This document shows, piece by piece, positions 1-64,000 of a DNA stretch of 64,000 nt. The DNA is from Anaerolineales bacterium. Lineage in GTDB: Bacteria > Chloroflexota > Anaerolineae > 4572-78 > J111. Every line of letters begins with the position of its first letter. The stretch's first letter is position 1. Under the pieces are notes generated by a model. It ran no database searches. It was given only the letters and a program-made list of their open reading frames with translations, and was not told where the DNA came from. Location: contig JABTUW010000003.1 of NCBI GenBank assembly GCA_015075185.1, forward strand, positions 868,001 through 932,000, given 5' to 3'. The position numbers and the translations under genes are program-made.

Positions 1-1
1 C

Positions 2-1717
2 GCCGTTTTCAAGGCTTACCAGCCCGGCCTCAATCGCGAGGTAGCCCTCAAAGTCTTACCACCTTACTTTGCTCAAAAAGAGGATTTTGTCGAACGGTTT
101 GTCCGCGAGGCCCAGGCCATCGGCAATTTACACCACCCCAATATCTTACCCGTTTATGACACCGGCCAGGATAAGGGGTACAGCTACATCGCCATGCGTT
201 ATATTCCCCATGCCCGGACCTTGAGTGATGAGATGAAGTTCCCTCTCAAGATGGAGCGCATTGTCGAGGTGATGGGTCAGATTGCCGGGGCGTTAGATCA
301 AGCTCATAAAGCGGGGATTATCCATCGCGACGTGAAACCGAGCAATGTGCTGCTGGATGGGCAGTGGGCCTTGTTAAGCGATTTTGGTCTGGCCAAAATG
401 GTCGAAGGCGCGTCGGAGCTGACCGGCACCGGGGTGGGCATGGGCACGCCGGCTTATATGTCGCCGGAGCAGGGCATGGGCAAAAAGGTGGACCAACGCA
501 CCGATATTTACGCTCTGGGCATCATCTTGTATGAAATGCTGACCGGCTCTGTACCCCACCGCGCCGAAACGCCCATCGCCACCGTCATGCGCCGGATCAA
601 CGAACCGCTGCCTCTGCCTCGCAGCATTAATCCCAATATTCCTGAGGCAGTTGAACGAGTCTTATTAAAAACCCTGGCTACCGATCCGACTCACCGCTTC
701 GACAGCGCCGGTGAGATGGCGGCTGCCCTTAAAGAAGCGTTTGGCCCCCATCCTGACCAGGTTTTGGCCGGCGTAAGCCCGACTATCGTGTCTTCTCCCA
801 AAACGACTCCGGCGGGGATGCCGGAGCCAACCCGGCTGTCCAATCAACCCATGGCCAAAGCTGAGAGCAAATCCGGGTTGCCGATTAATGCGCTGGGGTT
901 TGGGGCAATCGGAGTGTTGATCTTTCTGGTGTTGATTGGCATCGGCGTCCTGATCTTCTTGCAGCTACGTTCGCCGGCGCAGAATGATGTGACTCAAACT
1001 ACGCCGTCCCCCCAAACCCAGGAGGCAGCCATCGCGGCTACAGCCACGCCAGCGCCGACAACCACGCCGACTGAAACCCCGTCTCCCACACCTCTCTTAG
1101 AACCTACTCCCACGCCCGCAGCCGAGTCGGATTCAATTGCCATCACGACTGCCCCGGAAGCGACTTCCACTCCAGCCGCAACGCCGGAGGTTAGCCAGGC
1201 ACAAGTGAATACGCCGGAAGGGGCATCCGTTCAGGTGGCTGCCGCTCTGACCGGCCAAGAAGCAGCCGACATGGCCTTGGCCGAAGCTCAAAAGTGGCAA
1301 GCAGATGCCGTTCTCAGCGAAATTGCGACCAGCGGGCTGGGACCCCTGGACGCCGAAGGTAAATCTACCGATTGGATTCTCAAATTCTGGTCGCCTTCGA
1401 GTAAAGGGCTTAACAGCATCATGTTCACCAATGGCGCCATCACCAGCTCGCCAACCAACCTGCCGGTACCCAAAACTATCGTCCTGGATGGGGTGATTCT
1501 GGATACAAAACGTCTCTATGACATTGGCGAAAAGGCGGGGGCCAGCAAATTTACAACAGAAGGCTACCGGCCCATGGCCGCGGTTGTGCCATACCCTCTG
1601 GATGAAACCAAGTTGACCTGGTATCTGAACTATGCCGGTGGTGATTTTCGGGTAGTTTATACGGTCATCATTGACGCCAAGAGTGGCGAGGTTGTCCAGG
1701 CAATAGCCCTGGAGTGA
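2..1717 (+). CDS. membrane Ser/Thr protein kinase, 5' partial
   Basis: The gene enters the window already in frame (base 2), so its true start lies upstream; 571 residues are visible. The kinase N-lobe shows VALKVL with the ATP-binding lysine and a helix-C glutamate in FVREAQAIGNLHHPN. The C-lobe has the catalytic loop HRDVKPSN, the metal-binding DFGLAK and the activation segment GTPAYMSPEQ, so an active Hanks-type kinase is expected. After a proline-rich stretch comes one membrane segment (window residues about 297-317, GVLIFLVLIGIGVLIFL), then a long Thr/Pro-rich extracellular linker and a C-terminal domain of about 150 residues resembling two PepSY-like repeats (ending TVIIDAKSGEVVQ). The layout, cytosolic kinase plus outside sensor, is that of PknB-like receptors, but no PASTA repeats are present. 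It ends in a bidirectional terminator shared with the convergent gene. Confidence 0.93.
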   Translation, partial: AVFKAYQPGLNREVALKVLPPYFAQKEDFVERFVREAQAIGNLHHPNILPVYDTGQDKGYSYIAMRYIPHARTLSDEMKFPLKMERIVEVMGQIAGALDQAHKAGIIHRDVKPSNVLLDGQWALLSDFGLAKMVEGASELTGTGVGMGTPAYMSPEQGMGKKVDQRTDIYALGIILYEMLTGSVPHRAETPIATVMRRINEPLPLPRSINPNIPEAVERVLLKTLATDPTHRFDSAGEMAAALKEAFGPHPDQVLAGVSPTIVSSPKTTPAGMPEPTRLSNQPMAKAESKSGLPINALGFGAIGVLIFLVLIGIGVLIFLQLRSPAQNDVTQTTPSPQTQEAAIAATATPAPTTTPTETPSPTPLLEPTPTPAAESDSIAITTAPEATSTPAATPEVSQAQVNTPEGASVQVAAALTGQEAADMALAEAQKWQADAVLSEIATSGLGPLDAEGKSTDWILKFWSPSSKGLNSIMFTNGAITSSPTNLPVPKTIVLDGVILDTKRLYDIGEKAGASKFTTEGYRPMAAVVPYPLDETKLTWYLNYAGGDFRVVYTVIIDAKSGEVVQAIALE

Positions 1718-1722
1718 TAACA

Positions 1723-1755
1723 AAAAGGGGCTGGCCTAAATGACCAGCCCCTTTT
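1723..1755. terminator. bidirectional intrinsic terminator
   Basis: A perfect 12-bp stem (AAAAGGGGCTGG at 1723-1734, CCAGCCCCTTTT at 1744-1755) with a 9-base loop. The G/C core is flanked by an A-run on one side and a T-run on the other, so it can terminate both the kinase gene (stop at 1717) and the convergent minus-strand gene (stop at 1761). Confidence 0.85.
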
Positions 1756-1760
1756 ATGAT

Positions 1761-2857
1761 TCAGGGATTTTGTTTAAAAAGGATAAAATCCCAGACCCAT
1801 TTTTCCGGGTCAGCCGCATAGGTCAGCGGCACACTAGGCGAGAGCCGTGCCCCGTTTTGATCAGCCAGGTAAATGTTCCAAACCCCATCCTCAAACGTTC
1901 CCGGCTCAAATTTAACATTACCCTGTTTGACGTAATCACAATCCAGGCAGTTGACGACGCTCCAGTTCCAATCGCTGAGGCCGCTTTCAGCATGCATCCC
2001 GGAAGGAGTGTGATCGCCGATGACCTTTAACCCACCAATAGGGATATTGCCGGCGCTTACCGCTGCTATGTAAATAGTGATAACATGGTAATTAGTCCGT
2101 TGGAATTCGCGATTACCCTGTTCGGCGACGGTGAAAGGAAATTCAGGGGCAGGGGGGGCAGGCGGCGCAGTTGGCGCTGCCGCCGTTGGCGCGACCGCTG
2201 CCGGAGCGGCTGCCGGCGGGTCCAGGGTGCTGGGGCAGGGGCTGGCGGAGCTGGGGGAGGGACTGGCGTGGGTTCGGGCGTGTCGGTGGGTAGGGGAGCT
2301 TCAGTGGGAAGGGGTGTGGCGCTGGGAGTCAAAGTAGGTACAGGTGTTGGGACTTCAGTGGGCAGTTCGCCGGGTGTGGGTAGATAGGTGGTGCTATCCG
2401 TAGCGCCCTCGGTAAGCAACGCTCCGTTTGGGCTGATGGAGGTAGGAGTAAATGTGGGGCGGAGCGTTGGAATAACCAAGTTACCGGGGTCCACATAAGC
2501 CAGGACCGTATCCCGCTGCTGGCGTGGATGAGTTTTTACGTAAGCCGCAAAAATGATCGAACCAAACAAAAAAACCAGACCAATAAAGGCAATCGTGGCA
2601 ATCGCATCTTTGGTGGATTGCGACAGGTGTGAAAACTTCCAAAACGGAACCTTGTCCTTTTTCTTTTTTACGACCTTCTTTTTGACAGGCGGGGTCGCAC
2701 GAGTTTTATCTGCCTTCACCATGCGCTGTAATTCGGTTTCAAGATCATTAATTTCGACCGCGACGGGATAGGGGGTATTGGGACCATAATAGGCTTGGTA
2801 CTTTTTTAACTCTTCTAGGCGATACATTTTTGCCTGGATAAGTTCATCTACCGACAT
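1761..2857 (-). CDS. membrane-anchored protein with Pro/Thr-rich linker, frameshifted
   Basis: Two open frames on the minus strand belong to one gene. The N-terminal frame (2857 down to about 2240) gives a short coiled-coil region, a Lys-rich stretch (VKKKVVKKKKDK), one membrane helix (residues about 84-106) and a Thr/Pro/Ala linker. Past about 2230 that frame turns into Arg-rich nonsense, while the neighbouring frame continues the Pro/Ala linker and then a well-formed C-terminal domain (EFPFTVAEQGNREFQ ... WVWDFILFKQNP) that stops at 1761. One base missing, or two extra, near 2220-2260 in a G/C-rich low-complexity run explains this. Topology (cytosolic N-terminus, external C-terminal domain) resembles the neighbouring kinase without its catalytic domain, so it may be a partner of it. 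The function is unknown. Assembly error and true pseudogene are both possible. Confidence 0.72.
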
Positions 2858-3241
2858 AAGCCCGCCCGTGCTTGCTGTTTAGAGAACTCAACATAATACT
2901 ACTTTTCATCATAGCACAAACCTGGTAAATATACAAAACCAATACGACATAATGTGGCGATGTAGTAAAAAGTACTAGATATAGTAGTAATATTAGGCAC
3001 AACCTACTGTATCCGGTGGTCCTTCGTTCATTATGAAAGGTTTGTCACGGCGGCGCACTCTTTTCTGGGCGCCATTAGCCATGTTCCGCCTCGCCGCACC
3101 CCTGCCAATCTGAAACCAATCAGCATGGGCCTATTAGTCGAAAAATCCTGTTGCTACCCCCGTTAGCCCGTGCTATACTTGTTTATTGACCGCACTTTTC
3201 TTTTGCCATCCCGTGTTGAAAAAGAAGGTGAGTTTGGGATT
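2858..3241. other. intergenic region between divergent genes
   Basis: About 380 bases separate the minus-strand membrane protein from the first kinase of the signalling block. The half next to 2857 is AT-rich. Apart from the promoter at 3151-3179 no hairpin, RNA gene or coding fragment was recognised. Confidence 0.5.
3151..3179 (+). promoter_or_regulatory. sigma-70-type promoter of the signalling block
   Basis: TTGCTA (3151-3156), a 17-base spacer, and TATACT (3174-3179). Transcription would begin near 3186, downstream of the GTG at 3170, which argues that translation starts further in, at GTG 3242. Confidence 0.65.
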
Positions 3242-6085
3242 GTGGTTTCGAGTGTAGCCCAACAAGATTTTCCGTTCATAGCGCCTGGACAGGGGGAGCA
3301 GTCAAGTCAAATAATCTTAATTGACAGCGACAAGCAACGGCTGCGGCCTTTGCACGAGGCGCTAAAATTAAGAGGCTATCCCGTCCGGTTGTTTTACAAT
3401 ACTGACGAAGCTTTGGCGCATCTCTCTAAAACTGATATACTACTTCTGGATGCCGCAGTAGTGACCCGCTCCAAAGCCGGCGAATTTGCCCAGGCGGCTA
3501 AAGTTTTGGTGCTGACCGAAAAAAAGGCGGTAAAACTTCCACCGGAATTAGCTTTAGACCACATTTTTTTGCTCCCTTACCCTAAAAATACCCAGGAACT
3601 TATTGACCGCTTAAGCGACGATATGGCTCCACCCTCTCTTGATTCCGCTGCTAAAACGGCGAATATCCAACACCTGGCCCTACTATTTAACATTACCCAA
3701 TCTTTGAGCGGGCACCTGGAAGTCAATGCACTTTTTGAATGCATCCTGGCTCTGGCTCCCGATCTCAAAGCCGATTTTGCTGCGCTACTGGTGCAAGAAG
3801 GCGAGGAAACAATCTACTATCGCAGTACCCAGCCGGGACGCGAAGAACTCATCGGCTTAACCGGCCGGCGCTTTGCGCAGAGGTTACTCAAAGATGGGGT
3901 AGAAGGCTGGGTGCTGCGCCATAATCAGGCGGTGATCATTGCCAACACGATGAATGACTCGCGCTGGTTTCGGGCCTCTTATTTGCCGGATGCGGAGCAT
4001 TGTGTGGTTGTCCTACCCTTTACTTTGGAACGAGTTGGCGCCAGAGGGGTCTATCTGGTTGGGCACAAGCAGCCCAACTCCTTTACCGGCGATGATTTGA
4101 CCCTGCTGGAAGCAGTCATCATCCAGATTAGCATGGCCATTGAAAATGCCATGCTCTTTAAGAATCAATCGGAGCGTTCTATCCAGCTCTCGCTCATCAA
4201 TGAAGTCAGCCGGGCCGCCACCTCTATTCTCAACCTGGATGTGATGCTGCGCACAGTGGTGCAGGCTATTCGGCGCAGCTTTGGTTTTTACAATGTCTCC
4301 ATCCATTTGTATAATGCTGCCACGCATCAGGTGGAGCTGCGAGCCAGGGACACACTGGATCGCTTCAGCCTGACTGCACCGATTCCCCATATCACCCACA
4401 AACTGCGGCAAGGGTTAATCGGTTGGGCGGCAGCCACGAATAAAACAATTGTAGCCAATGACGTGACCCAAGACCCTCGCTATATCTTCAACAAGAATAA
4501 TAAAGAGGTGCGCGCGGAACTATGTATGCCTATCAGGCTGGGTAACAAAACCATCGGCGTTTTGGATATTCAGAGTACCCAATTGGAGGCATTCGATAAA
4601 TATCATGTCTCGGCTCTGGAAACGCTGGCCGACCAATTGGCAATCGCCATCGAAAACGCCCGCCTCTACGACGAAATTAACCAGCGGCTGAAAGAACTGC
4701 AATCGCTCAACGACATTGGCCAGGCGATTACCTCAACCCTTGATCTGCAAAAGACGCTCACTTTGATTACCGATCACACTACCCGACTCATGAATGTGGC
4801 CGCAGCCTCAGTGGTGCTGCGTGACGACGAAGCCGGGGAAGTTTGGTTTGCCGCCGCATCGGGCGAAGGCTCGGAAGCGGTCATTGGACTGCACATGGCC
4901 CTGGGGCAGGGCTTGGCCGGCTGGGTAGCTGAGAAGGGCGAGCCGGTCATTGTGCCGGATGTTTACGCCGACGAGCGTTTTTTCCCCGATATGGACAAAT
5001 CGAGCGGTTTTACGACCCAATCTATTTTGTGTGTCCCCCTGCAAACCAAGGGCCATACCATCGGCGCAATTGAAGTAATGAACAAAAAAACCGGCGCTTT
5101 TAACAAGGAAGACCTGGTCCTCCTGCAAGCCCTGGCCGCACCAGCGGCGGCAGCCATCGAGAATGCCCAATTGTACGAAGACCAGAGCCGGACCATCAAG
5201 CGGCTGGCCGAAACGCAGCGGCAGTTGATTCAGAGCGCCAAGCTGGCCGGCGTCGGCGAGTTGGCAGCCGGCCTTGCCCACGAAATCAACAACCCTCTGA
5301 CCACAATCATTGGCCTGGCCAGTTTGTTGATGGACACCGGCGTCCCAACCGCGGAAGACGAGCGCCTCGAAGATTTGGGCATGATTAACCAGGAAGCCCG
5401 GCGTGCCCGTGATATTGTCCGCGGCCTGCTGAACTTTGCCCGAGCCGATACTCCCAAACGAGAAATTACCGATTTGAACCAACTGATTGAAGAGTGCATC
5501 TTTTTGGTTTATACTAAAAACGTCAGTTACAAAATCGAGCTGCACAAGTCACTGGAACCCCTGCCGGAAATGCTGCTCGACGTCAACCAGATGAAGCAGG
5601 TCATTGTCAACTTGCTCAACAATGCCATCCAGGCAATGCAAAACAACCAGGACCGGCCCGCCCTTCTGACCGTTACGACTTCACTGGTGTCTCCCGTTGC
5701 GTCGACTCGGACCGGTTCGACTCAAAATGGCAACGCCCGCAAAAAGAGAAAAAAAGTCTTGACCGAAACCAGTCCTTTGCTGGATAAGAAAAGCAAAAGC
5801 ATCGCCGCCAGTGGGTTGAAGACCGAAGATGAAGGTGAATTAACCGTTATTTGCAAAATTAGCGACACGGGTCATGGCATCCAGCCCCAGCATTTGGATA
5901 AAGTGTTCGATCCCTTTTTTACAACAAAAGAAGTGGGTCAGGGTACAGGTTTAGGTCTATCTATTAGTTATGGTATTATGGAGAAACACGGCGGCCAAAT
6001 CACGGTAGAAAGTATCCCAGATGTAGGTACAACCTTTACTTTAATTTTCCCGGTTTCGGCTTTACCACCAGGCAAGATTTCTTAA
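3242..6085 (+). CDS. sensor histidine kinase: pseudo-receiver, three GAF domains, HisKA, HATPase
   Basis: GTG 3242 is preferred because a good promoter overlaps the upstream GTG at 3170. The 947-residue protein begins with a receiver-like fold (IILIDSD ... ILLLDAAVV) lacking a clear acidic pocket, so it is probably a pseudo-receiver. Three GAF domains follow (about 145-310, 325-490, 500-660), then HisKA with the phospho-accepting His in GLAHEINNPL (H680) and an HATPase domain with DTGHGI and GTGLGL. No membrane segment is seen, so it should sense cytosolic signals. The ATPase domain carries an unusual Lys-rich insertion (ARKKRKKV, DKKSKS) between the N box and the G1 box. It is 59 bases upstream of the receiver-kinase at 6145 and probably co-transcribed with it. 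Confidence 0.93.
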   Translation: MVSSVAQQDFPFIAPGQGEQSSQIILIDSDKQRLRPLHEALKLRGYPVRLFYNTDEALAHLSKTDILLLDAAVVTRSKAGEFAQAAKVLVLTEKKAVKLPPELALDHIFLLPYPKNTQELIDRLSDDMAPPSLDSAAKTANIQHLALLFNITQSLSGHLEVNALFECILALAPDLKADFAALLVQEGEETIYYRSTQPGREELIGLTGRRFAQRLLKDGVEGWVLRHNQAVIIANTMNDSRWFRASYLPDAEHCVVVLPFTLERVGARGVYLVGHKQPNSFTGDDLTLLEAVIIQISMAIENAMLFKNQSERSIQLSLINEVSRAATSILNLDVMLRTVVQAIRRSFGFYNVSIHLYNAATHQVELRARDTLDRFSLTAPIPHITHKLRQGLIGWAAATNKTIVANDVTQDPRYIFNKNNKEVRAELCMPIRLGNKTIGVLDIQSTQLEAFDKYHVSALETLADQLAIAIENARLYDEINQRLKELQSLNDIGQAITSTLDLQKTLTLITDHTTRLMNVAAASVVLRDDEAGEVWFAAASGEGSEAVIGLHMALGQGLAGWVAEKGEPVIVPDVYADERFFPDMDKSSGFTTQSILCVPLQTKGHTIGAIEVMNKKTGAFNKEDLVLLQALAAPAAAAIENAQLYEDQSRTIKRLAETQRQLIQSAKLAGVGELAAGLAHEINNPLTTIIGLASLLMDTGVPTAEDERLEDLGMINQEARRARDIVRGLLNFARADTPKREITDLNQLIEECIFLVYTKNVSYKIELHKSLEPLPEMLLDVNQMKQVIVNLLNNAIQAMQNNQDRPALLTVTTSLVSPVASTRTGSTQNGNARKKRKKVLTETSPLLDKKSKSIAASGLKTEDEGELTVICKISDTGHGIQPQHLDKVFDPFFTTKEVGQGTGLGLSISYGIMEKHGGQITVESIPDVGTTFTLIFPVSALPPGKIS

Positions 6086-6144
6086 AGACACAAGGACGAA
6101 CGCATCTCTTCGAAAAGAAGCCAGCACCAGAAGGGTAGGACAAC

Positions 6145-8157
6145 GTGATCAACCAAAGAATTTTAGTTGTTGACGACGAAAAAGGGGTGGTCCATTCCTG
6201 TGTCCGCATCCTGGAACGACAGGGTTTTACTGTCTCAGGTTTAACCGACAGCCAGGCCGCGCCGGCCTTACTCCAGCAAGAGAGCTTTGACCTGCTGCTA
6301 ACCGACATTAAAATGCCCCGGTTGGATGGGCTGGAACTGCTTCGCCTGGCCAAAGAGATTGATCCCCACTTGACTGTAGTGCTGATTACCGGCTACGGTA
6401 CGATGGAAGACGCGATTAATGCGATTCAACTGGGAGCACAGGGTTTCCTGATGAAACCTTTTGAGCCGAAAGAGTTGGTCGCTACGATCAAAGATAATCT
6501 GGCCCGGCGGGAGCTGCTGCGGGATAGTTTACGACTGCAAACCTTGCTGCCCCTGCTAGAAATCAACCAGATTTTGCAGGTCGCCGGTAGTGAGGCCTCA
6601 CTTGTCCACCGGGTTCTGGAAATTGTCCAGCGGGAAACTGGAGCAGCTCGCTTAGCCTGGTTAAGCCGCCCTTATCCGGCTTTCTCTGCTTTTGCCCCAC
6701 CTCGCCGAGGCTCAATTGCCCCGGGTGCTGGCTCCCGGTCAAAATTCGATATGATAGAAATGGCAGTGGTTTGCCAAAATGGGTTACAGTGTTCTGGCCT
6801 GGCCCAGTCTGCGCTTGAGGCAGCCGTGAGCGAGGGAGAGCCTGTCTGGATTTTGGGTAACGGGGCCACCGTCAAAACGCTGGAAGGTCAATCCAATATT
6901 GTTGGCGCCCTGCTGCCATTGATTATTAACGGGGAGATAGTTGGTTTACTTACTGCCGAAACCGGCAGTTCTGGACGCAATGCACCCTTCAACCAAATAA
7001 GTCTTGATCTCCTGTCAGTGCTGGCGGGGCAGTTAGCTATCCTGTTAGAAAACGTGCAGCTTTTCCAGCAAACCGAAGCGCTGCGGACCTTTAATGAAGA
7101 TATTATTCAAAACATGAGCAATGGTTTGATTGCGGTTGATCAAGAAGGTTATATTACTGCTTTTAACCCGGCTGCCTCGCAGATGTTGGGCTACCGGCAG
7201 GATGAAGCCCTCCATCAACTCCTGACTCAGATTATTCAGCCGTCCGCAGAACTAATCAAGATATTTAACGAAACAATGACTACCGGGAAATCTTACACCC
7301 ACCAGGAGATTACACTCCAACATCGGGAAGGACAATCCCTCTCTGTTTCAGCCAGCACCGCGCCGCTTGGCGGAATTGACCGGGCCGGCAGACCGATTGG
7401 AGTGGTGGGTGTTCTGGAAGATTTGAGCGAAATCAAAACAATGGAGGCCGAACGACGACGCCTTGACCGGCTGGCGGCTTTGGGTGAAATGTCGGCGGTA
7501 GTGGCCCATGAAATTCGTAACCCCATTGCCGGGATCGCCGCCGGCATTGATTACCTAACCCGTAACGTCGCCAAAGACTCGCCAGAATTTGAAGGAGCGG
7601 TCATGATGCGCGGCGAGATTCAGCGGGTCAACCGGATTTTAGAGGACATCCTTTTTGTCGCTCGCCCTGCCCGGCTCAAATTATCCAATGAAGATGTGGC
7701 CGAAATTATTGAAGACGTTCTGCAACGTTTCCGTGGCCAAGTTGAAGAAAGTCGGGTGACAATAACACTTGACTATGCGAATAATCTACCTCGCCTCAGT
7801 GTAGACCGGCAGCGGCTGGAACAGCTTTTTACCAACTTGATTATTAACGCGACCCAAGCTATGCCTAACGGGGGACAACTTTCTCTACAAACCCGGGTTG
7901 CCCCCTCTCAGAATGGCAAACCGGCCGATGAGGTTATCGTGACAATTGCCGACACCGGGCCAGGGATCCCGGTTGAAACTCAACAGCATATTTTCGAACC
8001 CTTCTTTACCACCAAAACCCGAGGCACCGGCCTGGGTTTAACAATAGCGCGGCGGATTGTTGAAGAGCATGGGGGAACTATCAGCATCGAAAGTGAAGCG
8101 GAGCATGGCACTCGCTTTATCATTCGTCTACCAGTCGCCAGGAGGGCCACTGTATGA
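6145..8157 (+). CDS. hybrid receiver-GAF-PAS histidine kinase
   Basis: This 670-residue cytosolic protein starts with GTG. Its N-terminal receiver (residues 4-120) has the acidic pair VVDDE, the phospho-acceptor Asp in TDIKMPRLDG (D54) and the conserved Lys in MKPFEP. A GAF-like region (about 140-300) and a PAS domain (about 315-425, NMSNGLIAVDQEGYI) follow, then HisKA with VVAHEIRNPI (H455) and HATPase with DTGPGIP and GTGLGL. An N-terminal receiver lets the kinase be tuned by another kinase, possibly the one encoded upstream. Its stop overlaps the next start by 4 bases (ATGA), so it is translationally coupled to the OmpR-type regulator at 8154, its likely partner. Confidence 0.95.
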   Translation: MINQRILVVDDEKGVVHSCVRILERQGFTVSGLTDSQAAPALLQQESFDLLLTDIKMPRLDGLELLRLAKEIDPHLTVVLITGYGTMEDAINAIQLGAQGFLMKPFEPKELVATIKDNLARRELLRDSLRLQTLLPLLEINQILQVAGSEASLVHRVLEIVQRETGAARLAWLSRPYPAFSAFAPPRRGSIAPGAGSRSKFDMIEMAVVCQNGLQCSGLAQSALEAAVSEGEPVWILGNGATVKTLEGQSNIVGALLPLIINGEIVGLLTAETGSSGRNAPFNQISLDLLSVLAGQLAILLENVQLFQQTEALRTFNEDIIQNMSNGLIAVDQEGYITAFNPAASQMLGYRQDEALHQLLTQIIQPSAELIKIFNETMTTGKSYTHQEITLQHREGQSLSVSASTAPLGGIDRAGRPIGVVGVLEDLSEIKTMEAERRRLDRLAALGEMSAVVAHEIRNPIAGIAAGIDYLTRNVAKDSPEFEGAVMMRGEIQRVNRILEDILFVARPARLKLSNEDVAEIIEDVLQRFRGQVEESRVTITLDYANNLPRLSVDRQRLEQLFTNLIINATQAMPNGGQLSLQTRVAPSQNGKPADEVIVTIADTGPGIPVETQQHIFEPFFTTKTRGTGLGLTIARRIVEEHGGTISIESEAEHGTRFIIRLPVARRATV

Positions 8158-8861
8158 CAGGTCGAATTTTGGTGGTAGATGATGAGAAAACCCTGCGTCA
8201 CTTTCTACGGCTTAATCTACAAGAACAAGGTTATGAAGTTACCGAAGCCGCCGACGGGCAAACGGCCCTGACTTTTATTGAGCAGCAACGCTTCGATGTC
8301 GCCCTGGTTGATTTACGTCTAACCGATATGGATGGTCTGGATATTGTCCGCCGTTTGCGCCAGTTAGCCCCCACCACCAGCGTAATTATCCTGACCGCTT
8401 ACGCCACCCTCGACTCAGCCGTTGAAGCTCTGCGCCAGGGCGCCCATGATTATCTGACCAAACCCTTTGACACCAGCGAACTACTGGCGAGTGTGGCCGA
8501 TGGGCTGGCCCGTCAATCAGCGGAAGAACCCACCCAGGTCAAGCCGACCGAGTCGGTTCTGGAAATCAAAGACCTAAAACTCAACCCTCACAATCGCCAG
8601 GTAACTCGCCGGGGTGAAGCAGTCAATTTGACCCCGACCGAATTCGACATCCTGGCTGTGCTTATGGCCCAACCCAACGTAGCGATGGACTCCATTACCC
8701 TGATCAGACATGTGCGGGGTTATGAAGCCACCGAAGCCGACGCGCGCGCCATTGCTCGTGTCCATATTCATCGCCTGCGCCATAAATTGGAAACTGATCC
8801 AGCCACCCCTCAATATGTCACCACCATTGCCGGAGGGCGATATTTAATCAGTACTGATTAA
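8154..8861 (+). CDS. OmpR/PhoB-family response regulator
   Basis: The 235-residue protein has a receiver domain (VVDDEKTLR, phospho-acceptor D53 in LVDLRLTDMDG, Lys in LTKPFD) and a C-terminal winged-helix DNA-binding domain (about 135-232: LTPTEFDILAVL ... VHIHRLRHKLE ... GGRYLI). It is the only DNA-binding protein of the signalling block and the probable transcriptional output of the kinase at 6145, with which it overlaps by 4 bases. The block has no second wHTH regulator, so several kinases could converge on it. Its target sites are not identifiable here. Confidence 0.95.
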   Translation: MTGRILVVDDEKTLRHFLRLNLQEQGYEVTEAADGQTALTFIEQQRFDVALVDLRLTDMDGLDIVRRLRQLAPTTSVIILTAYATLDSAVEALRQGAHDYLTKPFDTSELLASVADGLARQSAEEPTQVKPTESVLEIKDLKLNPHNRQVTRRGEAVNLTPTEFDILAVLMAQPNVAMDSITLIRHVRGYEATEADARAIARVHIHRLRHKLETDPATPQYVTTIAGGRYLISTD

Positions 8862-8972
8862 TTTTGCCCGCCAGTTTTTTAATAATTGTAATCATCCTGT
8901 AACCACAACTTAAATCATTTTGTGCTATATTAGCAGGAGTAAGCAACTCTTAGGCTAAAGGAGCAGATTATT

Positions 8973-9419
8973 ATGCCAAATCAGCATAGCCGGCCTAAAC
9001 GGATTCTCATTGTAGACGATGAGCCGACCCTGGTTTTTTTTCTCAAACAGGGATTGCAGGATGCCCCAGGGGCTTACCTGGTTGATGGCGCGTCGTCAGG
9101 TGAGGAAGCGCTGACCAAGCTGACTTACAATCTGTATGACCTCCTGATAACCGACCTAAAGATGCCCGGCATCAGCGGCTTTACCTTGGTTGAAGTAGCC
9201 CGTTCCCTGCACCCCAATATCAATGTCATTTTGATGACCGCTTATGGTTCTCGTGAGGTTCAGGATGAAAGCGAACAGCTTGAAGTCAACGGCTATCTCA
9301 TTAAACCTTTCCCAACCATCCAATTACAAGAGATGATTCAAGAAATTTTCCTGGCCACTGGCACCCCTTCCCCCAATTTAGTTACTGAACAGAATCTACC
9401 TCCCCTTTCCGCCCGATAG
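8973..9419 (+). CDS. single-domain receiver protein
   Basis: The 148-residue protein is one receiver domain (ILIVDDEPTL, phospho-acceptor D61 in LITDLKMPGISG, Lys in LIKPFP) with a short tail of about 25 residues and no output domain. A strong ribosome site (AAAGGAG) precedes ATG 8973. It is the first of three consecutive stand-alone receivers. Such proteins usually act as phosphate shuttles, sinks, or CheY-like modulators by protein contact. Its position suggests it connects kinases inside this block. Confidence 0.92.
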   Translation: MPNQHSRPKRILIVDDEPTLVFFLKQGLQDAPGAYLVDGASSGEEALTKLTYNLYDLLITDLKMPGISGFTLVEVARSLHPNINVILMTAYGSREVQDESEQLEVNGYLIKPFPTIQLQEMIQEIFLATGTPSPNLVTEQNLPPLSAR

Positions 9420-9453
9420 GGAACGGTTATTTTTGTTTTTAAGGAGATGCTTT

Positions 9454-9843
9454 ATGGGCAAAGCCAAAATCCTTTATATCGAAGACAATCTCGACAACAT
9501 GACCCTGGTCAAGCGTGTTCTGGAAATCGAAGGTTATGAAGTCATCGAGGCCGGTAATGGTCGCGATGGCCTGGCCAAAGCGATGAACAACCGCCCCGAT
9601 ATTATCATCACCGACATCAATCTGCCCGATATTGATGGGTATGAAATTACCGACACGCTCAAAAAAGCTAGAGAAACAGCCCATATCCCGGTTATTGCCA
9701 TGACGGCTAACGTTATGAAAAAAGATCGAGAGAATGTACTCCAAGCCGGCTGTGATGGTTATATTGCCAAACCTATTGATATTGATGAACTTCCCAGTCA
9801 AATTGAAAACTTCTTGAAAGGTAATTCCCGATGGCACAAATAA
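9454..9843 (+). CDS. single-domain receiver protein (DivK/CheY-like)
   Basis: ATG 9454 is chosen because AAGGAG lies 7 bases upstream; an ATG 21 bases earlier has no such site. The 129 residues are one receiver: LYIEDNLDN, phospho-acceptor D54 in ITDINLPDIDGYE, Lys in IAKPIDIDELP. The LYIEDN start and KPIDIDELP ending are typical of the DivK-like stand-alone receivers found next to GAF kinases. It closely resembles the receiver at the N-terminus of the kinase at 27612 (NPKILYIDDDSLNRTLVKRV), so the two may derive from one another. It overlaps the next gene by 13 bases. Confidence 0.93.
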   Translation: MGKAKILYIEDNLDNMTLVKRVLEIEGYEVIEAGNGRDGLAKAMNNRPDIIITDINLPDIDGYEITDTLKKARETAHIPVIAMTANVMKKDRENVLQAGCDGYIAKPIDIDELPSQIENFLKGNSRWHK

Positions 9844-10277
9844 TTGTGGATGCAAAACCCAAAAAAGCTATTGATCCTAAAGATGCCTATGTTCTAGTTG
9901 TAGAAGATAATCTCCAAAATTTGGTTCTCATTGCCCGGCTCCTGGCCTTTATTGGGGTGCGTCGCTATGAGTGGAAAGCCTCTGGCTGGCAAGTACTGGA
10001 ATTTGCCGACACCATGCCCCGCGTTGATTTGGTCTTGATGGACCTTCATCTCCCTTATGAAGACGGTTACGATGCGCTGGCCAAATTACGCAGTGACTCT
10101 CGCTTTGCCGAGACCCGAGTGGTCGCCGTCACCGCCGACTCCAATCCCGGCACAATGGAAAAGGCTAAAAAGGCCGGGTTTGATGGCTTTCTGGGTAAAC
10201 CCATTGACCCCGATAAATTCCCTGAGCAAATTATCAGTATTTTACAGGGTAATATGGTTTGGGATCTGGGTTACTAA
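9831..10277 (+). CDS. single-domain receiver protein
   Basis: The third stand-alone receiver, 148 residues, starts inside the end of the previous gene and is probably translationally coupled to it. It has LVVEDNLQN, phospho-acceptor D71 in LVLMDLHLPYEDGYD, and Lys in LGKPIDPDKFP. Helix 1 to strand 3 is atypical: the usual DG/NGxEAL stretch is replaced by RRYEWKASGWQVLEFAD, which would change the alpha1-alpha2 face and perhaps partner choice. There is no output domain. Confidence 0.9.
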   Translation: MAQIIVDAKPKKAIDPKDAYVLVVEDNLQNLVLIARLLAFIGVRRYEWKASGWQVLEFADTMPRVDLVLMDLHLPYEDGYDALAKLRSDSRFAETRVVAVTADSNPGTMEKAKKAGFDGFLGKPIDPDKFPEQIISILQGNMVWDLGY

Positions 10278-10333
10278 AGCCACTCCATCATCCTGACTGG
10301 TACACACTTTAAAATACAAAAAGGGGATGAAGG

Positions 10334-13300
10334 ATGACCAACACCGAAACCGTCACTCCACACGACTGGATGAGTCTGCTTCACGAAATCACTGTAGCAC
10401 TGAATGCCGATCTTGATCTCGACTCTATCCTCAGCACTGCTGTAACGTTTGCCGACCATCTGGGTACTGGCTTGTGTGAGATTTACTTGCAGGCTGAAAA
10501 CGGTGATGTCTATTTCAAAAGTTCTCATCCTAAAAAGAATGATCTTACCGGCGTCGAGCGGCAAAGCCTCGTTCGCGCCACTTTGACCAGCGGCTTGGCC
10601 GCATCAGTTTTACAAACTGGCCAGGCTGTTCTGGTCTTGGATGCAAACACCGACTCACGCTGGCTCTCATCAGCGCCCTTCCCGGCAAACCAGGGTACAA
10701 ACGGATATGCGACTCCTGCCCGTTCCATAATTTGTGCCCCCCTCCTGGTTGGAACTAATCAACTCCGGGGAGTTTTCACTATTCTTCACCCTCAGCCCAA
10801 TCAGTTTGACGAGCAAGACTTATTCTTATTGAAAGCGATTGCCATGCAAATTGCCATCGCTCTCAAAAATACAACCCTACTGACCGACCTCAAGAATAGT
10901 CTGTACGAAAGCCATCTTATCCTTGATATTAGCCGCAGGCTCTCAGGGGCGCTAAGTCTCAATGATGTTTACAATGTCCTGATCCAGAGCGTGATCACCA
11001 TTGGCGCTGAACGCTGTTCCCTGCATATCTGTGATGAAATTGACCTCAACAATTTACCTACCCGCAGCGAAGTTGTTGCTGTTGGTGATGTTGATCCAGC
11101 CAGCCGCAACGAGGGGGTAGGCTATCGCTTCTCCATTATTGACTATCCTGCCTTGTATGACCTGGTTTGTACTCAGGAAACCCTCATCATTGAAGATGTT
11201 ACTTCAGACGAACGTTTGGCTGTTGCCGAGCGGGAGTTTCTACAAAAATTCGGGGCGCGCAGCCTGGTAGTTAATCCGCTGGTTACCCGGGGCCATGTGG
11301 TTGGGTTGATCTCTATTGAATACAGAACTCGTCACCTTTTTAGTGAGCGCGAGCTGGCGCTCTACCGCACCATCTGCAACCAGACAACGATTGCTATTGA
11401 ACATGCCCGCCAGGTGCAGCGGACTGAGGCTGCCCTGGCCGAAACGCAAACCCTCTACCGAGCTGGCCGAGTTCTGGCAGGCGCGGCTGATTTACAGGAA
11501 ATTTTGCAGGAAGCCCTGATCGAATATGTTTATAGCCTGGGCCTGGATCAAGGGGGAGTTACCCTGGTTAGCCCCGATAGACAATACGGCCAATTAATGG
11601 CTTACGTGCAAGAGGGCCAACTACAAAACGTTGAAAAGTTAAAGTTTCCCCTGGATGAAAGTATTCCCTATCAGCAGATTCTTCTTTCAGGGCGTCCTTT
11701 TGTCAGCGTAGATGCGCCGAGTGACCCCAGCCTGAGGGGGTTCTACAGCTTCAATCAACAGGGCATGCCCAAGTCACTGCTGGAAGCTCCCATGATTATT
11801 CGGGGTGAAACCATCGGCTGGATTGGCGCTGACTCGGTCAAAGAGTATCGTAACTTTACCCAACAGGAAATAGACTTGGCTCGGGCAATGGCTGATCAGA
11901 TCGCCATCACCATTCAAAATCGCCGACTACTGGAGCAAACAGAGCGCCGGGCGACCCGCTTAAAGACTGTCGCCAAAGTGGGCGAATCGGTCTCCAGAAT
12001 GCTTGATCTGGGGGAGATTTTCAACAGCACAGTAGACCTGATTCGAGACCGTTTTGGTTTTTATCATGTTTCTATCTTTTTATTGGACGAAGCCCGCGAG
12101 TGGGCAGTCGTCCATGCCTCAACCGGCGAAGTTGGTAAAATTATGGTCGAAAAGCCGCACAAGCTCCAAGTGGGCAGCAACTCGATTGTGGGCTATGTGA
12201 CCGCTAATGCCCGGCCGCGGATTGCCCTCGATGTAGGTGAGGATGCGGTTCACTTTCAGAACCCCCTTTTACCTGATACGCGCTCTGAAATGGCGCTGCC
12301 ACTGCTAACGCGCGGCATCGTCACCGGCGCCCTGGATGTGCAGAGTACCGAGGTTAACGCCTTCAGTGACGAGGACATTGATACCTTGCAGATTATGGCT
12401 GATCAACTGGCCAACGCCATTGAAAACGCCCGACTCCTGCAAACGGCCCAGGACAGCCGCATTTTTATGAAGAGCATCATTGACCAGATTCCTGACCCAA
12501 TTTTCATTAAAGATACCGATCATAAATGGGTCGTAGTGAATCGCGCTTTTGCCGAGGGTTTATTAGGTCTGCCGGAGGAAAAAGTTATCGGCCGCGTCGA
12601 TTATGATTATGTATCCAAAGAAGAAGCCGATTGGTTCTGGGCGCAAGACACTCAACTATTTGAAACCGGTGAAACTCAAGAAACAGAGGAGTCAATTACT
12701 GATGCCCAAGGTAATATCCGGACTCTTTACACTCGTAAAATTCCTTTGATGGGGGCTGACGGTAAACCGGAATATCTCATTGGAATTATCAACGACATTA
12801 CTGAGCGGAAGCGAGCGGAGCAGGCATTGCAAGAAGCTTTCGCCAGAACTCAATCGCTTTATCGCATCAGTGGCGCCTTAGCGACTGCGACCGATCAACG
12901 GGCGGTTGCAGAAATTGTTCTGGGTGAGTATCTTAACCTCCTTAATTTAAACCAGGGCGCTATTTTACTGCTTGATAAGACCGGCCACTCCCATGAGACG
13001 GAGGCTTTGTATGTTAATGGACAGGCGATTGAACCCCAGTTGACTGTTCCTGCTGTGCCAGATGCCATCTTGCAGCACTTGCAGCAGCATCCCAGCCCAT
13101 TGATTATTAACGACACCCACGAACACCCGTTGACCAAAAATAGGCTTGAGGGTCTGGGCGAGACAGAAGCTATGCTGGCCATACCGTTAGTTTTCGGCAA
13201 AAAGGTAGCCGGAGTGATTACCGTTGGCTCAACTGAAAAAGGACATACCTTTTCGCAGAATAACATCGAGCTTGGCGAGACGATTGCCGACCAAATGGCG

Positions 13301-14623
13301 ATATGGCTGGAAAACCGCCGACTCCTCGCTGAAACGCAGTATCGCTCCGAGCGTTTGCAGACCGCGGCCGAGGTTTCTCGCGCGGCCAGTTCCATCCTCG
13401 ATGTCCAGCAGTTGATCAATACCTCGGTCAACCTTATCCGCGATCAATTTGACTTCTACTATGTGGGACTATTCATGGTGGATGAAGCCGGGGAGTGGGC
13501 CGTTCTCCGGGCCGGTACAGGGGAGGCCGGGCGCATTCAACTCGAAAACAAGCACAAACTCAAAATCGGCAGCGGCTCGATGATCGGCTGGTGTGTCGAA
13601 AACCGGCAGGCTCGGATTGCGCTGGACGTCGGTCAGGAAGCGGTTCGGTTTCAAAATCCATACCTGCCCGACACACACTCCGAGATGGCCCTGCCCCTCA
13701 TCAGCCGGGATGAGGTGATTGGCGCGCTGACCGTGCAAAGCACTGCGCAGGGCGCTTTCTCGGCTGAAGATATCACCTTGCTCCAAACAATGGCCGACCA
13801 ACTGGCCAATGCCATCCAAAATGCGCGGCTGTTTGAGCAAACTCAAAGAGCTTTGGCCGAAACTGAAAATCTTTACCGTATCACCCAAGAACTGCTCTCG
13901 GCGCATAATGAAGAAACCGTTTACCGGCTGGCAATGGAAGCTATTGCCCAATCAGGAGTTGACTCAGCTTCTGTCTATACCTACCTGGATACCCAAAATA
14001 CAAATGTGGCCGGACAAATCCTGGAACAAAAAGCGATCTGGGCGACCCCCGGCTATCCTACTTTGCCCAACGGCACCCGTTTTAAGGCCAGCGACATAGT
14101 CATTGAAGGCATCATCCCTCAGCACGGGGCGTTAGTTATTGAAGATACAAACAGTGACCTCCCTTACTTGACGGAGCAACTGCGGCGAGAGTTGACCCGA
14201 ATGAATATTAAATCCCTGGTAGCGCTCCCTCTCTCTACCTATCAAAGCCGGCTGGGTTTCTTATTGGTCGCCTATCGAACCCAAAATAAAACTTTTACGC
14301 CCCAGCAGGTCAAGTTTTACACCACCGTTGCCCAGCAAATGGTTGCTTCCCTGGAGAATTTACGGCTCCTGGATGCCTCACAGCGACGCGCCCGGCGCGA
14401 AGAAATCATCCGTGAAATTACAGGCAAAATCAGAAGCGCGACGAATGTCGAAGATATTTTGCAGACGACGGTGACGGAACTGGGTAAGGTTCTGGGCGCG
14501 CCACGCGGTGGAATTACTCTCGGTATCCACTCCCCTGAGCGTCAAGCCAGCGAACACCACCCAACTCCAGGACCTAGACCTGCTTTAGCCGGCAGTAGAA
14601 AAGGCAAGAATCATGGTCAATAA
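10334..14623 (+). CDS. giant GAF/PAS sensor protein without kinase domain
   Basis: The 1429-residue cytosolic protein has about seven GAF domains (roughly 10-190, 195-370, 375-540, 545-715, 840-1000, 1000-1180, 1180-1350) and one PAS domain (about 715-835, IPDPIFIKDTDHKWVVVN ... ITERKRAEQ). It ends in the beginning of another GAF (REITGKIRSATNVEDIL) that is cut short. Several GAFs share the block RIALDVGxxAVxFxNP, then LPDTxSEMALPLI. No HisKA, HATPase, receiver or cyclase domain is present. Linkers between GAFs should form signalling helices. Its last 11 bases overlap the next gene. It is either a pure ligand-sensing scaffold working with the kinase at 19777, or the first part of a split kinase. 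Confidence 0.88.
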   Translation: MTNTETVTPHDWMSLLHEITVALNADLDLDSILSTAVTFADHLGTGLCEIYLQAENGDVYFKSSHPKKNDLTGVERQSLVRATLTSGLAASVLQTGQAVLVLDANTDSRWLSSAPFPANQGTNGYATPARSIICAPLLVGTNQLRGVFTILHPQPNQFDEQDLFLLKAIAMQIAIALKNTTLLTDLKNSLYESHLILDISRRLSGALSLNDVYNVLIQSVITIGAERCSLHICDEIDLNNLPTRSEVVAVGDVDPASRNEGVGYRFSIIDYPALYDLVCTQETLIIEDVTSDERLAVAEREFLQKFGARSLVVNPLVTRGHVVGLISIEYRTRHLFSERELALYRTICNQTTIAIEHARQVQRTEAALAETQTLYRAGRVLAGAADLQEILQEALIEYVYSLGLDQGGVTLVSPDRQYGQLMAYVQEGQLQNVEKLKFPLDESIPYQQILLSGRPFVSVDAPSDPSLRGFYSFNQQGMPKSLLEAPMIIRGETIGWIGADSVKEYRNFTQQEIDLARAMADQIAITIQNRRLLEQTERRATRLKTVAKVGESVSRMLDLGEIFNSTVDLIRDRFGFYHVSIFLLDEAREWAVVHASTGEVGKIMVEKPHKLQVGSNSIVGYVTANARPRIALDVGEDAVHFQNPLLPDTRSEMALPLLTRGIVTGALDVQSTEVNAFSDEDIDTLQIMADQLANAIENARLLQTAQDSRIFMKSIIDQIPDPIFIKDTDHKWVVVNRAFAEGLLGLPEEKVIGRVDYDYVSKEEADWFWAQDTQLFETGETQETEESITDAQGNIRTLYTRKIPLMGADGKPEYLIGIINDITERKRAEQALQEAFARTQSLYRISGALATATDQRAVAEIVLGEYLNLLNLNQGAILLLDKTGHSHETEALYVNGQAIEPQLTVPAVPDAILQHLQQHPSPLIINDTHEHPLTKNRLEGLGETEAMLAIPLVFGKKVAGVITVGSTEKGHTFSQNNIELGETIADQMAIWLENRRLLAETQYRSERLQTAAEVSRAASSILDVQQLINTSVNLIRDQFDFYYVGLFMVDEAGEWAVLRAGTGEAGRIQLENKHKLKIGSGSMIGWCVENRQARIALDVGQEAVRFQNPYLPDTHSEMALPLISRDEVIGALTVQSTAQGAFSAEDITLLQTMADQLANAIQNARLFEQTQRALAETENLYRITQELLSAHNEETVYRLAMEAIAQSGVDSASVYTYLDTQNTNVAGQILEQKAIWATPGYPTLPNGTRFKASDIVIEGIIPQHGALVIEDTNSDLPYLTEQLRRELTRMNIKSLVALPLSTYQSRLGFLLVAYRTQNKTFTPQQVKFYTTVAQQMVASLENLRLLDASQRRARREEIIREITGKIRSATNVEDILQTTVTELGKVLGAPRGGITLGIHSPERQASEHHPTPGPRPALAGSRKGKNHGQ

Positions 14624-16319
14624 AACCCTACAAAACGTTCAAGCTAAACTTAAGGAATTGGCGCTGACTCTGCCCCAGCTTCAGACAACCGGGCAGTGGA
14701 CTGAAATCCTGCACGAATTGGAGGGGTTGTCGCAAAATACTCAGCGCCAAGAATTGTTGCTGGAAGCAGTAGCAGCTATCTCCGATGCGGCCAGTTCAAT
14801 TTTGGATGTGGATGACCTGCTCCGGGTAGCGGTTAACTTGATTCAGGATTACTTTGATCTTTACTATGTCGCCATCTATCTCGTTGATGAGTCAAACCAG
14901 CATATCAAGCTGCGAGCCGGCACCGGCGAAGCAGGACAGCTCTTGTTACAACAGGAGTTTCCACGAAAAGTTGGCGAGGAGTCAATGGTTGGCTGGTCTG
15001 TTCAGCATCGCCAATCGTTGATTGCTTTAGATGGGGGCGCGGGCGCCGCACATTTTCAAAATCCCTATTTGCCCGATACTCGCTCCGAAATGACGTTGCC
15101 TCTCATCAATCGAGGACAGGTGATTGGGGCGCTGGATTTGCAGAGTTCAGAACCAAGCGCCTTCGCGCAGGACGACATTACCCTGTTTCAAACTCTGGCC
15201 GATCAACTGGCCAATACCATTCAAAACACCCAACTCTTCGCCGTGAATGCCCTCTTACTCGATCAGGCGGAGAACAACCGGCGCTTCCTTAAGACTGTCA
15301 TCGAGCATATTCCCGACCCCATCTTTATTAAAGATAAGCATCACATTTTACTGGAAATGAATCAGGCCAATGCTCAGGTGATTGGCCGCCCTCAACAGGA
15401 ACTAATCGGCAAGACAGATCGGGACTTTTTACACCCGGACCTGGCCGAAAAATTTTATCGGCGTGATAAAGAAGTCTTTGCTACCAACCAAATCTTCGAA
15501 GCCGAAGATAAAACAATCTGGGGAGATGGCCGGGAACATATAGGTCATACCCGGCTCATTCCAATCCCCAACGCCGCCGGCAAGCCCGAGTATCTGCTGG
15601 GCATCACCCACGATGTCACCGAAGTGCGGGCGCGGGAAGCTGAACGTGAACGGATGTTGGCCGAAACGGCCGCCCTCTATTTGGGCAGTCGGGCCATCGC
15701 CAGCGCCTTGAGTGAGCGCCAAATCTTCGAGGCTATCTTTGACCAGATTCGCCTGGCTGAGCCCTGCGAGATTTCGGCCTTTCGCTTTAATCTGGTTGAT
15801 AATGAACCTGTTTGGGCCGAGTTGAAATTTAACTGGCAAAAGCGCAATACCCCTTCTTATGCGGTTGGGACGCGTTTTTATTTGCCGGAATATGACCAAA
15901 GCAAGTTGCTCACCAGCAACATGCCGCTTTTTATTGACGACATTGCCACTGCTGAGAAGCTGTCTGAGACGGAACGAGCCAGTTTTGAACCCACTGGCGC
16001 CTGTTCAGCAGCCATTCTGCCTTTGGCGGCAGCCAATCAACAACTGGGAGCCATCCTGGTTTACTTTACTCACCCCTATACCTTTACCGAAGAGGTACAG
16101 CGCCTCTGGCTGGCCACGGCCGACCAGGTGTATATTGCCCTCATTAACCGCCAGTTGATCGAGGAGGCCGCTTACCGAGCCACTCGCATGGAAACCGCAG
16201 CCGAGGTAGCCCGGGCCGCCAGTTCCGTTCTAGAAGTGCAAGATTTGCTTGATTCAGCCGTAGCCTTGATCTGTGACCGTTTTGAGCTGTATTACGTGGG
16301 CGCGTTTTTTGGTGGATGA
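14613..16319 (+). CDS. GAF/PAS sensor protein, N-terminal part (broken from the frame at 16329)
   Basis: This 568-residue frame encodes a GAF domain (about 55-215), a PAS domain (about 225-345, IPDPIFIKDKHHILLE), a second GAF (350-510) and the start of a third. It stops at TGA 16317 inside the third GAF, right after ELYYVGAF. The sequence beyond can be read in a neighbouring frame as LVDEAKEWAVL, exactly what the sister GAFs carry, and returns to the original frame at AGTGLAGQIQ. So an extra T in the T6 run at about 16306-16311 and a missing A near 16334-16337 would create this stop. With both corrected, 14613-19706 is a single gene of about 1700 codons. It has no kinase domain. Start: ATG 14613, overlapping the previous stop. 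Confidence 0.8.
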   Translation: MVNKTLQNVQAKLKELALTLPQLQTTGQWTEILHELEGLSQNTQRQELLLEAVAAISDAASSILDVDDLLRVAVNLIQDYFDLYYVAIYLVDESNQHIKLRAGTGEAGQLLLQQEFPRKVGEESMVGWSVQHRQSLIALDGGAGAAHFQNPYLPDTRSEMTLPLINRGQVIGALDLQSSEPSAFAQDDITLFQTLADQLANTIQNTQLFAVNALLLDQAENNRRFLKTVIEHIPDPIFIKDKHHILLEMNQANAQVIGRPQQELIGKTDRDFLHPDLAEKFYRRDKEVFATNQIFEAEDKTIWGDGREHIGHTRLIPIPNAAGKPEYLLGITHDVTEVRAREAERERMLAETAALYLGSRAIASALSERQIFEAIFDQIRLAEPCEISAFRFNLVDNEPVWAELKFNWQKRNTPSYAVGTRFYLPEYDQSKLLTSNMPLFIDDIATAEKLSETERASFEPTGACSAAILPLAAANQQLGAILVYFTHPYTFTEEVQRLWLATADQVYIALINRQLIEEAAYRATRMETAAEVARAASSVLEVQDLLDSAVALICDRFELYYVGAFFGG

Positions 16320-16328
16320 AGCCAAGGA

Positions 16329-19300
16329 ATGGGCGGTATTAAAGCCGGCACCGGCCTGGCCGGTCAAATTCAACTGCAAAAAAGGCATCGCCTGAAAATC
16401 GGCGGGGAGTCGATGATTGGCTGGAGTGTTTACCACCGCCACCCGCGTATTGCCCTGGACGTCGGCAAGGAAGCTGTCCGCTTTCAAAACCCGGATTTAC
16501 CCCAAACCCGCTCTGAAATTGCTTTGCCGCTCATTTATCATAATGAGGCCATCGGTGCTTTGACAGTTCAGAGCGATGAACCGGCTGCTTTCAGTCGAGA
16601 AGATATTATCGTCTTGCAAACCATGGCCGATCAGTTGGCCAATGCTGTCAAAAGTGCGCAGTTATACGAACAAGCCCGCCAGGAGCTTGGCGAACGGAAG
16701 CGAGCCGAGGAAGCGCTGCGCGCTTCCGAGGTCCTTTATCAATCGTTGGTGGATAATATCCCCCAGAACATCTTGCGCAAAGATGGGGCCGGCCGCTTTG
16801 TCTTTGGCAACAAGAGTTTCTGCAACAGCCTGGGCCTATCCCTGGAGGAGCTGATCGGCAAAACCGACTTCGATTTTTATCCTCCCGAATTGGCCCAAAA
16901 GTATCAACAGGATGATCGAAGGGTCATCGAAACCGGCCAACTGTTTGAAACTGTGGAGGAGCATCAAACAAAAGCCGGGGAGGAACTGTTTGTGCGGGTG
17001 GTGAAGTCACCCATTTTTGACGCCTCCGGCGTAACTGTGGGTATACAGGCCATCTTCTGGGACATCACCGAGCGCAAGAAAGCCGAGGAGGCGCTGCGGG
17101 AAAGTGAACAGCGGCTTGAACTGGCCCTGCACGGAGCGGATCTGGGCTTGTGGGATTACAATGTGCAGACGGGCGTGGATATTGTTGATGAGCGGGCAGC
17201 CGCCATGCTTGGCTATCTGCTCGATGAAGTTGAACCGTGTGTGGAGTGGTGGGACAGCCGGACCCACCCCGATGATCTGCCCCAGGCGCAAATAATCTGG
17301 AATGACCATCTCGCCGGTAAAACGGCTTTTTATGAGTGTGAATATCGCCTGCGAACCAAGACCGGCGAGTGGATATGGATTCTGGATCGCGGCAATGCAG
17401 TGGAGTGGGATGAAGCCGGCCGGCCTCTCCGCGTGGCCGGGACGCACCTGGACATTACCGAACGCAAACACGCGGAAGCTTTATTAACCGGCCAGCAGCA
17501 AGTCTTTGAAATGATTGCCAAAGGAGCCTCACTGCAAGCTACGCTTAACGTTTTGGCCGAATTTATCGAGGGTTTATCTGATAAAACCTTCTATGCTTCC
17601 ATTATGCTGCTGGATGGCGCTGGAACTCATTTACGCAGTGGGGCAGCCCCTAGCCTGCCTCAAAGTTTTGTTCAAGCGATAGATGGCCTTGTTATCGGGC
17701 CGAAAGTTGGCTCGTGTGGTACGGCAGCTTATCGCGGGGAACAAGTAATCTCTCCGGATATTGCTGCTGATCCATTGTGGGCAGATTACGCCGACTGGAT
17801 CATTTCCACTTATGGCCTGCGCGCCTGTTGGTCCACCCCTATCCTGGCGACCGATGGCAAGGTATTGGGCACTTTTGCCATGTATCATGCCAAACCTCAT
17901 ACCCCGGTGGCAGCCGATCTGGAGCTAATTGACACAGCCGTTCAGTTAGCCGGGATTGCTATTGAGCGCAAACAGGCTGAAGAGGCTTTAGAAAAGGCTT
18001 TAGCCAGAACGCAGCTCCTCTACAACATTAGTGAAGCTCTGGCTACTCTGATCAATCGGCGGGCTGCTTTTGAAACGGTACTGGGTGAGTATCTCCTCTT
18101 GCTCAACCTCAAGCGGGGTGGGATCATGTTACTCGATCCAGCCGGTGAAGACAATATGATGGAAGCGCTTTACATTGATAACAAGGTTGTTGAGCCTGAT
18201 CTCGTTTTCCCTGCCAAAGAAGATTTGGTGGCTCAACATTTACTACAAAATCCCTTCCCCCTTGTAATCGAAGATGTACCAACCCATCCTTTGACCCAAC
18301 ACAATCAGTCTCTGCGGGGCCGGGTTGAAGCGATGCTTCTCATTCCCATCGTCACCCGGGGCGAGGTGGTGGGTATCGTTGGGGCTGATGCAACCGAAAA
18401 AGGCCACATTTTTACGCCCGAGGATATTGAAATTGGCAAAGTGCTGGCCGACCAGTTGGCCATCTGGCTGGACAACAACCAACTGCTCACCGAAGCCCAA
18501 TACCGCTCAGAGCGTCTGCAAACCGCGGCCGAGGTTTCTCGCGCCGCCAGCTCCATTCTCGACGTGAACGAATTGAGCAACACTTCGGTCAACCTCATCC
18601 GGGACCAGTTCGATTTTTACTATGTCGGTTTGTTTCTGGCAGATGAGGCCAGAGAATGGGCTGTTCTTCGGGCTGGCACCGGCGAGGCAGGACGGATTCA
18701 GCTTGAAAACAAGCACAAACTCAAGATTGGCGGCGAGTCAATGATCGGCTGGTGTATTCAAAACCGCCAGGCTCGCATTGCCCTGGATGTGGGCCAAGAA
18801 GCGGTCCGGTTTCATAACCCGCATTTGCCCGACACCCACTCGGAGATGGCTCTGCCGTTGATCAGCCGGGATGAGGTGATTGGCGCGTTGACGGTGCAAA
18901 GCACTGAACGCGGCGCTTTCTCGGCTGAAGATATTACCCTGCTGCAAACTATGGCCGACCAACTGGCCAACGCCATCGAAAATGCGCGCTTGTTTGAAAG
19001 CGTTACTCAGGCTCAGTACGAAGCTGAAGCCCTCCTGAAAGACACCCAGGCTCTGCAGCAGTTCAGCCAAATGTTGGCGGGCACCTTGCAAGTCCAGGAA
19101 ATTATGAACATCTTCTTTGAAGCCTGCGAAACTGTTTTGGGTTTCGAATATGCTCAATTTTGTCTGGTGGATACATATCAACGCCGGGTCAAAGCCATGG
19201 CCGGATTCGGAGTATCCGGGTCTCAAATTAAACGGGCCAACCGTTCCCTGGATAGTCAAGATATTATGGCTGATATAATCAGAACAGGCCAAACCGAAAT

Positions 19301-19706
19301 TATTACCGGTTGGGATGACCGTTTTGACCGCGAGCTCTTTGAAGCCGAACAGCATGCCCACTGGATCAGAGTATTTACACCGGTAACACTGCGCCAAGAG
19401 AATATTGGCCTGATTGAAGCCGGTTTTAACAAAAGCATTGACAAATCTATTGAAGAGGCTCAGATCAGATTACTGCGGGCTTTTATTGACCAGACCGCCC
19501 TGGCCTTGGATAACGCCCAACGTTATGAAGCCAGCCAAAAAGCAGCCCGGCGTGAGGCTCTGATCAAAGAGATTACCACCAAAGTAAGAGCTTCGACTAA
19601 CGTGGATACGATCCTCCAGACAACGGTCAAAGAACTGGGAGATGCATTGGGTAGTCAACGAGCTTATGTGCATCTAGTCGCCCCTGCGAACGGCGATACT
19701 CATTAA
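16329..19706 (+). CDS. GAF/PAS sensor protein, C-terminal part of the same gene
   Basis: The apparent ATG at 16329 lies mid-domain and is unlikely to be a real start: the frame opens inside a GAF domain at AGTGLAGQIQLQ and is in the same frame as 14613-16319. In order: the rest of that GAF, a PAS (about 135-255, NIPQNILRKDGAGRFVF), a PAS_3-type PAS (255-380, ending DITERKHAE), a GAF (390-545), a GAF (550-725), a GAF nearly identical in protein to one in the preceding gene (725-895), and a last GAF (910-1070) plus the start of another (REALIKEITTKVRASTNVD). There is no HisKA, HATPase or output domain. Together with the 10334 protein it would present some 15 ligand-binding modules next to the kinase at 19777. 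Confidence 0.82.
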   Translation: MGGIKAGTGLAGQIQLQKRHRLKIGGESMIGWSVYHRHPRIALDVGKEAVRFQNPDLPQTRSEIALPLIYHNEAIGALTVQSDEPAAFSREDIIVLQTMADQLANAVKSAQLYEQARQELGERKRAEEALRASEVLYQSLVDNIPQNILRKDGAGRFVFGNKSFCNSLGLSLEELIGKTDFDFYPPELAQKYQQDDRRVIETGQLFETVEEHQTKAGEELFVRVVKSPIFDASGVTVGIQAIFWDITERKKAEEALRESEQRLELALHGADLGLWDYNVQTGVDIVDERAAAMLGYLLDEVEPCVEWWDSRTHPDDLPQAQIIWNDHLAGKTAFYECEYRLRTKTGEWIWILDRGNAVEWDEAGRPLRVAGTHLDITERKHAEALLTGQQQVFEMIAKGASLQATLNVLAEFIEGLSDKTFYASIMLLDGAGTHLRSGAAPSLPQSFVQAIDGLVIGPKVGSCGTAAYRGEQVISPDIAADPLWADYADWIISTYGLRACWSTPILATDGKVLGTFAMYHAKPHTPVAADLELIDTAVQLAGIAIERKQAEEALEKALARTQLLYNISEALATLINRRAAFETVLGEYLLLLNLKRGGIMLLDPAGEDNMMEALYIDNKVVEPDLVFPAKEDLVAQHLLQNPFPLVIEDVPTHPLTQHNQSLRGRVEAMLLIPIVTRGEVVGIVGADATEKGHIFTPEDIEIGKVLADQLAIWLDNNQLLTEAQYRSERLQTAAEVSRAASSILDVNELSNTSVNLIRDQFDFYYVGLFLADEAREWAVLRAGTGEAGRIQLENKHKLKIGGESMIGWCIQNRQARIALDVGQEAVRFHNPHLPDTHSEMALPLISRDEVIGALTVQSTERGAFSAEDITLLQTMADQLANAIENARLFESVTQAQYEAEALLKDTQALQQFSQMLAGTLQVQEIMNIFFEACETVLGFEYAQFCLVDTYQRRVKAMAGFGVSGSQIKRANRSLDSQDIMADIIRTGQTEIITGWDDRFDRELFEAEQHAHWIRVFTPVTLRQENIGLIEAGFNKSIDKSIEEAQIRLLRAFIDQTALALDNAQRYEASQKAARREALIKEITTKVRASTNVDTILQTTVKELGDALGSQRAYVHLVAPANGDTH

Positions 19707-19729
19707 AAGGTCAAGTCTTGGGGGCAAGA

Positions 19730-19747
19730 TCACCCTTTTAAGGGTGA
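19730..19747. repeat. short inverted repeat in the gap before the large kinase
   Basis: TCACCCTT and AAGGGTGA with two bases between (19730-19747) form a perfect palindrome in the 70-base gap between the sensor stop (19706) and ATG 19777. There is no T-run after it, so it is not a clear terminator; a processing hairpin or dimer binding site is possible. Confidence 0.35.
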
Positions 19748-19776
19748 GACCTGATCCGCAGCTATGAGGAAGAAGT

Positions 19777-22700
19777 ATGAGCAAATTACAAATTTCGGCG
19801 ACTAAATTTACCGAGTTTACCCCTAAATACGCTCGTCAACTTGAAGTAATCCAGAAGATTAGCCAACAGGTCAACGCTGATGAAAAAATAGAACGGGTGC
19901 TGGAGTTGGCGCTGTACTCTCTGACCCATTTACTGGGTTATCAGGCAGTCCAAATCTACCAGGTGTCGCCTTCTGGGAAAGATTTGTGGCTCTTTGGCAG
20001 CCAACCTGCGGCTCAAGCCCCGCATCTTTTTCCCATTGACGAAGACAGTATTGTAATTCAGTCTTTCAGGCAGAGGGAATTAGTCTATCGTCCCGATATT
20101 AATCAGGGGTCGCACTCATCCTACCCTCAGCCGACCAGCGAGCCACTAGCAGTCGTAACTTCAGAGGTGGCTGTACCCCTGCAATCAGCTCAAGTCTGTT
20201 TGGGGATCTTACACGTGCAGAGCTGTAAATTAGACGGGTTTGACAAAATTGATCTAGTATTTCTGGGTAGCCTGGCTGACCTGCTGGCATCGGCGATTAA
20301 GGGTTCTCAAACCGTACAGCAACTCCAAGACGATTTGCAGGGGATGAGGATTTTATCTAACCAGCAACTCCATGAAGACTTAGGCAAGCGGGGGGAGATG
20401 GCCGGTGAAACGGCACTGGGTTATGAGTATGACCGGACCAGGGTTTCAGAGATAGGAAAGCTGTCCCCTTCGACCCCATTAGCTCTGGCGAGAGAACAAG
20501 TAGGCGTCAGAGCCGTCCAAGAGGGAGCAGTTACAGAATTAATAACTCCTATCAAGCTTTACGGGGAAACGATTGGAGTCATTGGGATTGAAGAAACTTC
20601 GCCAGAGGGGGACTCGTTAACTGACGAGATCAGCCTGCTGGAAGAAGTAAGCGCCCAGGTAGCTTTAGCCATTGAAAATGCCCGCTTGTTACAGCAAACC
20701 CAGGCGCGAACGAAAGAACTCTCTGTTCTCTTTGAGGCCAGCCGCCAGCTCTCTGAAACGATTGATTTGCAGCAAATCTATGAGATATTGGCCGACAATA
20801 TCAAGAACTACCTTCGAGCCGATGTGGTCGCGATTTGGCTAGTTAACAAGGCCAAGACTCACTTTGAACAGGTTGTGTCAAAGGGAGAAAAGAGCGATCA
20901 TAAACAATCGGTTGAATTTATAGAGGACTCAGCTTCGCTCCGGCAAATCTTGAAACAACCTACCCTCATGGTTGAGCATCTGGCCGATCCGGCGCTGCCG
21001 TTCTTAATGACCCGCAGTGCCTCAGGTCAGGCCGCGGAGCAGGCAGAGACAGCCGCATTACATACGTTAACCACTTTCCCGCTAATGATTCGTAACAGGC
21101 TCATGGGTATTTTAAGGGTCAAGCACCATAATCAACGGCGTGAGTACACCAAGAATGAACTGCAATTGGCCGAGGCGATCATTGCCCAAGTCACTGTTGC
21201 GATTGAAAATGCTCAGCTTTTCCAGCAAACCCAAACTGCTCTCTCCGAAACACAAAAGCTGTATGAAATCAGCCGCTCTCTGGCCGAAAGCACCGATCTG
21301 GATGATATCTTCGCCGTAATCGTCGAAAGCGTAAAGGTGTACGATATTGACCGGGTCAGTATTTCATTGCTGGACCGGTCTGAATCAGGCTCAATTGAAA
21401 CAGTAACCATTGTGGCCAGTTGGGACCGGGAGTCTGACCAGCTCTTGCCCGTTGGTTCTAAATTCTCGGCCGATGATTACTCGCTGGTCCGTGCTTTTAC
21501 CCAGCCCCCCTTTGAGCCGCTTATTGCGGAAGATTTAAGCCATTCAGAGGGCCAAGACCCGCGCATGGATGATGCTTTTCGGTGCTTTATGCAAGAGAAA
21601 CTGAAGGCAGTGACCCTCTTCTCCGCGCCGATGTTTCTGGGAACCGAATATAAGGGGCTTCTCTCAATTTCCACCCGCCAGCCCCATCATTATACCAAGC
21701 AGGAAATTCGGATTTATCAAACTCTGACCGACCAGGCCATCACGGCCATCGAGAATTTGCGTCTTTATGAAGCGACCAAGCAGAGCCTCTATAACTCGGA
21801 AATATTGTCTCACCTGAGTCAAGATTTGCTCGTGGCCGACACCGCTGAAACGATTTACAACCTGACGCTGCAAGCCATTGCCGATACCAACCCCGACCGA
21901 GGGGCAGGGATTTTTATGTACGATCAAATCGAGGGCGGGGTTGAATTGGAATTAGTTGCCTTGTGGGATAACCCCCAGCAGCAGTGGCCTCCTATTTCAC
22001 CTGGCGCTCGTTTCTCCACCGAGGAATTGGGGTTAAACCCCTTATTGAAAACAGGGCAAACCGTAGTCTCAAATAGAGCGACCGCCGATGATCGCTTTTC
22101 TGACCTGTTGCGCCAACTGCTGATGATTATGCAGATTAATACCCTGGTAGCCGTACCTATTTGGCTTAACCGGGAGGTGGGGGGTTTTATCTTAATTGGC
22201 AACCAGAAATTTGAACCCTTCCCTCCCGAGAGGGTTCGCCTCTATGAAGATATTGCCCGGCAAATTTCCGGCGCTCTGGAGAATCGGCGTTTGTTTGAGG
22301 AAACTCAATACCGGGCCACCTTGCTCCAAACGGTAGCCGAAGTTTCTCAAGTGGCTACCAGTTCCCTGGAACTGGAAACATTACTGCCCCAAACCGTGGA
22401 ATTGATTCGGGACCGCTTTAGCTTTTATCATGTTTCTATCTTCCTGGTAGACGAATACCAGAAACATGCCGTTGTCCATGCCTCCACCGGTGAAGTGGGC
22501 CGGCAGATGCTGGTGAATCAACACAAGCTCAAAGTAGGTGGCAAGAGCATCGTGGGGACGGTCACCGAAACAGGTAAACCACGAATTGCCCTGGATACGG
22601 GCAAAGATGCCGTCTCTTTTGATAATCCGCTTTTGCCCGATACTCGCTCGGAAATGGCCCTGCCCCTGATTGCCCGGGGTCGAGTTATTGGCGCACTTGA

Positions 22701-25700
22701 TGTCCAAAGCACCCAACGCGCCGCCTTTGCGGAGAGTGATATCACCATTCTGCAATCTCTGGCTGATCAGTTGGCGAATGCTATCGAAGCCGCCCGTTCT
22801 TACCAGGCTTCGCAGCAAGCGCTGGAAGAAGTGCGCAAAACTCATGAGTACTACCTAAACGAACAGTGGGGTGCTTACCTCAACGAACGGCAAGCAGGGC
22901 ATCGTTATCGCCTCACCGAAAAAGGTCTTACCAGCCAAGATGAAGCAGTCGCCTGGTCTAACGATGAAATCAACCGGATTATCGAAATGAAGCAGCCGGT
23001 TCTGCTTCCGGCCAGCACGCCCGAAACTCTCTTTGAGGCGCAGGGGTCAAACGGCAAAAGCGATGTATCCAATGAGCGAGAGGAAACATCCGTACTGCTT
23101 GCTCCTTTAACACTTCATGGGCAAACTGTGATTGGGGCCATTGATTTTGAAGTACCTGTCCAGGATAAAGTTGATGAAGATGATTTGGTGCTTATTGAGG
23201 CCGTAGCCAGCCAGGCGGCCCAAGCGATTGAAGCAGTACGCCAGTTTGAGCAAACCCAGGCCGCCCGCCAGGAAGCAGAAGCTTTATATCAAGTCAGTCG
23301 CACCCTGGTCGCCACGGAAGATGAGCAAGAGATGTTATACACCGTCCTGCGGGAAATGTTAACTACCCTGGGGTTAGTGCAAGGCGGGGTACTCTTCTTT
23401 GAGGAAGACCGAAAATTTGGTAAACTTCATGCGCTCTTCATTAATGGCGAACCGGCTGAACCTGGTTTGCGTTTTCCTGTTGAGGGTAATCCATCTTATG
23501 AAAAGCTTATTGCCACTAAGCGACCGGTAGCCATAGAAGATGCGGCAAATGATCCTTTATTGGCAACCGTGAGAGAGATCAATATTCCTCTGGGGATTGC
23601 TTCGCTGCTGCTGGTTCCAATTATCATTAACGACGAAGTGATTGGGGCCTTGGGCGCCGACGCAATTGGCAAAAAACATGTCTTTAGCGAACGAGAAATT
23701 AACCTGGCCATCGCCATGGCCGACCAGCTTTCAATTATGCTCCAAAACCGCCGGCTCCTTGAAGAAACCAAGCAGCGAGCCGTGCAATTGCAGACAAGTT
23801 CAGATGTGGGCCGGGTCGCGACCTCTATCCTCGACCAGGAAACCATGCTGAGTCAGGCGGTCGAACTGATTCGAGAACGCTTTGGCTTTTATCACGTCCA
23901 GATATTTCTTATTGATGAAGCCAAGCAGTTTGCTATACTTTACAAAAGCACGGGTGAGGCGGGTCGAAAGCTGCTGGCTATAGGTCATAAATTAGCTGTT
24001 GGAGGTCAAAGTGTGATCGGACAGGTAACTTACCAGCGCCAACCTATCGTCGTCCGCGATACAGATGCCGTCGAAGCTGGCACGATCCGTCACCGCAACG
24101 AATTTTTGCCCGAAACCCGGGCCGAGCTGGCTATTCCGCTCCAGGTGGGCGATATACTGATTGGTGCGTTGGATGTGCAGAGCACCTCACCCAATGCTTT
24201 TCCCAGCGAAGAAATATCTGTGCTGGAAACTCTGGCCGCTCAATTAGCAGTTGCCATCCAAAATGCGCGCGCCTTTGCCGAACAGCAACAAACAGCCGAA
24301 CGCCTTAAAGAGATTGACAAACTCAAGACCCAGTTCTTGGCTAACATGAGCCACGAGTTACGCACACCGCTCAATTCGATCATTGGCTTTTCACGGGTAA
24401 TCTTAAAAGGTATTGATGGGCCTTTAACCGAGCTGCAAAAAACAGACTTGACCTCGATTCACAATAGCGGGCAGCACCTGTTGGGCCTGATTAATAACAT
24501 TCTTGACCTCTCCAAAATTGAGGCGGGTAAGATGGAGCTGAATTTTGAAGAGGTTGAACTTGAACCCATCATCAAGGGAGTCATGTCAACAGCCATTGCC
24601 CTGGTTAAAGACAGGCCGATTATGCTGCACCAGGATATTCCCGAAAATTTACCGGCGATATGGGCCGATCCGACCCGGATCCGGCAAATTATCCTGAACT
24701 TGGTGTCTAATGCCTGTAAATTTACCGATGAAGGACGAGTGACAATCTCGGCCCACACCGATCAGGAGAAAGTCACGATTACCGTCAGCGACACGGGTAT
24801 TGGCATTCCTGAAGAGAATTTGGCCAGTATCTTTGAAGAATTCACCCAGGTTGACTCCAGTACAACCCGCAAAGTGGGTGGCACCGGCTTGGGCTTGCCC
24901 ATTAGCCGCCACTTTGTGGAGATGCACCAGGGCCGAATTTGGGTTGAAAGCAAACTTGGTTACGGTTCTACCTTTAACTTCTTCATTCCGATCAAATCGG
25001 TTGAAGAACAGGAGGTCGAGGCGCCAAATATACTAACCGCCGAAACCCGAAAAGATGGGAATGGAAAATTAATTGTCGCTATAGACGATGATCCGGGCGT
25101 GATTACCCTTTATGAACGCTTCCTGGAACAACAAGATTATAAAGTGGTTGGCATCAATCACAGTCATGATGTCTTGCCGCAAATAAAAGAGTTGGCTCCA
25201 GCCGCGATTCTGCTCGATGTGTTGATGCCCGAAACAGATGGCTGGGGGGTTCTGAGAACGCTCAAAGATGACCCCGCGACCAAGAATATTCCCGTTATTA
25301 TCTGTAGTATTGTCAGTGATAAGAACCGGGGATTTTCTCTGGGCGCCGCCGACTACCTAGTGAAGCCCATTGTCGAAAATGAACTCGTCAAAGCTCTTAA
25401 ACACCTGGAGATGCAATCTAAAGAGCAGGTCAAGGTTTTAGTTGTTGACGATCAAGCCGATGATATTTTGCTGATCCGCCGTATTCTCGAGGCCCAACCC
25501 AATTACAAAATCTTTGCAGCGAACAATGGCCGCGAGAGCCTGGAGCTGGTCCAACGCGTCGAACCTGATCTTATCATTCTTGATCTAACCATGCCCGAAA
25601 TGGATGGTTTTACGGTGGTTGAGGCGCTTAAGCATAACGAGAAAACACGGGGCATCCCGATTATTATTGTCAGCGCCAAAGAACTCAGTCCAGCGGAACA

Positions 25701-25815
25701 TGGGACTCTCACGGGGCAGGTTGAAGTACTTCTGCGGAAAGGTATCTTTACCGAAAATGAATTACTAGAGGATGTCAGTCAAGCTTTAAAACGTATTCAT
25801 GAGGCGACTGTCTAA
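19777..25815 (+). CDS. giant multi-GAF hybrid histidine kinase with two receivers
   Basis: The 2012-residue cytosolic protein carries eight or nine GAF domains (about 20-1505), some short or degenerate (200-310, 1025-1160). HisKA follows with MSHELRTPLNS (H1526) and HATPase with NACKF, DTGIGIP and GTGLGLP. Two C-terminal receivers follow: the first with AIDDDPG and D1814 in LLDVLMPETDG, the second with VVDDQAD and D1936 in ILDLTMPEMDG. The second ends in a form (VEVLLRKGIFTENELLEDV) matching the receiver fused to threonine synthase just downstream. With no His-phosphotransfer domain here, phosphate would move from H1526 to a receiver in cis or to the stand-alone receivers. ATG 19777 is preceded by GAGGAAG. 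It is the central kinase of the block. Confidence 0.93.
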   Translation: MSKLQISATKFTEFTPKYARQLEVIQKISQQVNADEKIERVLELALYSLTHLLGYQAVQIYQVSPSGKDLWLFGSQPAAQAPHLFPIDEDSIVIQSFRQRELVYRPDINQGSHSSYPQPTSEPLAVVTSEVAVPLQSAQVCLGILHVQSCKLDGFDKIDLVFLGSLADLLASAIKGSQTVQQLQDDLQGMRILSNQQLHEDLGKRGEMAGETALGYEYDRTRVSEIGKLSPSTPLALAREQVGVRAVQEGAVTELITPIKLYGETIGVIGIEETSPEGDSLTDEISLLEEVSAQVALAIENARLLQQTQARTKELSVLFEASRQLSETIDLQQIYEILADNIKNYLRADVVAIWLVNKAKTHFEQVVSKGEKSDHKQSVEFIEDSASLRQILKQPTLMVEHLADPALPFLMTRSASGQAAEQAETAALHTLTTFPLMIRNRLMGILRVKHHNQRREYTKNELQLAEAIIAQVTVAIENAQLFQQTQTALSETQKLYEISRSLAESTDLDDIFAVIVESVKVYDIDRVSISLLDRSESGSIETVTIVASWDRESDQLLPVGSKFSADDYSLVRAFTQPPFEPLIAEDLSHSEGQDPRMDDAFRCFMQEKLKAVTLFSAPMFLGTEYKGLLSISTRQPHHYTKQEIRIYQTLTDQAITAIENLRLYEATKQSLYNSEILSHLSQDLLVADTAETIYNLTLQAIADTNPDRGAGIFMYDQIEGGVELELVALWDNPQQQWPPISPGARFSTEELGLNPLLKTGQTVVSNRATADDRFSDLLRQLLMIMQINTLVAVPIWLNREVGGFILIGNQKFEPFPPERVRLYEDIARQISGALENRRLFEETQYRATLLQTVAEVSQVATSSLELETLLPQTVELIRDRFSFYHVSIFLVDEYQKHAVVHASTGEVGRQMLVNQHKLKVGGKSIVGTVTETGKPRIALDTGKDAVSFDNPLLPDTRSEMALPLIARGRVIGALDVQSTQRAAFAESDITILQSLADQLANAIEAARSYQASQQALEEVRKTHEYYLNEQWGAYLNERQAGHRYRLTEKGLTSQDEAVAWSNDEINRIIEMKQPVLLPASTPETLFEAQGSNGKSDVSNEREETSVLLAPLTLHGQTVIGAIDFEVPVQDKVDEDDLVLIEAVASQAAQAIEAVRQFEQTQAARQEAEALYQVSRTLVATEDEQEMLYTVLREMLTTLGLVQGGVLFFEEDRKFGKLHALFINGEPAEPGLRFPVEGNPSYEKLIATKRPVAIEDAANDPLLATVREINIPLGIASLLLVPIIINDEVIGALGADAIGKKHVFSEREINLAIAMADQLSIMLQNRRLLEETKQRAVQLQTSSDVGRVATSILDQETMLSQAVELIRERFGFYHVQIFLIDEAKQFAILYKSTGEAGRKLLAIGHKLAVGGQSVIGQVTYQRQPIVVRDTDAVEAGTIRHRNEFLPETRAELAIPLQVGDILIGALDVQSTSPNAFPSEEISVLETLAAQLAVAIQNARAFAEQQQTAERLKEIDKLKTQFLANMSHELRTPLNSIIGFSRVILKGIDGPLTELQKTDLTSIHNSGQHLLGLINNILDLSKIEAGKMELNFEEVELEPIIKGVMSTAIALVKDRPIMLHQDIPENLPAIWADPTRIRQIILNLVSNACKFTDEGRVTISAHTDQEKVTITVSDTGIGIPEENLASIFEEFTQVDSSTTRKVGGTGLGLPISRHFVEMHQGRIWVESKLGYGSTFNFFIPIKSVEEQEVEAPNILTAETRKDGNGKLIVAIDDDPGVITLYERFLEQQDYKVVGINHSHDVLPQIKELAPAAILLDVLMPETDGWGVLRTLKDDPATKNIPVIICSIVSDKNRGFSLGAADYLVKPIVENELVKALKHLEMQSKEQVKVLVVDDQADDILLIRRILEAQPNYKIFAANNGRESLELVQRVEPDLIILDLTMPEMDGFTVVEALKHNEKTRGIPIIIVSAKELSPAEHGTLTGQVEVLLRKGIFTENELLEDVSQALKRIHEATV

Positions 25816-25845
25816 TATTACCCTGGGATTAAGGCGAGTAAGTCT

Positions 25846-27546
25846 GTGACCAAATCTTTCTCCTATAAATGTACTTCTTGCGGCTACACCGATGAGTACA
25901 CAAAGCTAGTAGGAACTTGCCCCGAGTGTGGCGGAGAATGGCTTGAGCTAATCTACAATCTTAATGAAACAGCCTACATTTGGCGGCATGAACTGCCTCA
26001 GCGGGACCGCACGATGTGGCGCTACTGGGAGTTGCTGCCCATCCTGGACAAGAAGCACATTGTCTCGATGGGTGAAGGCGGGACCCCTTTACTTCGGGCC
26101 GAAAATCTGGGAGCGATGTTAGGGCGGCGCAATATCTTTATTAAAGATGAGCGGCAAGGCCCCACCGCATCTTTTAAGGATAGACAAGCCTCGCTGGCTA
26201 TCTCGGTATTGAAGGAAGCGGATATTAAGGAGTTAGTTGTCGCCTCTACCGGGAATGTGGCTATTTCCTACTCGGCCTACTGCGCCCGCTCCGGGATCAA
26301 ATTGTGGGCCTTTTTAGACAGCAATGTTCCTCATGAAAAAATGCGTGAGGTAACGCTGTATGGCACCGAAGTCATTAAGGTCTCCAGCAACTACGATCGC
26401 ACCAAACAGGTGGCGGCTCAATTTGCCAAGTACCGCAGTCTGTTTCTGGATAAAGGGGTTAAAGGAATTTCGGCGCGGGAGGCGATGAAAACGCTGGCTT
26501 TTGAGATTGCCGAGCAAATAGGCCGGATTCGCGGGGTCGGCTGGGCTGCCCCGGATTGGTACATCCAGGCAGTCAGCGGCGGGATGGGGCCGATTGGAGT
26601 GTGGCAGGGCTTTTATGAGTTATACCGCATGGGTCTCATCAAAAAAATACCCAAATTGGCCATCATCCAAACCGACGGCTGCGCTCCTATGGTCAACAGT
26701 TTCCACAAAGGGCTGGAAACCTGTGAAATTGTCCAAAATCCTGCCAGCATTATCAATGTTCTGGCCACCGGCAATCCCGGTCCAGCTTATCCCTATCTGC
26801 GCAATCTGGTACTGACCTATGGCGGCGCCTTTGTCAAAGTAGACGATCAAGCCTCTTTTAGAGCCATGCGGGTGATGGCCCAGATGGAGGGCCTCTCTAT
26901 GGAACCGGCCGCCGCCGTGGCTTGCGCCGGATTAATCAAAATGGTGCAGGAGCAGTTGATTAGCCCTAACGAGACGGTGGTGATCAATGCCTCCGGTCAC
27001 ACCTTCCCGGTAGAAAAGCAAATTCTGGAAAATGAAATCGTCAGGAGTCACATCCGGGTCCAGAATCTTGAAAAAGAGGTGGTCGAAGAGGATAACAAAA
27101 CTGAGCCTCGCCAACGAACCAGTGAAGCGCTACCCCAGGAAGGACTCCTGACTGCGTTGCGGCGGCTGGATGACCGCGTTCAAAGCATCGTTATTATCGA
27201 AGATGAACTGGATGCCCGCGTTTTGCTGCGCCGTATTTTACAGTACACCCGCAAATACAATATCTTTGAAGCGGCTGACGGCAACAGCGGCATCAACCTT
27301 ATCCGCACCGAAAAGCCCGACCTGGTCCTGTTGGATTTGATGCTGCCGGGGATAGATGGCTTTACCATTCTTGACATGATGAAAGCCGACGTAGAATTGC
27401 GTGACATTCCGGTCATTGTCATTACGGCTAAAGACCTGACCAGCAAGGATTATAAACGGCTCTCCGGGCGGGTGGAGTCTCTCCTCCAAAAGGGCGAGTT
27501 TATGGAGGAGGAGTTATTTGAAAGTATTCGTGACGTGCTTAAGTAA
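25846..27546 (+). CDS. threonine synthase-like PLP enzyme fused to a receiver domain
   Basis: Residues 1-405 match threonine synthase, the fold-type II PLP enzyme turning O-phosphohomoserine into threonine. They comprise an N-terminal zinc ribbon (CTSCGY ... CPECGG), the GEGGTPLL motif, the PLP lysine in TASFKDRQ (K111), STGN for phosphate, and SGGMGP. After a linker of about 30 residues a complete receiver follows (about 437-566: VIIEDELDAR, phospho-acceptor D497 in LLDLMLPGIDG, and ITAKDL). Here the usual K is the one in LLQKGEF, as in the second receiver of the kinase upstream. Start GTG 25846, 30 bases after the kinase stop. The fusion would let the kinase control, or be controlled by, the enzyme. 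Whether the enzyme makes threonine or acts on a related phosphoester is not decided by the sequence. Confidence 0.9.
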   Translation: MTKSFSYKCTSCGYTDEYTKLVGTCPECGGEWLELIYNLNETAYIWRHELPQRDRTMWRYWELLPILDKKHIVSMGEGGTPLLRAENLGAMLGRRNIFIKDERQGPTASFKDRQASLAISVLKEADIKELVVASTGNVAISYSAYCARSGIKLWAFLDSNVPHEKMREVTLYGTEVIKVSSNYDRTKQVAAQFAKYRSLFLDKGVKGISAREAMKTLAFEIAEQIGRIRGVGWAAPDWYIQAVSGGMGPIGVWQGFYELYRMGLIKKIPKLAIIQTDGCAPMVNSFHKGLETCEIVQNPASIINVLATGNPGPAYPYLRNLVLTYGGAFVKVDDQASFRAMRVMAQMEGLSMEPAAAVACAGLIKMVQEQLISPNETVVINASGHTFPVEKQILENEIVRSHIRVQNLEKEVVEEDNKTEPRQRTSEALPQEGLLTALRRLDDRVQSIVIIEDELDARVLLRRILQYTRKYNIFEAADGNSGINLIRTEKPDLVLLDLMLPGIDGFTILDMMKADVELRDIPVIVITAKDLTSKDYKRLSGRVESLLQKGEFMEEELFESIRDVLK

Positions 27547-27611
27547 CTTTTACTTAGCCGACCCTATTCCATATCCGAACTTAATTAGCTCATCGAATTG
27601 GAGAAGTTACT

Positions 27612-28931
27612 TTGCCTGAAACCCCATTGGCCAATCCCAAAATATTATATATTGATGATGACTCGCTCAACAGAACACTGGTCAAAAGAGTGCTCAGCGG
27701 GTATCATTTTGAGGTCATCGAGGCAGCCACGGGTCTGGAAGGATTAACCATTGCCCGCAACGATCCACCCAACCTGATTCTCATGGACATTAATATGCCT
27801 GGCCTCGACGGTCACGAAACAACCACCCGGATGCGCACTATCCCGGCGCTGGAGCGCGTCCCAATTATTGCCCTCACCGCCCGCGCCGCCCGGGGTGAAC
27901 GCGAACTGGCTCTGGCGGCTGGCTGCGATGGGTACATTACCAAACCTATTGATATCGATGATTTTCCGCACAAAATCATTTCCTATCTTAAAGGCCGCCG
28001 GGATACCATTTCCAGTGATGAGCGTCAGCTTTATCTGGGCCACTACAGCCACAAACTGGTTGAGCGGCTGGAAGCCAAAGTACTTGAACTGGAAGAAGCA
28101 AACAGCCGCCTGCAAAAAATAGACAAGGTCAAGTCAGACTTTATCACGGTAGCGGCGCACGAACTCAGAACACCTCTGACCCTGGTTTACGGCTATGCCC
28201 GCCTTCTGCAAATGGTTGCTCAGGAAACAGGTCAGGCTGAGCTTGTTGAGGGCGGTGTATCGGATTTGGCGGGTAGAATTTACCGCTCCGTCCAGCGGCT
28301 GAACGAGGTAGTGAACGATATTCTCAACATTTCGCTCATCGAAGCTAACGAAATGCGTCTACAGACGGAATGGGTCAATCTGGCTGAGATCATCAACACG
28401 GCCTTGCAAGAATTAAACCCGGCCAAAAATGGTCGTCAGCTTAACATTTCCGTGGAGACCCTGGATACTTTGCCCAACATCATGGGTGACAAAGAACGAT
28501 TACGCCAGTCTTTTTGGAATATTTTGAGCAACGCCATAAAATATACACCGGATGGGGGCTTTATCTCGGTTAAGGGCTGGCTCACCGGCTCCGCGCCCGC
28601 CGATGCCGAACTGCCTACTTCTTCCTGCACTGCTGACGAAGAGGGGATCATCATCTTGGTAAAGGACTCCGGGATGGGGATTGATCGCCTGGAGCAAAAA
28701 GAAATTTTTAAACAATTTTATGTAGTCGGCGATACTTCATACCACAGCTCCAGCAAAACTGCCTTTGGGGGAGGCGGCATCGGGCTGGGACTACCGATCA
28801 CCCGGGGAATCATCGCTGCGCACGGCGGGCGGGTCTGGGTGGAGAGTGAGGGGCGTAATCTTACAACCTATCCGGGCAGCAAATTCTATGTTTTCTTGCC
28901 CTTAAAATCCCCGCCCCAGCAGACGATGTGA
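27612..28931 (+). CDS. receiver-histidine kinase
   Basis: The 439-residue protein starts at TTG 27612, with GGAG 8 bases upstream. An N-terminal receiver (LYIDDDSLNR, D59 in LMDINMPGLDG, ITKPIDIDDFP) is linked by a coiled coil (LEAKVLELEEANSRLQKID) to HisKA with VAAHELRTPL (H183). The HATPase domain has NAIKYT, KDSGMGID and GIGLGLP. There is no sensor or membrane segment, so its input must arrive through the receiver, for example from the 2012-residue kinase. That makes it a candidate relay or feedback element. It overlaps the maf-like gene by 4 bases (GTGA). Confidence 0.93.
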   Translation: MPETPLANPKILYIDDDSLNRTLVKRVLSGYHFEVIEAATGLEGLTIARNDPPNLILMDINMPGLDGHETTTRMRTIPALERVPIIALTARAARGERELALAAGCDGYITKPIDIDDFPHKIISYLKGRRDTISSDERQLYLGHYSHKLVERLEAKVLELEEANSRLQKIDKVKSDFITVAAHELRTPLTLVYGYARLLQMVAQETGQAELVEGGVSDLAGRIYRSVQRLNEVVNDILNISLIEANEMRLQTEWVNLAEIINTALQELNPAKNGRQLNISVETLDTLPNIMGDKERLRQSFWNILSNAIKYTPDGGFISVKGWLTGSAPADAELPTSSCTADEEGIIILVKDSGMGIDRLEQKEIFKQFYVVGDTSYHSSSKTAFGGGGIGLGLPITRGIIAAHGGRVWVESEGRNLTTYPGSKFYVFLPLKSPPQQTM

Positions 28932-29680
28932 CAGCTTCTCTCACCTCCTCCTCACAACCGATCATCCTTGCTTCAGGCTCGCCCCGCCGCCAGGAATTGT
29001 TAACTAGCCTGGGGTTATCCTTTCATGTCGTCATGCCAGCCCTTCCCTCCACCGAAACGCCGGGCTATAACGGTGTAGACGAGACTCCTCTCCCCGGCGA
29101 AACTCCCGCCGCCCTGGTACAGCGGTTGAGTCGACTCAAAGCTGAAACCGCAGCCGACTACCTGGATTGGCTGGCTCCGTCTCTATCGAGCTACCTGGAT
29201 AAGCCTAAAGGCCAGCTCATCATTATTGCCGCCGATACTGAAGTCGCGTTGGGCCGCCGAATTCTAGGCAAACCGGGCAGCCCGGCAGAAGCCATTGAAA
29301 TGCTCAAGCAGTTGCGCTGGCAGAGCCATCAAGTCTACAGCGGCTTGACCGTGGCCCTGCTCTCCGCAGATAGAACCAGCAGGTTTGTGACTCGCTTGCA
29401 CCAGAGCACCGTCCGGATGCGGTCCTACACCGACGCCGAGATTGCCGCCTACGTCGCCAGCGGCGACCCTCTTGATAAAGCCGGGGCCTATGGCATCCAG
29501 AACCAAACTTTTGCCCCGGTGCTGCGTTTGGAGGGTTGTTTTGCCAGTGTGATGGGTTTACCCCTCGGCGAGTTAGCCGCAGCTTTTCAAGAGTTAGGTT
29601 TATCCCTGCCCGACATCGCTCCCCACTGCCACAACTACACCGGCTATCCCTGCTGCCAGGCCAACCTAGCCAACAGGTAA
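28928..29680 (+). CDS. maf: Maf-family nucleotide pyrophosphatase
   Basis: Maf proteins hydrolyse non-canonical or excess nucleoside triphosphates (dTTP/UTP or modified forms) to the monophosphate and pyrophosphate. Diagnostic motifs are ILASGSPRRQELL at the start, AADTEV with the catalytic Asp, LGKPGSPAEA and SGDPLDKAGAYGIQ. At 250 residues it is longer than usual (about 190-200) because of an insertion around residues 37-75 (after the ALPSTETPGYN stretch) and a C-terminal tail with His/Cys (HCHNYTGYPCCQ). Start GTG 28928 overlaps the kinase stop by 4 bases, so a housekeeping gene sits at the end of the signalling transcript. Confidence 0.93.
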   Translation: MTASLTSSSQPIILASGSPRRQELLTSLGLSFHVVMPALPSTETPGYNGVDETPLPGETPAALVQRLSRLKAETAADYLDWLAPSLSSYLDKPKGQLIIIAADTEVALGRRILGKPGSPAEAIEMLKQLRWQSHQVYSGLTVALLSADRTSRFVTRLHQSTVRMRSYTDAEIAAYVASGDPLDKAGAYGIQNQTFAPVLRLEGCFASVMGLPLGELAAAFQELGLSLPDIAPHCHNYTGYPCCQANLANR

Positions 29681-29776
29681 CAAGTCGCCAGGCTGCCAAC
29701 CGCAGATTGTCCACAAGCAACATTATCTGGCTACTGACTACTGGCTACTAAAATACTACTTTCACAGGAGTTTACC

Positions 29777-30982
29777 TTGACCCCAATAACCCCAGCAGTC
29801 TCGCTACCGGGGAAATTCAAAACATTCTTCGGCATCAGCCTGCAAGTAATGGGCGTGGTCTTTTTTGCGCGGCTTATTCTGGATATCGGCACGCGGGTCG
29901 TCTTTCCGTTTATTCCGCAACTGTCTGCTGGGCTGGGCTTGACGGTTGTCGGCTTTAGCTGGCTGCTTTTCATCCGGGGCATCATCGGCGTAGCGGGACC
30001 CATTTTCGGGGTGTGGTCAGACCGGTACGGGCGGCGCAAAGTAATGGCGGTGGGACTGCTCTGCCAGGCGCTGGGCATGGTCGGCCTGACTCTCTCCTGG
30101 CAATGGTGGGCCATCCTGCCAATGCTCTTTTTCGGGCTGGGGTTGACCGCCTTTATCCCGCCCCAACAAGCCTACATCAGCGACCAGGTAGCCTACGAGC
30201 GGCGCGGCCGGGCGCTGGCGATTGTCGAAGCCTCCTGGGCCATTGCCGCCATCGTCTTCCTGCCGCTTATCGGCTGGTTGATTGACGCCTTTGGCTGGCG
30301 TGTGCCTTTTTTCATTATGTCGTTTTTCAGCCTGGTCGGTGCGCTGGTGGTCTGGCGCTACTTGCCCCCCACGGCCCACCACACCCAAACAAATATATCA
30401 TGGGCAGAAATGCGCCGGCTCTGCCTCAGGCCCAATATCCTGGCTTCGATATTTGTCGCTTTGCTGCTTTTTATTACGGTGGATTGTTTTATTTCGGTTT
30501 GGGGAATCTGGCTCAGCGCCGATTACGGCCTGGATGCGGCAGCCCTGGGCCTGGTGGCAACCGGCATCGGCCTGGCCGAGCTGGTCGGTTCGGCGTCGTC
30601 CAGCCTGTTTATTGATCGCATCGGCAAGCGGCGCGGCAGCGGCCTGGGGCTGTTCCTGACGGCGACGATTTTACTACTTCTCCCCCTGACCCAGAACTTC
30701 TTTTTCCTGGCCGTCGCCGCGCTGATCGTTACCGGCGTCTTTATAGAGTTCACCATTGTCTCGCTGATCCCGCTCTATTCGGAGCAGGCCCCCGAAGCGC
30801 GGGGGACAGTGTTTTCACTCATTTTGCTGGGCGCAGCCATCGGCGGGGCCATGGGCACGCCCATCGCCGCGACAGGCTGGGAGACGTTTGGCCTGGGGGG
30901 AGTCTGTGCTATCGCCGCCGCTTGTCTTCTGGCTGCTTTGGCCTTGATGGGCCGCTTTTTGCGAGAAGAGTCGCACCACTAA
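29777..30982 (+). CDS. MFS transporter
   Basis: The 401-residue protein has about twelve hydrophobic helices, with the major-facilitator signature between helices 2 and 3 (GVWSDRYGRRKVMA) and a second-half counterpart (SLFIDRIGKRRGSG). The start is TTG 29777, with AGGAG 6 bases upstream. The helix pattern and length fit a drug/metabolite efflux type MFS. The substrate cannot be told from sequence and the neighbours (maf upstream, hicBA convergent) give no hint. It ends 6 bases before the convergent hicA. Confidence 0.9.
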   Translation: MTPITPAVSLPGKFKTFFGISLQVMGVVFFARLILDIGTRVVFPFIPQLSAGLGLTVVGFSWLLFIRGIIGVAGPIFGVWSDRYGRRKVMAVGLLCQALGMVGLTLSWQWWAILPMLFFGLGLTAFIPPQQAYISDQVAYERRGRALAIVEASWAIAAIVFLPLIGWLIDAFGWRVPFFIMSFFSLVGALVVWRYLPPTAHHTQTNISWAEMRRLCLRPNILASIFVALLLFITVDCFISVWGIWLSADYGLDAAALGLVATGIGLAELVGSASSSLFIDRIGKRRGSGLGLFLTATILLLLPLTQNFFFLAVAALIVTGVFIEFTIVSLIPLYSEQAPEARGTVFSLILLGAAIGGAMGTPIAATGWETFGLGGVCAIAAACLLAALALMGRFLREESHH

Positions 30983-30988
30983 GGATGT

Positions 30989-31201
30989 CTACAAATCTTC
31001 CGGCCTCAATCCGGTGACTTTGGCCAAACGAGCCAACATACGCGGCCCAATTTCTTCCTTATCGTGAAAGGCAAAAACAACGTCAGGCCAATCGGAACGG
31101 GACAAAACTCGATGAGATCCGGTCTGGCGTTTGATTATCCAACCAAGCCGCAACAAGGCAGATAGTACTCGCTTGGCTTTGGTCGAGCGCCATTCACTCA
31201 T
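30989..31201 (-). CDS. hicA: HicA-family toxin (mRNA interferase)
   Basis: A 70-residue double-stranded-RNA-binding-fold protein: GWIIKRQTGSHRVL carries the catalytic His of HicA toxins, which cleave mRNA when freed from HicB. It starts inside the end of hicB (ATGA overlap). The order antitoxin first, toxin second, both after der, is less common than hicA-hicB. The usual length is 60-80 residues. Confidence 0.85.
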   Translation of the reverse strand: MSEWRSTKAKRVLSALLRLGWIIKRQTGSHRVLSRSDWPDVVFAFHDKEEIGPRMLARLAKVTGLRPEDL

Positions 31202-31407
31202 GCGGCAGTGGCGAAGGATAAGGTCATCATTGTAGCTACAGCCTCGCCGTGTTCAAGGCGGTCGGCCAGTACCCGCAAAGCCAGAGCTTCCACCCTGGCA
31301 ATAGCTTGCTGTGCCGTCTGCCCATAAGCAAGGACACCGGGTAACTCTAGTACTTCGGCCAACCAGCGGCCATCTTCTTCTTGTTCATACTCAATAGTAA
31401 ATTGCAT
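31198..31407 (-). CDS. hicB: HicB-family antitoxin
   Basis: The 69-residue protein has the partial RNase H fold of HicB (FTIEYEQEEDGRWLAEVLELPGVLAYGQTA as the first two strands and helix), with no C-terminal DNA-binding ribbon-helix-helix. It is therefore a short form that neutralises HicA but may not repress transcription itself. AGGAG precedes ATG 31407. It lies 42 bases downstream of der and could be read from the same transcript. Confidence 0.85.
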   Translation of the reverse strand: MQFTIEYEQEEDGRWLAEVLELPGVLAYGQTAQQAIARVEALALRVLADRLEHGEAVATMMTLSFATAA

Positions 31408-31449
31408 CAGGTTACTCCTGCCTTCCTCTTGAGACTGGCCCGAACTCTG

Positions 31450-32835
31450 CTACCCCTTCTCCCCTCGACTCCTGAACACCAATTTAAGCGGCGTGCCCAG
31501 AAAGCCGTACTGCTCCCGCAGCACGTTCTCCAGGTAGCGCTCATAGGAGAAGTGAACCAGGGTCCGGTCGTTGACAAAGAAGACAAAGGTCGGCGGGTCA
31601 ACCCCGGCCTGGGTCATGTAGAAAAACTTGAGCCGCTGGCGCTGCGCCCCTTTGGGCGGGTTTTTGGCAATGGCCTCGCGCAGCAGCCGGTTGAGTTCGC
31701 CAGTGGGGATGCGCCGCAGCCGTTCTTCCTGCACCTGCAAGGCCAGCGGCAGCACTTTGGGGACGCGCTGGCCGGTTTTGGCCGAAATAAAAAGCACCGG
31801 CACATAATCGAGAAATTTCAATTCATTGCGGATGCGGGCGGTAAATTCGTTGATGGTGTTGGTATCCTTCTCGACCAAATCCCACTTGTTGACGATGACC
31901 ACCACACTCTTGGCTTCCTCCAAAATGTAACCGGCGATATGCGCATCCTGGGCCGTCACCATATCAGTGGCGTCAATCAGCAGCAAGCAAACATCGGCCC
32001 GGCTGACCGCCTTGAGCGAGCGCAGAAAACTGTACTTTTCGACCCCCACTTCAATTTTGCCGCGCCGGCGAATCCCGGCGGTATCAATCAGGACCAGGCT
32101 CAAACCTTCGTACTCAATTTGCATATCAATGGCGTCGCGGGTCGTGCCCGGCACGTCAGAGACGATGACCCGCTCCTCACCCAGCAGGTGATTGAGCAGC
32201 GACGACTTGCCGACGTTAGGCCGGCCCAGAATGGCGATTTTGATCGCCTCATCCTCGGCCTCATCTTCGGCCTCGACCGGCGGCAGCGCCTCGACAATTG
32301 CATCCAGCAGATCGCCGGTGCCGGTGCCGTGCAAAGCCGAAACGGGAATGGGATCGCCCAGGCCCAGGGCATAAAAATCTACCGCTTCATTGCGCCGTTT
32401 CAGGTTGTCGGCCTTGTTGACCGCCAGCAAAACCGGCTTATCGGTCCGGCGCAGCAGGGCGGCCACATCCTGGTCCGAACTGGTCAGGCCGGCCTCGGCA
32501 TCCACCAGCAACACAATTACCTCCGCCTCGGCAATAGCAATCTCGGCCTGTTCGCGGATCTCCCTGAGAAACAGGCGGCTGGCTACGCCCGCCTGAAAAC
32601 CGGTCACCTCCCCTTCCCGCTCCCGCAGGGGAGCAGCATCGAACTCCAGGCCGCCGGTATCTACCACGATAAAATCGCGCCCGGCCCAATCGGCGTCGCC
32701 GTAGAGCCGGTCGCGGGTGGTACCGGCCAAATCTTCGACAATGGCCTTGCGCTGACCCACCAGCCGGTTAAAAAGGGTTGACTTCCCTACATTGGGCCGG
32801 CCCACCAGAGCAACAATCGGTTTTTGACGGCTCAT
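31450..32835 (-). CDS. der: ribosome assembly GTPase Der
   Basis: The 461-residue protein has the two tandem GTPase domains unique to Der/EngA, needed for 50S subunit assembly. The first has GRPNVGKSTLFN, DTGG and NKAD; the second GRPNVGKSSLLN, DTAG and NKWD. A C-terminal KH-like domain (about 360-450) ends the protein. An acidic linker (VEAEDEAEDEA) separates the GTPase domains. The length is typical. It lies 17 bases after the YbbR gene, in the cdaA-ybbR-der cluster. Confidence 0.97.
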   Translation of the reverse strand: MSRQKPIVALVGRPNVGKSTLFNRLVGQRKAIVEDLAGTTRDRLYGDADWAGRDFIVVDTGGLEFDAAPLREREGEVTGFQAGVASRLFLREIREQAEIAIAEAEVIVLLVDAEAGLTSSDQDVAALLRRTDKPVLLAVNKADNLKRRNEAVDFYALGLGDPIPVSALHGTGTGDLLDAIVEALPPVEAEDEAEDEAIKIAILGRPNVGKSSLLNHLLGEERVIVSDVPGTTRDAIDMQIEYEGLSLVLIDTAGIRRRGKIEVGVEKYSFLRSLKAVSRADVCLLLIDATDMVTAQDAHIAGYILEEAKSVVVIVNKWDLVEKDTNTINEFTARIRNELKFLDYVPVLFISAKTGQRVPKVLPLALQVQEERLRRIPTGELNRLLREAIAKNPPKGAQRQRLKFFYMTQAGVDPPTFVFFVNDRTLVHFSYERYLENVLREQYGFLGTPLKLVFRSRGEKG

Positions 32836-32852
32836 CTAAAACTCTCTTTCAG

Positions 32853-34211
32853 CTATTCTTCATCGGGAACAGGGGTGATTCTTGGGGGCGGTGGGGTGGG
32901 GGTCCTGGTAATGGTAGGAGAGGGTGTGGGCGTTGGCGCGCTCGACGTGGGGGTTATTATCGGCGAAATGGGGCTAATCGTCAATTGGGGATTCGGACTA
33001 ATGGTAATTTCAACGGTATCGGGCAAGATTGCCTCCAGCCGCAAATCATCGGGCAAAAATACCGTTGGCCGAACTTTATGGATACCCGGCTGAAGTCCAA
33101 ACAGGTCAACTACAACTTTCACGTCGTTCGGCTGAAGCGTCTGCAGCCGGGGGATCGGCCCGGATAAGATCACATCGGTTCGTTCGGGTGAAGCAGTCCA
33201 GACGTAGTTTGGGTCAATTCCTTGCTGGGTGATGGGTCGCTGTACGGTTTGACCGCTTTCAATGGCGGCAATCTGAACCGTGACCTGCACGCCGCCGGCC
33301 GTACCACTTTCATTCTCCGCTGAGACAACCGTCACGCCGTCAGGCAGGTTCAAAGGAACCGATTGAACAATAGCGGCGGTGGCTTTACTGACATTGATGG
33401 GGGTAGTCTCGATAAAACCGGGGATAGAGCCAAGCACCTGTGGATTGCCCACAACGGTTAGCCGGGGTGGATTGACCAAAATGTTGCTGACCCAATACCC
33501 CGACGCTGGCTGCCCGCTGATAACCGCGCTGACCGACACATCCTTGTAACCAAAACGCTGCTCGATGGGCAACGTTATCTGAATCTTGGCCGGCTCCACC
33601 TTAAGCCCGTTAACAACTTGCTCATCACGACTGCGGATGGTCACATCAGTGGAGCGATTAATCGTCTCTTTAGCATTGCGGATAAATATTTCACTGACCG
33701 CTTTGTCTACCTGCCCAATGAGTGTGGCTGGCCCGGTCACGGTCACGGTGATCGGCGTTGCGATGGGAGGGCGATTGACATAGCCCAACGGCGGCTCATC
33801 CATCACGACCGTCGTCACCGTAAGAGCAATGGTTTGTTCGGGCTGCACATTGACCCCGACATCCCTGGGGTTTTGCTCGACAATTTTCACCTGGGGATCG
33901 GAAATACCCACCTGAATCGGTACTTCGTTGAGTCCCTCCACCAATTTTGAGAGGTCAAGAACGGCCTTAAACTTGGAGGGGGTCAGGGTCGCCCAATTAC
34001 TCTCAGGAGCCAGCAAGCGCAGCCGGACCGTTTCGGGCAGCCTATCGGTTGTCACCAGGCCGGGAGCCGGCGGAATTACCTGGATAGGAACATTCTGCGG
34101 ATAATCGGCTTCACGCGGCGGATTTTGTTCTCTCACCGCCGCAATCCAAACTAACGTGGCTAGAATTAAGGATAAGATGAGACTGCCCAGGTTTCTAAAG
34201 AAATTTCGCAC
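32853..34211 (-). CDS. cdaR: YbbR-domain protein, CdaR-like regulator of diadenylate cyclase
   Basis: The 452-residue protein has one N-terminal membrane helix (residues about 7-25, LGSLILSLILATLVWIAAV) followed by four YbbR repeats outside the membrane and a Pro/Thr-rich tail (TPTSSAPTPTPSPT). YbbR proteins encoded with CdaA bind the cyclase and regulate c-di-AMP synthesis. It lies 12 bases downstream of cdaA, the standard arrangement, but glmM, the usual third gene, is absent and der follows instead. The start is GTG 34211. Confidence 0.88.
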   Translation of the reverse strand: MRNFFRNLGSLILSLILATLVWIAAVREQNPPREADYPQNVPIQVIPPAPGLVTTDRLPETVRLRLLAPESNWATLTPSKFKAVLDLSKLVEGLNEVPIQVGISDPQVKIVEQNPRDVGVNVQPEQTIALTVTTVVMDEPPLGYVNRPPIATPITVTVTGPATLIGQVDKAVSEIFIRNAKETINRSTDVTIRSRDEQVVNGLKVEPAKIQITLPIEQRFGYKDVSVSAVISGQPASGYWVSNILVNPPRLTVVGNPQVLGSIPGFIETTPINVSKATAAIVQSVPLNLPDGVTVVSAENESGTAGGVQVTVQIAAIESGQTVQRPITQQGIDPNYVWTASPERTDVILSGPIPRLQTLQPNDVKVVVDLFGLQPGIHKVRPTVFLPDDLRLEAILPDTVEITISPNPQLTISPISPIITPTSSAPTPTPSPTITRTPTPPPPRITPVPDEE

Positions 34212-34223
34212 CCTGTGATCCTA

Positions 34224-35141
34224 TCAGTGCTTGGATTGAGAACGAGCCTGAGGGATGGATTTGGCCGGCTTGGCCAAGCCCAAACGCCTGAGGAGGGCAT
34301 GGCCCGTTTGCCCCCAACCAACGGGGGTAACACCCAATTGGGTTCTATAAAAGGCAATCAAAAGTTGTTCAAGCCGCTTTTTATCCAGGCCACGAATCAG
34401 GTGGCCATCGTGAGCCACAGAAATCGTCCCACTCTCTTCGGAAACAACCACGGCAATGGCATCAGTAAGCTGGCTGATACCCATCGCAGCCCGATGGCGA
34501 GTCCCCAAGCCTTGCTGCCCCTCCAGCAAACTCTCATCGACTAAAGGCAAAACCACCGTAGCTGCTACAACCCGGTCATCCCGAATAATTACGGCCCCAT
34601 CGTGCAGCGGAGTTGTTGGGGTAAAGATAGTTAGTAACAAGTCCGGGCTAATCAGTGCCTGTAGCCTTACTCCCGTTTCAATATAAGCTTCCAGGCCCGT
34701 GTTGCGCTCAAATACAACCAGGCCCCCCCGCTTCATCTGCGACATCGGGATGACTGCTTCACTGACAGCAGCTATCGCTTTTTCAATTTGGGTATTAGGG
34801 CCAGGTGAAGCGAATATTTTGGTGCGGCCCACACGGTCGAGAGCGCGCCTCAATTCGGGTTGAAAAATAATGGGGATAGCTACCAGCAAAGCCGGCAAAA
34901 CTTTGCCAATAAGCCAGCTAAAAGCAATTAAGCGACTAAAAGCGCTGGCCATAATCGCCGCCAGCACTGACAGAATTAAAACACCCCTCAACAGTTGGAC
35001 GGCTTGAGTCCCCTGGATCAACACCAAGATCCAGTAAAAAATCAAAGCCACCAACAGAATGTCAATGATGCTAATTAAATCTAAACGTGATAGAATTGGC
35101 AGGATGTCAGACATACGATCTTGCCTGGCTAGGCAAGCCAT
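34224..35141 (-). CDS. cdaA: diadenylate cyclase CdaA
   Basis: CdaA condenses two ATP into c-di-AMP. Three N-terminal membrane helices (LLVALIFYWILVLI, LLRGVLILSVLAAIM, LIGKVLPALLVAIPIIF) precede the DisA_N/DAC catalytic domain with its DGA motif (LHDGAVII) and RHRAA motif (LGTRHRAAMG). Two starts are possible: ATG 35141, whose GGAGGAG lies about 15 bases off, or ATG 35114 (MSDILP), which gives the usual CdaA N-terminus. A 7-bp hairpin (CTTGCCT/AGGCAAG) covers the codons between them. The protein has 305 or 296 residues. Together with the YbbR gene it forms the c-di-AMP module, whose product commonly controls osmolyte transport and wall homeostasis. Confidence 0.95.
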   Translation of the reverse strand: MACLARQDRMSDILPILSRLDLISIIDILLVALIFYWILVLIQGTQAVQLLRGVLILSVLAAIMASAFSRLIAFSWLIGKVLPALLVAIPIIFQPELRRALDRVGRTKIFASPGPNTQIEKAIAAVSEAVIPMSQMKRGGLVVFERNTGLEAYIETGVRLQALISPDLLLTIFTPTTPLHDGAVIIRDDRVVAATVVLPLVDESLLEGQQGLGTRHRAAMGISQLTDAIAVVVSEESGTISVAHDGHLIRGLDKKRLEQLLIAFYRTQLGVTPVGWGQTGHALLRRLGLAKPAKSIPQARSQSKH

Positions 35142-35275
35142 TAACTCAAGTTGGTTCTCCTCCCGGCCACAAGCGGAAGTTTGAGCTTGACTGGGTCAAA
35201 CGGTGATGAAGTTGCGGCCACACAAAAGCAAACGCCATAAGTTAAAGCTCTCTGGCCTACACCCCAGCTCCCGGT

Positions 35276-37588
35276 TCAGGCTGCTCCGCCGCTAATCTGA
35301 GACAGCAGCCGGCGATATCCTTCCAAATCCTCAGGCCCCAGATTAATAATAGCTTGAATAGTTTGCATCGCCTGGCTGCGAAGGCCATTTTCTAGCTGCA
35401 TTTCGCCCAGTGTGTCATATTCCTTGATAGCTTCACGCGTCATGCCATTTTGGGCAAAGGCCACAGCCAGTCGCTGACGCAAGAACATATCATCAGGATA
35501 AAGCGAGATGAGTTCCTTCAGCAACTCCAAAGCTTTTAGCGGATTATATCTCTGATAAACTGCAAGGAGACCATCTAGAGTTTTTGTAGCTTGGTTAACC
35601 TTATTTTGCTTATAGTATAGATCAATCAACTGGCGCTGGGTTCGCTCGTCTTGCGGATTAATTTTTAGCAAATCCTCAAAAGCCGTCGTTGCCCTGGCCC
35701 AATCAAAACGCTGGCTATAAATATCACCCATACGGCTTAAGATGTCAGCTCTCCAGGTAAGGGCATTGGACGAGCTGGCTGCTAGACGCAGCGCCTCAGT
35801 GTACCTTTCCAGGGCGCGGTCTACTTGAGCCAATTGATAGTAAGAGTCAGCCAGAATCAGAAACTGTTCCAGCGCCTGTTCGGTATCCTGGTGATTAATA
35901 TAAAGCTCAATCAACTTGGCCCGAACGGTTACATCCATCGGGGCCAGGCGTAATATCCTTTGATAAATACTGACCGCCTGGTCAGGCTGGTTGCGCATGA
36001 GGTAAACGCGGGCAATATACAGATACTTGTTTATTGCCTCATCCGTGTGTTCCTGCTTAAGCAGGATATCCGCCAAACGGACATGGAGAGGTAGGTAAGT
36101 AGGCGCTTTTTGGATGGCACGCAAACATTCTTCGGCAGCGGTCATCAGGAAGTTGCGTTTGAGATATTCTGAGGTCAGGGCCATAGCGGTGATGACTACT
36201 TCGGTTTCGGGAGATTCCAAAAACTCAACCAGGCTCATGGCTGTACCGTCTTCGGTCACGCTGTCCATCCGTGCTCGCGCTTCGGTCGCTTTCTCCTGCC
36301 AGGCTGAATTGGCAAAAAAGCGTCGAACTGCCGTAATAAAGTCATCGGCTTTTTGGGCATCTGGCTTGGACAGATACTGTTCGCTCAACTCCTCATAGGT
36401 TTGAAGCAGTTTCTCGGCTTTTTGACTGCTGGCATTTTGTAAATCAACAATCTTCAACGTCTCAATGTAGTGTTTTAAAGCCAATTCGAGATCGTTAGCT
36501 GCCTGATAAGTTTCGGCCAGGGCAAATTGGGCGCTCACTTGATAAGCTCGCTCCTGGGCCGACATCTTGAACATCTTGGCGGCCTCGTTGAATTGCCCCA
36601 AATCTTTGTATAAAACACCCAGGTTAAAATACAGTGACGGGCGTCCCGCCCCCGCTTGAGTTACCTGGCGATAATTGTTAATCGCATCGGTCAGCTTATC
36701 CTGCCGCTGCAGATCAATTGCTTGAATAATGAGCAGGTTGATCTGATCTCTGGAAATAGTGGCCGGCAAAGCTTTATTATCGTCTTCAAAGATAACATTG
36801 GCTAACTCAGTCAGGGCACGCTGTTGGGTTGCTTCTATCAAACCACCAATAACGCCTTTGGCTGGTTCAGAGTCGGTCTCAATAGCGAAGGGGTCTTCTT
36901 CCTCAAAAAAACCGCCGTCCCGGAAATCCTCACCATAATCAGCCATATCACCGGCCTCAGGCAGCGGCGTCTCACTAATCTCGTCAGGGTCAATCGGGTA
37001 CCCTTCCTCCAGGGCGGATAGGGCCGCCGCCACGCCTGGCTCTTTAGGCAGTAGCGCCTGGGCTTCGTGAATGTGCTGCAAAGCTTGTTCGTTGTCGTCG
37101 CGATTTTGGAAAAAAGCAGCCAGGACCAGGTATTGCCGCGCCGCCATACGAGGTTGACCCTGCTGAACCAATGCCTGCGCCAGTTTTTGGTGGGCATCCA
37201 CTTTGTCAGGCACTAACTCAATCGCCCGCTGCCAGGCCTCAATCGCCGCTTCGAGATCCTGGCGACCAGCAAAAACATTGCCGATTCGCAGATAGGTTTC
37301 TGCAGCCGCATCCAACTTGCCTTGCTGTTCCTGAATTTCACCAATAAAGTTAAGCGCCTGATAGTTGCCCGGATTAATCCTGAGGACTTGCTGAAAGGCT
37401 TTCCAGGCAATCTCAGCCTGGCCCATTACCAAATTGGCCTTACCAAAGCCGATAATAGCCGCCTCATTATTGGGAAATTCGGCCAGAGCATAACGATAAG
37501 CCTTGATCGCTTCAGGCCAGTTGCCCTGATCACTAAACCGTTCGGCATGGATCATTGCTGTTTGGAATTTGTTTTGATCGCCCGCCAC
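35276..37588 (-). CDS. TPR-repeat protein
   Basis: The 770-residue protein is made almost wholly of tetratricopeptide repeats: an N-terminal group (about 10-180), an acidic, low-complexity spacer (about 195-250, including DPDEISE and EEEDPFAIETD), and a long second group (about 285-765). No enzyme domain, signal peptide or membrane helix is seen, so it should be a cytosolic scaffold. The start is GTG 37588. It lies upstream of cdaA in the same direction, separated by about 130 bases containing a GGAGGAG. Any link to c-di-AMP signalling rests on position only. Confidence 0.88.
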   Translation of the reverse strand: MAGDQNKFQTAMIHAERFSDQGNWPEAIKAYRYALAEFPNNEAAIIGFGKANLVMGQAEIAWKAFQQVLRINPGNYQALNFIGEIQEQQGKLDAAAETYLRIGNVFAGRQDLEAAIEAWQRAIELVPDKVDAHQKLAQALVQQGQPRMAARQYLVLAAFFQNRDDNEQALQHIHEAQALLPKEPGVAAALSALEEGYPIDPDEISETPLPEAGDMADYGEDFRDGGFFEEEDPFAIETDSEPAKGVIGGLIEATQQRALTELANVIFEDDNKALPATISRDQINLLIIQAIDLQRQDKLTDAINNYRQVTQAGAGRPSLYFNLGVLYKDLGQFNEAAKMFKMSAQERAYQVSAQFALAETYQAANDLELALKHYIETLKIVDLQNASSQKAEKLLQTYEELSEQYLSKPDAQKADDFITAVRRFFANSAWQEKATEARARMDSVTEDGTAMSLVEFLESPETEVVITAMALTSEYLKRNFLMTAAEECLRAIQKAPTYLPLHVRLADILLKQEHTDEAINKYLYIARVYLMRNQPDQAVSIYQRILRLAPMDVTVRAKLIELYINHQDTEQALEQFLILADSYYQLAQVDRALERYTEALRLAASSSNALTWRADILSRMGDIYSQRFDWARATTAFEDLLKINPQDERTQRQLIDLYYKQNKVNQATKTLDGLLAVYQRYNPLKALELLKELISLYPDDMFLRQRLAVAFAQNGMTREAIKEYDTLGEMQLENGLRSQAMQTIQAIINLGPEDLEGYRRLLSQISGGAA

Positions 37589-37604
37589 GTTGATGCCTCG
37601 TCTT

Positions 37605-37670
37605 GATTTAAGATTTCAGATTTACGATTGGAAATTTGAAATCGTAAATCCTAAAGTCTAAATCTTAAAT
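37605..37670. repeat. long AT-rich inverted repeat at the argF 3' end
   Basis: Inner arms GATTTACGATT (37619-37629) and AATCGTAAATC (37640-37650) pair perfectly over 11 bp. Outer arms ATTTAAGATTT (37605-37615) and AAATCTTAAAT (37660-37670) pair over another 11 bp. It overlaps the argF stop codon (37665-37667) and could form its transcript end. The core resembles the AAATCGT heptamers at 40474, suggesting a dispersed palindromic repeat. Confidence 0.75.
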
Positions 37671-38594
37671 GGATAAGCTTAGGAGTAAAGCCAGAATTCC
37701 CTTTTGCGCGTGCAGCCGGTTTTCGGCCTGGGGAAAGAGGAGTGATTGCGCTCCATCGGCCACTTCGTCTGTTATTTCTTCGCCCCGGTGCGCCGGCAGA
37801 CAGTGCATAACAACTGCCTGTGACCCAGCTTGAGCCACCAGACGGCTGTTTACTTGATAGGGCGGAAAGACCTTCAGCCGCTCCCGAGTTTCTTTTTCCT
37901 GGCCCATGCTCGTCCAAACATCCGTATAAATCACATCAGCCCCGGCCACGGCCACCGCTGGATCGTGAGTGGCCGTGATTGTTACCCGGGTTTCTTCAGC
38001 CAACTGCCGGGCATCGGCCAAAACCGAGGCCGGAAGTTCATAACCGGGAGGGGTGGCAATGCTAAAATGGCCGCCCAGTTTAGCCATAATCGTCACCAAT
38101 GAGGTCGCTACATTATTGCCATCGCCCACATACGCCAACTTAAGGCCCTCAACCCGGCCAAAATGTTCCCAAATGGTAAACACATCGGCCAGCGCCTGGC
38201 AGGGGTGGTCATAATCACTGAGACCATTGATAACCGGCACGCTGCTATGTTCAGCCAGTTGCAAAATATGCGAGTGGGAAAAGACACGGGCCATAATGCC
38301 GTCCACATAACCCGACAGCACCCGGGCCACATCCGGCACCGACTCGCGTCCCCCCAGGCCAATTTCGTTAGGTGAAAGATACAGGGCATGACCGCCCAGG
38401 TGGAGCATGCCCACCTCAAAGGAAACACGGGTTCGCAGCGAAGGCTTTTGAAAGACCATGCCCAGCGTTTTACCCTTTAGCAGGGGTTGGTTATGACCTG
38501 TTGTTTTAAATTCGTCTTTTAGTTCTTTAGCTTTGTGCAGAAATTGCCATAATTCAGTCGCGGAGAAATCGGCAATGCTGAGAAAGTGTTGCAT
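37665..38594 (-). CDS. argF: ornithine carbamoyltransferase
   Basis: The enzyme makes citrulline from ornithine and carbamoyl phosphate in arginine synthesis. The 309-residue length is standard. The carbamoyl-phosphate loop is [10 protein letters not shown] (the usual S-x-R-T-R), followed by HPCQALAD and the ornithine-side [11 protein letters not shown] with its catalytic Cys. The domain order is carbamoyl-phosphate-binding then ornithine-binding. A catabolic (ArcB) role cannot be excluded, but no arcA or arcC is near. No other arginine gene is in the window. Its stop lies in a long inverted repeat. Confidence 0.96.
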
Positions 38595-38785
38595 GGAGAA
38601 TATGGATCCTCGGTTCGTTGAAAGTCACGAGAAGTATACCATGACTGTTAGCTTCTCGACTAGGATGAGATTGATTCTAACCCGAATCGTCTTAAAACAC
38701 AAGTGAGGAAATGATACCGCCCTGGTTAACGCCGGTCTAGCGGACAATCTCTTTCAAGCGTTCTCAATCAATCCTTCACCGACCC

Positions 38786-40426
38786 TTAGCTTGTTATCCG
38801 CCGCCAGACGGCCTGTAAACGGCCCTTGAGGCCCCTCTCCTCCGGCAAAGCAGCCACCGCTTCTTGTATGGCGGCCTGGAACGATTCCGGGATGCCGGAG
38901 CCGCCCCTGACCAGTTGGGCCAGCCGTTTTAGCTCTTTGGGTGGCAGGCTCCGCACGAAGCCGGTCAGGCGAGAGAGCGCTGCTAGCTCCTTCATCTCAA
39001 GTAAGGCTTCGGCCAGATCCACCAGATTTTCGGCATGACCAGCCAGGTACAGGTCGAGAAAGGCGTCAACCCGGCCCGGCCTGAGCAGGCTAACCGGCTC
39101 GACCAACTTAAGCCGCAGGGCGATTTCGCCAAACTGGCGATAAGTAGATTCGTCGGTCTGCTCTAACACCCGGGGTAGATGGCGCTGCGGACTGCGCCAA
39201 TAAGCCAGAAACAGGCGAAGCAGCGGCTGCTCGCTCTGATTTAAAACCGTTTCCAGGGCCTTGAGTTCCGCAGCGGAGGGTTGTTTGTAACTTTCGGCGG
39301 CAAAACTGGCCTGCAACGCCTCCAGCAACTGGGGCAGTTGAAACCCCTGCCGCAGTTGCCGGTATAACTCCAAAGTCGTTGTTTGCCCATAGAGGTGATC
39401 GGCCACCCGCTGCGCCAGGGCCGGCGGCATCTGCTCCCCGACCCGCTGGCCCAATCGAACTTGCACCCTTTCAGGATTGAGCTTAAACATCGCCCCGATC
39501 AGTTCCGCCGACGCCGTTTCAAGGAGGGACAGGTCATAGTCTCGACCTTCCAGCCACTCCGCCAGGGCAAAAGCCGGGTCGCGCTGCCGGGCCAGTTCAG
39601 CCAACTGCCCGGCTTTGATGGCTGCGACCGCCCAGCGCTCGTAAGCCGTTTCCGGCTGGAGCAGGTTCCCCCCTTGCACCTGCCGCGTGATCCCTTCAAT
39701 CAGGGCGAATTTGAGGCTGGCCGGCGGCTCCGGCAGGCCAATGGCCCAGAAATAAGTAGCGACGAGGTTGCAGCGATAAAAATAGGTATCAAACGTGCAG
39801 CAAGCCCGCAGCGCCGTTGGCACTGCCAGAAAAGCAGCCGCCAGGGCGCTTTCAATTTGGGCCGGTTCACCGGCGATGGTGATGGCCTCTCGCTGCTGGG
39901 CCTGCTGCTCAACCCGCAGAGCCAGCAGGGCCAGTTTGGCCAGCTCCACCGGCGACCAGGATCGGGCCGCCTCTAGGGGAGGGTCTGGCTGGAGGGACAA
40001 TTCCAGGCTGATGGCCGGGATGTCGCCGGTTTGGAAATTACCCTGGGCCAGGGCTGTGTCGAGCCTGGTAATAAAGCTGAAATGATGAAAGACCAGGAAA
40101 GGATCTACCTCAAATTTGGCCAGCGTTTCAGGGGCAAAAACCAGGCTGTGGGCCAGGTAACGGCCTTTGCGGCCAAACTGATCCGGTTCGGGCAGGACGA
40201 CGATTTGAGCCACGACGCCTTTGCCGGTCGAAGTGGTAAAAAAGAGGCGTTTGACCGGCTCAACCGCCGAAGGAAAGTAGAGCAGGCGGCTCTCCATTTC
40301 TTCCACCTCGGCGGAGGTCAGGCCGGCCAGGGTGTAGAACAGCGTCTGGAAGCCTCCCCGCCGCTGCGGCGACTGCTCTTTCTCGACATTACTGTAAATA
40401 TGCTGCCAGGCATGAACGGTTGGCAT
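38786..40426 (-). CDS. GTPase-associated protein 1-like protein
   Basis: This 546-residue protein is the last gene of the five-gene GTPase operon. Its N-terminus (HAWQHIYSNVEKEQSP ... GGFQTLFYTLAGLT ... GRYLAHSLVF) resembles the N-terminal domain of the GTPase-associated protein 1 (GAP1) family predicted in GTPase-centred NTP-dependent conflict systems. The remainder is helical, with no recognisable catalytic motif, signal peptide or membrane segment. AGGAG stands 6 bases before ATG 40426. An 82-base gap separates it from the FGE-like gene; it contains three AAATCGT heptamers. The assignment rests on remembered family features plus the operon context, and a profile search would be decisive. 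The molecular role is unknown; the family is thought to be an adaptor of the GTPase. Confidence 0.7.
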   Translation of the reverse strand: MPTVHAWQHIYSNVEKEQSPQRRGGFQTLFYTLAGLTSAEVEEMESRLLYFPSAVEPVKRLFFTTSTGKGVVAQIVVLPEPDQFGRKGRYLAHSLVFAPETLAKFEVDPFLVFHHFSFITRLDTALAQGNFQTGDIPAISLELSLQPDPPLEAARSWSPVELAKLALLALRVEQQAQQREAITIAGEPAQIESALAAAFLAVPTALRACCTFDTYFYRCNLVATYFWAIGLPEPPASLKFALIEGITRQVQGGNLLQPETAYERWAVAAIKAGQLAELARQRDPAFALAEWLEGRDYDLSLLETASAELIGAMFKLNPERVQVRLGQRVGEQMPPALAQRVADHLYGQTTTLELYRQLRQGFQLPQLLEALQASFAAESYKQPSAAELKALETVLNQSEQPLLRLFLAYWRSPQRHLPRVLEQTDESTYRQFGEIALRLKLVEPVSLLRPGRVDAFLDLYLAGHAENLVDLAEALLEMKELAALSRLTGFVRSLPPKELKRLAQLVRGGSGIPESFQAAIQEAVAALPEERGLKGRLQAVWRRITS

Positions 40427-40473
40427 AGAAACTCCTATTGTAAGAAGGGAACTCGTAGGAACTCATAGGCATT

Positions 40474-40494
40474 AAATCGTAAATCGTAAATCGT
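40474..40494. repeat. three tandem AAATCGT heptamers
   Basis: Three uninterrupted copies of AAATCGT at 40474-40480, 40481-40487 and 40488-40494, in the gap between the FGE-like gene and the GAP1-like gene. The same core (AATCGTAAATC) forms an arm of the palindrome at 37640. Confidence 0.8.
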
Positions 40495-40508
40495 CGAGTT
40501 CCTTTTCT

Positions 40509-41162
40509 TTACTCAAGGTATCTTATGTTTTCCCGGTTCGCCAGGTACCATTCTCCCCGCCGGATAAGGCGGAAGCCGAAGTAGGGCAGGCGCACATTGG
40601 GGTGGAGAGGTTTGATTTCGTGGCTGAGCGGGTCCCACAAATTGGGCTGAAATTGGGGACGCGGCGCTCCCAACCCCACCCATGCGCGACCCTGCCGCGC
40701 CCACTCGACCAGGCCGCCGCGCATGAGCGAAAGATCGAGCATGAGATAACCGGGCATCTGCTTGGCCCACTCGGCCACGAAGGCCGCTGCCGGGCCATCG
40801 GCCAGCTCCGCCGCTAAATCCTGCCGGGGCAGCGAGGTTCTTTTGAAGGCGTGATAGATGCCCCGCCACTCTTTGACGGTAGGCAAATCAAAGCCCTCGC
40901 CCAGCCAGCGGGCAAATGCTCGCGCTTCAGCCGGCAAAATGCCGCCGACAAAAAGCCGTTCCCGCGCTTCAATCACCGACTCCTCCGGCCCGATGGCCGG
41001 GTTGAGAGCGAGTAGCTTTTGATAGCGGGCCTGTTCCAGCGGGCCGGAATCGGCTACGAATTGGGCAAACTGTTGCTTGGTCACTGGCAGCAGATGGACT
41101 TCCACCCCTACTTCTTCCACAGCGATGAGAGGGAAGTTGGTCCGGTCAAAGGTGAGGAGCAT
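40509..41162 (-). CDS. FGE-sulfatase (SUMF1)-fold protein without active-site cysteines
   Basis: The 217-residue protein has landmarks of the formylglycine-generating-enzyme fold: PVTKQQFAQFV near the start, EARAFARWLG, the LPTVKEWRG segment, GGLVEWARQG and the closing FGFRLIRRGEW. True FGEs bind copper through two cysteines to oxidise a substrate cysteine; this protein contains no cysteine at all, so it should be a non-catalytic binding version. Such FGE-like domains recur in prokaryotic conflict systems, where they are thought to bind ligands or peptides (as in diversity-generating-retroelement target proteins). It overlaps the upstream gene by 17 bases, implying coupled translation. Confidence 0.8.
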   Translation of the reverse strand: MLLTFDRTNFPLIAVEEVGVEVHLLPVTKQQFAQFVADSGPLEQARYQKLLALNPAIGPEESVIEARERLFVGGILPAEARAFARWLGEGFDLPTVKEWRGIYHAFKRTSLPRQDLAAELADGPAAAFVAEWAKQMPGYLMLDLSLMRGGLVEWARQGRAWVGLGAPRPQFQPNLWDPLSHEIKPLHPNVRLPYFGFRLIRRGEWYLANRENIRYLE

Positions 41163-42858
41163 AAGCCATCACCTCTCCAAACGTGCGCCTCAAAATCCGC
41201 AGCGTGTTAGCAGATAACTGGCAGGCTGGCCCAATCACACAGGTCATCTGCTGGTAACGCGGCTTGCGGTAAGGATCGGTATCGTTGCCGACCTGCACGG
41301 CAAAACGTTCCACCTCTTCGTCACCGGCCCGGATGATCTCGACCCGCTCGAAGTCAAACAAAGAGCGGCGCTGGACCCAGTTGACCCACAGTTCGTCCTC
41401 TCGCCGCTGGTACAACTCAGCCGAATTCGTATCCAGCACGGCCACCGCTTTGAGCCAGGCGATAAACTGGCGGCTCTGGCCGCAGAGACGGCAGCCGTAG
41501 TAGCTAAAAGAAACGCCCCAGGCCAGGTTCACCGGGTGAGGGCCGAAGCGAGCCAAACAGTTCGGGCATAACAGGTCGGTGCTGCGCCAGCCGAGGCGAT
41601 TGGCAGTTTCCTGCTCGATTTGGGCCAGCAGCCACATGGCCATTTGCTGCAAGGGGTTAGCTTCGGCGGCAAGCTGGTGCAACGGCTCCACGGCTTCTCC
41701 GCCGAACGCGACAAGGATATGCCGTGCGGCGAAACGGTCAGCCCAGTGAGGGCTTTGCAGCGCCCCGATGAATCGCTCCGGCTGGCCGGGTTGGTCTTTA
41801 TGCTCTTTCAAGTAGCGCAGGGCTTCCGTCCAAACGGGCCATGTATCAGGTTGAACTCGTTCCAGCAGCCGTTGCAAAGCCGCTTCCACTTTGGCCACCG
41901 ACGGCTGCCCGCGCCACCAAAAATACCAGGAACGGTATGAATAGAGATTGGCCCAATCGCGTTGACCGCCCAATACCTTGAGCGTCACCCCGACCCCGTA
42001 ACCCAAGCTCAAGCCGAGCCAGGCAATCAACCCATCGCTCACCCCAAAAAACAACCAGCTAATGAGCACGATGGCCCAACCAGCCACGACGCCAATCAGC
42101 CCGCTGCCCCACACCGCCCCGGCCCAGGCGCCCAGAAGGAGTCCTAACCCAGCTCCCAGGCTGTCCCCTTGTCCCGCCAGACTGCCGACTAAGGTACCCA
42201 ACACTCCGACCAATGCCCCGAATAGGCCGCCCATTGCATATTCATTAGCCCGACCCACCTCGTACTTGCGACCTGACAGGATGGCGACCACAAAGCCGAT
42301 CAGCGCACCTATCCCCACGCCTAACCCACCCAGGCCGACCACCACCCCGGCCCACCACTCCCCACCCGGCCAGTTAGACCTGCCAATTCTGGAGAAAAAA
42401 GGAGATGGGGTCAGCCAGGCTAACCATGTTTGCCAGGACAGCCGGAGTCCGCTGATAAGCAAGGCCGTGACTCCACCCAAGAGACCCCCTAACCAGACAA
42501 AGAGGGAGAGATTTATCCCACTGAGCTGCAAGGGCGACAGGTCAGCGGTGAGGAGCAGCCTGAGTAATAACCCGGCTAACTCGCCGTAAAGCGTGCCCAG
42601 TAGGGCCATGCCGGCTACAGCGCGCCAGCCGACCGGTTCGTTGGCCACCAAATTGAACAATTGCTGGGCATATTCCGCATCCTCAGAAACACGCCATTCG
42701 CGCCAGATGATGTCCTGCCACTTGGAATTGCCCAGGGACGAGGATTCGCTGCTATCGCCCAGAGGGACGATTTCCTGTTTATCTCGCTGCTGTGATACCC
42801 ACTCCAGCTCATCCATCTCTTCAGATTTATCCGGCAAACTGGCAGCTAATTCGCTCAT
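41146..42858 (-). CDS. polytopic membrane protein with C-terminal HEAT-like and zinc-ribbon domain
   Basis: Of 570 residues, the first 70 are acidic and hydrophilic. Residues about 75-295 hold six or more Gly-rich hydrophobic helices. The cytosolic C-terminal half (about 320-565) has a HEAT-like pair (HWADRFAARHILVAFGGEAVEPL), a zinc ribbon (CPNC ... CRLC) and a strongly conserved ending (VNWVQRRSLFDFERVEI, VERFAVQVGNDTDPYRKPRY). The whole C-terminal half is paralogous to the neighbouring 311-residue protein. The ATGA overlap with that gene and the 17-base overlap with the FGE-like gene mark one operon. It would bring the GTPase complex to the membrane, perhaps as an effector. I do not recognise a named family. 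Confidence 0.82.
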   Translation of the reverse strand: MSELAASLPDKSEEMDELEWVSQQRDKQEIVPLGDSSESSSLGNSKWQDIIWREWRVSEDAEYAQQLFNLVANEPVGWRAVAGMALLGTLYGELAGLLLRLLLTADLSPLQLSGINLSLFVWLGGLLGGVTALLISGLRLSWQTWLAWLTPSPFFSRIGRSNWPGGEWWAGVVVGLGGLGVGIGALIGFVVAILSGRKYEVGRANEYAMGGLFGALVGVLGTLVGSLAGQGDSLGAGLGLLLGAWAGAVWGSGLIGVVAGWAIVLISWLFFGVSDGLIAWLGLSLGYGVGVTLKVLGGQRDWANLYSYRSWYFWWRGQPSVAKVEAALQRLLERVQPDTWPVWTEALRYLKEHKDQPGQPERFIGALQSPHWADRFAARHILVAFGGEAVEPLHQLAAEANPLQQMAMWLLAQIEQETANRLGWRSTDLLCPNCLARFGPHPVNLAWGVSFSYYGCRLCGQSRQFIAWLKAVAVLDTNSAELYQRREDELWVNWVQRRSLFDFERVEIIRAGDEEVERFAVQVGNDTDPYRKPRYQQMTCVIGPACQLSANTLRILRRTFGEVMAYAPHL

Positions 42859-43790
42859 GAGTCAACTCTCTCTAACTCCACCCGGCCAAACATCGTTTCC
42901 AAAATCCGCACTGTATTCTCCGACAACCGGCAGGCTGGCCCAATGGTACAGGTCATTTGCCGGTAGCGAGGCTTGCGGAAGGGGTCGGTATCGTTGCCCA
43001 TTTGCACGGCAAAACGCTCTACATCTTCGTCGGTGGCTTGCACAATTTCGATCCGGTTGAAATCGAACAGAGAGCGGCGTTGAAACCAATTGACGCGTAG
43101 GGTTCCGTTTTGTTCCACCTGTTCGATGGTCATGCCCCTGTCCAGCACCATCACCAGGGCGTCAGGTCGGGTTTGCAAGAAGTGACTCTGCCGGCAAATC
43201 CGGCAGCCATAGAAGGTCAAGTCGGGTTGCCAGGGCAGAGGAGTGGGATGCGCCTGGCAATGTGCCAGGCAGCGAGGACACAACAGGGTGTCTATTGCTT
43301 GGGCCAGTCGTGACGTTGTGTCGGCGGCAATACTCTGGAGTAACCAGAGGGCTGTCTGTTGAAGGGGCGACGAGTCAGTCAGAGCCAATGCCTGTAAAGG
43401 TGCGACCGCTTCCCCACCTCGATCCAGCAACGCATGCCGGGCGATAAACCGTTCAAGCCAGTGATGATCCTGCAAATTCGTGATAAGTTTTTGAGAAAGA
43501 ATGGCCTTCTCCTTGGTCTGATTCAGCTGTTCCAGCCGCCACTGCCAGACCTCCCTGGCTCCTTGCCGCACCATACAGGCCTGGTGCAAGGCCGCTTCTA
43601 CCTCAGCCGCGTACGGGCGGGGCAATTTACCCAGGCCAATACGCCTGAACCAACTCAACGGCCCATGGTAGACTGCTTGATATAAACGGCGGGCGTAATC
43701 TTTATCACCGCAGTGACGCCACTCCCGCCACAGGATGTTTTGCCAGTTGGGAGTACGGCCACCAGCCGCCGACGGCTGATTAACAACCAT
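42855..43790 (-). CDS. soluble HEAT/zinc-ribbon protein, paralogue of the membrane protein downstream
   Basis: A 311-residue cytosolic protein with no membrane helix. Residues about 20-50 (WQNILWREWRHCGDKDYARRLY) match the N-terminal region of the 570-residue paralogue (WQDIIWREWRVSEDAEYAQQLF). A HEAT-like stretch follows (HHWLERFIARHALLDRGGEAVAPL), then a zinc ribbon (CPRC ... CRIC) and the shared ending VNWFQRRSLFDFNRIEI, VERFAVQMGNDTDPFRKPRY. The two proteins therefore arose by duplication, one gaining or losing a membrane block. The start is ATG 43790, three bases after the GTPase stop. The family is not recognised; a role as soluble partner of the GTPase is inferred from the operon. Confidence 0.82.
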   Translation of the reverse strand: MVVNQPSAAGGRTPNWQNILWREWRHCGDKDYARRLYQAVYHGPLSWFRRIGLGKLPRPYAAEVEAALHQACMVRQGAREVWQWRLEQLNQTKEKAILSQKLITNLQDHHWLERFIARHALLDRGGEAVAPLQALALTDSSPLQQTALWLLQSIAADTTSRLAQAIDTLLCPRCLAHCQAHPTPLPWQPDLTFYGCRICRQSHFLQTRPDALVMVLDRGMTIEQVEQNGTLRVNWFQRRSLFDFNRIEIVQATDEDVERFAVQMGNDTDPFRKPRYRQMTCTIGPACRLSENTVRILETMFGRVELERVDS

Positions 43791-43793
43791 ATC

Positions 43794-44798
43794 CTAATCG
43801 TTCCTGCCGACCAACCAATTCATCCAGCGGTGGAAAAGCCGTTCCGAGCCGGAGAATGACTTTTCCATGACCCACAGCATGGGATCAAGGATACGGCGCG
43901 GTACGATGGCAACAGCCAGCCGGCCCTCCTGGGGTTCCGTCCCCAACGCCGAGATGATCGAAAAGCTAATACTCTTGAAATTCGCCTCGGCCGCATTCAT
44001 AAATTCGTGCGCCTGTAACTCCTGTTCGGTAAAGGCTAACAGCCGGTCAGATATGCGCCGCATGCGCTCCATATATCCGTCTGGCTTGGCCAGGTCCTCG
44101 ACCGAGCCTGCAATCAAGTAGGACGTCAGGTCGGCCCAGCGGCGGGCAAATCGCTGGGCTAACTGGTCGGCTTTGGTGTAAACGACAATCAGGTGCTGAT
44201 TTTCCGGCCGCCCGCCCAGTTCGTGCAGCCCGACAATGTAGGTATTGAGCAGTTGCTGCATCCCGGCGCGAGGGTCTTCCAGATCGGGGATGCTGATGAG
44301 CAGCATGGCCGTTTCGGCCCGGCGGACAAAGCCGGCAAACTGGACCAGTTGGGTTGGCTTTTCAAAGCACTCACCGCCCGTATCAAAAAATAACAGGGTA
44401 CAGTTAGGGTGCGTCGGCACGCCCTCGGCCCGGACCATTGTCGGGCGAGGGAAGTTTTTGGGAGTCGAATCCGGCAGCGCCCCACCTTCCAGCAGGCGAG
44501 CATTGCCGTAGACGGTATCCAGGCTGTCCTCGTTCAAACCCATCGTGAAGAAATCGGGCCAGTCGCGGGCCAAAGTGAGTTTTTTCAGGGTGTAAAAAAG
44601 GGCAGCAAAGTAGACGGTCTTGCCGTGCTGCCGAAAACCGGTAGCGCTGATCACCACCGGCCGGTACTTGCGGTAATCTTGAACGTATAAAGCCGGTGTC
44701 TGTTCGTTACACTCGGCACAGACATAGATGGAGGTCAATTTGCCGGTTGGCTTAACCTGCTTGAATTTAACATCGGCCAGACAGAAAGGGCATAGCAT
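43794..44798 (-). CDS. zinc-ribbon TRAFAC-type GTPase of a GTPase-centred system
   Basis: ATG 44798 (MLCPFC) is chosen: the frame stays open to 44954, but that extension contains a strong promoter and a palindromic element, whereas GAGG lies about 10 bases before ATG 44798. The 334-residue protein opens with a zinc ribbon (CPFC ... CAEC). A P-loop follows (TGFRQHGKTVYFAALFY, GxxxxGKT), then the switch II DTGG motif (TLLFFDTGGECFE) and the base-specificity motif TKAD (IVVYTKADQL). The C-terminal part ends with an amphipathic basic segment. It resembles the double-GTPase (DO-GTPase) proteins encoded with GAP1-like genes in predicted conflict systems. It is the first gene of the operon and the presumed NTP-dependent switch. 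Confidence 0.83.
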   Translation of the reverse strand: MLCPFCLADVKFKQVKPTGKLTSIYVCAECNEQTPALYVQDYRKYRPVVISATGFRQHGKTVYFAALFYTLKKLTLARDWPDFFTMGLNEDSLDTVYGNARLLEGGALPDSTPKNFPRPTMVRAEGVPTHPNCTLLFFDTGGECFEKPTQLVQFAGFVRRAETAMLLISIPDLEDPRAGMQQLLNTYIVGLHELGGRPENQHLIVVYTKADQLAQRFARRWADLTSYLIAGSVEDLAKPDGYMERMRRISDRLLAFTEQELQAHEFMNAAEANFKSISFSIISALGTEPQEGRLAVAIVPRRILDPMLWVMEKSFSGSERLFHRWMNWLVGRND

Positions 44799-44848
44799 CG
44801 GGGTAAAGACCTCACTGAGTGAACTATTATCGTAACTGCTCAGGCTAA

Positions 44849-44905
44849 AGGTGACTGGCACTTGGTTAGCCCTGTCTTGCCAAGGGAGAAAAGTGCCAGT
44901 CACCT
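44849..44905. repeat. 15-bp-arm hairpin in the leader of the GTPase operon
   Basis: AGGTGACTGGCACTT (44849-44863) and AAGTGCCAGTCACCT (44891-44905) are perfect reverse complements with a 27-base loop. The hairpin lies between the operon promoter (44917-44945) and the GTPase start (44798), so it would be transcribed in the 5' leader. A covarying copy sits at 51521-51602. The motif resembles REP/MITE-type repeats. Confidence 0.85.
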
Positions 44906-44916
44906 GAGTATTATCA

Positions 44917-44945
44917 ACTGTATTATGGAATATTGTAAATGTCAA
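44917..44945 (-). promoter_or_regulatory. promoter of the GTPase operon
   Basis: On the minus strand: TTGACA (44945-44940), a 17-base spacer, and TACAGT (44922-44917). Transcription would start near 44910, just before the leader hairpin and about 110 bases before ATG 44798. Confidence 0.6.
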
Positions 44946-45002
44946 TAGGGTCAAGAAACTGTACTTTGCCTACGAAAATTCGTAGACGGAGGACTGTTAA
45001 AG

Positions 45003-45024
45003 CCTCCCCCCTCCGAGGGGGAGG
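45003..45024. repeat. GC-rich hairpin in intergenic repeat cluster
   Basis: CCTCCCCC (45003-45010) pairs with GGGGGAGG (45017-45024) around a 6-base loop, followed by GTTGGAGGGGG. This is a common dispersed intergenic repeat type. It lies upstream of the GTPase operon and beyond the aldolase stop. Confidence 0.7.
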
Positions 45025-45054
45025 TTGGAGGGGGTCTGAATTTCATCAACTTAT

Positions 45055-45142
45055 CCCGAAAACACATCCCCTTCGACAAGCTCAGGACGCAGCTTCGATA
45101 TGGCACTCGCTTCGCTCGGCCTACTCAGCATGCGTTTTCGGG
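45055..45142. repeat. 88-bp palindromic intergenic element
   Basis: Terminal arms CCCGAAAACACAT (45055-45067) and ATGCGTTTTCGGG (45130-45142) pair over 13 bp with one mismatch. The centre contains the CTTCGACAAGCTCAGGAC and CTCGCTTCGCTCGG segments often seen in dispersed repeats. No coding sequence was seen in 44955-45215; this element and the hairpin at 45003 fill most of it. Confidence 0.65.
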
Positions 45143-45215
45143 CCGATTTCGCACGCTTCGATACGCCCTGCACTCCGCGTAAGAAATCGACAAATGCCAA
45201 CAGAACCTAAGGACT

Positions 45216-46124
45216 CTATGAGGGGTTGATCAAATCCCGGTTGCCGGTCAGTACAAAATAATCGCGGAGCAGCCAGGTTGTCCGCTCATAAACTGCCTGC
45301 TGCGCCGCCGCTACATCCTGCGTCTGGCGCAAAGCAGCTTCGTACGCCTGGCGAATTTCCGTACCGACATTCACCTTGGTAATTCCTCTTTGAACTGCGG
45401 CTAACAGGTGGTCGCGCTTGATGCCGGACCCCCCATGCAGGACTAAGGGAATCCCGGCGGCCTGATGCAGCCGCTCCAGATGATCCAGATTCAACCGCGC
45501 TTCCACCTTGGGCTGATCTTTCAACACTCCTGAAACCGCGCCGTGAATACTGCCAATCGCCACCGAGAGTGAGTCACAGCCGCTTTCGGCGACAAAGCGG
45601 GCACATTCCTCGACATCGGTAAAGCCGCGTCCCGAGGCAAAAAGCTCCTCGTAAGGCGGGAGAGGGCCGGCTTCGTGGCCCAGGATAGCCCCCAACTCCG
45701 CCTCGACGACGACTCCGGCCGGATGAGCTACGTCAACAACCTGCCGGGTGGCCGCGATATTTTCGGCCAGACTGAGCCGAGAACCATCCACCATCACCGA
45801 CGGGTAGCCTAAAGCAATGGCCTCCCGGATCAAGGTGAGATAATCAACCCGCTGGTTGTCCTCGTCAATGACCGGGATGTGGTCCAAATGCAGCCGCACA
45901 TGGTCGGGCTGGCTCCACCGTGAAAATTCCTCAAAAACAGCGGCCATACTTTTGGCTTCAAACTTGGTCCACTCCAAACGGGCCACTTCCAGCAGAGCAA
46001 AGGCGTTCTGAGCGACCACCGCCTCGACGATCGGCCGGACCATGGGTAGGTAGGGAATGTTAAAGGCCGGAATGACGACCCTGGCCCGGCGGGCATTTTC
46101 CATAATCTCTTTGACGGTTCGCAT
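45216..46124 (-). CDS. class II fructose/tagatose-bisphosphate aldolase-like protein
   Basis: The 302-residue protein is a zinc-dependent class II aldolase of the Fba/GatY/KbaY family. It opens with AFNIPYLPMVRPIVEAV, the active-site HLDH is at about residue 79, PSVMVDGS follows, then VEAELGAI, the zinc-ligand AIGSIHG and VLHGGSG, and finally KVNVGTE. Family members cleave ketose 1-phosphates or 1,6-bisphosphates to dihydroxyacetone phosphate and an aldehyde. The partner gene, 3 bases upstream, encodes a fucose-isomerase-like enzyme, so the substrate may be a less common sugar phosphate rather than the glycolytic one. AGGGAGG before ATG 46124 lies inside the end of the isomerase gene, indicating coupling. 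Confidence 0.88.
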   Translation of the reverse strand: MRTVKEIMENARRARVVIPAFNIPYLPMVRPIVEAVVAQNAFALLEVARLEWTKFEAKSMAAVFEEFSRWSQPDHVRLHLDHIPVIDEDNQRVDYLTLIREAIALGYPSVMVDGSRLSLAENIAATRQVVDVAHPAGVVVEAELGAILGHEAGPLPPYEELFASGRGFTDVEECARFVAESGCDSLSVAIGSIHGAVSGVLKDQPKVEARLNLDHLERLHQAAGIPLVLHGGSGIKRDHLLAAVQRGITKVNVGTEIRQAYEAALRQTQDVAAAQQAVYERTTWLLRDYFVLTGNRDLINPS

Positions 46125-46127
46125 CGT

Positions 46128-47546
46128 TCAGCCTCCCTGGGGTAAAGCCACTTGATAATCAAGATAGTGGGCCAATGCTTCCTGGAGGGGCGCCTGAAAG
46201 TGGCCGCGGGTCAGATTAACGTGATGGCGATGGCCTTTGCGGCCCAGGTACAGCAGCACATCCTCCAGGCGGTTGACCTCCGCTACCCCGGCCACGCCAA
46301 AGAAGTCGGCGGGAATAGGGTCTTCCGTAAAACGACCCTGGCCTAAGTAAACGTTAACCGCGCCCTCCTGCGTGAGCAAATTGGCAAAGGTGAAATCCAT
46401 GGGCGCCAGCCGGCCCACATGAGGACCGTAACTACAGCCTTTACCCAGCGTAGTTTCCAGGATGGCATGGTCAGTTACCCGTCCGCCCTCCTGCATCATC
46501 GCCTTGGGAGCCGGGCCGCAGTGGAATAGAATACATTTGTCTTCCTCGCCATCGTAATTGTTATTCCAATCCAAACAGACCGGCGGCTCGCCGGAAGCCA
46601 GGCTCAAAAGATACATACTGATGGCGCTGCCCAGATCAACTTCGCAGGCTGCCGGGAGCATGTTGTTATTCAAAGCGCCCAGCAAGACGCAGGGCGAAAT
46701 GCCCAACTGCTGCTGAAGTTCTATCCAACAGCGGATGGCAATAGCATCCATCTGGTAACTCTGGATAATTTCATCCAGCACCACCCCCAGCTTGATCAGA
46801 TGGTCAAACGCGTGGGCCGGCACCCCGTCCCACAAAACGTATTCTTTGAAAAAGTTGGCTTTAGCCCGGTAGGCTTCGCTGTCAGCCGGTAAGGCTTTCA
46901 CCCGGGCAATCACCTCGGCCAAATCCAGCGTTTCGACGGTAATCCCGTAGCGCTGCAAGGTAACTTCGTCAATCCGAACCGTCTTAAAGGGGGTGGTTCG
47001 AGCGCCAATCGCCCCGACCGTCATACCCTGCAAATGCTTGACCACCCGGCAAACCCGGTCAAAATAGTCAACATTTTCCTTGAACTTGGGGCTGTGCGGG
47101 TCAACCACGTGCGGTTTAAGCGCCGTAAATTTGACTCCAAATTGTTGAAAAACGTCCATAATGGACAGCTTGCCACAAAACGAGTCGCGCCGGAGGGCAG
47201 GCCCCATCTTATCCAATTCATCGGGATAAGCCTGGATCAAAATGGGAACGCCGGCCTCTTTGAGCGCGGTCACCGCCCCGAATTCGTCGCCAAAGTTAGG
47301 CAGGCTGAGAATCACGCCGTCGAATTTGCCCTGGTGAGCGCGCAAGAAATTAGCGTAACGCTCACCCTCTTCGCGGGTTTCCACCGCGCCGTAACGGGTG
47401 GCGCTCTCGTCCAGCATGATGACTTCGTGGCCCCACGACTTGAGGAGCCGGGGAATATCCTCCCTGGCCTGAGCAATCAGCGAGGCCGGGAAAAATCCTC
47501 GATTTCCAAAGAAAAGCGCAAAGGTAGATTTGTGGATGTTCATCAT
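46128..47546 (-). CDS. L-fucose/L-arabinose isomerase-family protein
   Basis: ATG 47546 (MMNIHKS) is preferred because AGAGG precedes it; an earlier in-frame start would add 28 atypical residues. The protein, about 472 residues, has the FucI-like N-terminal Rossmann-type fold (FFGNRGFFPASLI ... DGVILSLPNFGDE). The middle domain includes AIGARTTPFKTVR, and the C-terminal region includes CLDWNNNYD and CILFHCGPAPK. Members interconvert aldoses and ketoses with a divalent metal; this one belongs to the broad FucI/AraA-like group whose substrates are often unknown. With the downstream aldolase it forms an isomerase-aldolase pair for sugar breakdown. No kinase or transporter is next to it. Confidence 0.82.
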   Translation of the reverse strand: MMNIHKSTFALFFGNRGFFPASLIAQAREDIPRLLKSWGHEVIMLDESATRYGAVETREEGERYANFLRAHQGKFDGVILSLPNFGDEFGAVTALKEAGVPILIQAYPDELDKMGPALRRDSFCGKLSIMDVFQQFGVKFTALKPHVVDPHSPKFKENVDYFDRVCRVVKHLQGMTVGAIGARTTPFKTVRIDEVTLQRYGITVETLDLAEVIARVKALPADSEAYRAKANFFKEYVLWDGVPAHAFDHLIKLGVVLDEIIQSYQMDAIAIRCWIELQQQLGISPCVLLGALNNNMLPAACEVDLGSAISMYLLSLASGEPPVCLDWNNNYDGEEDKCILFHCGPAPKAMMQEGGRVTDHAILETTLGKGCSYGPHVGRLAPMDFTFANLLTQEGAVNVYLGQGRFTEDPIPADFFGVAGVAEVNRLEDVLLYLGRKGHRHHVNLTRGHFQAPLQEALAHYLDYQVALPQGG

Positions 47547-47712
47547 CGAACCTCTTTCTAATGATAATTGGGTAAAATAAGTGGGATTTGAAACCAGCCA
47601 GCAGAATAACGTTGGATAACACTGAGGCAATCAGGCGATCCGCCAGGTTAGGAACGCCGTTGTAAAATGTCCCTGCGGCTGGCCGGTCACGGGCGACCTA
47701 AATTCCAGGCAG

Positions 47713-47970
47713 CTATTCGCCTCCTGGCCAGTTTGGGTCCTCCGCCGCGTTATTCATCTGATTGATGATTCGCTCTAATTTTTCAACGCTGTCCTTCTTG
47801 CGTTGATACCAGTGGCGCAAGGCGGTGACCCCTTTATCAAACTCAAGGCAGTCGTCTAGCCCCTCGCGATGGAGTTTCCTGAGCAGGTCACAAGTGGCAT
47901 CCATCAGCGCGTCGGCCGCCTCGCTATCGGCAAAAAAATCGGTGGGGGTATATTCAGAGTGGTTTTGCAT
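47713..47970 (-). CDS. small hypothetical protein
   Basis: An 85-residue acidic protein (MQNHSEYTPTDFFAD ... EDPNWPGGE) with AAGGATAAGG about 10 bases before its ATG. It is mostly helical by inspection (ALMDATCDLLRKLHREGLDDCLEF, KKDSVEKLERIINQMNN) with no membrane segment. No family is recognised. It stands alone, downstream (on the minus strand) of the sucrose phosphorylase remnant and upstream of the isomerase gene. Confidence 0.55.
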   Translation of the reverse strand: MQNHSEYTPTDFFADSEAADALMDATCDLLRKLHREGLDDCLEFDKGVTALRHWYQRKKDSVEKLERIINQMNNAAEDPNWPGGE

Positions 47971-48072
47971 GGGTGTCCTTATCCTTTTTGATGGCGTGTC
48001 AGAGGTGATGGCACGGTATGAATTGAATAAGCCTATTATAATGCAACTTCAGAAAAAGGGCTAGGACAAACG

Positions 48073-48201
48073 GAGACGGGTGAAGGCCGGGCCATTAATC
48101 GGCATAACTACAGCGTCGAAGAAGTGGCCCAGGCGGTGCAAACAGAGGTCGTCCAGCGGCTGCTCAACTTGATCCGCTTTAGGAATGAGTATGACGAGCT
48201 A
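48073..48201 (+). pseudogene. remnant of a sucrose phosphorylase C-terminal region
   Basis: Read on the plus strand in the frame of 48088, about 43 codons give TGEGRAINRHNYSVEEVAQ followed by VVQRLLNLIRFRNEYDEL. This matches the GR-x-INRH-x-Y and VV...L..L..FRN pattern of sucrose phosphorylases (GH13 subfamily 18). There is no start or catalytic domain, and the frame runs into the terminator of the neighbouring peptidase gene. So this is a decayed end fragment left by a deletion. Confidence 0.7.
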
Positions 48202-48202
48202 A

Positions 48203-48237
48203 TAAAAAAAGAGCCTCGAAAATCACTTCGAGGCTCT
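48203..48237 (-). terminator. intrinsic terminator of the M23 peptidase gene
   Basis: AGAGCCTCGAA (48210-48220) and TTCGAGGCTCT (48227-48237) form an 11-bp stem with a 6-base loop. On the minus strand it is followed by seven T (48209-48203). It lies 18 bases after the stop at 48256. Confidence 0.9.
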
Positions 48238-48255
48238 AAAGCAGTTACCTTAAAT

Positions 48256-50043
48256 CTAATTGAGGTCCAGCACCCATAAGCCATCAAGGGCCGTGCCCTT
48301 CGCCGCGAGTAGGGCAATTTTGCTGCCATCCGGCGAGACGCGCCAGTCGTTGTTGGCGATGACCAGACCCGTACCACCGGGGAAAAGAGAGCTGGTTTTG
48401 CCGGTGGGGACATCATATTCGTAGAAGTTGTGCTCCGCAGCCTGGGGGTCAAAGGGGATGTAAACCAGGCGCTGGTTGTCCCGCCAGCGATAAGTTCCAA
48501 AAAACGGAAGTTTCTGCGGCTCCAGCTTTGACGCTTGCAGGTCCAGCAGCCACATTCCATTCTGGTCAGCCTCCGCATCAAAGGTTACATAATAAACTAA
48601 ATAACGCTTATCAGGGCTAAAAGCCATACCGCGCATGCGGGGCACCTCGAGCAGTTTGGTTTCGCTGCCATTGGGCAGAGACAGGGTGAAGAATTCCTCG
48701 TCGGAGCCGCCCGGAATGCGCCGGGAGGCCAGGAGTTTATCGTCGGCGAGCCAGGTCAGCAGATTGGTTCGCCGCGACCGCAGCATAACCTGGGTATCGC
48801 TGCCATCTACCCTGGCCTGCCACAGGATTTCCTCCCGATTATCGCTCGGCGCGTCATCGTCGAAAACTTCCCAAACGATGAATTGGCTGTCAGGGGTAAA
48901 GTTAGGGCTGCGTCCCTGGGTATCAATTTCCCAGGTTTCACCATCGGCCAGTCGCTCGATGATCGTCATGCCCTCACTCCGGCCCGGATAGGCGACCAGC
49001 GCGCCATCGGGGCTAAAGATGCCCAGCCGGCCGGTCACCAACTGCGGAGCGGAGGTGGCTCCCGTCACATCTATCCCCCATATACCCAGCGGCGTCCCTG
49101 GTCCTGGCTGATCAAGGAAACGCACCTCTGTTGAATCTTCATTCCAATACGGCTGGGTGCAGCAACTGCCGGCTGTGAGCTGGCGTCCAAAAGCGAGGGT
49201 AGCCAAGGGAGTAGTTTCAACGGAGAGACTAACTGCTGAGACGGGTATAACTGAATTGTCTGGCAGCAGTGAAGCCAACGTCTGGCGGCGCCAGTCGAAG
49301 GGAAAGGGATAAGCAAAATCGTTGACAATGGGGCCGCCTGTCTGCACTTCCGGCTGATCGTACAGAGTTTGCCACTTGCGCGGCTCTTGCAGGTCACGCT
49401 CATAATCACGCCCGGCGTTGCCGATCATGGTCAGGTTATCCCAGTTGGCCTCGATGAGCAACGACGGGTTATATTTGCGGATGTGGCTCAAATCTCGTAT
49501 TTCAAGGTGCAGGTGAGGGCGGCTGTAACACGTTTCGCCCGTGTCGCCGGAAAGGGCAATCACCTGGCCTCGCTTGACCGCCTCGCCCGGTACCAGGTCG
49601 GGGGGCGTTAACAGGTGGCCGTACATCGAGGCGTAGCCGTGCTGGGGATGGTCAATCATCAAATTGTGCGGCGGTGAGCCAAACGGCCCGTCCACGGCAA
49701 AGACAATGCCGTCGGCAATGGCGACAATTTCCGTGCCGCACGGAGCGGACAGGTCCACGCCAAAGTGAATGCCTCCGGAAGCGCCGTAGGTGGTAAATCT
49801 CTGGCGAAATGAGCCGGTGGTGTTGCCGTAAGGCTGGGCCATGAGCCAGGTATCAACGCCGGGCGGCTCGGCAAAAGGCAGTTGAAAAGGGCGCTCATCC
49901 TGGGCAAGTGTCCCACTTTGGAGAGGCGGTGAGCCGGCCTGCGCCGGACCGGGTGAACCCACCGAGAGTTGTAATATAAGCGCAAAAAGTAAAGCCACAC
50001 CGATCGTCAGGCTAAGGGCCACTTGTCTCGATTGAAGCCGCAT
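48256..50043 (-). CDS. secreted M23 (LytM) peptidase with beta-propeller repeats
   Basis: The 595-residue protein begins with a signal peptide or anchor (residues about 8-28, ALSLTIGVALLFALILQL). An M23 metallopeptidase domain follows (about 70-205), with the zinc ligands in GIHFGVD and PHLHLEIRD and the typical GYASMYGHLL and VKRGQVIALSGDTG. The C-terminal 370 residues hold TolB/WD40-like propeller blades (NFTPDSQFIVWEV, AFSPDKRYLVYYV, WRVSPDGSKIALLA). M23 enzymes cut glycyl or peptide crosslinks in peptidoglycan; the propeller may bind wall or protein partners. AGGAGG precedes ATG 50043 and a strong terminator follows the stop. It appears monocistronic. Confidence 0.92.
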   Translation of the reverse strand: MRLQSRQVALSLTIGVALLFALILQLSVGSPGPAQAGSPPLQSGTLAQDERPFQLPFAEPPGVDTWLMAQPYGNTTGSFRQRFTTYGASGGIHFGVDLSAPCGTEIVAIADGIVFAVDGPFGSPPHNLMIDHPQHGYASMYGHLLTPPDLVPGEAVKRGQVIALSGDTGETCYSRPHLHLEIRDLSHIRKYNPSLLIEANWDNLTMIGNAGRDYERDLQEPRKWQTLYDQPEVQTGGPIVNDFAYPFPFDWRRQTLASLLPDNSVIPVSAVSLSVETTPLATLAFGRQLTAGSCCTQPYWNEDSTEVRFLDQPGPGTPLGIWGIDVTGATSAPQLVTGRLGIFSPDGALVAYPGRSEGMTIIERLADGETWEIDTQGRSPNFTPDSQFIVWEVFDDDAPSDNREEILWQARVDGSDTQVMLRSRRTNLLTWLADDKLLASRRIPGGSDEEFFTLSLPNGSETKLLEVPRMRGMAFSPDKRYLVYYVTFDAEADQNGMWLLDLQASKLEPQKLPFFGTYRWRDNQRLVYIPFDPQAAEHNFYEYDVPTGKTSSLFPGGTGLVIANNDWRVSPDGSKIALLAAKGTALDGLWVLDLN

Positions 50044-50229
50044 TAAAATTCCTCCTGAGTATCTTCTGGTTTTTGATAAGCAAATTCAGTAAGAGAATTA
50101 GAGACCTGGAAGTAGGGAAGGTTGGACACTTCTCTATCCAACCTTCCAGATAATTACCGATTTTGAAAATCAAATCTCACTAGGGCAAGCTCATCCCAAA
50201 TTAAGTTTGGTAACGAGATTGCCGAGATT

Positions 50230-51264
50230 TTACACTGGTCTCAAATGTTCTTCAAACCAGGCCAGCATATCTTGCCAGGCCTGGGTGGCCTGGGTTTCAT
50301 CGTAGCGCTCACCCGTATCATTGTGAAAGGCGTGATTGACGCCGGGGTAAACCTTCATTTGGTAAGTAACTCCGGCTTCCTGCAGCGCTTGTTCCAGAGC
50401 ATCCTTACCGGCGTTGATTCGTTCATCCTGCTCAGCATAGACGCCAAACACGGCCGCTTTAATGTTGGGTACCTGATCCAACTCCGGGGCAGGACCGTAG
50501 AAGGGTACCGCTGCCTTGAGTTCCGGGATCGCCGTGGCGCTGCGCCAGGTGATACCGCCGCCAAAACAAAAACCGGTCATACCGATCCGATCCCCGGCCA
50601 CAAAGTCCTGCCCCTGCAAATACGCAAAGGCAGTCTGAAAATCGCCGACATGCCGTTCAGGGCCGGCATCGGTCAACAGGCCCGGAATTTGATCTCGATC
50701 CAGATTGGCGGTGCCACCCTCACGGGAGAGCAGGTCAAGCGCCAGGGCAACATAGCCGGCCTTGGCAAAGCGGCGAGCCACATCCCGGATGTGGGGGGTC
50801 AAGCCCCGATTCTCGTGGCAGACCAGAATAGCCGGATAGGTTCCATCCGCCACCGGGCGAGCCAAATAGCCCATGATTTCGGCCCCCTGACTCTCCAGCG
50901 TGACCTCACTGGACTGCACCGCCGGGTCGCCCTCGGGTACAGAGAGGGGGCTTTTGGCGTCCGGCACCGCCCCTGCTTGCGCGCCTGCTGCTCCTTCCGC
51001 CGTGGCTGCCGCTTCAGGTGGTGTGGTAGCCACTGCTGGGGGCGGAGCCGTCGCCGCAGGTTCCGGCGGTGGAACGGTTTCCGTCGGGGCCGGCAGTTCT
51101 GCCGGAGCACAGCCCAGCGCACTCATGGTTGTGATGGTTGCGGCCATACTGCCGGTGATGAAAAACAAGCGCCGAATGAAGGTCCGCCGGCTCAACAACC
51201 CCTCCCGGTAATCATCATAGAATTCTTCGGCCAGATATTTTTGAAAGGTATCAAGCTCTTTCAT
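50230..51264 (-). CDS. Tat-exported lipoprotein of the dienelactone hydrolase family
   Basis: In this 344-residue protein the N-terminus carries a twin-arginine motif (SRRTFIRR) about 25 residues in, a hydrophobic stretch, then a lipobox-like SALGC. So it should be exported folded and lipid-anchored. An Ala/Pro/Thr-rich linker (about 55-105) precedes the alpha/beta-hydrolase domain, with HENRGL, the nucleophile in GFCFGGG (Cys), Asp in EQDERI and His in NHAFHN. Dienelactone hydrolases open lactone rings; the extracellular substrate is unknown. GGGGGA precedes ATG 51264. Its promoter region faces the two-component operon, and a mirror-image CTCAG array (51342-51368) suggests control by that regulator. 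Confidence 0.9.
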   Translation of the reverse strand: MKELDTFQKYLAEEFYDDYREGLLSRRTFIRRLFFITGSMAATITTMSALGCAPAELPAPTETVPPPEPAATAPPPAVATTPPEAAATAEGAAGAQAGAVPDAKSPLSVPEGDPAVQSSEVTLESQGAEIMGYLARPVADGTYPAILVCHENRGLTPHIRDVARRFAKAGYVALALDLLSREGGTANLDRDQIPGLLTDAGPERHVGDFQTAFAYLQGQDFVAGDRIGMTGFCFGGGITWRSATAIPELKAAVPFYGPAPELDQVPNIKAAVFGVYAEQDERINAGKDALEQALQEAGVTYQMKVYPGVNHAFHNDTGERYDETQATQAWQDMLAWFEEHLRPV

Positions 51265-51341
51265 TTTTCCCCCTTTGTCTCTTTTTTAAAGATAACAGGC
51301 TACTGACTCAAGCCATTGTAGCGAATCATCTTAAAAATTTC

Positions 51342-51368
51342 CTAAGAGAATCCTGAGAAGACCCTGAG
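51342..51368 (-). promoter_or_regulatory. 11-base-spaced CTCAG array facing the hydrolase gene
   Basis: On the minus strand: CTCAG (51368-51364), CTCAG (51357-51353) and CTTAG (51346-51342), each exactly 11 bases apart. A TACAAT -10 candidate lies downstream at 51320-51315. The unit order matches the first three units of the plus-strand array at 51414. Confidence 0.65.
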
Positions 51369-51413
51369 AGTCCCTTTGGTGAAGGTATGCAAAAGTACTC
51401 CAAACCCATCGCT

Positions 51414-51451
51414 CTCAGTAATTTCTCAGCTTTGTCTTAGCTTTTGCTCAG
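51414..51451 (+). promoter_or_regulatory. 11-base-spaced CTCAG operator of the two-component operon
   Basis: CTCAG 51414-51418, CTCAG 51425-51429, CTTAG 51436-51440 and CTCAG 51447-51451, all at an exact 11-base period. A -10 candidate (GATAAT, 51462-51467) follows 10 bases after the last unit, so the array takes the place of the -35 box. This is the design of promoters activated by OmpR/PhoB-type regulators. Confidence 0.7.
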
Positions 51452-51520
51452 ATATGAAGGTGATAATATAGACAGAGGCTTCAGGCTTCACTATAATAGT
51501 TTCTGTCGGAAAGAAAAACC

Positions 51521-51602
51521 AGGTGACAGGCACTTTTAAGCAAAAACAGGTGGTTTTTGTTCAAATAAGCCCAATTAGTAGTTCGATAAGTGCCTGTCAC
51601 CT
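51521..51602. repeat. 15-bp-arm hairpin in the leader of the two-component operon
   Basis: AGGTGACAGGCACTT (51521-51535) and AAGTGCCTGTCACCT (51588-51602) are perfect reverse complements. An inner stem CAAAAAC/GTTTTTG lies in the loop. It ends 15 bases before ATG 51618. It matches the hairpin at 44849-44905 except for one base pair, changed on both arms. Confidence 0.85.
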
Positions 51603-51617
51603 TAATCCAAGAAACCG

Positions 51618-52295
51618 ATGACCACAATTTTAGTTGCCGATGACGATCAAAAATTACTCAAAATGGTGCGCCGGACCCTGATTTATGAAGGGTTTCAGGT
51701 GATGACTGCCGAAAATGGGCGTGAGGCTCTGGCGAAATTGGAGGTCCAAACGCCCGACCTGGTGGTGCTCGACTGGATGATGCCGGAACTGGATGGGCTG
51801 GAGCTGCTGCACCATCTGCGGGGGGCCGGAGATGAAGTTCCGGTACTCATCCTGACCGCGCGTGACGCCGTCGAGGATCGCGTCCAGGGGCTGGACCGGG
51901 GCGCTGACGATTATCTCATCAAGCCTTTTGCACCTTCGGAACTGCTGGCCCGGCTGCGGGCGCTGCTCCGGCGGACCCGGCTGCCCCGCGTCGAGACGCC
52001 TCTGATTTTTGCCGACCTCTATCTTAATCCCATCACCCGCGAAACCCGGCGAGGCAGCCGCTCCTTTGAATTAACGCCCAAAGAATTCGAGTTATTTCAT
52101 TTATTGATGCGCCATCCCCGCCAGGTATTGGTCCGGGATCGTATTCTGGAGGAGGTCTGGAACTATGATTTTGGCGGCGAGGATAACGTGTTAGAGGTAT
52201 ACATCGGTTATTTACGCAAAAAAACCGAGGCCGGGGGCGAACCCCGGTTGATTCATACCGTGCGTGGGATTGGTTACGTTTTGCGAGAGGCTTAA
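51618..52295 (+). CDS. OmpR-family response regulator
   Basis: The 225-residue protein has a receiver (VADDDQKLLK, phospho-acceptor D52 in VLDWMMPELDG, Lys in LIKPFAPSE) and a winged-helix output domain (about 125-223: LTPKEFELFHLLM, VLVRDRILEEVW, VYIGYLRKKTE, GIGYVLREA). It is co-transcribed with the kinase that starts one base after its stop. No clear Shine-Dalgarno is visible upstream; the leader hairpin ends 15 bases before ATG 51618. The 11-base CTCAG arrays upstream are the likely binding sites, implying autoregulation and control of the divergent hydrolase. Confidence 0.96.
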   Translation: MTTILVADDDQKLLKMVRRTLIYEGFQVMTAENGREALAKLEVQTPDLVVLDWMMPELDGLELLHHLRGAGDEVPVLILTARDAVEDRVQGLDRGADDYLIKPFAPSELLARLRALLRRTRLPRVETPLIFADLYLNPITRETRRGSRSFELTPKEFELFHLLMRHPRQVLVRDRILEEVWNYDFGGEDNVLEVYIGYLRKKTEAGGEPRLIHTVRGIGYVLREA

Positions 52296-52296
52296 A

Positions 52297-53694
52297 ATGT
52301 CCATTCGGCTGCGCTTAACCCTGCTTTACAGCCTTATCCTGGCCCTGACGTTGGTTATCTTCAGCGCCATTCTCTACGTCACCCAGGCCCGAACCACCCT
52401 GAACGACACAAAAGAAGCCGTGGCGGGGCGGGCCAAGTATCTCATTGAAGGACCGCTGGCCCATGGCTATTGGGATAAGGCGCTCAAGCCAGACTCGTCC
52501 AGGATCGGAACTTTTACCCAAATCCGCGATTTGGATGGCCAGGTATTGGGGCGTTCTCCTAATTTGGCTGACGATGCCCCGGCTTTGCCTCTGGGCGAAA
52601 CGGCCTTACAAGCCGCCCAACAGGGCCAGGCCTGGGTTGAAATTGCAGCGATGGATAGCGAGCGGTTATTCATTCACAACCAGCCTTTCAATTACGGAAC
52701 AGATAATACGCAGCTTATCCTGCAAGTCGCAGCCTCACTGGCCGAACAGGACCAAAATTTGAGCACGCTGGGTCGAATTTTAATTATCGGCAGCAGCGTG
52801 GCCGTAATTGCCGCTTTTGGCATTGGCTGGCTGTTAGCCGGTGTAGCTCTGCGTCCCATCAATCGCCTTCAACAGACGGCGCAGGCGATCGGCGTAGAAC
52901 GGGATTTCAACCGCCGGGTGGATTATCGCGGCCCTAACGACGAGATTGGGCAGTTGGTGACCACCTTCAATGATATGCTGGCCGAACTCCAGGCGGCTTA
53001 TGTTCAGGTCGAGGAAACGCTTCAAACCCAACGCCGTTTTGTGGCCGACGCTTCACACGAATTACGCACACCCTTGACGACTCTGCGCGGCAATATCGGT
53101 TTGCTACAACGGCGGCCCCCCATTAACGCCGAGGATCGGACTGACGTTCTGGACGATATGGTGGCTGAGACCGAGCGGCTCATGCGGTTGGTCAATGACC
53201 TGTTGGCCCTGGCCCGGGCCGATGCGGGACGGCCCCTAAGCCAAGAACCCGTTCAACTTAAGCCGTTACTTGAAGATGTCTGCCAGCAGGTTAAATTACT
53301 GGCGCCTGAACGGTCTGTTGTTTGTCAGGCCAGCTTCGATGCTGCCGTTATGGGTGATGACGACGCCCTTAAGCAGGTTCTGTTGGTTTTACTTGACAAT
53401 GCCCTCAAATACACTCCAGCGGAAACCACGATTACCCTGGCGACCCATCTGAATAATGGCGAAGTTGCCATCCAGGTTAGTGACAACGGTCCTGGGATCG
53501 CCTCAGCCCATCTGCCCCATCTTTTCGACCGTTTTTACCGGGGCGACACCGCCCGCAGCAGCCCCGGCGCCGGCCTGGGTTTAGCCATTGCCGAAGAGTT
53601 GGTCAAGGCCCAAAATGGTGTAATCACCGTCGAAAGCCGAATGGGTCACGGCAGTACATTTACCCTGACCTTTCCCCGGCACAGTACGGAATAG
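52297..53694 (+). CDS. membrane sensor histidine kinase, partner of the OmpR-type regulator
   Basis: ATG 52297 is chosen (GAGAGG upstream), one base after the regulator stop; a longer frame would overlap the regulator. The 465-residue protein has a first membrane helix (about 6-27, LTLLYSLILALTLVIFSAIL), an external sensor region of about 135 residues, and a second helix (about 165-190). A HAMP domain follows (RPINRLQQTAQAIG), then HisKA with ASHELRTPL (H254) and HATPase with NALKYTP, DNGPGI and GAGLGLAI. This is a classical EnvZ/PhoR-like kinase. The extracellular signal is unknown; the putative target, an exported hydrolase, hints at an envelope or nutrient signal. Confidence 0.95.
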   Translation: MSIRLRLTLLYSLILALTLVIFSAILYVTQARTTLNDTKEAVAGRAKYLIEGPLAHGYWDKALKPDSSRIGTFTQIRDLDGQVLGRSPNLADDAPALPLGETALQAAQQGQAWVEIAAMDSERLFIHNQPFNYGTDNTQLILQVAASLAEQDQNLSTLGRILIIGSSVAVIAAFGIGWLLAGVALRPINRLQQTAQAIGVERDFNRRVDYRGPNDEIGQLVTTFNDMLAELQAAYVQVEETLQTQRRFVADASHELRTPLTTLRGNIGLLQRRPPINAEDRTDVLDDMVAETERLMRLVNDLLALARADAGRPLSQEPVQLKPLLEDVCQQVKLLAPERSVVCQASFDAAVMGDDDALKQVLLVLLDNALKYTPAETTITLATHLNNGEVAIQVSDNGPGIASAHLPHLFDRFYRGDTARSSPGAGLGLAIAEELVKAQNGVITVESRMGHGSTFTLTFPRHSTE

Positions 53695-53722
53695 CCATTT
53701 ACCGAACGAAAGACACGGCTGG

Positions 53723-53751
53723 TTGTCAGTTGAAGGGCAGCGTGATATACT
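53723..53751 (+). promoter_or_regulatory. sigma-70-type promoter of the SRAP gene
   Basis: TTGTCA (53723-53728), a 17-base spacer and TATACT (53746-53751). It lies 29 bases after the kinase stop and supports the downstream start of the SRAP gene at 53820. Confidence 0.7.
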
Positions 53752-53819
53752 ATCATAGAACGTTGGTTCTAAAAAATATCTCCAGGAGAGTGTACTTTCC
53801 TGGGCAAAGCAGGTGCACG

Positions 53820-54488
53820 ATGTGTGGACGATTTACCTTAGCAACGAATACTCAAAAACTGGCCGAGGCTTTTGCCGAGTTTGAGGTGCCGGCCGATCTG
53901 CCGCCCCGTTACAATGTGGCCCCCTCACAACCCGTCGCGGTAGTGGCCAACAACGGCCAGCACAAAGTTGAATTTTTCCAGTGGGGCTTGATTCCTTCGT
54001 GGGCTAAAGATCCCAAAATCGGCAACCAGATGATCAATGCCCGCGCCGAAACTCTGGCCGAGAAGGCTTCTTTCAAAAATGCCTACAAGCGCCGCCGCTG
54101 CCTGGTGCTGGCCGATGGCTTTTATGAGTGGAAAAAAGAAGGTGACAATACCAAAACCCCGGTATATATCCGGCTGGCTTCCGGCGAGCCTTTTGCCTTT
54201 GGCGGACTGTGGGAAATGTGGCAGACCGCCGAAGATTTCATCCTCTCCTGTACCATCATCACCACCTCTCCCAACGAACTGATGGCCCAGATTCATAACC
54301 GCATGCCGCTTATTCTACCGCGTGAAGCCTACGAGCAATGGCTCGACCCCGCCGAGCGCACTCCCGACCAACTGAACAGTCTGCTTAAGCCCTACCCTGC
54401 CGAGCTGATGACCGCCTATCCTGTCTCCAGGCTGGTCAACAGCCCCAAAAACGACTCTCCGGCTCTGATCGAGCCGGTGGACAGCTAA
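53820..54488 (+). CDS. SRAP-domain protein (YedK/HMCES family)
   Basis: The start must be ATG 53820, giving Met-Cys-Gly-Arg-Phe: in this family Cys2, exposed after Met removal, forms a thiazolidine crosslink with abasic sites in single-stranded DNA to protect them. A longer frame from 53730 would begin inside the promoter spacer. Of 222 residues, conserved parts include RYNVAPSQ, WGLIPSWA, NARAETLAEK, RCLVLADGFYEWKK, FAFGGLWE and HNRMPLIL. The protein has the usual YedK length. It shields abasic lesions at stalled forks. It is followed 30 bases later by the aminopeptidase, with no evident functional link. Confidence 0.95.
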   Translation: MCGRFTLATNTQKLAEAFAEFEVPADLPPRYNVAPSQPVAVVANNGQHKVEFFQWGLIPSWAKDPKIGNQMINARAETLAEKASFKNAYKRRRCLVLADGFYEWKKEGDNTKTPVYIRLASGEPFAFGGLWEMWQTAEDFILSCTIITTSPNELMAQIHNRMPLILPREAYEQWLDPAERTPDQLNSLLKPYPAELMTAYPVSRLVNSPKNDSPALIEPVDS

Positions 54489-54518
54489 ATCTAAATCATC
54501 TATTAGGAGCCTCACCTG

Positions 54519-55757
54519 GTGTCATCCCTTTCCTTTGAAGAAAAACTGCAAAATTACGCCGAGCTGGCTGTCAAAATTGGGCTGGGTCTGTGGGCGGGAC
54601 AGCGTTTGCTCGTCCGTGCCCCGGTGGAAAGCGCGCCGCTGGTGCGCTTGATTGCCGCGAGTGCCTACAAAGCCGGAGCCAAGCTGGTAGATGTCATGTG
54701 GAATGACGACGCCGTAACCCTGGCCCGCTTCAATTATGCGCCGCGTGATTCTTTTGAGGAGTTTCCCACCTGGCAAGCCGATGCACTGATTAAAATCGCC
54801 AACGAGGGTGGGGCAGTTTTATCCATCCACGCCACCGACCCTGACCTGCTTAAAGAGCAAGATCCGGATTTGGTGGCGTTGGTGCAGCGGGTCGGCCAAA
54901 CCCATTTGATCCCTTTTCGCCGCAAGGTCATGTCTGACGAGTTGAACTGGTCCATCATTTCCCTGCCGATTGCCAGTTGGGCGGCCAAAGTTTTTCCCGG
55001 CCTCCCACCGGAGGAGCAAATTGTCAGCTTGTGGGAGGCCATCTTTGCGGTCTGCCGCATTGACCAGCCAGACCCTGTTACCGCCTGGCAGCAGCACGTG
55101 GCCGAGCTGTCGGCTCGCAAAGATTACCTCAACGCCAAACGTTATACGACCCTGAAATTCACCGCCCCCGGCACCGATCTCACTCTCGGCCTGCCCGACC
55201 ACCACATTTGGCACGGCGCTCAAAGCCAGACTCCCGCCGGCATCACCTTTATCGCCAATGTCCCAACCGAAGAGGTCTTTACGCTGCCCCACAAAGACCG
55301 CGCCAATGGAGTGGTCAGCAGTACCAAACCCTTAAGCTACGGGGGAGTTTTGATTGAGGATTTCAGCCTGACCTTTGCCGAGGGCCGGGTGGTTAAGGTG
55401 ACCGCCAAAAAGGGAGAAGCCGTGCTCAAGAAGCTGGTTGAAACCGACGAAGGTTCGGCTCGGCTGGGCGAGGTAGCCTTAGTCCCCCACAGCTCGCCCA
55501 TTTCGCAATCCGGCCTGCTTTTTTACAACACCCTGTTTGACGAAAATGCCTCGAATCACGTCGCCATTGGCCGGGCCTATCGCTTTTGTGTGGCCGGCGG
55601 TCCAGCGATGTCTGACGAGGAATTTGCCGCTGCCGGAGGCAATGACAGCCTGGCCCACGTTGACTTCATGATCGGCAGCGCCGCGATGGACGTGGATGGT
55701 ATCACCTCTGAGGGCGTCTCCGAACCGATTATGCGCGCCGGCGAGTGGGCTTTTTAA
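54519..55757 (+). CDS. M29-family aminopeptidase
   Basis: The 412-residue protein belongs to the thermophilic aminopeptidase (AmpS/PepS/aminopeptidase T) family, metal-dependent enzymes removing N-terminal residues from peptides. Recognisable blocks are YAELAVKIGLGLWAGQRLLV at the start, FIANVPTEEVFTLP with a metal-binding Glu, LGEVALVPHSSPIS, YNTLFDENASNHVAIGRAY with the His ligand, and HVDFMIGS near the end. The start is GTG 54519, with AGGAG about 10 bases upstream. The length is typical (about 410). It is probably read from the SRAP promoter. Confidence 0.95.
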   Translation: MSSLSFEEKLQNYAELAVKIGLGLWAGQRLLVRAPVESAPLVRLIAASAYKAGAKLVDVMWNDDAVTLARFNYAPRDSFEEFPTWQADALIKIANEGGAVLSIHATDPDLLKEQDPDLVALVQRVGQTHLIPFRRKVMSDELNWSIISLPIASWAAKVFPGLPPEEQIVSLWEAIFAVCRIDQPDPVTAWQQHVAELSARKDYLNAKRYTTLKFTAPGTDLTLGLPDHHIWHGAQSQTPAGITFIANVPTEEVFTLPHKDRANGVVSSTKPLSYGGVLIEDFSLTFAEGRVVKVTAKKGEAVLKKLVETDEGSARLGEVALVPHSSPISQSGLLFYNTLFDENASNHVAIGRAYRFCVAGGPAMSDEEFAAAGGNDSLAHVDFMIGSAAMDVDGITSEGVSEPIMRAGEWAF

Positions 55758-55921
55758 GAGGAAGAAGGGAAGGCTGAAAGTTTGAATTTTCTCTGCTAGC
55801 CGGCTTCCCGCCCTGCCAGCCAATTCTCTAATTCGACATAACGCAACAAACTTTCAAAAAATTCAAAACTCGATTATACTTTAAGTGATACGCAGAGTGT
55901 TTTTGGTCAGGAGACCAGACG

Positions 55922-57166
55922 ATGGCGGCAGTTAAAGACGCCACTGGGGAGTTCCACCCTTCCTATGGGCGGGGTTGGATTATTCTCAGCTACGGCGTAA
56001 TTTGGTTGATCGCTTTGGCGGCCGGATATACCCTGGTTGATCCATTTTTTGCCTCTGGGAATAACCTGCTCGCCATCCTCTTCGCTGCTGCCCTGGCCGG
56101 GGGTCTCGCTGGGGCTACGGCGATGTTGCAGCGTCTAAGTCACCATCTGCTTGTGGCCCAAGATTGGCCAAACCGGTCTCTCTTGACTTACTTCCTCCAG
56201 CCGCTAAGCGGCCTCATTGCCGGAATGCTGAGCCTGCTGATTACTCTGCCGGGCGGCCTGCTGGTCAATTATGCCACAACACGTACCCTGGCCCTGTCTA
56301 GCCTGGCGGCTTCCTCCACCTTTGTCGCCCTGTCGCTGCTGCTGGCCTGGATTGCCGGTTACTATCAGGAAGCAATCCTGGCCAAAATCAGTCCTGCTGC
56401 CGGCAGCCCAGAGAAGGCATTGACTACCCCCGCAAAAACAACCACAAACAAAGCGCCGGGATCAAACGGTTCTCTCCCGGGATCGCCGTTGGCCTTTCAA
56501 GCCTGGGTTGAGCAGCGCCAGCGAATGAGCCGCTGGTCTTTCATCTGGGGAGTAATTATTTTGGTTTATGGTCTGTTCTGGTTGGTTGGTCTGGTGGCCG
56601 GATTTTTGGGGAGCGGATCCTTGTTCCCAGTGGAGACTGGGGACAATTCGTTGCTGGTCAATCTCCTGGCCGCGGGTTGGCCCGCTATTCTTGCCGGCGG
56701 GATGGGCGGAGTCGTGGGTATGTTCTATGATTTGTACCGCCATATCTCTTTTGAACAGGATTTTGACCGGCAGCACCTCATCGCTTACCCCATTTTGCCT
56801 TTCACCGGCCTAGTTTTAGGGGGAGCGATGTACCTGTTTATTGCCAGCGGCTATCTCAGCCTCAAATCCCTCGCTGGCGAGGCCCCGCCAGTTGTTGACT
56901 CGCCCGCAGTGATTGCCGGCTACGTTGTCTTGGGGTGGCTGGCCGGTTTCCGCCAGCAATCGCTGCACGGGTTGATCCGGCGATTAATTCAGGCGCTGAT
57001 CAAGTTCGTCCGGGGTTCTCTTTCCGGTTTATCGCCCAAAGTGCTGTGGGACCAGGCCAACCGCGACGAGGCCCTGTCCGAGGTCGCCCGGCAGTGGGAG
57101 CTGTTTGGACAGACTGACCGCGATACCTCCCCCCGTCTCAAAGATAAAATTAGCCCATCCGAGTAG
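55922..57166 (+). CDS. polytopic membrane protein with internal duplication
   Basis: The 414-residue protein has two related halves of about 150 residues joined by a Thr/Pro/Ala-rich linker (about 160-185). Each half has four hydrophobic helices and the same order of landmarks. In half one, YGVIWLIALAAGYTL, then AGGLAGATAMLQRLSHH, then TYFLQPLSGLIAGML. In half two, YGLFWLVGLVAGFLG, then AGGMGGVVGMFYDLYRH, then AYPILPFTGLVLGG. A charged cytosolic tail ends it. An inverted-topology or gene-fusion origin is likely. No transporter or enzyme family is recognised. An imperfect -10 (TATACT, about 55876) lies upstream. It is convergent with the phosphatase gene 18 bases away. Confidence 0.85.
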   Translation: MAAVKDATGEFHPSYGRGWIILSYGVIWLIALAAGYTLVDPFFASGNNLLAILFAAALAGGLAGATAMLQRLSHHLLVAQDWPNRSLLTYFLQPLSGLIAGMLSLLITLPGGLLVNYATTRTLALSSLAASSTFVALSLLLAWIAGYYQEAILAKISPAAGSPEKALTTPAKTTTNKAPGSNGSLPGSPLAFQAWVEQRQRMSRWSFIWGVIILVYGLFWLVGLVAGFLGSGSLFPVETGDNSLLVNLLAAGWPAILAGGMGGVVGMFYDLYRHISFEQDFDRQHLIAYPILPFTGLVLGGAMYLFIASGYLSLKSLAGEAPPVVDSPAVIAGYVVLGWLAGFRQQSLHGLIRRLIQALIKFVRGSLSGLSPKVLWDQANRDEALSEVARQWELFGQTDRDTSPRLKDKISPSE

Positions 57167-57184
57167 TCCCTCTACAGATTTACC

Positions 57185-58222
57185 CTAACCCGCACCATTG
57201 ACCTTAGCTACCACAATCGTCGTATCATCCGCCAGGGCTTCACCCTCCGTAAATGCCTGGACCTCCTGGCGAATTGCCTGCACCAACTCTTTGGCCGGTA
57301 ACTCAGCCGCCTGGTGGACCAGGGCAGCTAAGCGCTCCCGGCCAAATTGGTCTTCCCCAGCATTCATCGCCTCAGTGACCCCATCCGTATACAACAGCAA
57401 AATATCTCCGTGGGCCAGTGTCGCCGTCTCGGTGCCAATCTTGAACTCCTCTACCAGCCCAATCGCCGCTCCGGTTGGTTGGAGCCAGTTAATGGAGTCG
57501 CCGCCATTCTCCTGCCGGCAGTACAGCAGGGGTGGATTATGCCCGGCATTGCCGTAGGTCAGAGTTTGGGTAGCGGGGTCGAAGCAGGCCAAAAAGAGGG
57601 TTACAAAGGTGGTGAAGTGAACGTTGTGGACGAAGAAACGATTGAGATGCTGCAATACCTCGACCGGAGAGTCGGTGGTGGGGACGAGGGTGCGCAAAGC
57701 GGTTTGCAGACTGGCCATGAGCAAACTGGCGGACATGCCGTGACCCGCTACATCGGCGATGGCCAAGCCGTGGCTGTCGTCGGCAAAATGGAAGAAGTCA
57801 AAATAATCGCCGCCGACAATCTGGGCCGGCCGGCTGAAAATGGCCAATTCCAACCCCGGAATAGTCGGCGCATGTTGGGGCAGGAGCGCCTTCTGCACTT
57901 TTTGGGCCAGCTCCAGGTCAGCTTCCAGCAGGCGTCTTTCGTCATCCGAAAAATGATCGAGGCAGACAGAGGCGGTATAATCCATTTCTAAAAGTTCAGG
58001 ATCAACATACTCGTGACAAACCTGGCAGCGACCCAAGGTACCCTCCTCTATTTCGGCAATCGCCGTATCGAGTTTGTTCAAATGCGCTCGGAGAGCGGGT
58101 TCAGCCGTCGGCCCTAAGCGTATTTGCCGGGTACGAGCCGGTGTGCTGCGCAGCCACTCGGCGAGGCTGTGACGTTTTGCCAGTAAATTAACCCGAATGC
58201 GATCAAAAACTGAGGTTTCCAT
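57185..58222 (-). CDS. SpoIIE/RsbU-type PP2C phosphatase with N-terminal DksA-like zinc finger
   Basis: Residues about 45-95 match a DksA/TraR-type zinc finger region: a helical AHLNKLDTAIAEIEEGTLG leads into GRCQVCHEYV and SVCLDHF (C-x2-C, C-x2-H). After a short coiled coil (LELAQKVQKALLP) comes a SpoIIE-type PP2C domain (about 120-343), with the metal-binding Asp residues in GGDYFDFF and AIADVAGHGM, then GNAGHNPPL, LYTDGVTEA and the final DDTTIVVAKV. Such phosphatases usually dephosphorylate anti-sigma-factor antagonists to release a sigma factor. The finger could place it at RNA polymerase or sense redox or metal. No anti-sigma partner gene is nearby. It has 345 residues; start ATG 58222. 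Confidence 0.93.
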   Translation of the reverse strand: METSVFDRIRVNLLAKRHSLAEWLRSTPARTRQIRLGPTAEPALRAHLNKLDTAIAEIEEGTLGRCQVCHEYVDPELLEMDYTASVCLDHFSDDERRLLEADLELAQKVQKALLPQHAPTIPGLELAIFSRPAQIVGGDYFDFFHFADDSHGLAIADVAGHGMSASLLMASLQTALRTLVPTTDSPVEVLQHLNRFFVHNVHFTTFVTLFLACFDPATQTLTYGNAGHNPPLLYCRQENGGDSINWLQPTGAAIGLVEEFKIGTETATLAHGDILLLYTDGVTEAMNAGEDQFGRERLAALVHQAAELPAKELVQAIRQEVQAFTEGEALADDTTIVVAKVNGAG

Positions 58223-58280
58223 ATGCTTTCTTCCTCTCAGCTCAAAAATCCAAAATTGGCTTAATAAAAGGTCTTTTGTC

Positions 58281-58316
58281 TTGCATTTTAATTGATTATC
58301 TTATATATTGTATAAG
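58281..58316 (+). promoter_or_regulatory. vapBC promoter and palindromic operator
   Basis: TTGCAT (58281-58286), a 17-base spacer and TATATT (58304-58309). A palindrome CTTATA-tattg-TATAAG (58300-58316) covers the -10 region, as expected for autorepression by the antitoxin-toxin complex. Confidence 0.6.
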
Positions 58317-58340
58317 TATCATAATTACAGGTGATTTACA

Positions 58341-58571
58341 ATGCAAACTGCTGTTACAAAACGGGGACAAACTGTTATTCCAGCTTCAATCCGAAAACGT
58401 TATCAAATTGAAGAAGGCGACGCTCTGGTCTGGATTGACGATGGCGATACAATTCGGGTTATTCCCGTGTCGCGTGATCCAATTCGAGCCTTGCGCGGCA
58501 GCGGACGTGGAGAACAACTGCTCCAACGCCTCTTAGCCGCGCGGCAAGAGGACCGCAGCTATGACCGCTGA
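58341..58571 (+). CDS. vapB: AbrB/MazE-like antitoxin (VapB)
   Basis: The 76-residue protein begins with a swapped-hairpin AbrB domain (MQTAVTKRGQTVIPASIRKR, then ALVWIDDGDTIRVIPV), which binds DNA. A C-terminal tail (GEQLLQRLLAARQEDRSYDR) should wrap the toxin. It overlaps the PIN-domain gene by 11 bases. A palindrome over its promoter suggests autoregulation. Confidence 0.9.
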   Translation: MQTAVTKRGQTVIPASIRKRYQIEEGDALVWIDDGDTIRVIPVSRDPIRALRGSGRGEQLLQRLLAARQEDRSYDR

Positions 58572-58968
58572 AACTTACCTGTTAGACACCTCTGCTATCA
58601 TGACCCTGATTGAAGATGAGATGGGTGCAGAACGAGTTGAACAGATCCTCCGGGAGCAGTCAGTCATCATGACCTGGATGAGTTTGCTTGAGGTCGCCTA
58701 TATTACTCAACAAGAACGCGGCGCAGCAGAAGCCGAACGGCGTTATGCTCTCTTAAAAGTTTTACCGGTTAATCTTCTATGGCAGCTTGACGAGCCAACG
58801 TTGCTGACCGCCGCACGACTGAAAGCGAATTATCATCTGTCGCTGGCAGATACCATCATCGCTGCCTATGCCATTCAGCAGAAAGCTGTTATCCTTCACA
58901 AAGACCCGCAGTTTGAAGCCTTGACCGGGCAAGTGGGCCTGGAAGCATTGCCCTACAAAACCGTCTGA
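58561..58968 (+). CDS. vapC: PIN-domain toxin (VapC-like ribonuclease)
   Basis: The 135-residue PIN domain keeps the acidic metal-binding set: Asp in LLDTSAI, Glu in SLLEVAY, Asp in SLADTIIAAYA and the last Asp in HKDPQFE. VapC toxins cut tRNA or rRNA when the antitoxin is degraded. It overlaps the antitoxin by 11 bases and ends 3 bases before the convergent uvrA stop. All catalytic residues are present, so the toxin is likely functional. Confidence 0.93.
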   Translation: MTAETYLLDTSAIMTLIEDEMGAERVEQILREQSVIMTWMSLLEVAYITQQERGAAEAERRYALLKVLPVNLLWQLDEPTLLTAARLKANYHLSLADTIIAAYAIQQKAVILHKDPQFEALTGQVGLEALPYKTV

Positions 58969-58971
58969 CCT

Positions 58972-61899
58972 TCACAATACTCGCCGTAAAAATTGTCCGG
59001 TGTAACTCGTCTCCATCCCGGCAACCTGCTCCGGCGTGCCAGCGGCAATGATATTGCCGCCTTCATCGCCGCCTTCCGGCCCCAGGTCAATAATCCAATC
59101 GGCGCTCTTAATCTCATCCAGGTTGTGCTCGATGACGATGACGGTGTTCCCGGCGTCGGTCAGCCGGTGGAGCACATCCAATAACTTTTGAATATCGGCA
59201 AAGTGCAGGCCGGTCGTCGGCTCGTCCAGAATGTAAATCGTATCGCCGGTAGCCACCCGCGACAGTTCCTTGGCCAGTTTGACCCGCTGCGCTTCACCGC
59301 CGGAGAGAGTGGTCGCGCTCTGCCCCAGCTTGATATAATCAAGGCCGACATCGTGCAGAGTGGTCAAAAAGCGCTTGATGCGAGGGACGTTGCCAAAAAA
59401 TTCCAGAGCCTCGGCCACATCCATCTCCAGCGCCTCGGCGATGTTTTTGCCTTTATACTTCACCTGCAGGGTCTCCCGGTTAAAGCGGGTCCCGTGGCAA
59501 ACATCGCACGTCACCCAGACATCCGGCAGAAAGTGCATCTCGACTACCTTCTGGCCGTGGCCCTGGCAAGCCTCGCAGCGCCCCCCTTTCACGTTGAAGC
59601 TGAAGCGGCCAGCTTTGTAACCCCGCGCCTGGGCTTCGGGCGTTTGGGCAAACAAGGCACGGATGTCATCCCAGACCTTGACATAGGTGGCCGGATTGCT
59701 GCGCGGAGTGCGGCCAATCGGATCCTGGGTGATGTGGATGACCTTGTCCACGGCATCCAGGCCGTCCAGCCGCTCGTAATGGCCGGGCCGCTCCTGGGCG
59801 CGGTGTAGCGTCCGGGCCAGGGCCGGGTAAAGCGTTTCGGTAATCAGGCTGCTCTTGCCGCTGCCGCTGACGCCGGTGACACAGGTAAAGCAGCCCAGGG
59901 GGAAGCAGGCGTCCACATTGTGCAGGTTATGGTGGGTCACTCCGCCCAGCTTTAACCAGCGGCCGTTAGGGTTGCGCCGGCCGTTACCTGAGGCAACTGC
60001 CAGCTTGCCCGACAGGTACTGGCCGGTCAGCGAGGCCGGAGCCTGCCTCATCTCCTGGGGCGTACCGGCAAAAATGACCTGACCGCCCTTGACGCCGGCC
60101 CCGGGACCAAAGTCAATGATCCAATCCGCCGCTTCCATCGTCTCTTCGTCATGTTCAACCACCAACACGGTGTTGCCCAGATTGCGCAGCCGTAACAATG
60201 AGTCGAGCAGGCGGCGGTTGTCTCGCTGGTGCAGCCCAATCGAAGGCTCATCCAAAATATACATGACCCCCACCAGCCCGGAGCCAATCTGCGAGGCCAG
60301 CCGGATACGCTGTCCCTCGCCCCCCGACAGCGACGGCGCCGCCCGGTCCAGGGTGAGATAATGCAAGCCCACATCCAGCATAAATTTCAGCCGGTCGCGG
60401 ATTTCCTTGAGCAGTTCGTAGGCAATCTCAAGTTCTTGGGGGGTGAGACGTGAAGCGTTGGGCATAGGGCGTGAAGCGTGTCCATTCTCACGCTTTTCAC
60501 TCCACGCTTCACGCTCTACGTCTTCCCCCATCAGCCCGCAAATCCAATCATACGCTTCGGCGACACTCATCGAGGTCACCTCGGCGATTTTGAGGCCGGC
60601 AATCGTCACGGCTCCGGCTTCGCGGCGCAGCCGTTTGCCCTGGCAGGTAGGGCAGGACTGCTGGCTGAGAAAACGGCTGTAGTAGTCACGCATGCCCTGG
60701 GACTGGGTTTCTTTATAGCGCCGCTCGGTGGATTTTATAACACCTTCGTACGGCCAACTGCCGGAGAAATGCTCACTTTGATACCTGAATTTGACCTCCG
60801 GGTTCCCGTGGAGAATCAAATCACGCACGCTCTGCGGCAGGGCCGGCCAGGGCGTATCAAGGCTGAAATTGAAACGGTGGGCCATCTGCCGGGCAATTTG
60901 GGAGGCCCAACTGCTGCCCTTTTTGGCAACTTCTCCCCAGGGGATGACCGCCCCCTCGTTGATGGATTTGGCCGGATTAATAAACAGCTCCGGGTCAAAT
61001 TCCAGGCGTACTCCCAGGCCGTTGCAGTCGGAACAGGCACCCAGCGGCGAGTTGAAGCTGAACATCTGGGGGGTCAGTTCGGGAAAACTCAGACCGCAGT
61101 AGGCGCAGGCATTCTTCTCCGACAGCACTAACTCCTCCCCCTCCAGCATGTCTACCATCAGTACGCCCTCACCCCAGTGCAGGGCCGTTTCAACCGAGTC
61201 GGCCAGGCGGGCCGGGAAATCATCGTCCGGCTCAACCGGGATAACCAGCCGGTCAATGACCAGCTCGATATTGTGTTTTTTGTTTTTTTCCAGTTTAAAG
61301 CGCTGCTCCAGTTCGGTCGTCACCCCGTCAATGCGGGCGCGAGCGAAGCCATCGGCGCGGGCCTGGGCCAGCACGTCTTCAAAGGTCCCCTTGCGTCCCT
61401 TGGCCACCGGCGCGAGCAACTGAAAGCGCGTCTCCGCCGGCAGCGCGGCCACCTGTTCCACAATCTGTTGGGCGCTTTGCTGCTTGACCTCGCGCCCACA
61501 GTTGTAGCAGTGCGGCGTGCCAACGCGGGCAAAGAGTACCCGCAAATAATCATAGACCTCTGTGACCGTGCCGACGGTGCTGCGCGGGTTTTTGCTGACC
61601 GCTTTCTGCTCGATGGCAATGGCCGGGCTGAGGCCGCCGATAAAATCCACCTTGGGTTTCTCCATCTGGCCCAAAAACTGGCGGGCGTAGGAGGACAGGC
61701 TCTCCACGTAGCGGCGCTGCCCCTCGGCATAGAGGGTATCGAAGGCCAGCGATGACTTGCCGCTGCCGCTGACCCCGGTAAAAACCACTAACTTATTGCG
61801 TGGAATTTGTACGTCAATACTACGCAGGTTATGCTCGCGCGCCCCGCGAATGACTATTTTGTCTTGAGAAAGCGTTGATTCAATCTTTCGATTACGCAT
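58972..61899 (-). CDS. uvrA: excinuclease ABC subunit A
   Basis: UvrA is the damage-sensing ATPase of nucleotide excision repair. The protein has about 975 residues from ATG 61899 (a TTG 15 bases upstream would add five). ABC domain one has [16 protein letters not shown] and [16 protein letters not shown] domain two has [16 protein letters not shown] and [15 protein letters not shown]. Zinc fingers are CAYCGLSF ... CSDCNG and CEACQGHG ... CDVCHG. Between CGLMG and [13 protein letters not shown] it carries about 25 extra residues ([20 protein letters not shown] and a few more) encoded by a palindromic DNA element at 60446-60523. The reading frame stays open, so the gene is probably active. A second palindrome lies just upstream of the start. 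Confidence 0.97.
60446..60523. repeat. palindromic element inserted in frame in uvrA
   Basis: GCGTGAAGCGTG (60469-60480) and CACGCTTCACGC (60503-60514) are perfect 12-bp arms. AGACGT (60446-60451) and ACGTCT (60518-60523) form outer arms. The segment encodes UvrA residues about 459-485, which have no counterpart in typical UvrA proteins. Confidence 0.75.
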
Positions 61900-61917
61900 C
61901 CTTGTCACCCGCAATGA

Positions 61918-61992
61918 TAAAGCGTAGGACTAAAACGTAATGATTGAAGCTGTCGTGTTATTCCGCCAACAGACATTACGTTTCACGCTTTA
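61918..61992. repeat. 75-bp palindromic element upstream of uvrA
   Basis: Outer arms TAAAGCGT (61918-61925) and ACGCTTTA (61985-61992), inner arms AACGTAATG (61934-61942) and CATTACGTT (61974-61982), all perfect. It shares TCACGCTT-type sequence with the element inside uvrA, so both may belong to one dispersed repeat family. Confidence 0.7.
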
Positions 61993-62124
61993 CTTGACAT
62001 ATTAGAACATAGTTTCTATTGGAACTGACATTGTAGCACAGGCTTGGGTTTCCAACAAAAGGCCGCCTTGGTGTTTTTGGCCGGCCATAGCCAGGGTGCG
62101 ATTCCAAAAACTCCGAACTAGGGA

Positions 62125-62153
62125 TTGACAAGTGAGCCGGTCAACAGTAAAGT
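62125..62153 (+). promoter_or_regulatory. candidate promoter of the STAND-like ATPase
   Basis: TTGACA (62125-62130), a 17-base spacer and TAAAGT (62148-62153), 53 bases before ATG 62206. A second TTGACA at 61994 with a weak TATTGG lies further upstream. No gene was seen in 61900-62205. Confidence 0.5.
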
Positions 62154-62205
62154 AGAATAGACCCCATTTCAACATTTGACTCGTAAACGGTTTTGACGGC
62201 AGGAG

Positions 62206-64000
62206 ATGATGACCGCCCAACCGATCTACGTTGATCATGAACTCTTTTTAGGCCGGCTGGATGAGCAGGAACGCTTCCGCGAGGCGCTCCACGTCGTATT
62301 GGAAAGTCAAGATGAGAACGCTGCGCCCTTTATTTTTTTGCTGCACGGCGAAGGAGGGATGGGCAAAAGCCAACTGACCCGCCGCCTCTATGACATCGCC
62401 GCCAGCGAACCGCCGTTTCAACAGAACTTCTACCCCCTGCGGATTGATTGGGAACTGGTGCGCAACAACACCCCGGCCTTGCGCCTTGCTCGCGAACAGA
62501 TTCGCCCAGGGGAGGTATTAGCCGCTTTGCACCGAACTGCTCTGGAGCAGGGCTGGGGTACACATTTTGAGGCATATCAACAAGTCATCGAGCAGCGCGA
62601 GCAGGCCGAGCAAGAAATCGCTAAAGAGTTAGAGCAACAGAAGGAACAGGGTCAATACACGCTCATTCGAGATCTGGGTCCAACAGGTCTGGCTAAACTG
62701 GTACGGTTGACAGGGTCGGATTTTAGCAAGGCTGTGCTGGTCGCCGGTCTGCCAATGGGGATAGAGCAAGCAGCCAAAGCCCGGGAGCAGGCCGAACAGT
62801 TCTTGAGAGCACGGCTTGCGCCGGAACTGTATGATATTTACTGCCGGCCTCACGAACAGTTAGCCCGTGCCCTGGGCGAGGGCTTGCGCCGGGTCAGCCG
62901 GGATCAGCCCTTGGTGCTACTCCTCGACACATATGAAATTGTGGCTCCGGCAGCAGACCTGTGGCTCCGTTTAGTCATTAAAACTGCCGGGCCGCGCCTG
63001 ATCTGGGTCCTGGCCGGGCGAGATAACCTGGCCCCCAGTCGCCCCGGCGACCGCTATGTCGGCTACAGCGCCGAGTTCACCCGCCGCTTGACCGTGTGGG
63101 ATCTGCAGGAGTTGACCATTCAATATGTGGCCGAATATGTGGCCGAACGCGCCCCTAACCGCCCGCCCACTCCCGAAGAAGCAGCCGTCCTGCACCGGGC
63201 TACCCTGGGCGTGCCCCTGGCCCTGCACCAGGCCGCCGACTTATGGGCGCTCGGTGTGCCCCTCGAAGCCATCATTGCCGACATCCCTGACTACACCCCC
63301 CGCGAAGAACTGGTCCGGCTGATGACTGAGCGGGTGCTGCTCCACGTCGAGCAGCACGAGCAGGGTTTGGCCGACCGCTATGCCCTCTTCACTCTGGCCA
63401 TGCAGCCCCGGCCGGACCCGATCCTCCAAAGCGAGCTTTTTCGTCCCGGTCCGCGTTTGTTTGATTTGAATGCTTATTTGGCTGACCTGGCTCAACGTTA
63501 CTCGGTGGTCCGCCTGGCGGGCGGGGCGCGCTTGCATGAAGCAATGGGCGCCTTTATCCGTGAATATTTGCTGCGGGTTGGCGGGAGCAGCGGCGATTTG
63601 ATCCAGCTTATCGCCGGCCGGGCCGTTGAAGTCCTGCGGGTACAGCGAGCCGAGCTAGACCAGAACCTGTTTGACCTGGCAGAGCGAGTGGAAAGTGAGG
63701 ATTGGCAGCAGGCTACGCTCGATTTGGTACACTGGCTCTTTTGGCTGGACGAGCAGGCCGCCTGGCGAGAACTTGTGCCGCGTCTGGTGGAAGGATTGGG
63801 TTATCAGCTTGATTTGACCCGTAGTTTGCTGGCCGTGGCCGACCGGTTCAAGCTAAAGCTGAGCCGCGATGGCCGCAAACGGCTCAAAAAACTGCAATTG
63901 GACGACGACAACCGGGAGGCCATGCTGACCGAACTGGAACGGTTGGCCCATAAGGGCCATTGGTTAGACGACAAGGATGCTGCTGAGACTGCCGAGCGGC
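62206..64000 (+). CDS. STAND-like P-loop ATPase, 3' partial
   Basis: The frame is open from ATG 62206 (or 62209; AGGAG directly upstream) to the window end, 598 codons. The N-terminus gives FLGRLDEQERF, typical of an AAA/STAND ATPase entry, then Walker A GEGGMGKSQL (residues about 50-59) and Walker B LVLLLDTYE, with WVLAGRDN as the sensor-like strand. Between the Walker motifs lies a long charged helical insert (EQREQAEQEIAKELEQQKEQ). A winged-helix-like region (about 360-470) and further helices follow; the C-terminal part, where repeats or an effector would be expected, is outside the window. STAND proteins are signal-activated switches, often in conflict and apoptosis-like systems. Signal and output are unknown. 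Confidence 0.85.
   Translation, partial: MMTAQPIYVDHELFLGRLDEQERFREALHVVLESQDENAAPFIFLLHGEGGMGKSQLTRRLYDIAASEPPFQQNFYPLRIDWELVRNNTPALRLAREQIRPGEVLAALHRTALEQGWGTHFEAYQQVIEQREQAEQEIAKELEQQKEQGQYTLIRDLGPTGLAKLVRLTGSDFSKAVLVAGLPMGIEQAAKAREQAEQFLRARLAPELYDIYCRPHEQLARALGEGLRRVSRDQPLVLLLDTYEIVAPAADLWLRLVIKTAGPRLIWVLAGRDNLAPSRPGDRYVGYSAEFTRRLTVWDLQELTIQYVAEYVAERAPNRPPTPEEAAVLHRATLGVPLALHQAADLWALGVPLEAIIADIPDYTPREELVRLMTERVLLHVEQHEQGLADRYALFTLAMQPRPDPILQSELFRPGPRLFDLNAYLADLAQRYSVVRLAGGARLHEAMGAFIREYLLRVGGSSGDLIQLIAGRAVEVLRVQRAELDQNLFDLAERVESEDWQQATLDLVHWLFWLDEQAAWRELVPRLVEGLGYQLDLTRSLLAVADRFKLKLSRDGRKRLKKLQLDDDNREAMLTELERLAHKGHWLDDKDAAETAER

Follow-up and report, generated by a model that had tools for sequence, protein, structure and literature searches.

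A threonine-synthase-like PLP domain fused to a response-regulator receiver in a kinase cassette of Anaerolineae-type Chloroflexota

Why should a relative of threonine synthase be joined to the receiver of a two-component system? This question is raised by a gene at positions 25846–27546 of a 64,000-nucleotide stretch of DNA from an Anaerolineales bacterium (the window, hereafter). An earlier note on the sequence had read the gene as a threonine synthase fused to a receiver. Here, we examined the fusion, its relatives and their gene neighborhoods, and asked what the enzyme-like domain may do. All features of the window described below lie on the forward strand.

Domains, conservation and spread of the fusion

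The gene starts with GTG and forms a single frame, open throughout, that encodes 566 amino acids: a threonine-synthase-like PLP domain followed by a receiver (TS-REC). Pfam analysis located a PALP domain at residues 73–384 (positions 26062–26997; 209 bits) and a Response_reg domain at residues 448–561 (27187–27528; 67 bits). The former was assigned to PLP fold type II from Pfam, conservation, the AlphaFold model and fold matches, and it is preceded by an N-terminal zinc ribbon with Cys 9, 12, 25 and 28 (25870–25929). It includes the PLP lysine K111 (26176–26178), N137, the SGGxGP phosphate loop at residues 244–249 and S/T383. The receiver carries D453, T527, K549 and the phospho-acceptor D497 (27334–27336). 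Between the two domains lies a linker, residues 386–441 (27001–27168), that is predicted to be disordered (pLDDT under 50). The mean pLDDT of the AlphaFold model was 83.4; its PLP domain was confident, its receiver was of mostly good confidence that dropped towards the C-terminus, and its top fold matches were threonine synthases. The open reading frame and the Pfam domains hence agreed with the earlier claim of a complete PLP domain, with its zinc ribbon and K111, and a complete receiver with D497 in one frame.

The note had proposed a search for the same fusion in related genomes, and it was indeed present in 26 of 41 near genomes: all 12 of the family, 9 of 13 further members of the order and 5 of 16 further members of the class. 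A survey of the phylum detected it in 34 of 301 genomes: besides that of the window, 26 carriers belonged to the same class and 7 to others. The fusion thus spans at least two classes, and a scan of named genomes identified it in MAGs labelled Anaerolineales, Anaerolineae and Chloroflexi. Fusions and standalone enzymes were clearly split in these searches: complete fusion genes gave E values of at most about 1e-120, standalone enzymes about 1e-64 or weaker. Occurrence outside Chloroflexota was sampled in three phyla, those of L052, L055 and L054. The matches listed for the first and the last (296 and 198 genomes) were all of standalone strength, with no fusion-strength match; none was found in the 249 genomes of the L055 phylum either, an empty answer that came without an internal positive control.

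Both Pfam domains were detected in all 58 aligned fusions. In the PLP part, the four zinc-ribbon cysteines, K111, T135, G136, N137, S244, G245, G246, G248, P249, E353 and P354 were invariant, and position 383 was always Ser or Thr. In the receiver, D453, D497 and K549 were invariant and position 527 was Thr or Ser; TS-REC thus has the acidic pocket, phospho-acceptor Asp, Thr/Ser and Lys that characterize a PF00072 receiver. Since these key residues of both parts are invariant or nearly so, selection appears to have acted for cofactor binding and for phosphorylation. On average, the commonest residue had a share of 0.72 across the PLP domain, compared with 0.63 for the receiver and 0.52 for the linker. 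Between the window protein and its nearest relative, dN was 0.035 and dN/dS was far below 1 with dS saturated, suggesting strong purifying selection on TS-REC with saturated synonymous sites. The fusion is genuine: chance, frameshift and assembly error are excluded, because the same single-frame fusion occurs in independent genomes and its dN/dS is far below 1.

Two apparent variants of the architecture were discarded. The 1157-aa frame of L100, which suggested a direct fusion to the kinase, is probably a reading-frame artefact, as the kinase is encoded in another, overlapping frame; the N-terminal extension in L069 and L125 looks like a shadow frame.

Kinase cluster and conserved gene order

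TS-REC begins 30 bases after the end, at 25815, of a hybrid histidine kinase gene (19777–25815; 2012 aa). Pfam analysis of the kinase indicated GAF domains over seven matched stretches, followed by HisKA, HATPase and two receivers; it is the predicted cognate kinase of TS-REC. The position within a kinase cluster, 30 bases past a giant hybrid kinase, had been pointed out in the earlier note and was confirmed by the end of this reading frame and its domains. Downstream of TS-REC, 27612–28931 encodes a REC-HisKA-HATPase protein. Upstream of the hybrid kinase, three consecutive genes (10334–19706) encode GAF/PAS proteins of 1429, 568 and 1125 aa; a Pfam kinase-domain match was found in none of the three, and they may be extra sensors or sensor subunits of the cluster. 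GAF proteins were also observed upstream in many related TS-REC loci.

The same genome harbors a second fusion (contig C7:379345) of 722 aa with two receivers, TS-REC-REC, whose PLP part is about 52% identical to that of the window protein. It likewise lies between a GAF kinase gene before it and a single-REC gene after it. A tree of 81 sequences placed all the fusions together in a single clade (SH-aLRT 100), which a long branch separates from the standalone enzymes; within it, clade A, with a single REC and mostly an HK-REC-REC operon, had a support of 96. In a tree of 82 receivers, which comprised only 127 columns and in which long branches were flagged, the TS-REC receivers fell with the second REC of the kinase, and the clade B solo REC fell with the REC of the clade A REC-HK; correspondingly, the receiver of 27612–28931 grouped with the single-REC gene behind TS-REC-REC. 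Because of these groupings, the two cassettes of the genome appear to be paralogues that go back to one ancestral set of HK, TS-REC and REC genes.

A multi-GAF histidine kinase gene was directly upstream of TS-REC in 40 of the 43 loci inspected (39 of 42 when one genome seen twice is counted once), mostly with a gap of under 150 bases. The following gene was often a REC or REC-HK gene, with a REC gene directly after TS-REC in 25 of 44 loci. No recognisable kinase was found near TS-REC in L069 and L125, both of one genus (f13), nor directly upstream in L072. Eight genomes from two other families (L110, L112, L113, L118, L120, L121, L127 and L128) have an EamA-type (DMT) transporter gene directly after TS-REC, and in seven of these eight loci a ParA/MinD-type ATPase gene directly preceded the kinase. 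The adjoining transporter gene fits a small-molecule product or ligand. L110 additionally has a dCache-HAMP-GAF sensor farther upstream.

Pairs of genes for NMT1/THI5-like substrate-binding proteins were detected near the kinase in two clade B loci of different families (L057, 6060–8114; L126, 1440–3376) and are possibly the extracytoplasmic input of these cassettes. Near clade B TS-REC genes, and on the same strand, L119 (7306–8529) and L129 (7370–8578) encode a standalone enzyme called PRK08197-like from its shared pocket motif rather than from an NCBIfam scan. A set of genes is conserved behind the clade B cassettes of family f1 (L057, L058, L059 and L063). In L057 it lies at 14027–16818, and its products are a protein of 581 aa without a match in Pfam, a Trypsin-co-occurring domain 1 protein and another of 152 aa. 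A metabolic gene common to all TS-REC loci inspected was not found. The lack of a shared metabolic-pathway partner would suit a sensor and an enzyme alike.

Comparison with threonine synthases

TS-REC shares fold type II, the PLP lysine and the STGN loop with ThrC (TIGR00260; 2zsj, 1uim/1v7c and 2d1f) and with PRK08197-type enzymes, at about 30% identity, and its N-terminal zinc-ribbon-like region resembles that of the PRK08197 type. It differs from both in the scores of the window protein, which lie below the curated cut-offs, in the replacement of residues on the phosphohomoserine side of the pocket and in the fused receiver. Its motif SFKDRQ corresponds to mostly SFKDRG, SFKDRA or SFKDRV in standalone enzymes, and its SGGxGP takes the place of GNAGN.

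The PLP domain of the window protein scored 149.1 bits against TIGR00260 (cut-off 167.1) and that of TS-REC-REC 156.7 bits; a distant fusion, L101, was narrowly above the cut-off at 169.7 bits. Against the PRK08197-type model NF006050 (cut-off 303), the window protein reached 248.1 bits. For none of the threonine-synthase equivalogs listed did it reach the cut-off. The earlier note had asked whether a second, normal thrC exists, and one does: C3:712537–713511 encodes a canonical ThrC, which scored 279.7 bits on TIGR00260 and so exceeds its cut-off of 167.1. Another standalone gene of the genome, C5:409365–410345, encodes a PRK08197-type enzyme and adjoins an apparent carbamate kinase gene, a call made from the open reading frame rather than by family search. 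Despite the canonical ThrC, no homoserine kinase above the cut-off of TIGR00191 or TIGR00938 was found in this genome. Among 15 genomes tested, 14 had a standalone enzyme that exceeded the ThrC cut-off, and the fusions among the matches listed did not reach it; the fusion as sole threonine synthase was rejected on this count.

To compare the pockets, all fusions were aligned with the ThrC of Thermus thermophilus (Tth) and Aquifex. The PLP-site residues and the STGN loop were retained in the fusions (K111, N137, the Gly-rich loop and S/T383). In contrast, six Tth residues were replaced in 61 of 61 fusions: T88 by Val or Ala, N154 mostly by Lys, Arg, Met or Leu, S155 by Gly, R160 mostly by Ala, Ser or Gly, N188 by Gly, and R242 by Ala or Ser. 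The position aligned with N154 differs among fusion subclades (Lys, Arg or Met). The genome's own ThrC keeps all six residues, and T88, N154, S155 and R160 are kept in L004, 1uim and 2zsj. We take these four to form the phosphate side of the phosphohomoserine pocket, an assignment made from the alignment and the T. thermophilus complex rather than from a superposition of side chains.

Because the window protein falls below the ThrC cut-offs, the pocket is replaced in the fusions and a separate ThrC is present, TS-REC is probably neither a phosphorelay-controlled threonine synthase nor the ordinary threonine maker of the cell. The earlier note's view of the enzyme as a threonine synthase was therefore not upheld, whereas its suggestion of phosphorelay control, or of a metabolite-responsive output, remains plausible for the predicted PLP domain.

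Possible roles of the PLP domain

We propose that TS-REC belongs to a dedicated two-component cassette, as a receiver protein with a PLP enzyme for an amino-acid substrate other than phosphohomoserine, and consider this reading about evenly balanced between right and wrong. The cassette, conserved in Anaerolineae-type Chloroflexota, would run from a GAF histidine kinase through TS-REC to a REC or REC-HK protein. The N-terminal domain of TS-REC would be a PLP-binding domain related to threonine synthase, with the cofactor site and the carboxylate loop preserved and the phosphohomoserine side lost, and the altered pocket may act on, or bind, a different amino acid. The kinase would phosphorylate D497, and the phosphorylated receiver, tethered by the flexible linker, may alter whether the PLP domain is open or closed, or how it oligomerises, and thereby switch the enzymatic synthesis or consumption of an amino-acid-like metabolite. 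Some observations stand against this proposal: no metabolic-pathway partner is common to all loci, the receiver is C-terminal, whereas it is N-terminal in many response regulators, and the three loci noted above have no recognisable kinase nearby (L069 and L125) or directly upstream (L072).

Control could also run in the opposite direction. TS-REC may be a ligand sensor, in which an amino acid bound as a Schiff base alters phosphorylation or dephosphorylation of the receiver and so reports amino-acid status to the GAF-kinase phosphorelay, catalysis being vestigial or absent. This is a real possibility, to which we give roughly one chance in three. The core neighbors are signaling genes (GAF kinase, REC and REC-HK), the TS-REC receiver is akin to the second REC of the kinase, which is an intermediate and not an output receiver, a canonical ThrC is encoded elsewhere in the genome, and the pocket varies by subclade at the N154 position. 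A sensor, however, could bear drift at some of the cofactor and carboxylate-loop residues, and these, including the catalytic lysine, are invariant or nearly so, which is the pattern of a working enzyme. Given the invariance of the catalytic lysine and the full cofactor site, and the frequent presence of a transporter gene next to TS-REC, an enzymatic output is somewhat more likely than a sensor.

The other explanations are weaker. It is unlikely that TS-REC is a true threonine synthase with phosphorylation controlling its activity: threonine synthases are its nearest named families and nearest folds, but the scores of the window protein, the pocket replaced in every fusion, the canonical ThrC in nearly every genome tested and the long branch of the fusion clade all argue against it. 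Still less probable is a pseudo-enzyme scaffold that uses the PLP fold solely for dimerisation or docking in a signaling complex. PLP enzymes of fold type II are usually dimers and the neighborhood consists of signaling genes, which would suit such a scaffold, but it would not need K111, N137 and the phosphate loop to be invariant over at least two classes. An accidental or artefactual fusion, by a missing stop or an assembly error, has a negligible probability, as the fusion recurs in independent assemblies from at least two classes and a second, paralogous one is present in the same genome.

Other PLP enzyme folds have been drawn into regulation, as we propose for TS-REC. In MocR, PdxR and GabR, an aminotransferase of PLP fold type I is joined to a DNA-binding HTH domain, and the moonlighting CysK regulates by complex formation. 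To our knowledge, neither the MocR-type proteins nor CysK carry a receiver, unlike TS-REC. In the searchable literature, outside which subscription papers mostly lie, we found no description of a fusion of threonine synthase and receiver or of another PLP fold-type-II output. In censuses and surveys of two-component or signaling proteins, the word 'pyridoxal' did not occur and 'threonine' occurred only in references to Ser/Thr kinases. The PLP output domain, its breadth and its paralogous cassettes look undescribed in that literature. Among response regulators, those that link a receiver to a metabolic enzyme are a recognised type, and the archaeal cases, with KaiC-like and glycosyltransferase domains, are confined to a family or genus (PMC5847659). 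TS-REC resembles such enzymatic-output regulators in combining a receiver and a metabolic-enzyme domain in one chain, with the kinase encoded alongside. It differs from the archaeal cases in its PLP fold-type-II enzyme, its spread over the class and beyond, and its paralogous cassettes.

TS-REC may represent a lineage-wide class of phosphorelay proteins in which a fold-type-II PLP domain of threonine-synthase-like ancestry, coupled directly to a receiver, serves as a covalent amino-acid sensor or as a switchable enzyme that synthesizes a signal. The class would comprise two or more paralogous cassettes that differ in their sensory partners; we hold this wider proposal tentatively, at somewhat less than an even chance. 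Automatic annotation would tend to label such proteins threonine synthase, and the label is probably wrong. The findings point to a PLP amino-acid enzyme domain under two-component control across a large, mostly uncultured lineage, in which the substrate pocket appears to have been rebuilt and the cofactor site retained. They also make it testable whether the Schiff-base site of a PLP enzyme can serve a phosphorelay as a sensor or switch.

Follow-up and report, generated by a model that had tools for sequence, protein, structure and literature searches.

Which protein reads the two mirror-image arrays of CTCAG words that separate a hydrolase gene from a two-component operon in the genome of an Anaerolineales bacterium, and what would its binding do to the two divergent promoters? 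We addressed this question in a stretch of 64,000 nucleotides, referred to below as the window, and in other genomes of the same class. Results of our analysis point with good confidence to the arrays being operators of the adjacent response regulator, which would be phosphorylated by the adjacent kinase and would activate both divergent promoters as part of an envelope-stress regulon.

Array layout and candidate promoters

All seven CTCAG or CTTAG pentamers described in the first-pass annotation, three on the minus strand and four on the plus strand, are present at their places (Table 1), and the exact 11-base period holds throughout both arrays. Once a degenerate TTTAA is counted, the layout of the locus is four plus four units, with 10 bases to a -10-like hexamer on each side. 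A three-unit, 27-base pattern allowed up to two mismatches has three matches in the window, all at the array locus, vs. a mean of 0.14 and a largest number of two in shuffled windows, none of 100 of which reached three. The spacer bases between the units of the window are not alike.

Table 1. Features of the array locus and its surroundings, in window coordinates.
Feature	Position	Strand	Remark
M23-peptidase-domain protein	48256-50043	-	Pfam Peptidase_M23; second gene behind minus array
Dienelactone-hydrolase-family protein	50230-51264	-	Pfam DLH 2e-53; first gene behind minus array
-10-like TACAAT	51315-51320	-	putative hydrolase promoter; 10 bases past fourth minus unit
Whole minus array	51331-51368	-	conserved array class 'R', 22/38 orthologous loci
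Minus array unit 4, TTTAA	51331-51335	-	degenerate; weak eighth unit of the locus
Minus array unit 3, CTTAG	51342-51346	-	towards hydrolase
Minus array unit 2, CTCAG	51353-51357	-	towards hydrolase
Minus array unit 1, CTCAG	51364-51368	-	towards hydrolase
Whole plus array	51414-51451	+	conserved array class 'F', 27/38 orthologous loci
Plus array unit 1, CTCAG	51414	+	towards regulator
Plus array unit 2, CTCAG	51425	+	towards regulator
Plus array unit 3, CTTAG	51436	+	towards regulator
Plus array unit 4, CTCAG	51447	+	towards regulator
-10-like GATAAT	51462-51467	+	10 bases past last plus unit
TAGACA-N17-TATAAT	51469-51497	+	putative second regulator-gene promoter; near-perfect sigma-70, 11/12 consensus bases
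Dispersed palindromic repeat, AGGTGACAGGCAC arms	51521-51602	.	regulator's leader
OmpR/PhoB-type response regulator	51618-52295	+	Pfam Response_reg and Trans_reg_C; recognition helix DNVLEVYIGYLRKK
Sensor histidine kinase	52297-53694	+	Pfam HAMP, HisKA, HATPase_c; directly 3' of regulator

The regulator matches the Pfam receiver domain at 3e-32 and the Trans_reg_C winged helix at 3.5e-27. It scores below the curated NCBIfam cut-offs for PhoB (211 vs. 296 bits), NblR (232 vs. 300), RppA (195 vs. 250), and the CzcR type (210 vs. 279), and none of the NCBIfam models among the matches listed names its family. The N-terminus of the hydrolase resembles, by eye, a twin-arginine signal. In the relative G001, the first divergent gene encodes an M23-domain protein.

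The repeat in the leader of the regulator gene forms a strong predicted RNA hairpin (z -4.7) and resembles a REPIN or MITE-type element, with 65 copies of the AGGTGACAGGCAC arm in the genome, mostly as inverted pairs. The palindrome is absent from G001 and G010, the two closest array-bearing relatives, and is no part of their control region. A second inverted pair, with the variant arm GTGCCAGTCACC, lies at positions 44850-44904 of the window.

A -10 box had been placed 10 bases past the last plus unit in the first-pass annotation. The hexamer GATAAT is found exactly there, and its service as the -10 of the regulator gene is possible rather than proved. It need not be the sole -10 of this gene, because TAGACA-N17-TATAAT lies downstream of it. 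The two hexamers of this putative promoter do not vary among the window, G001, and G010, and its -35 starts, by eye, 17, 29, and 20 bases past the array, respectively. In these three genomes, TAGACA-N17-TATAAT is the better candidate for the regulator-gene promoter than the hexamer at 10 bases, and, since it follows the array, the regulator gene may have a basal as well as an array-driven promoter. Most orthologues having a plus array carry a TATAAT-like word 9-11 bases past the last unit, and inspection of the array consensus by eye revealed no TTGACA-like word at 17-base spacing. An array followed by a -10 without a -35-like word is consistent with an activator substituting for the -35 contact.

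In the mechanism that we propose, the kinase would phosphorylate the regulator, and one regulator molecule would bind each TCTCAG(C/G)-N4 unit, head to tail and on one helix face, so that up to four regulators, as a phospho-regulator tetramer, could occupy one array. In both directions, the array would take the place of the -35 and end 10 bases before the -10, which would let the bound regulator recruit RNA polymerase. On the plus side, the regulator would raise the expression of its own operon, with the conventional promoter providing basal expression; on the minus side, it would raise that of the exported hydrolase and probably also of the M23 peptidase encoded by the following gene. Across the class as a whole, the CTCAG word would control genes of HtrA proteases, of HlyD/MacA adaptors together with ABC ATPases, of VTC, and of DUF2680 proteins, and these gene families make a response to envelope stress the most likely role of the system.

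The opposite outcome of binding, in which the regulator would repress by occluding the -10/-35 region at one promoter or at both, is unlikely. It gains from the good sigma-70 promoter just past the array in the window, G001, and G010, since such a promoter would allow basal transcription without any need for upstream binding, but among the remaining orthologues with a plus array, most have the TATAAT-like word at 9-11 bases without a -35-like word, which is an activator-dependent layout.

Conservation of the arrays and their link to the regulator

We regarded as orthologues the response regulators that match the window protein at E<=1e-87, a limit that is arbitrary. They are encoded by 38 of the 396 genomes of the class, are 61-100% identical, and in all 38 cases are adjoined by a histidine kinase. 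When every pentamer was counted at every distance of 6-20 bases in the 37 upstream regions other than that of the window, the commonest pair was CTCAG-CTCAG at 11 bases, present on the regulator's strand in 20/37 loci and on the other strand in 6/37, as compared with a maximum of three loci in 20 resamplings. Each of the other CTCAG-CTCAG distances between 6 and 20 occurred in at most one locus. This motif-free test is independent of the weights of the array score (four units and a -10 hexamer, compared with 228 resampled scores), which were set after the arrays had been viewed. Above all 228 resampled scores were, the window included, the plus arrays of 27 loci and the minus arrays of 22; both arrays scored in 16 and either of them in 33 of the 38. 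Thus conservation of the repeats upstream of orthologous operons, named beforehand as a point on which the proposal should stand or fall, was borne out. The gap to the -10 is 9, 10, and 11 bases in 6, 15, and 6 loci on the plus side, and 10 bases in all 22 loci on the minus side. The five orthologues without a scoring array are those of G035 and G171, with no array, of G100 and G017, with just two units, and of G186, where the regulator gene follows, in the same orientation, a DUF2680 gene that has an array.

The consensus TTnnCTCAG offered in the first-pass annotation had to be replaced. Among the good units of the relatives, a T directly precedes 53 of the 76 on the plus side and 39 of the 45 on the minus side, and the unit is therefore better written TCTCAG(C/G)-N4; CACAG units are also found within the class. 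The third unit at divergent target promoters is CTTGG in 12/21 cases, CTTAG in 3/21, and CTCAG in 0/21, and carries as much information as units 1 and 2; at autoregulatory promoters, this position is simply degenerate. CTTGG recurs as the third unit in arrays at unlinked loci. Tentatively, the third register of the array might be a promoter-class code, with a distinct word at divergent targets and a degenerate one at autoregulatory promoters; CTTGG may then be a TTG-like -35 read by sigma region 4 between regulators, the operator and the -35 being interleaved.

Four-unit arrays with up to three mismatches are found in 32/38 regulator-bearing genomes (113 matches vs. 11 of the reversed pattern, overlapping registers being counted separately) and in 5/38 regulator-less genomes (5 matches vs. 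8), which gives a Fisher p of 4e-10 for a regulator-less set that was hand-picked from the class list and is near-complete in 33/38 cases, vs. 20/38 of the regulator-bearing set. Exact three-unit arrays, searched for in all 396 genomes, occur in 12/38 genomes with the regulator and 14/358 without it (p 4e-7). Upstream of paralogues, i.e., other OmpR-type regulators of the same and related genomes, an array was found in 0/35 cases on the plus and 1/35 on the minus strand (two loci with short upstream stretches, L016 and L032, were left out of the 35), and the sole match carries the word CTTAA, not CTCAG. The cross-genome co-occurrence and the absence from paralogue upstream regions uphold the link of the arrays to the adjacent OmpR/PhoB-type regulator that had been drawn from the window. 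The recognition helix reads N-V-L-E-V-Y-x-G-Y, with small changes among orthologues, and its Asn, Tyr, and Tyr at places 1, 6, and 9 are kept in all 38. A general genome scan yielded at least 118 four-unit loci, and these were excluded from the counts because, among those listed, two had a regulator match (30% and 36% identity).

Before another OmpR-type regulator gene (L029, G021:C112), we observed a four-unit, 11-base CTTAA array with one variant unit, which is perhaps that regulator's own operator.

That the arrays serve another DNA-binding protein, with the regulator being a mere neighbour, is improbable. Its proponents could point to the three-unit arrays in 14/358 class genomes that lack a regulator at E<=1e-87, to arrays beside other families, e.g., a P-type ATPase, and to two arrays that precede response-regulator genes of other clades. 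Against these stand the strong co-occurrence of arrays and regulator, the autoregulatory position in 27/38 loci, and the fit of the helix residues to the word, as judged from the available part of the PhoP report cited below. Least probable by far is a chance cluster, ruled out by the shuffles, the motif-free test, and the array conservation, or a decayed minisatellite: simple 11-base tandem repeats with CTCAG do occur in the class (e.g., CTCAGGACAAG in G071) and, according to the general genome scan, in unrelated genomes, but the differing spacers between units and the position and gap kept across orthologues rule out a simple minisatellite.

Genes behind the arrays

With the adjacent regulator as the preferred reader of the arrays, the genes that follow them form its candidate regulon. 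HlyD/MacA-type adaptors (one BLAST cluster, three members of which were checked by Pfam) face the minus array in 11 of the 22 loci where this array scores. The other genes in this position encode the hydrolase of the window, M23 proteins, alpha/beta hydrolases, VTC, YkcB-like mannosyltransferases, and a DUF2680-like protein that is below the Pfam cut-off.

A genome scan had been suggested as a way to define the regulon. In its strict form it added no further strong array: a three-unit CTYAG pattern with up to one mismatch matched four places in the window's own genome, three of them at this locus, and the reversed control also matched four, which gives no sign of other strong arrays in that genome. 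With zero excess over the control, this route was dropped. What did emerge is a degenerate array before the HtrA gene on contig C5, reading TTGAG-CTCAG-CTCAT-TTTAG and followed, after 10 bases, by TATAAT. This HtrA is the orthologue (79% identical) of an array-preceded HtrA of G001, and the block of units and -10 is conserved between the two genomes. Altogether, arrays before HtrA-like genes were seen in six genomes, that of the window included.

CTCAG-N6-CTCAG occurs at 13 places in the window's genome, and its reversed form at 11. Of the 13, four are copies of CTCAGGACAGGCTCAG, a small dispersed repeat holding the two-unit motif and hence a trap for regulon scans.

Away from the orthologous positions, we inspected 52 arrays (24 + 28), some of which come from regulator-less genomes and some of which surely arose by chance; the longest ORF near the array was taken as the first downstream ORF. 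In 23 of the 52 this ORF encodes an adaptor (6), an ABC ATPase (5), an HtrA-like protease (5), a DUF2680 protein (4), or VTC (3), and the remaining ORFs that were scanned belong to other families or to none. The HtrA, adaptor/ABC exporter, VTC, and M23 genes behind arrays suggest an MprAB-like envelope-stress switch common to Actinobacteria and Chloroflexota.

Two loci deserve separate mention. At L251 (G026:C136, positions 1429-1562), mirror arrays of six and four CTCAG units lie between a histidine-kinase gene and a gene of an HlyD-type adaptor, with no regulator gene between these two genes. At L281 (G057:C12), CTCAG arrays precede a P-type metal ATPase gene; no regulator within the limit of E<=1e-87 is encoded by this genome.

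Relation to known systems

The pho box of Escherichia coli PhoB consists of direct repeats with an 11-base period that stand in place of the -35, upstream of the -10; the arrays resemble it in period and promoter position and differ from it in the word. Binding to direct repeats, three- and four-fold repeats, and autoregulation are already known for this regulator superfamily, whereas novelty seems to lie in the operator word, in the divergent arrangement of the promoters, and in the regulon of this class. The literature that we searched, which covered few subscription journals, contained no described binding motif for a two-component system of Chloroflexota, for one of which an operator word, a promoter layout, and a candidate regulon are now proposed.

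The closest operator is that of Mycobacterium tuberculosis PhoP. According to the part of the report available to us, PhoP binds 11-base head-to-tail repeats TCACAGC-N4-TCACAGC, with a Kd of 19 nM for two copies, 4.6 nM for three, and 2.2 nM for four, and contacts bases through Asn212, Val213, Glu215, Ser216, Tyr217, and Tyr220 (PMC4832192). Five of these six residues are matched in the window regulator, Ser216 being replaced by Val, and the class word TCTCAG(C/G) is one base apart from that of PhoP, with position 3 being mostly T in the class. The same excerpt states that PhoP recognizes the position-3 base by way of a water molecule that Asn212 and Ser216 hold (PMC4832192). The base that differs between the words would thus be the one that PhoP reads through water, which would fit the change of Ser216 to Val. 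The genes targeted by PhoP are other than the candidate targets of the window regulator. A looser, 9-base PhoP repeat appears in the accessible portion of another paper (PMC3413638), and a further one, as far as it was available, deals with MtrA (PMC5650626).

In a phylogenetic tree, the 38 regulators and that of Thermomicrobium roseum form one group (support 100/96), which is placed beside regulators of Nocardia, Tsukamurella, and Nonomuraea (42 rows, 96/90), with the paralogues apart; these three are the actinobacterial rows of the tree, and the M. tuberculosis MprA and PhoP sequences are not among them. The order of regulator, kinase, and trypsin-like peptidase genes is annotated in Thermomicrobium and Tsukamurella and can be read from the ORFs of Nocardia farcinica. 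The genes of the plasmid records are annotated, where at all, as response regulators only, and we call them MprA on the basis of what we take to be the gene order in M. tuberculosis. The box of M. tuberculosis MprA was not found in the literature searched; it may contain CTCAG, a possibility that was not used in the analysis.

The MprAB-HtrA (PepD) envelope-stress two-component system of Actinobacteria would be represented by the sister clade of the window's group, in which two of three regulators (N. farcinica and Tsukamurella) belong to regulator-kinase-HtrA operons. In Corynebacterium glutamicum, MprA is autoregulatory and also binds the promoter of htrA, according to the part of the report that was available (PMC12113857). 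HtrA is thereby a target there, as it putatively is in the window's genome, where an array precedes its gene. The C. glutamicum motif TKTTAAGAAM, as given in that part, reads KTTCTTAAMA on the other strand and, by our own comparison, is near TTCTYAG. Because of the tree, the gene order, and the regulation of itself and of htrA by C. glutamicum MprA, as far as the available text goes, we place the window system beside MprAB. The two differ in that the operon of the window has another ORF after the kinase gene and no HtrA gene, the latter being located on contig C5, and in that promoters of the window carry as many as four units and the regulator operon has a divergently oriented partner gene; an array was found upstream of none of the three actinobacterial regulators. 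An htrA gene of the MprAB type adjoins the kinase gene in T. roseum and is absent from this position in the window. In T. roseum, one array faces a divergent YceI/hydrolase pair and a second precedes the peptidase gene, and the presence of such similar arrays in a cultured organism (DSM 5159) makes the proposal directly testable.
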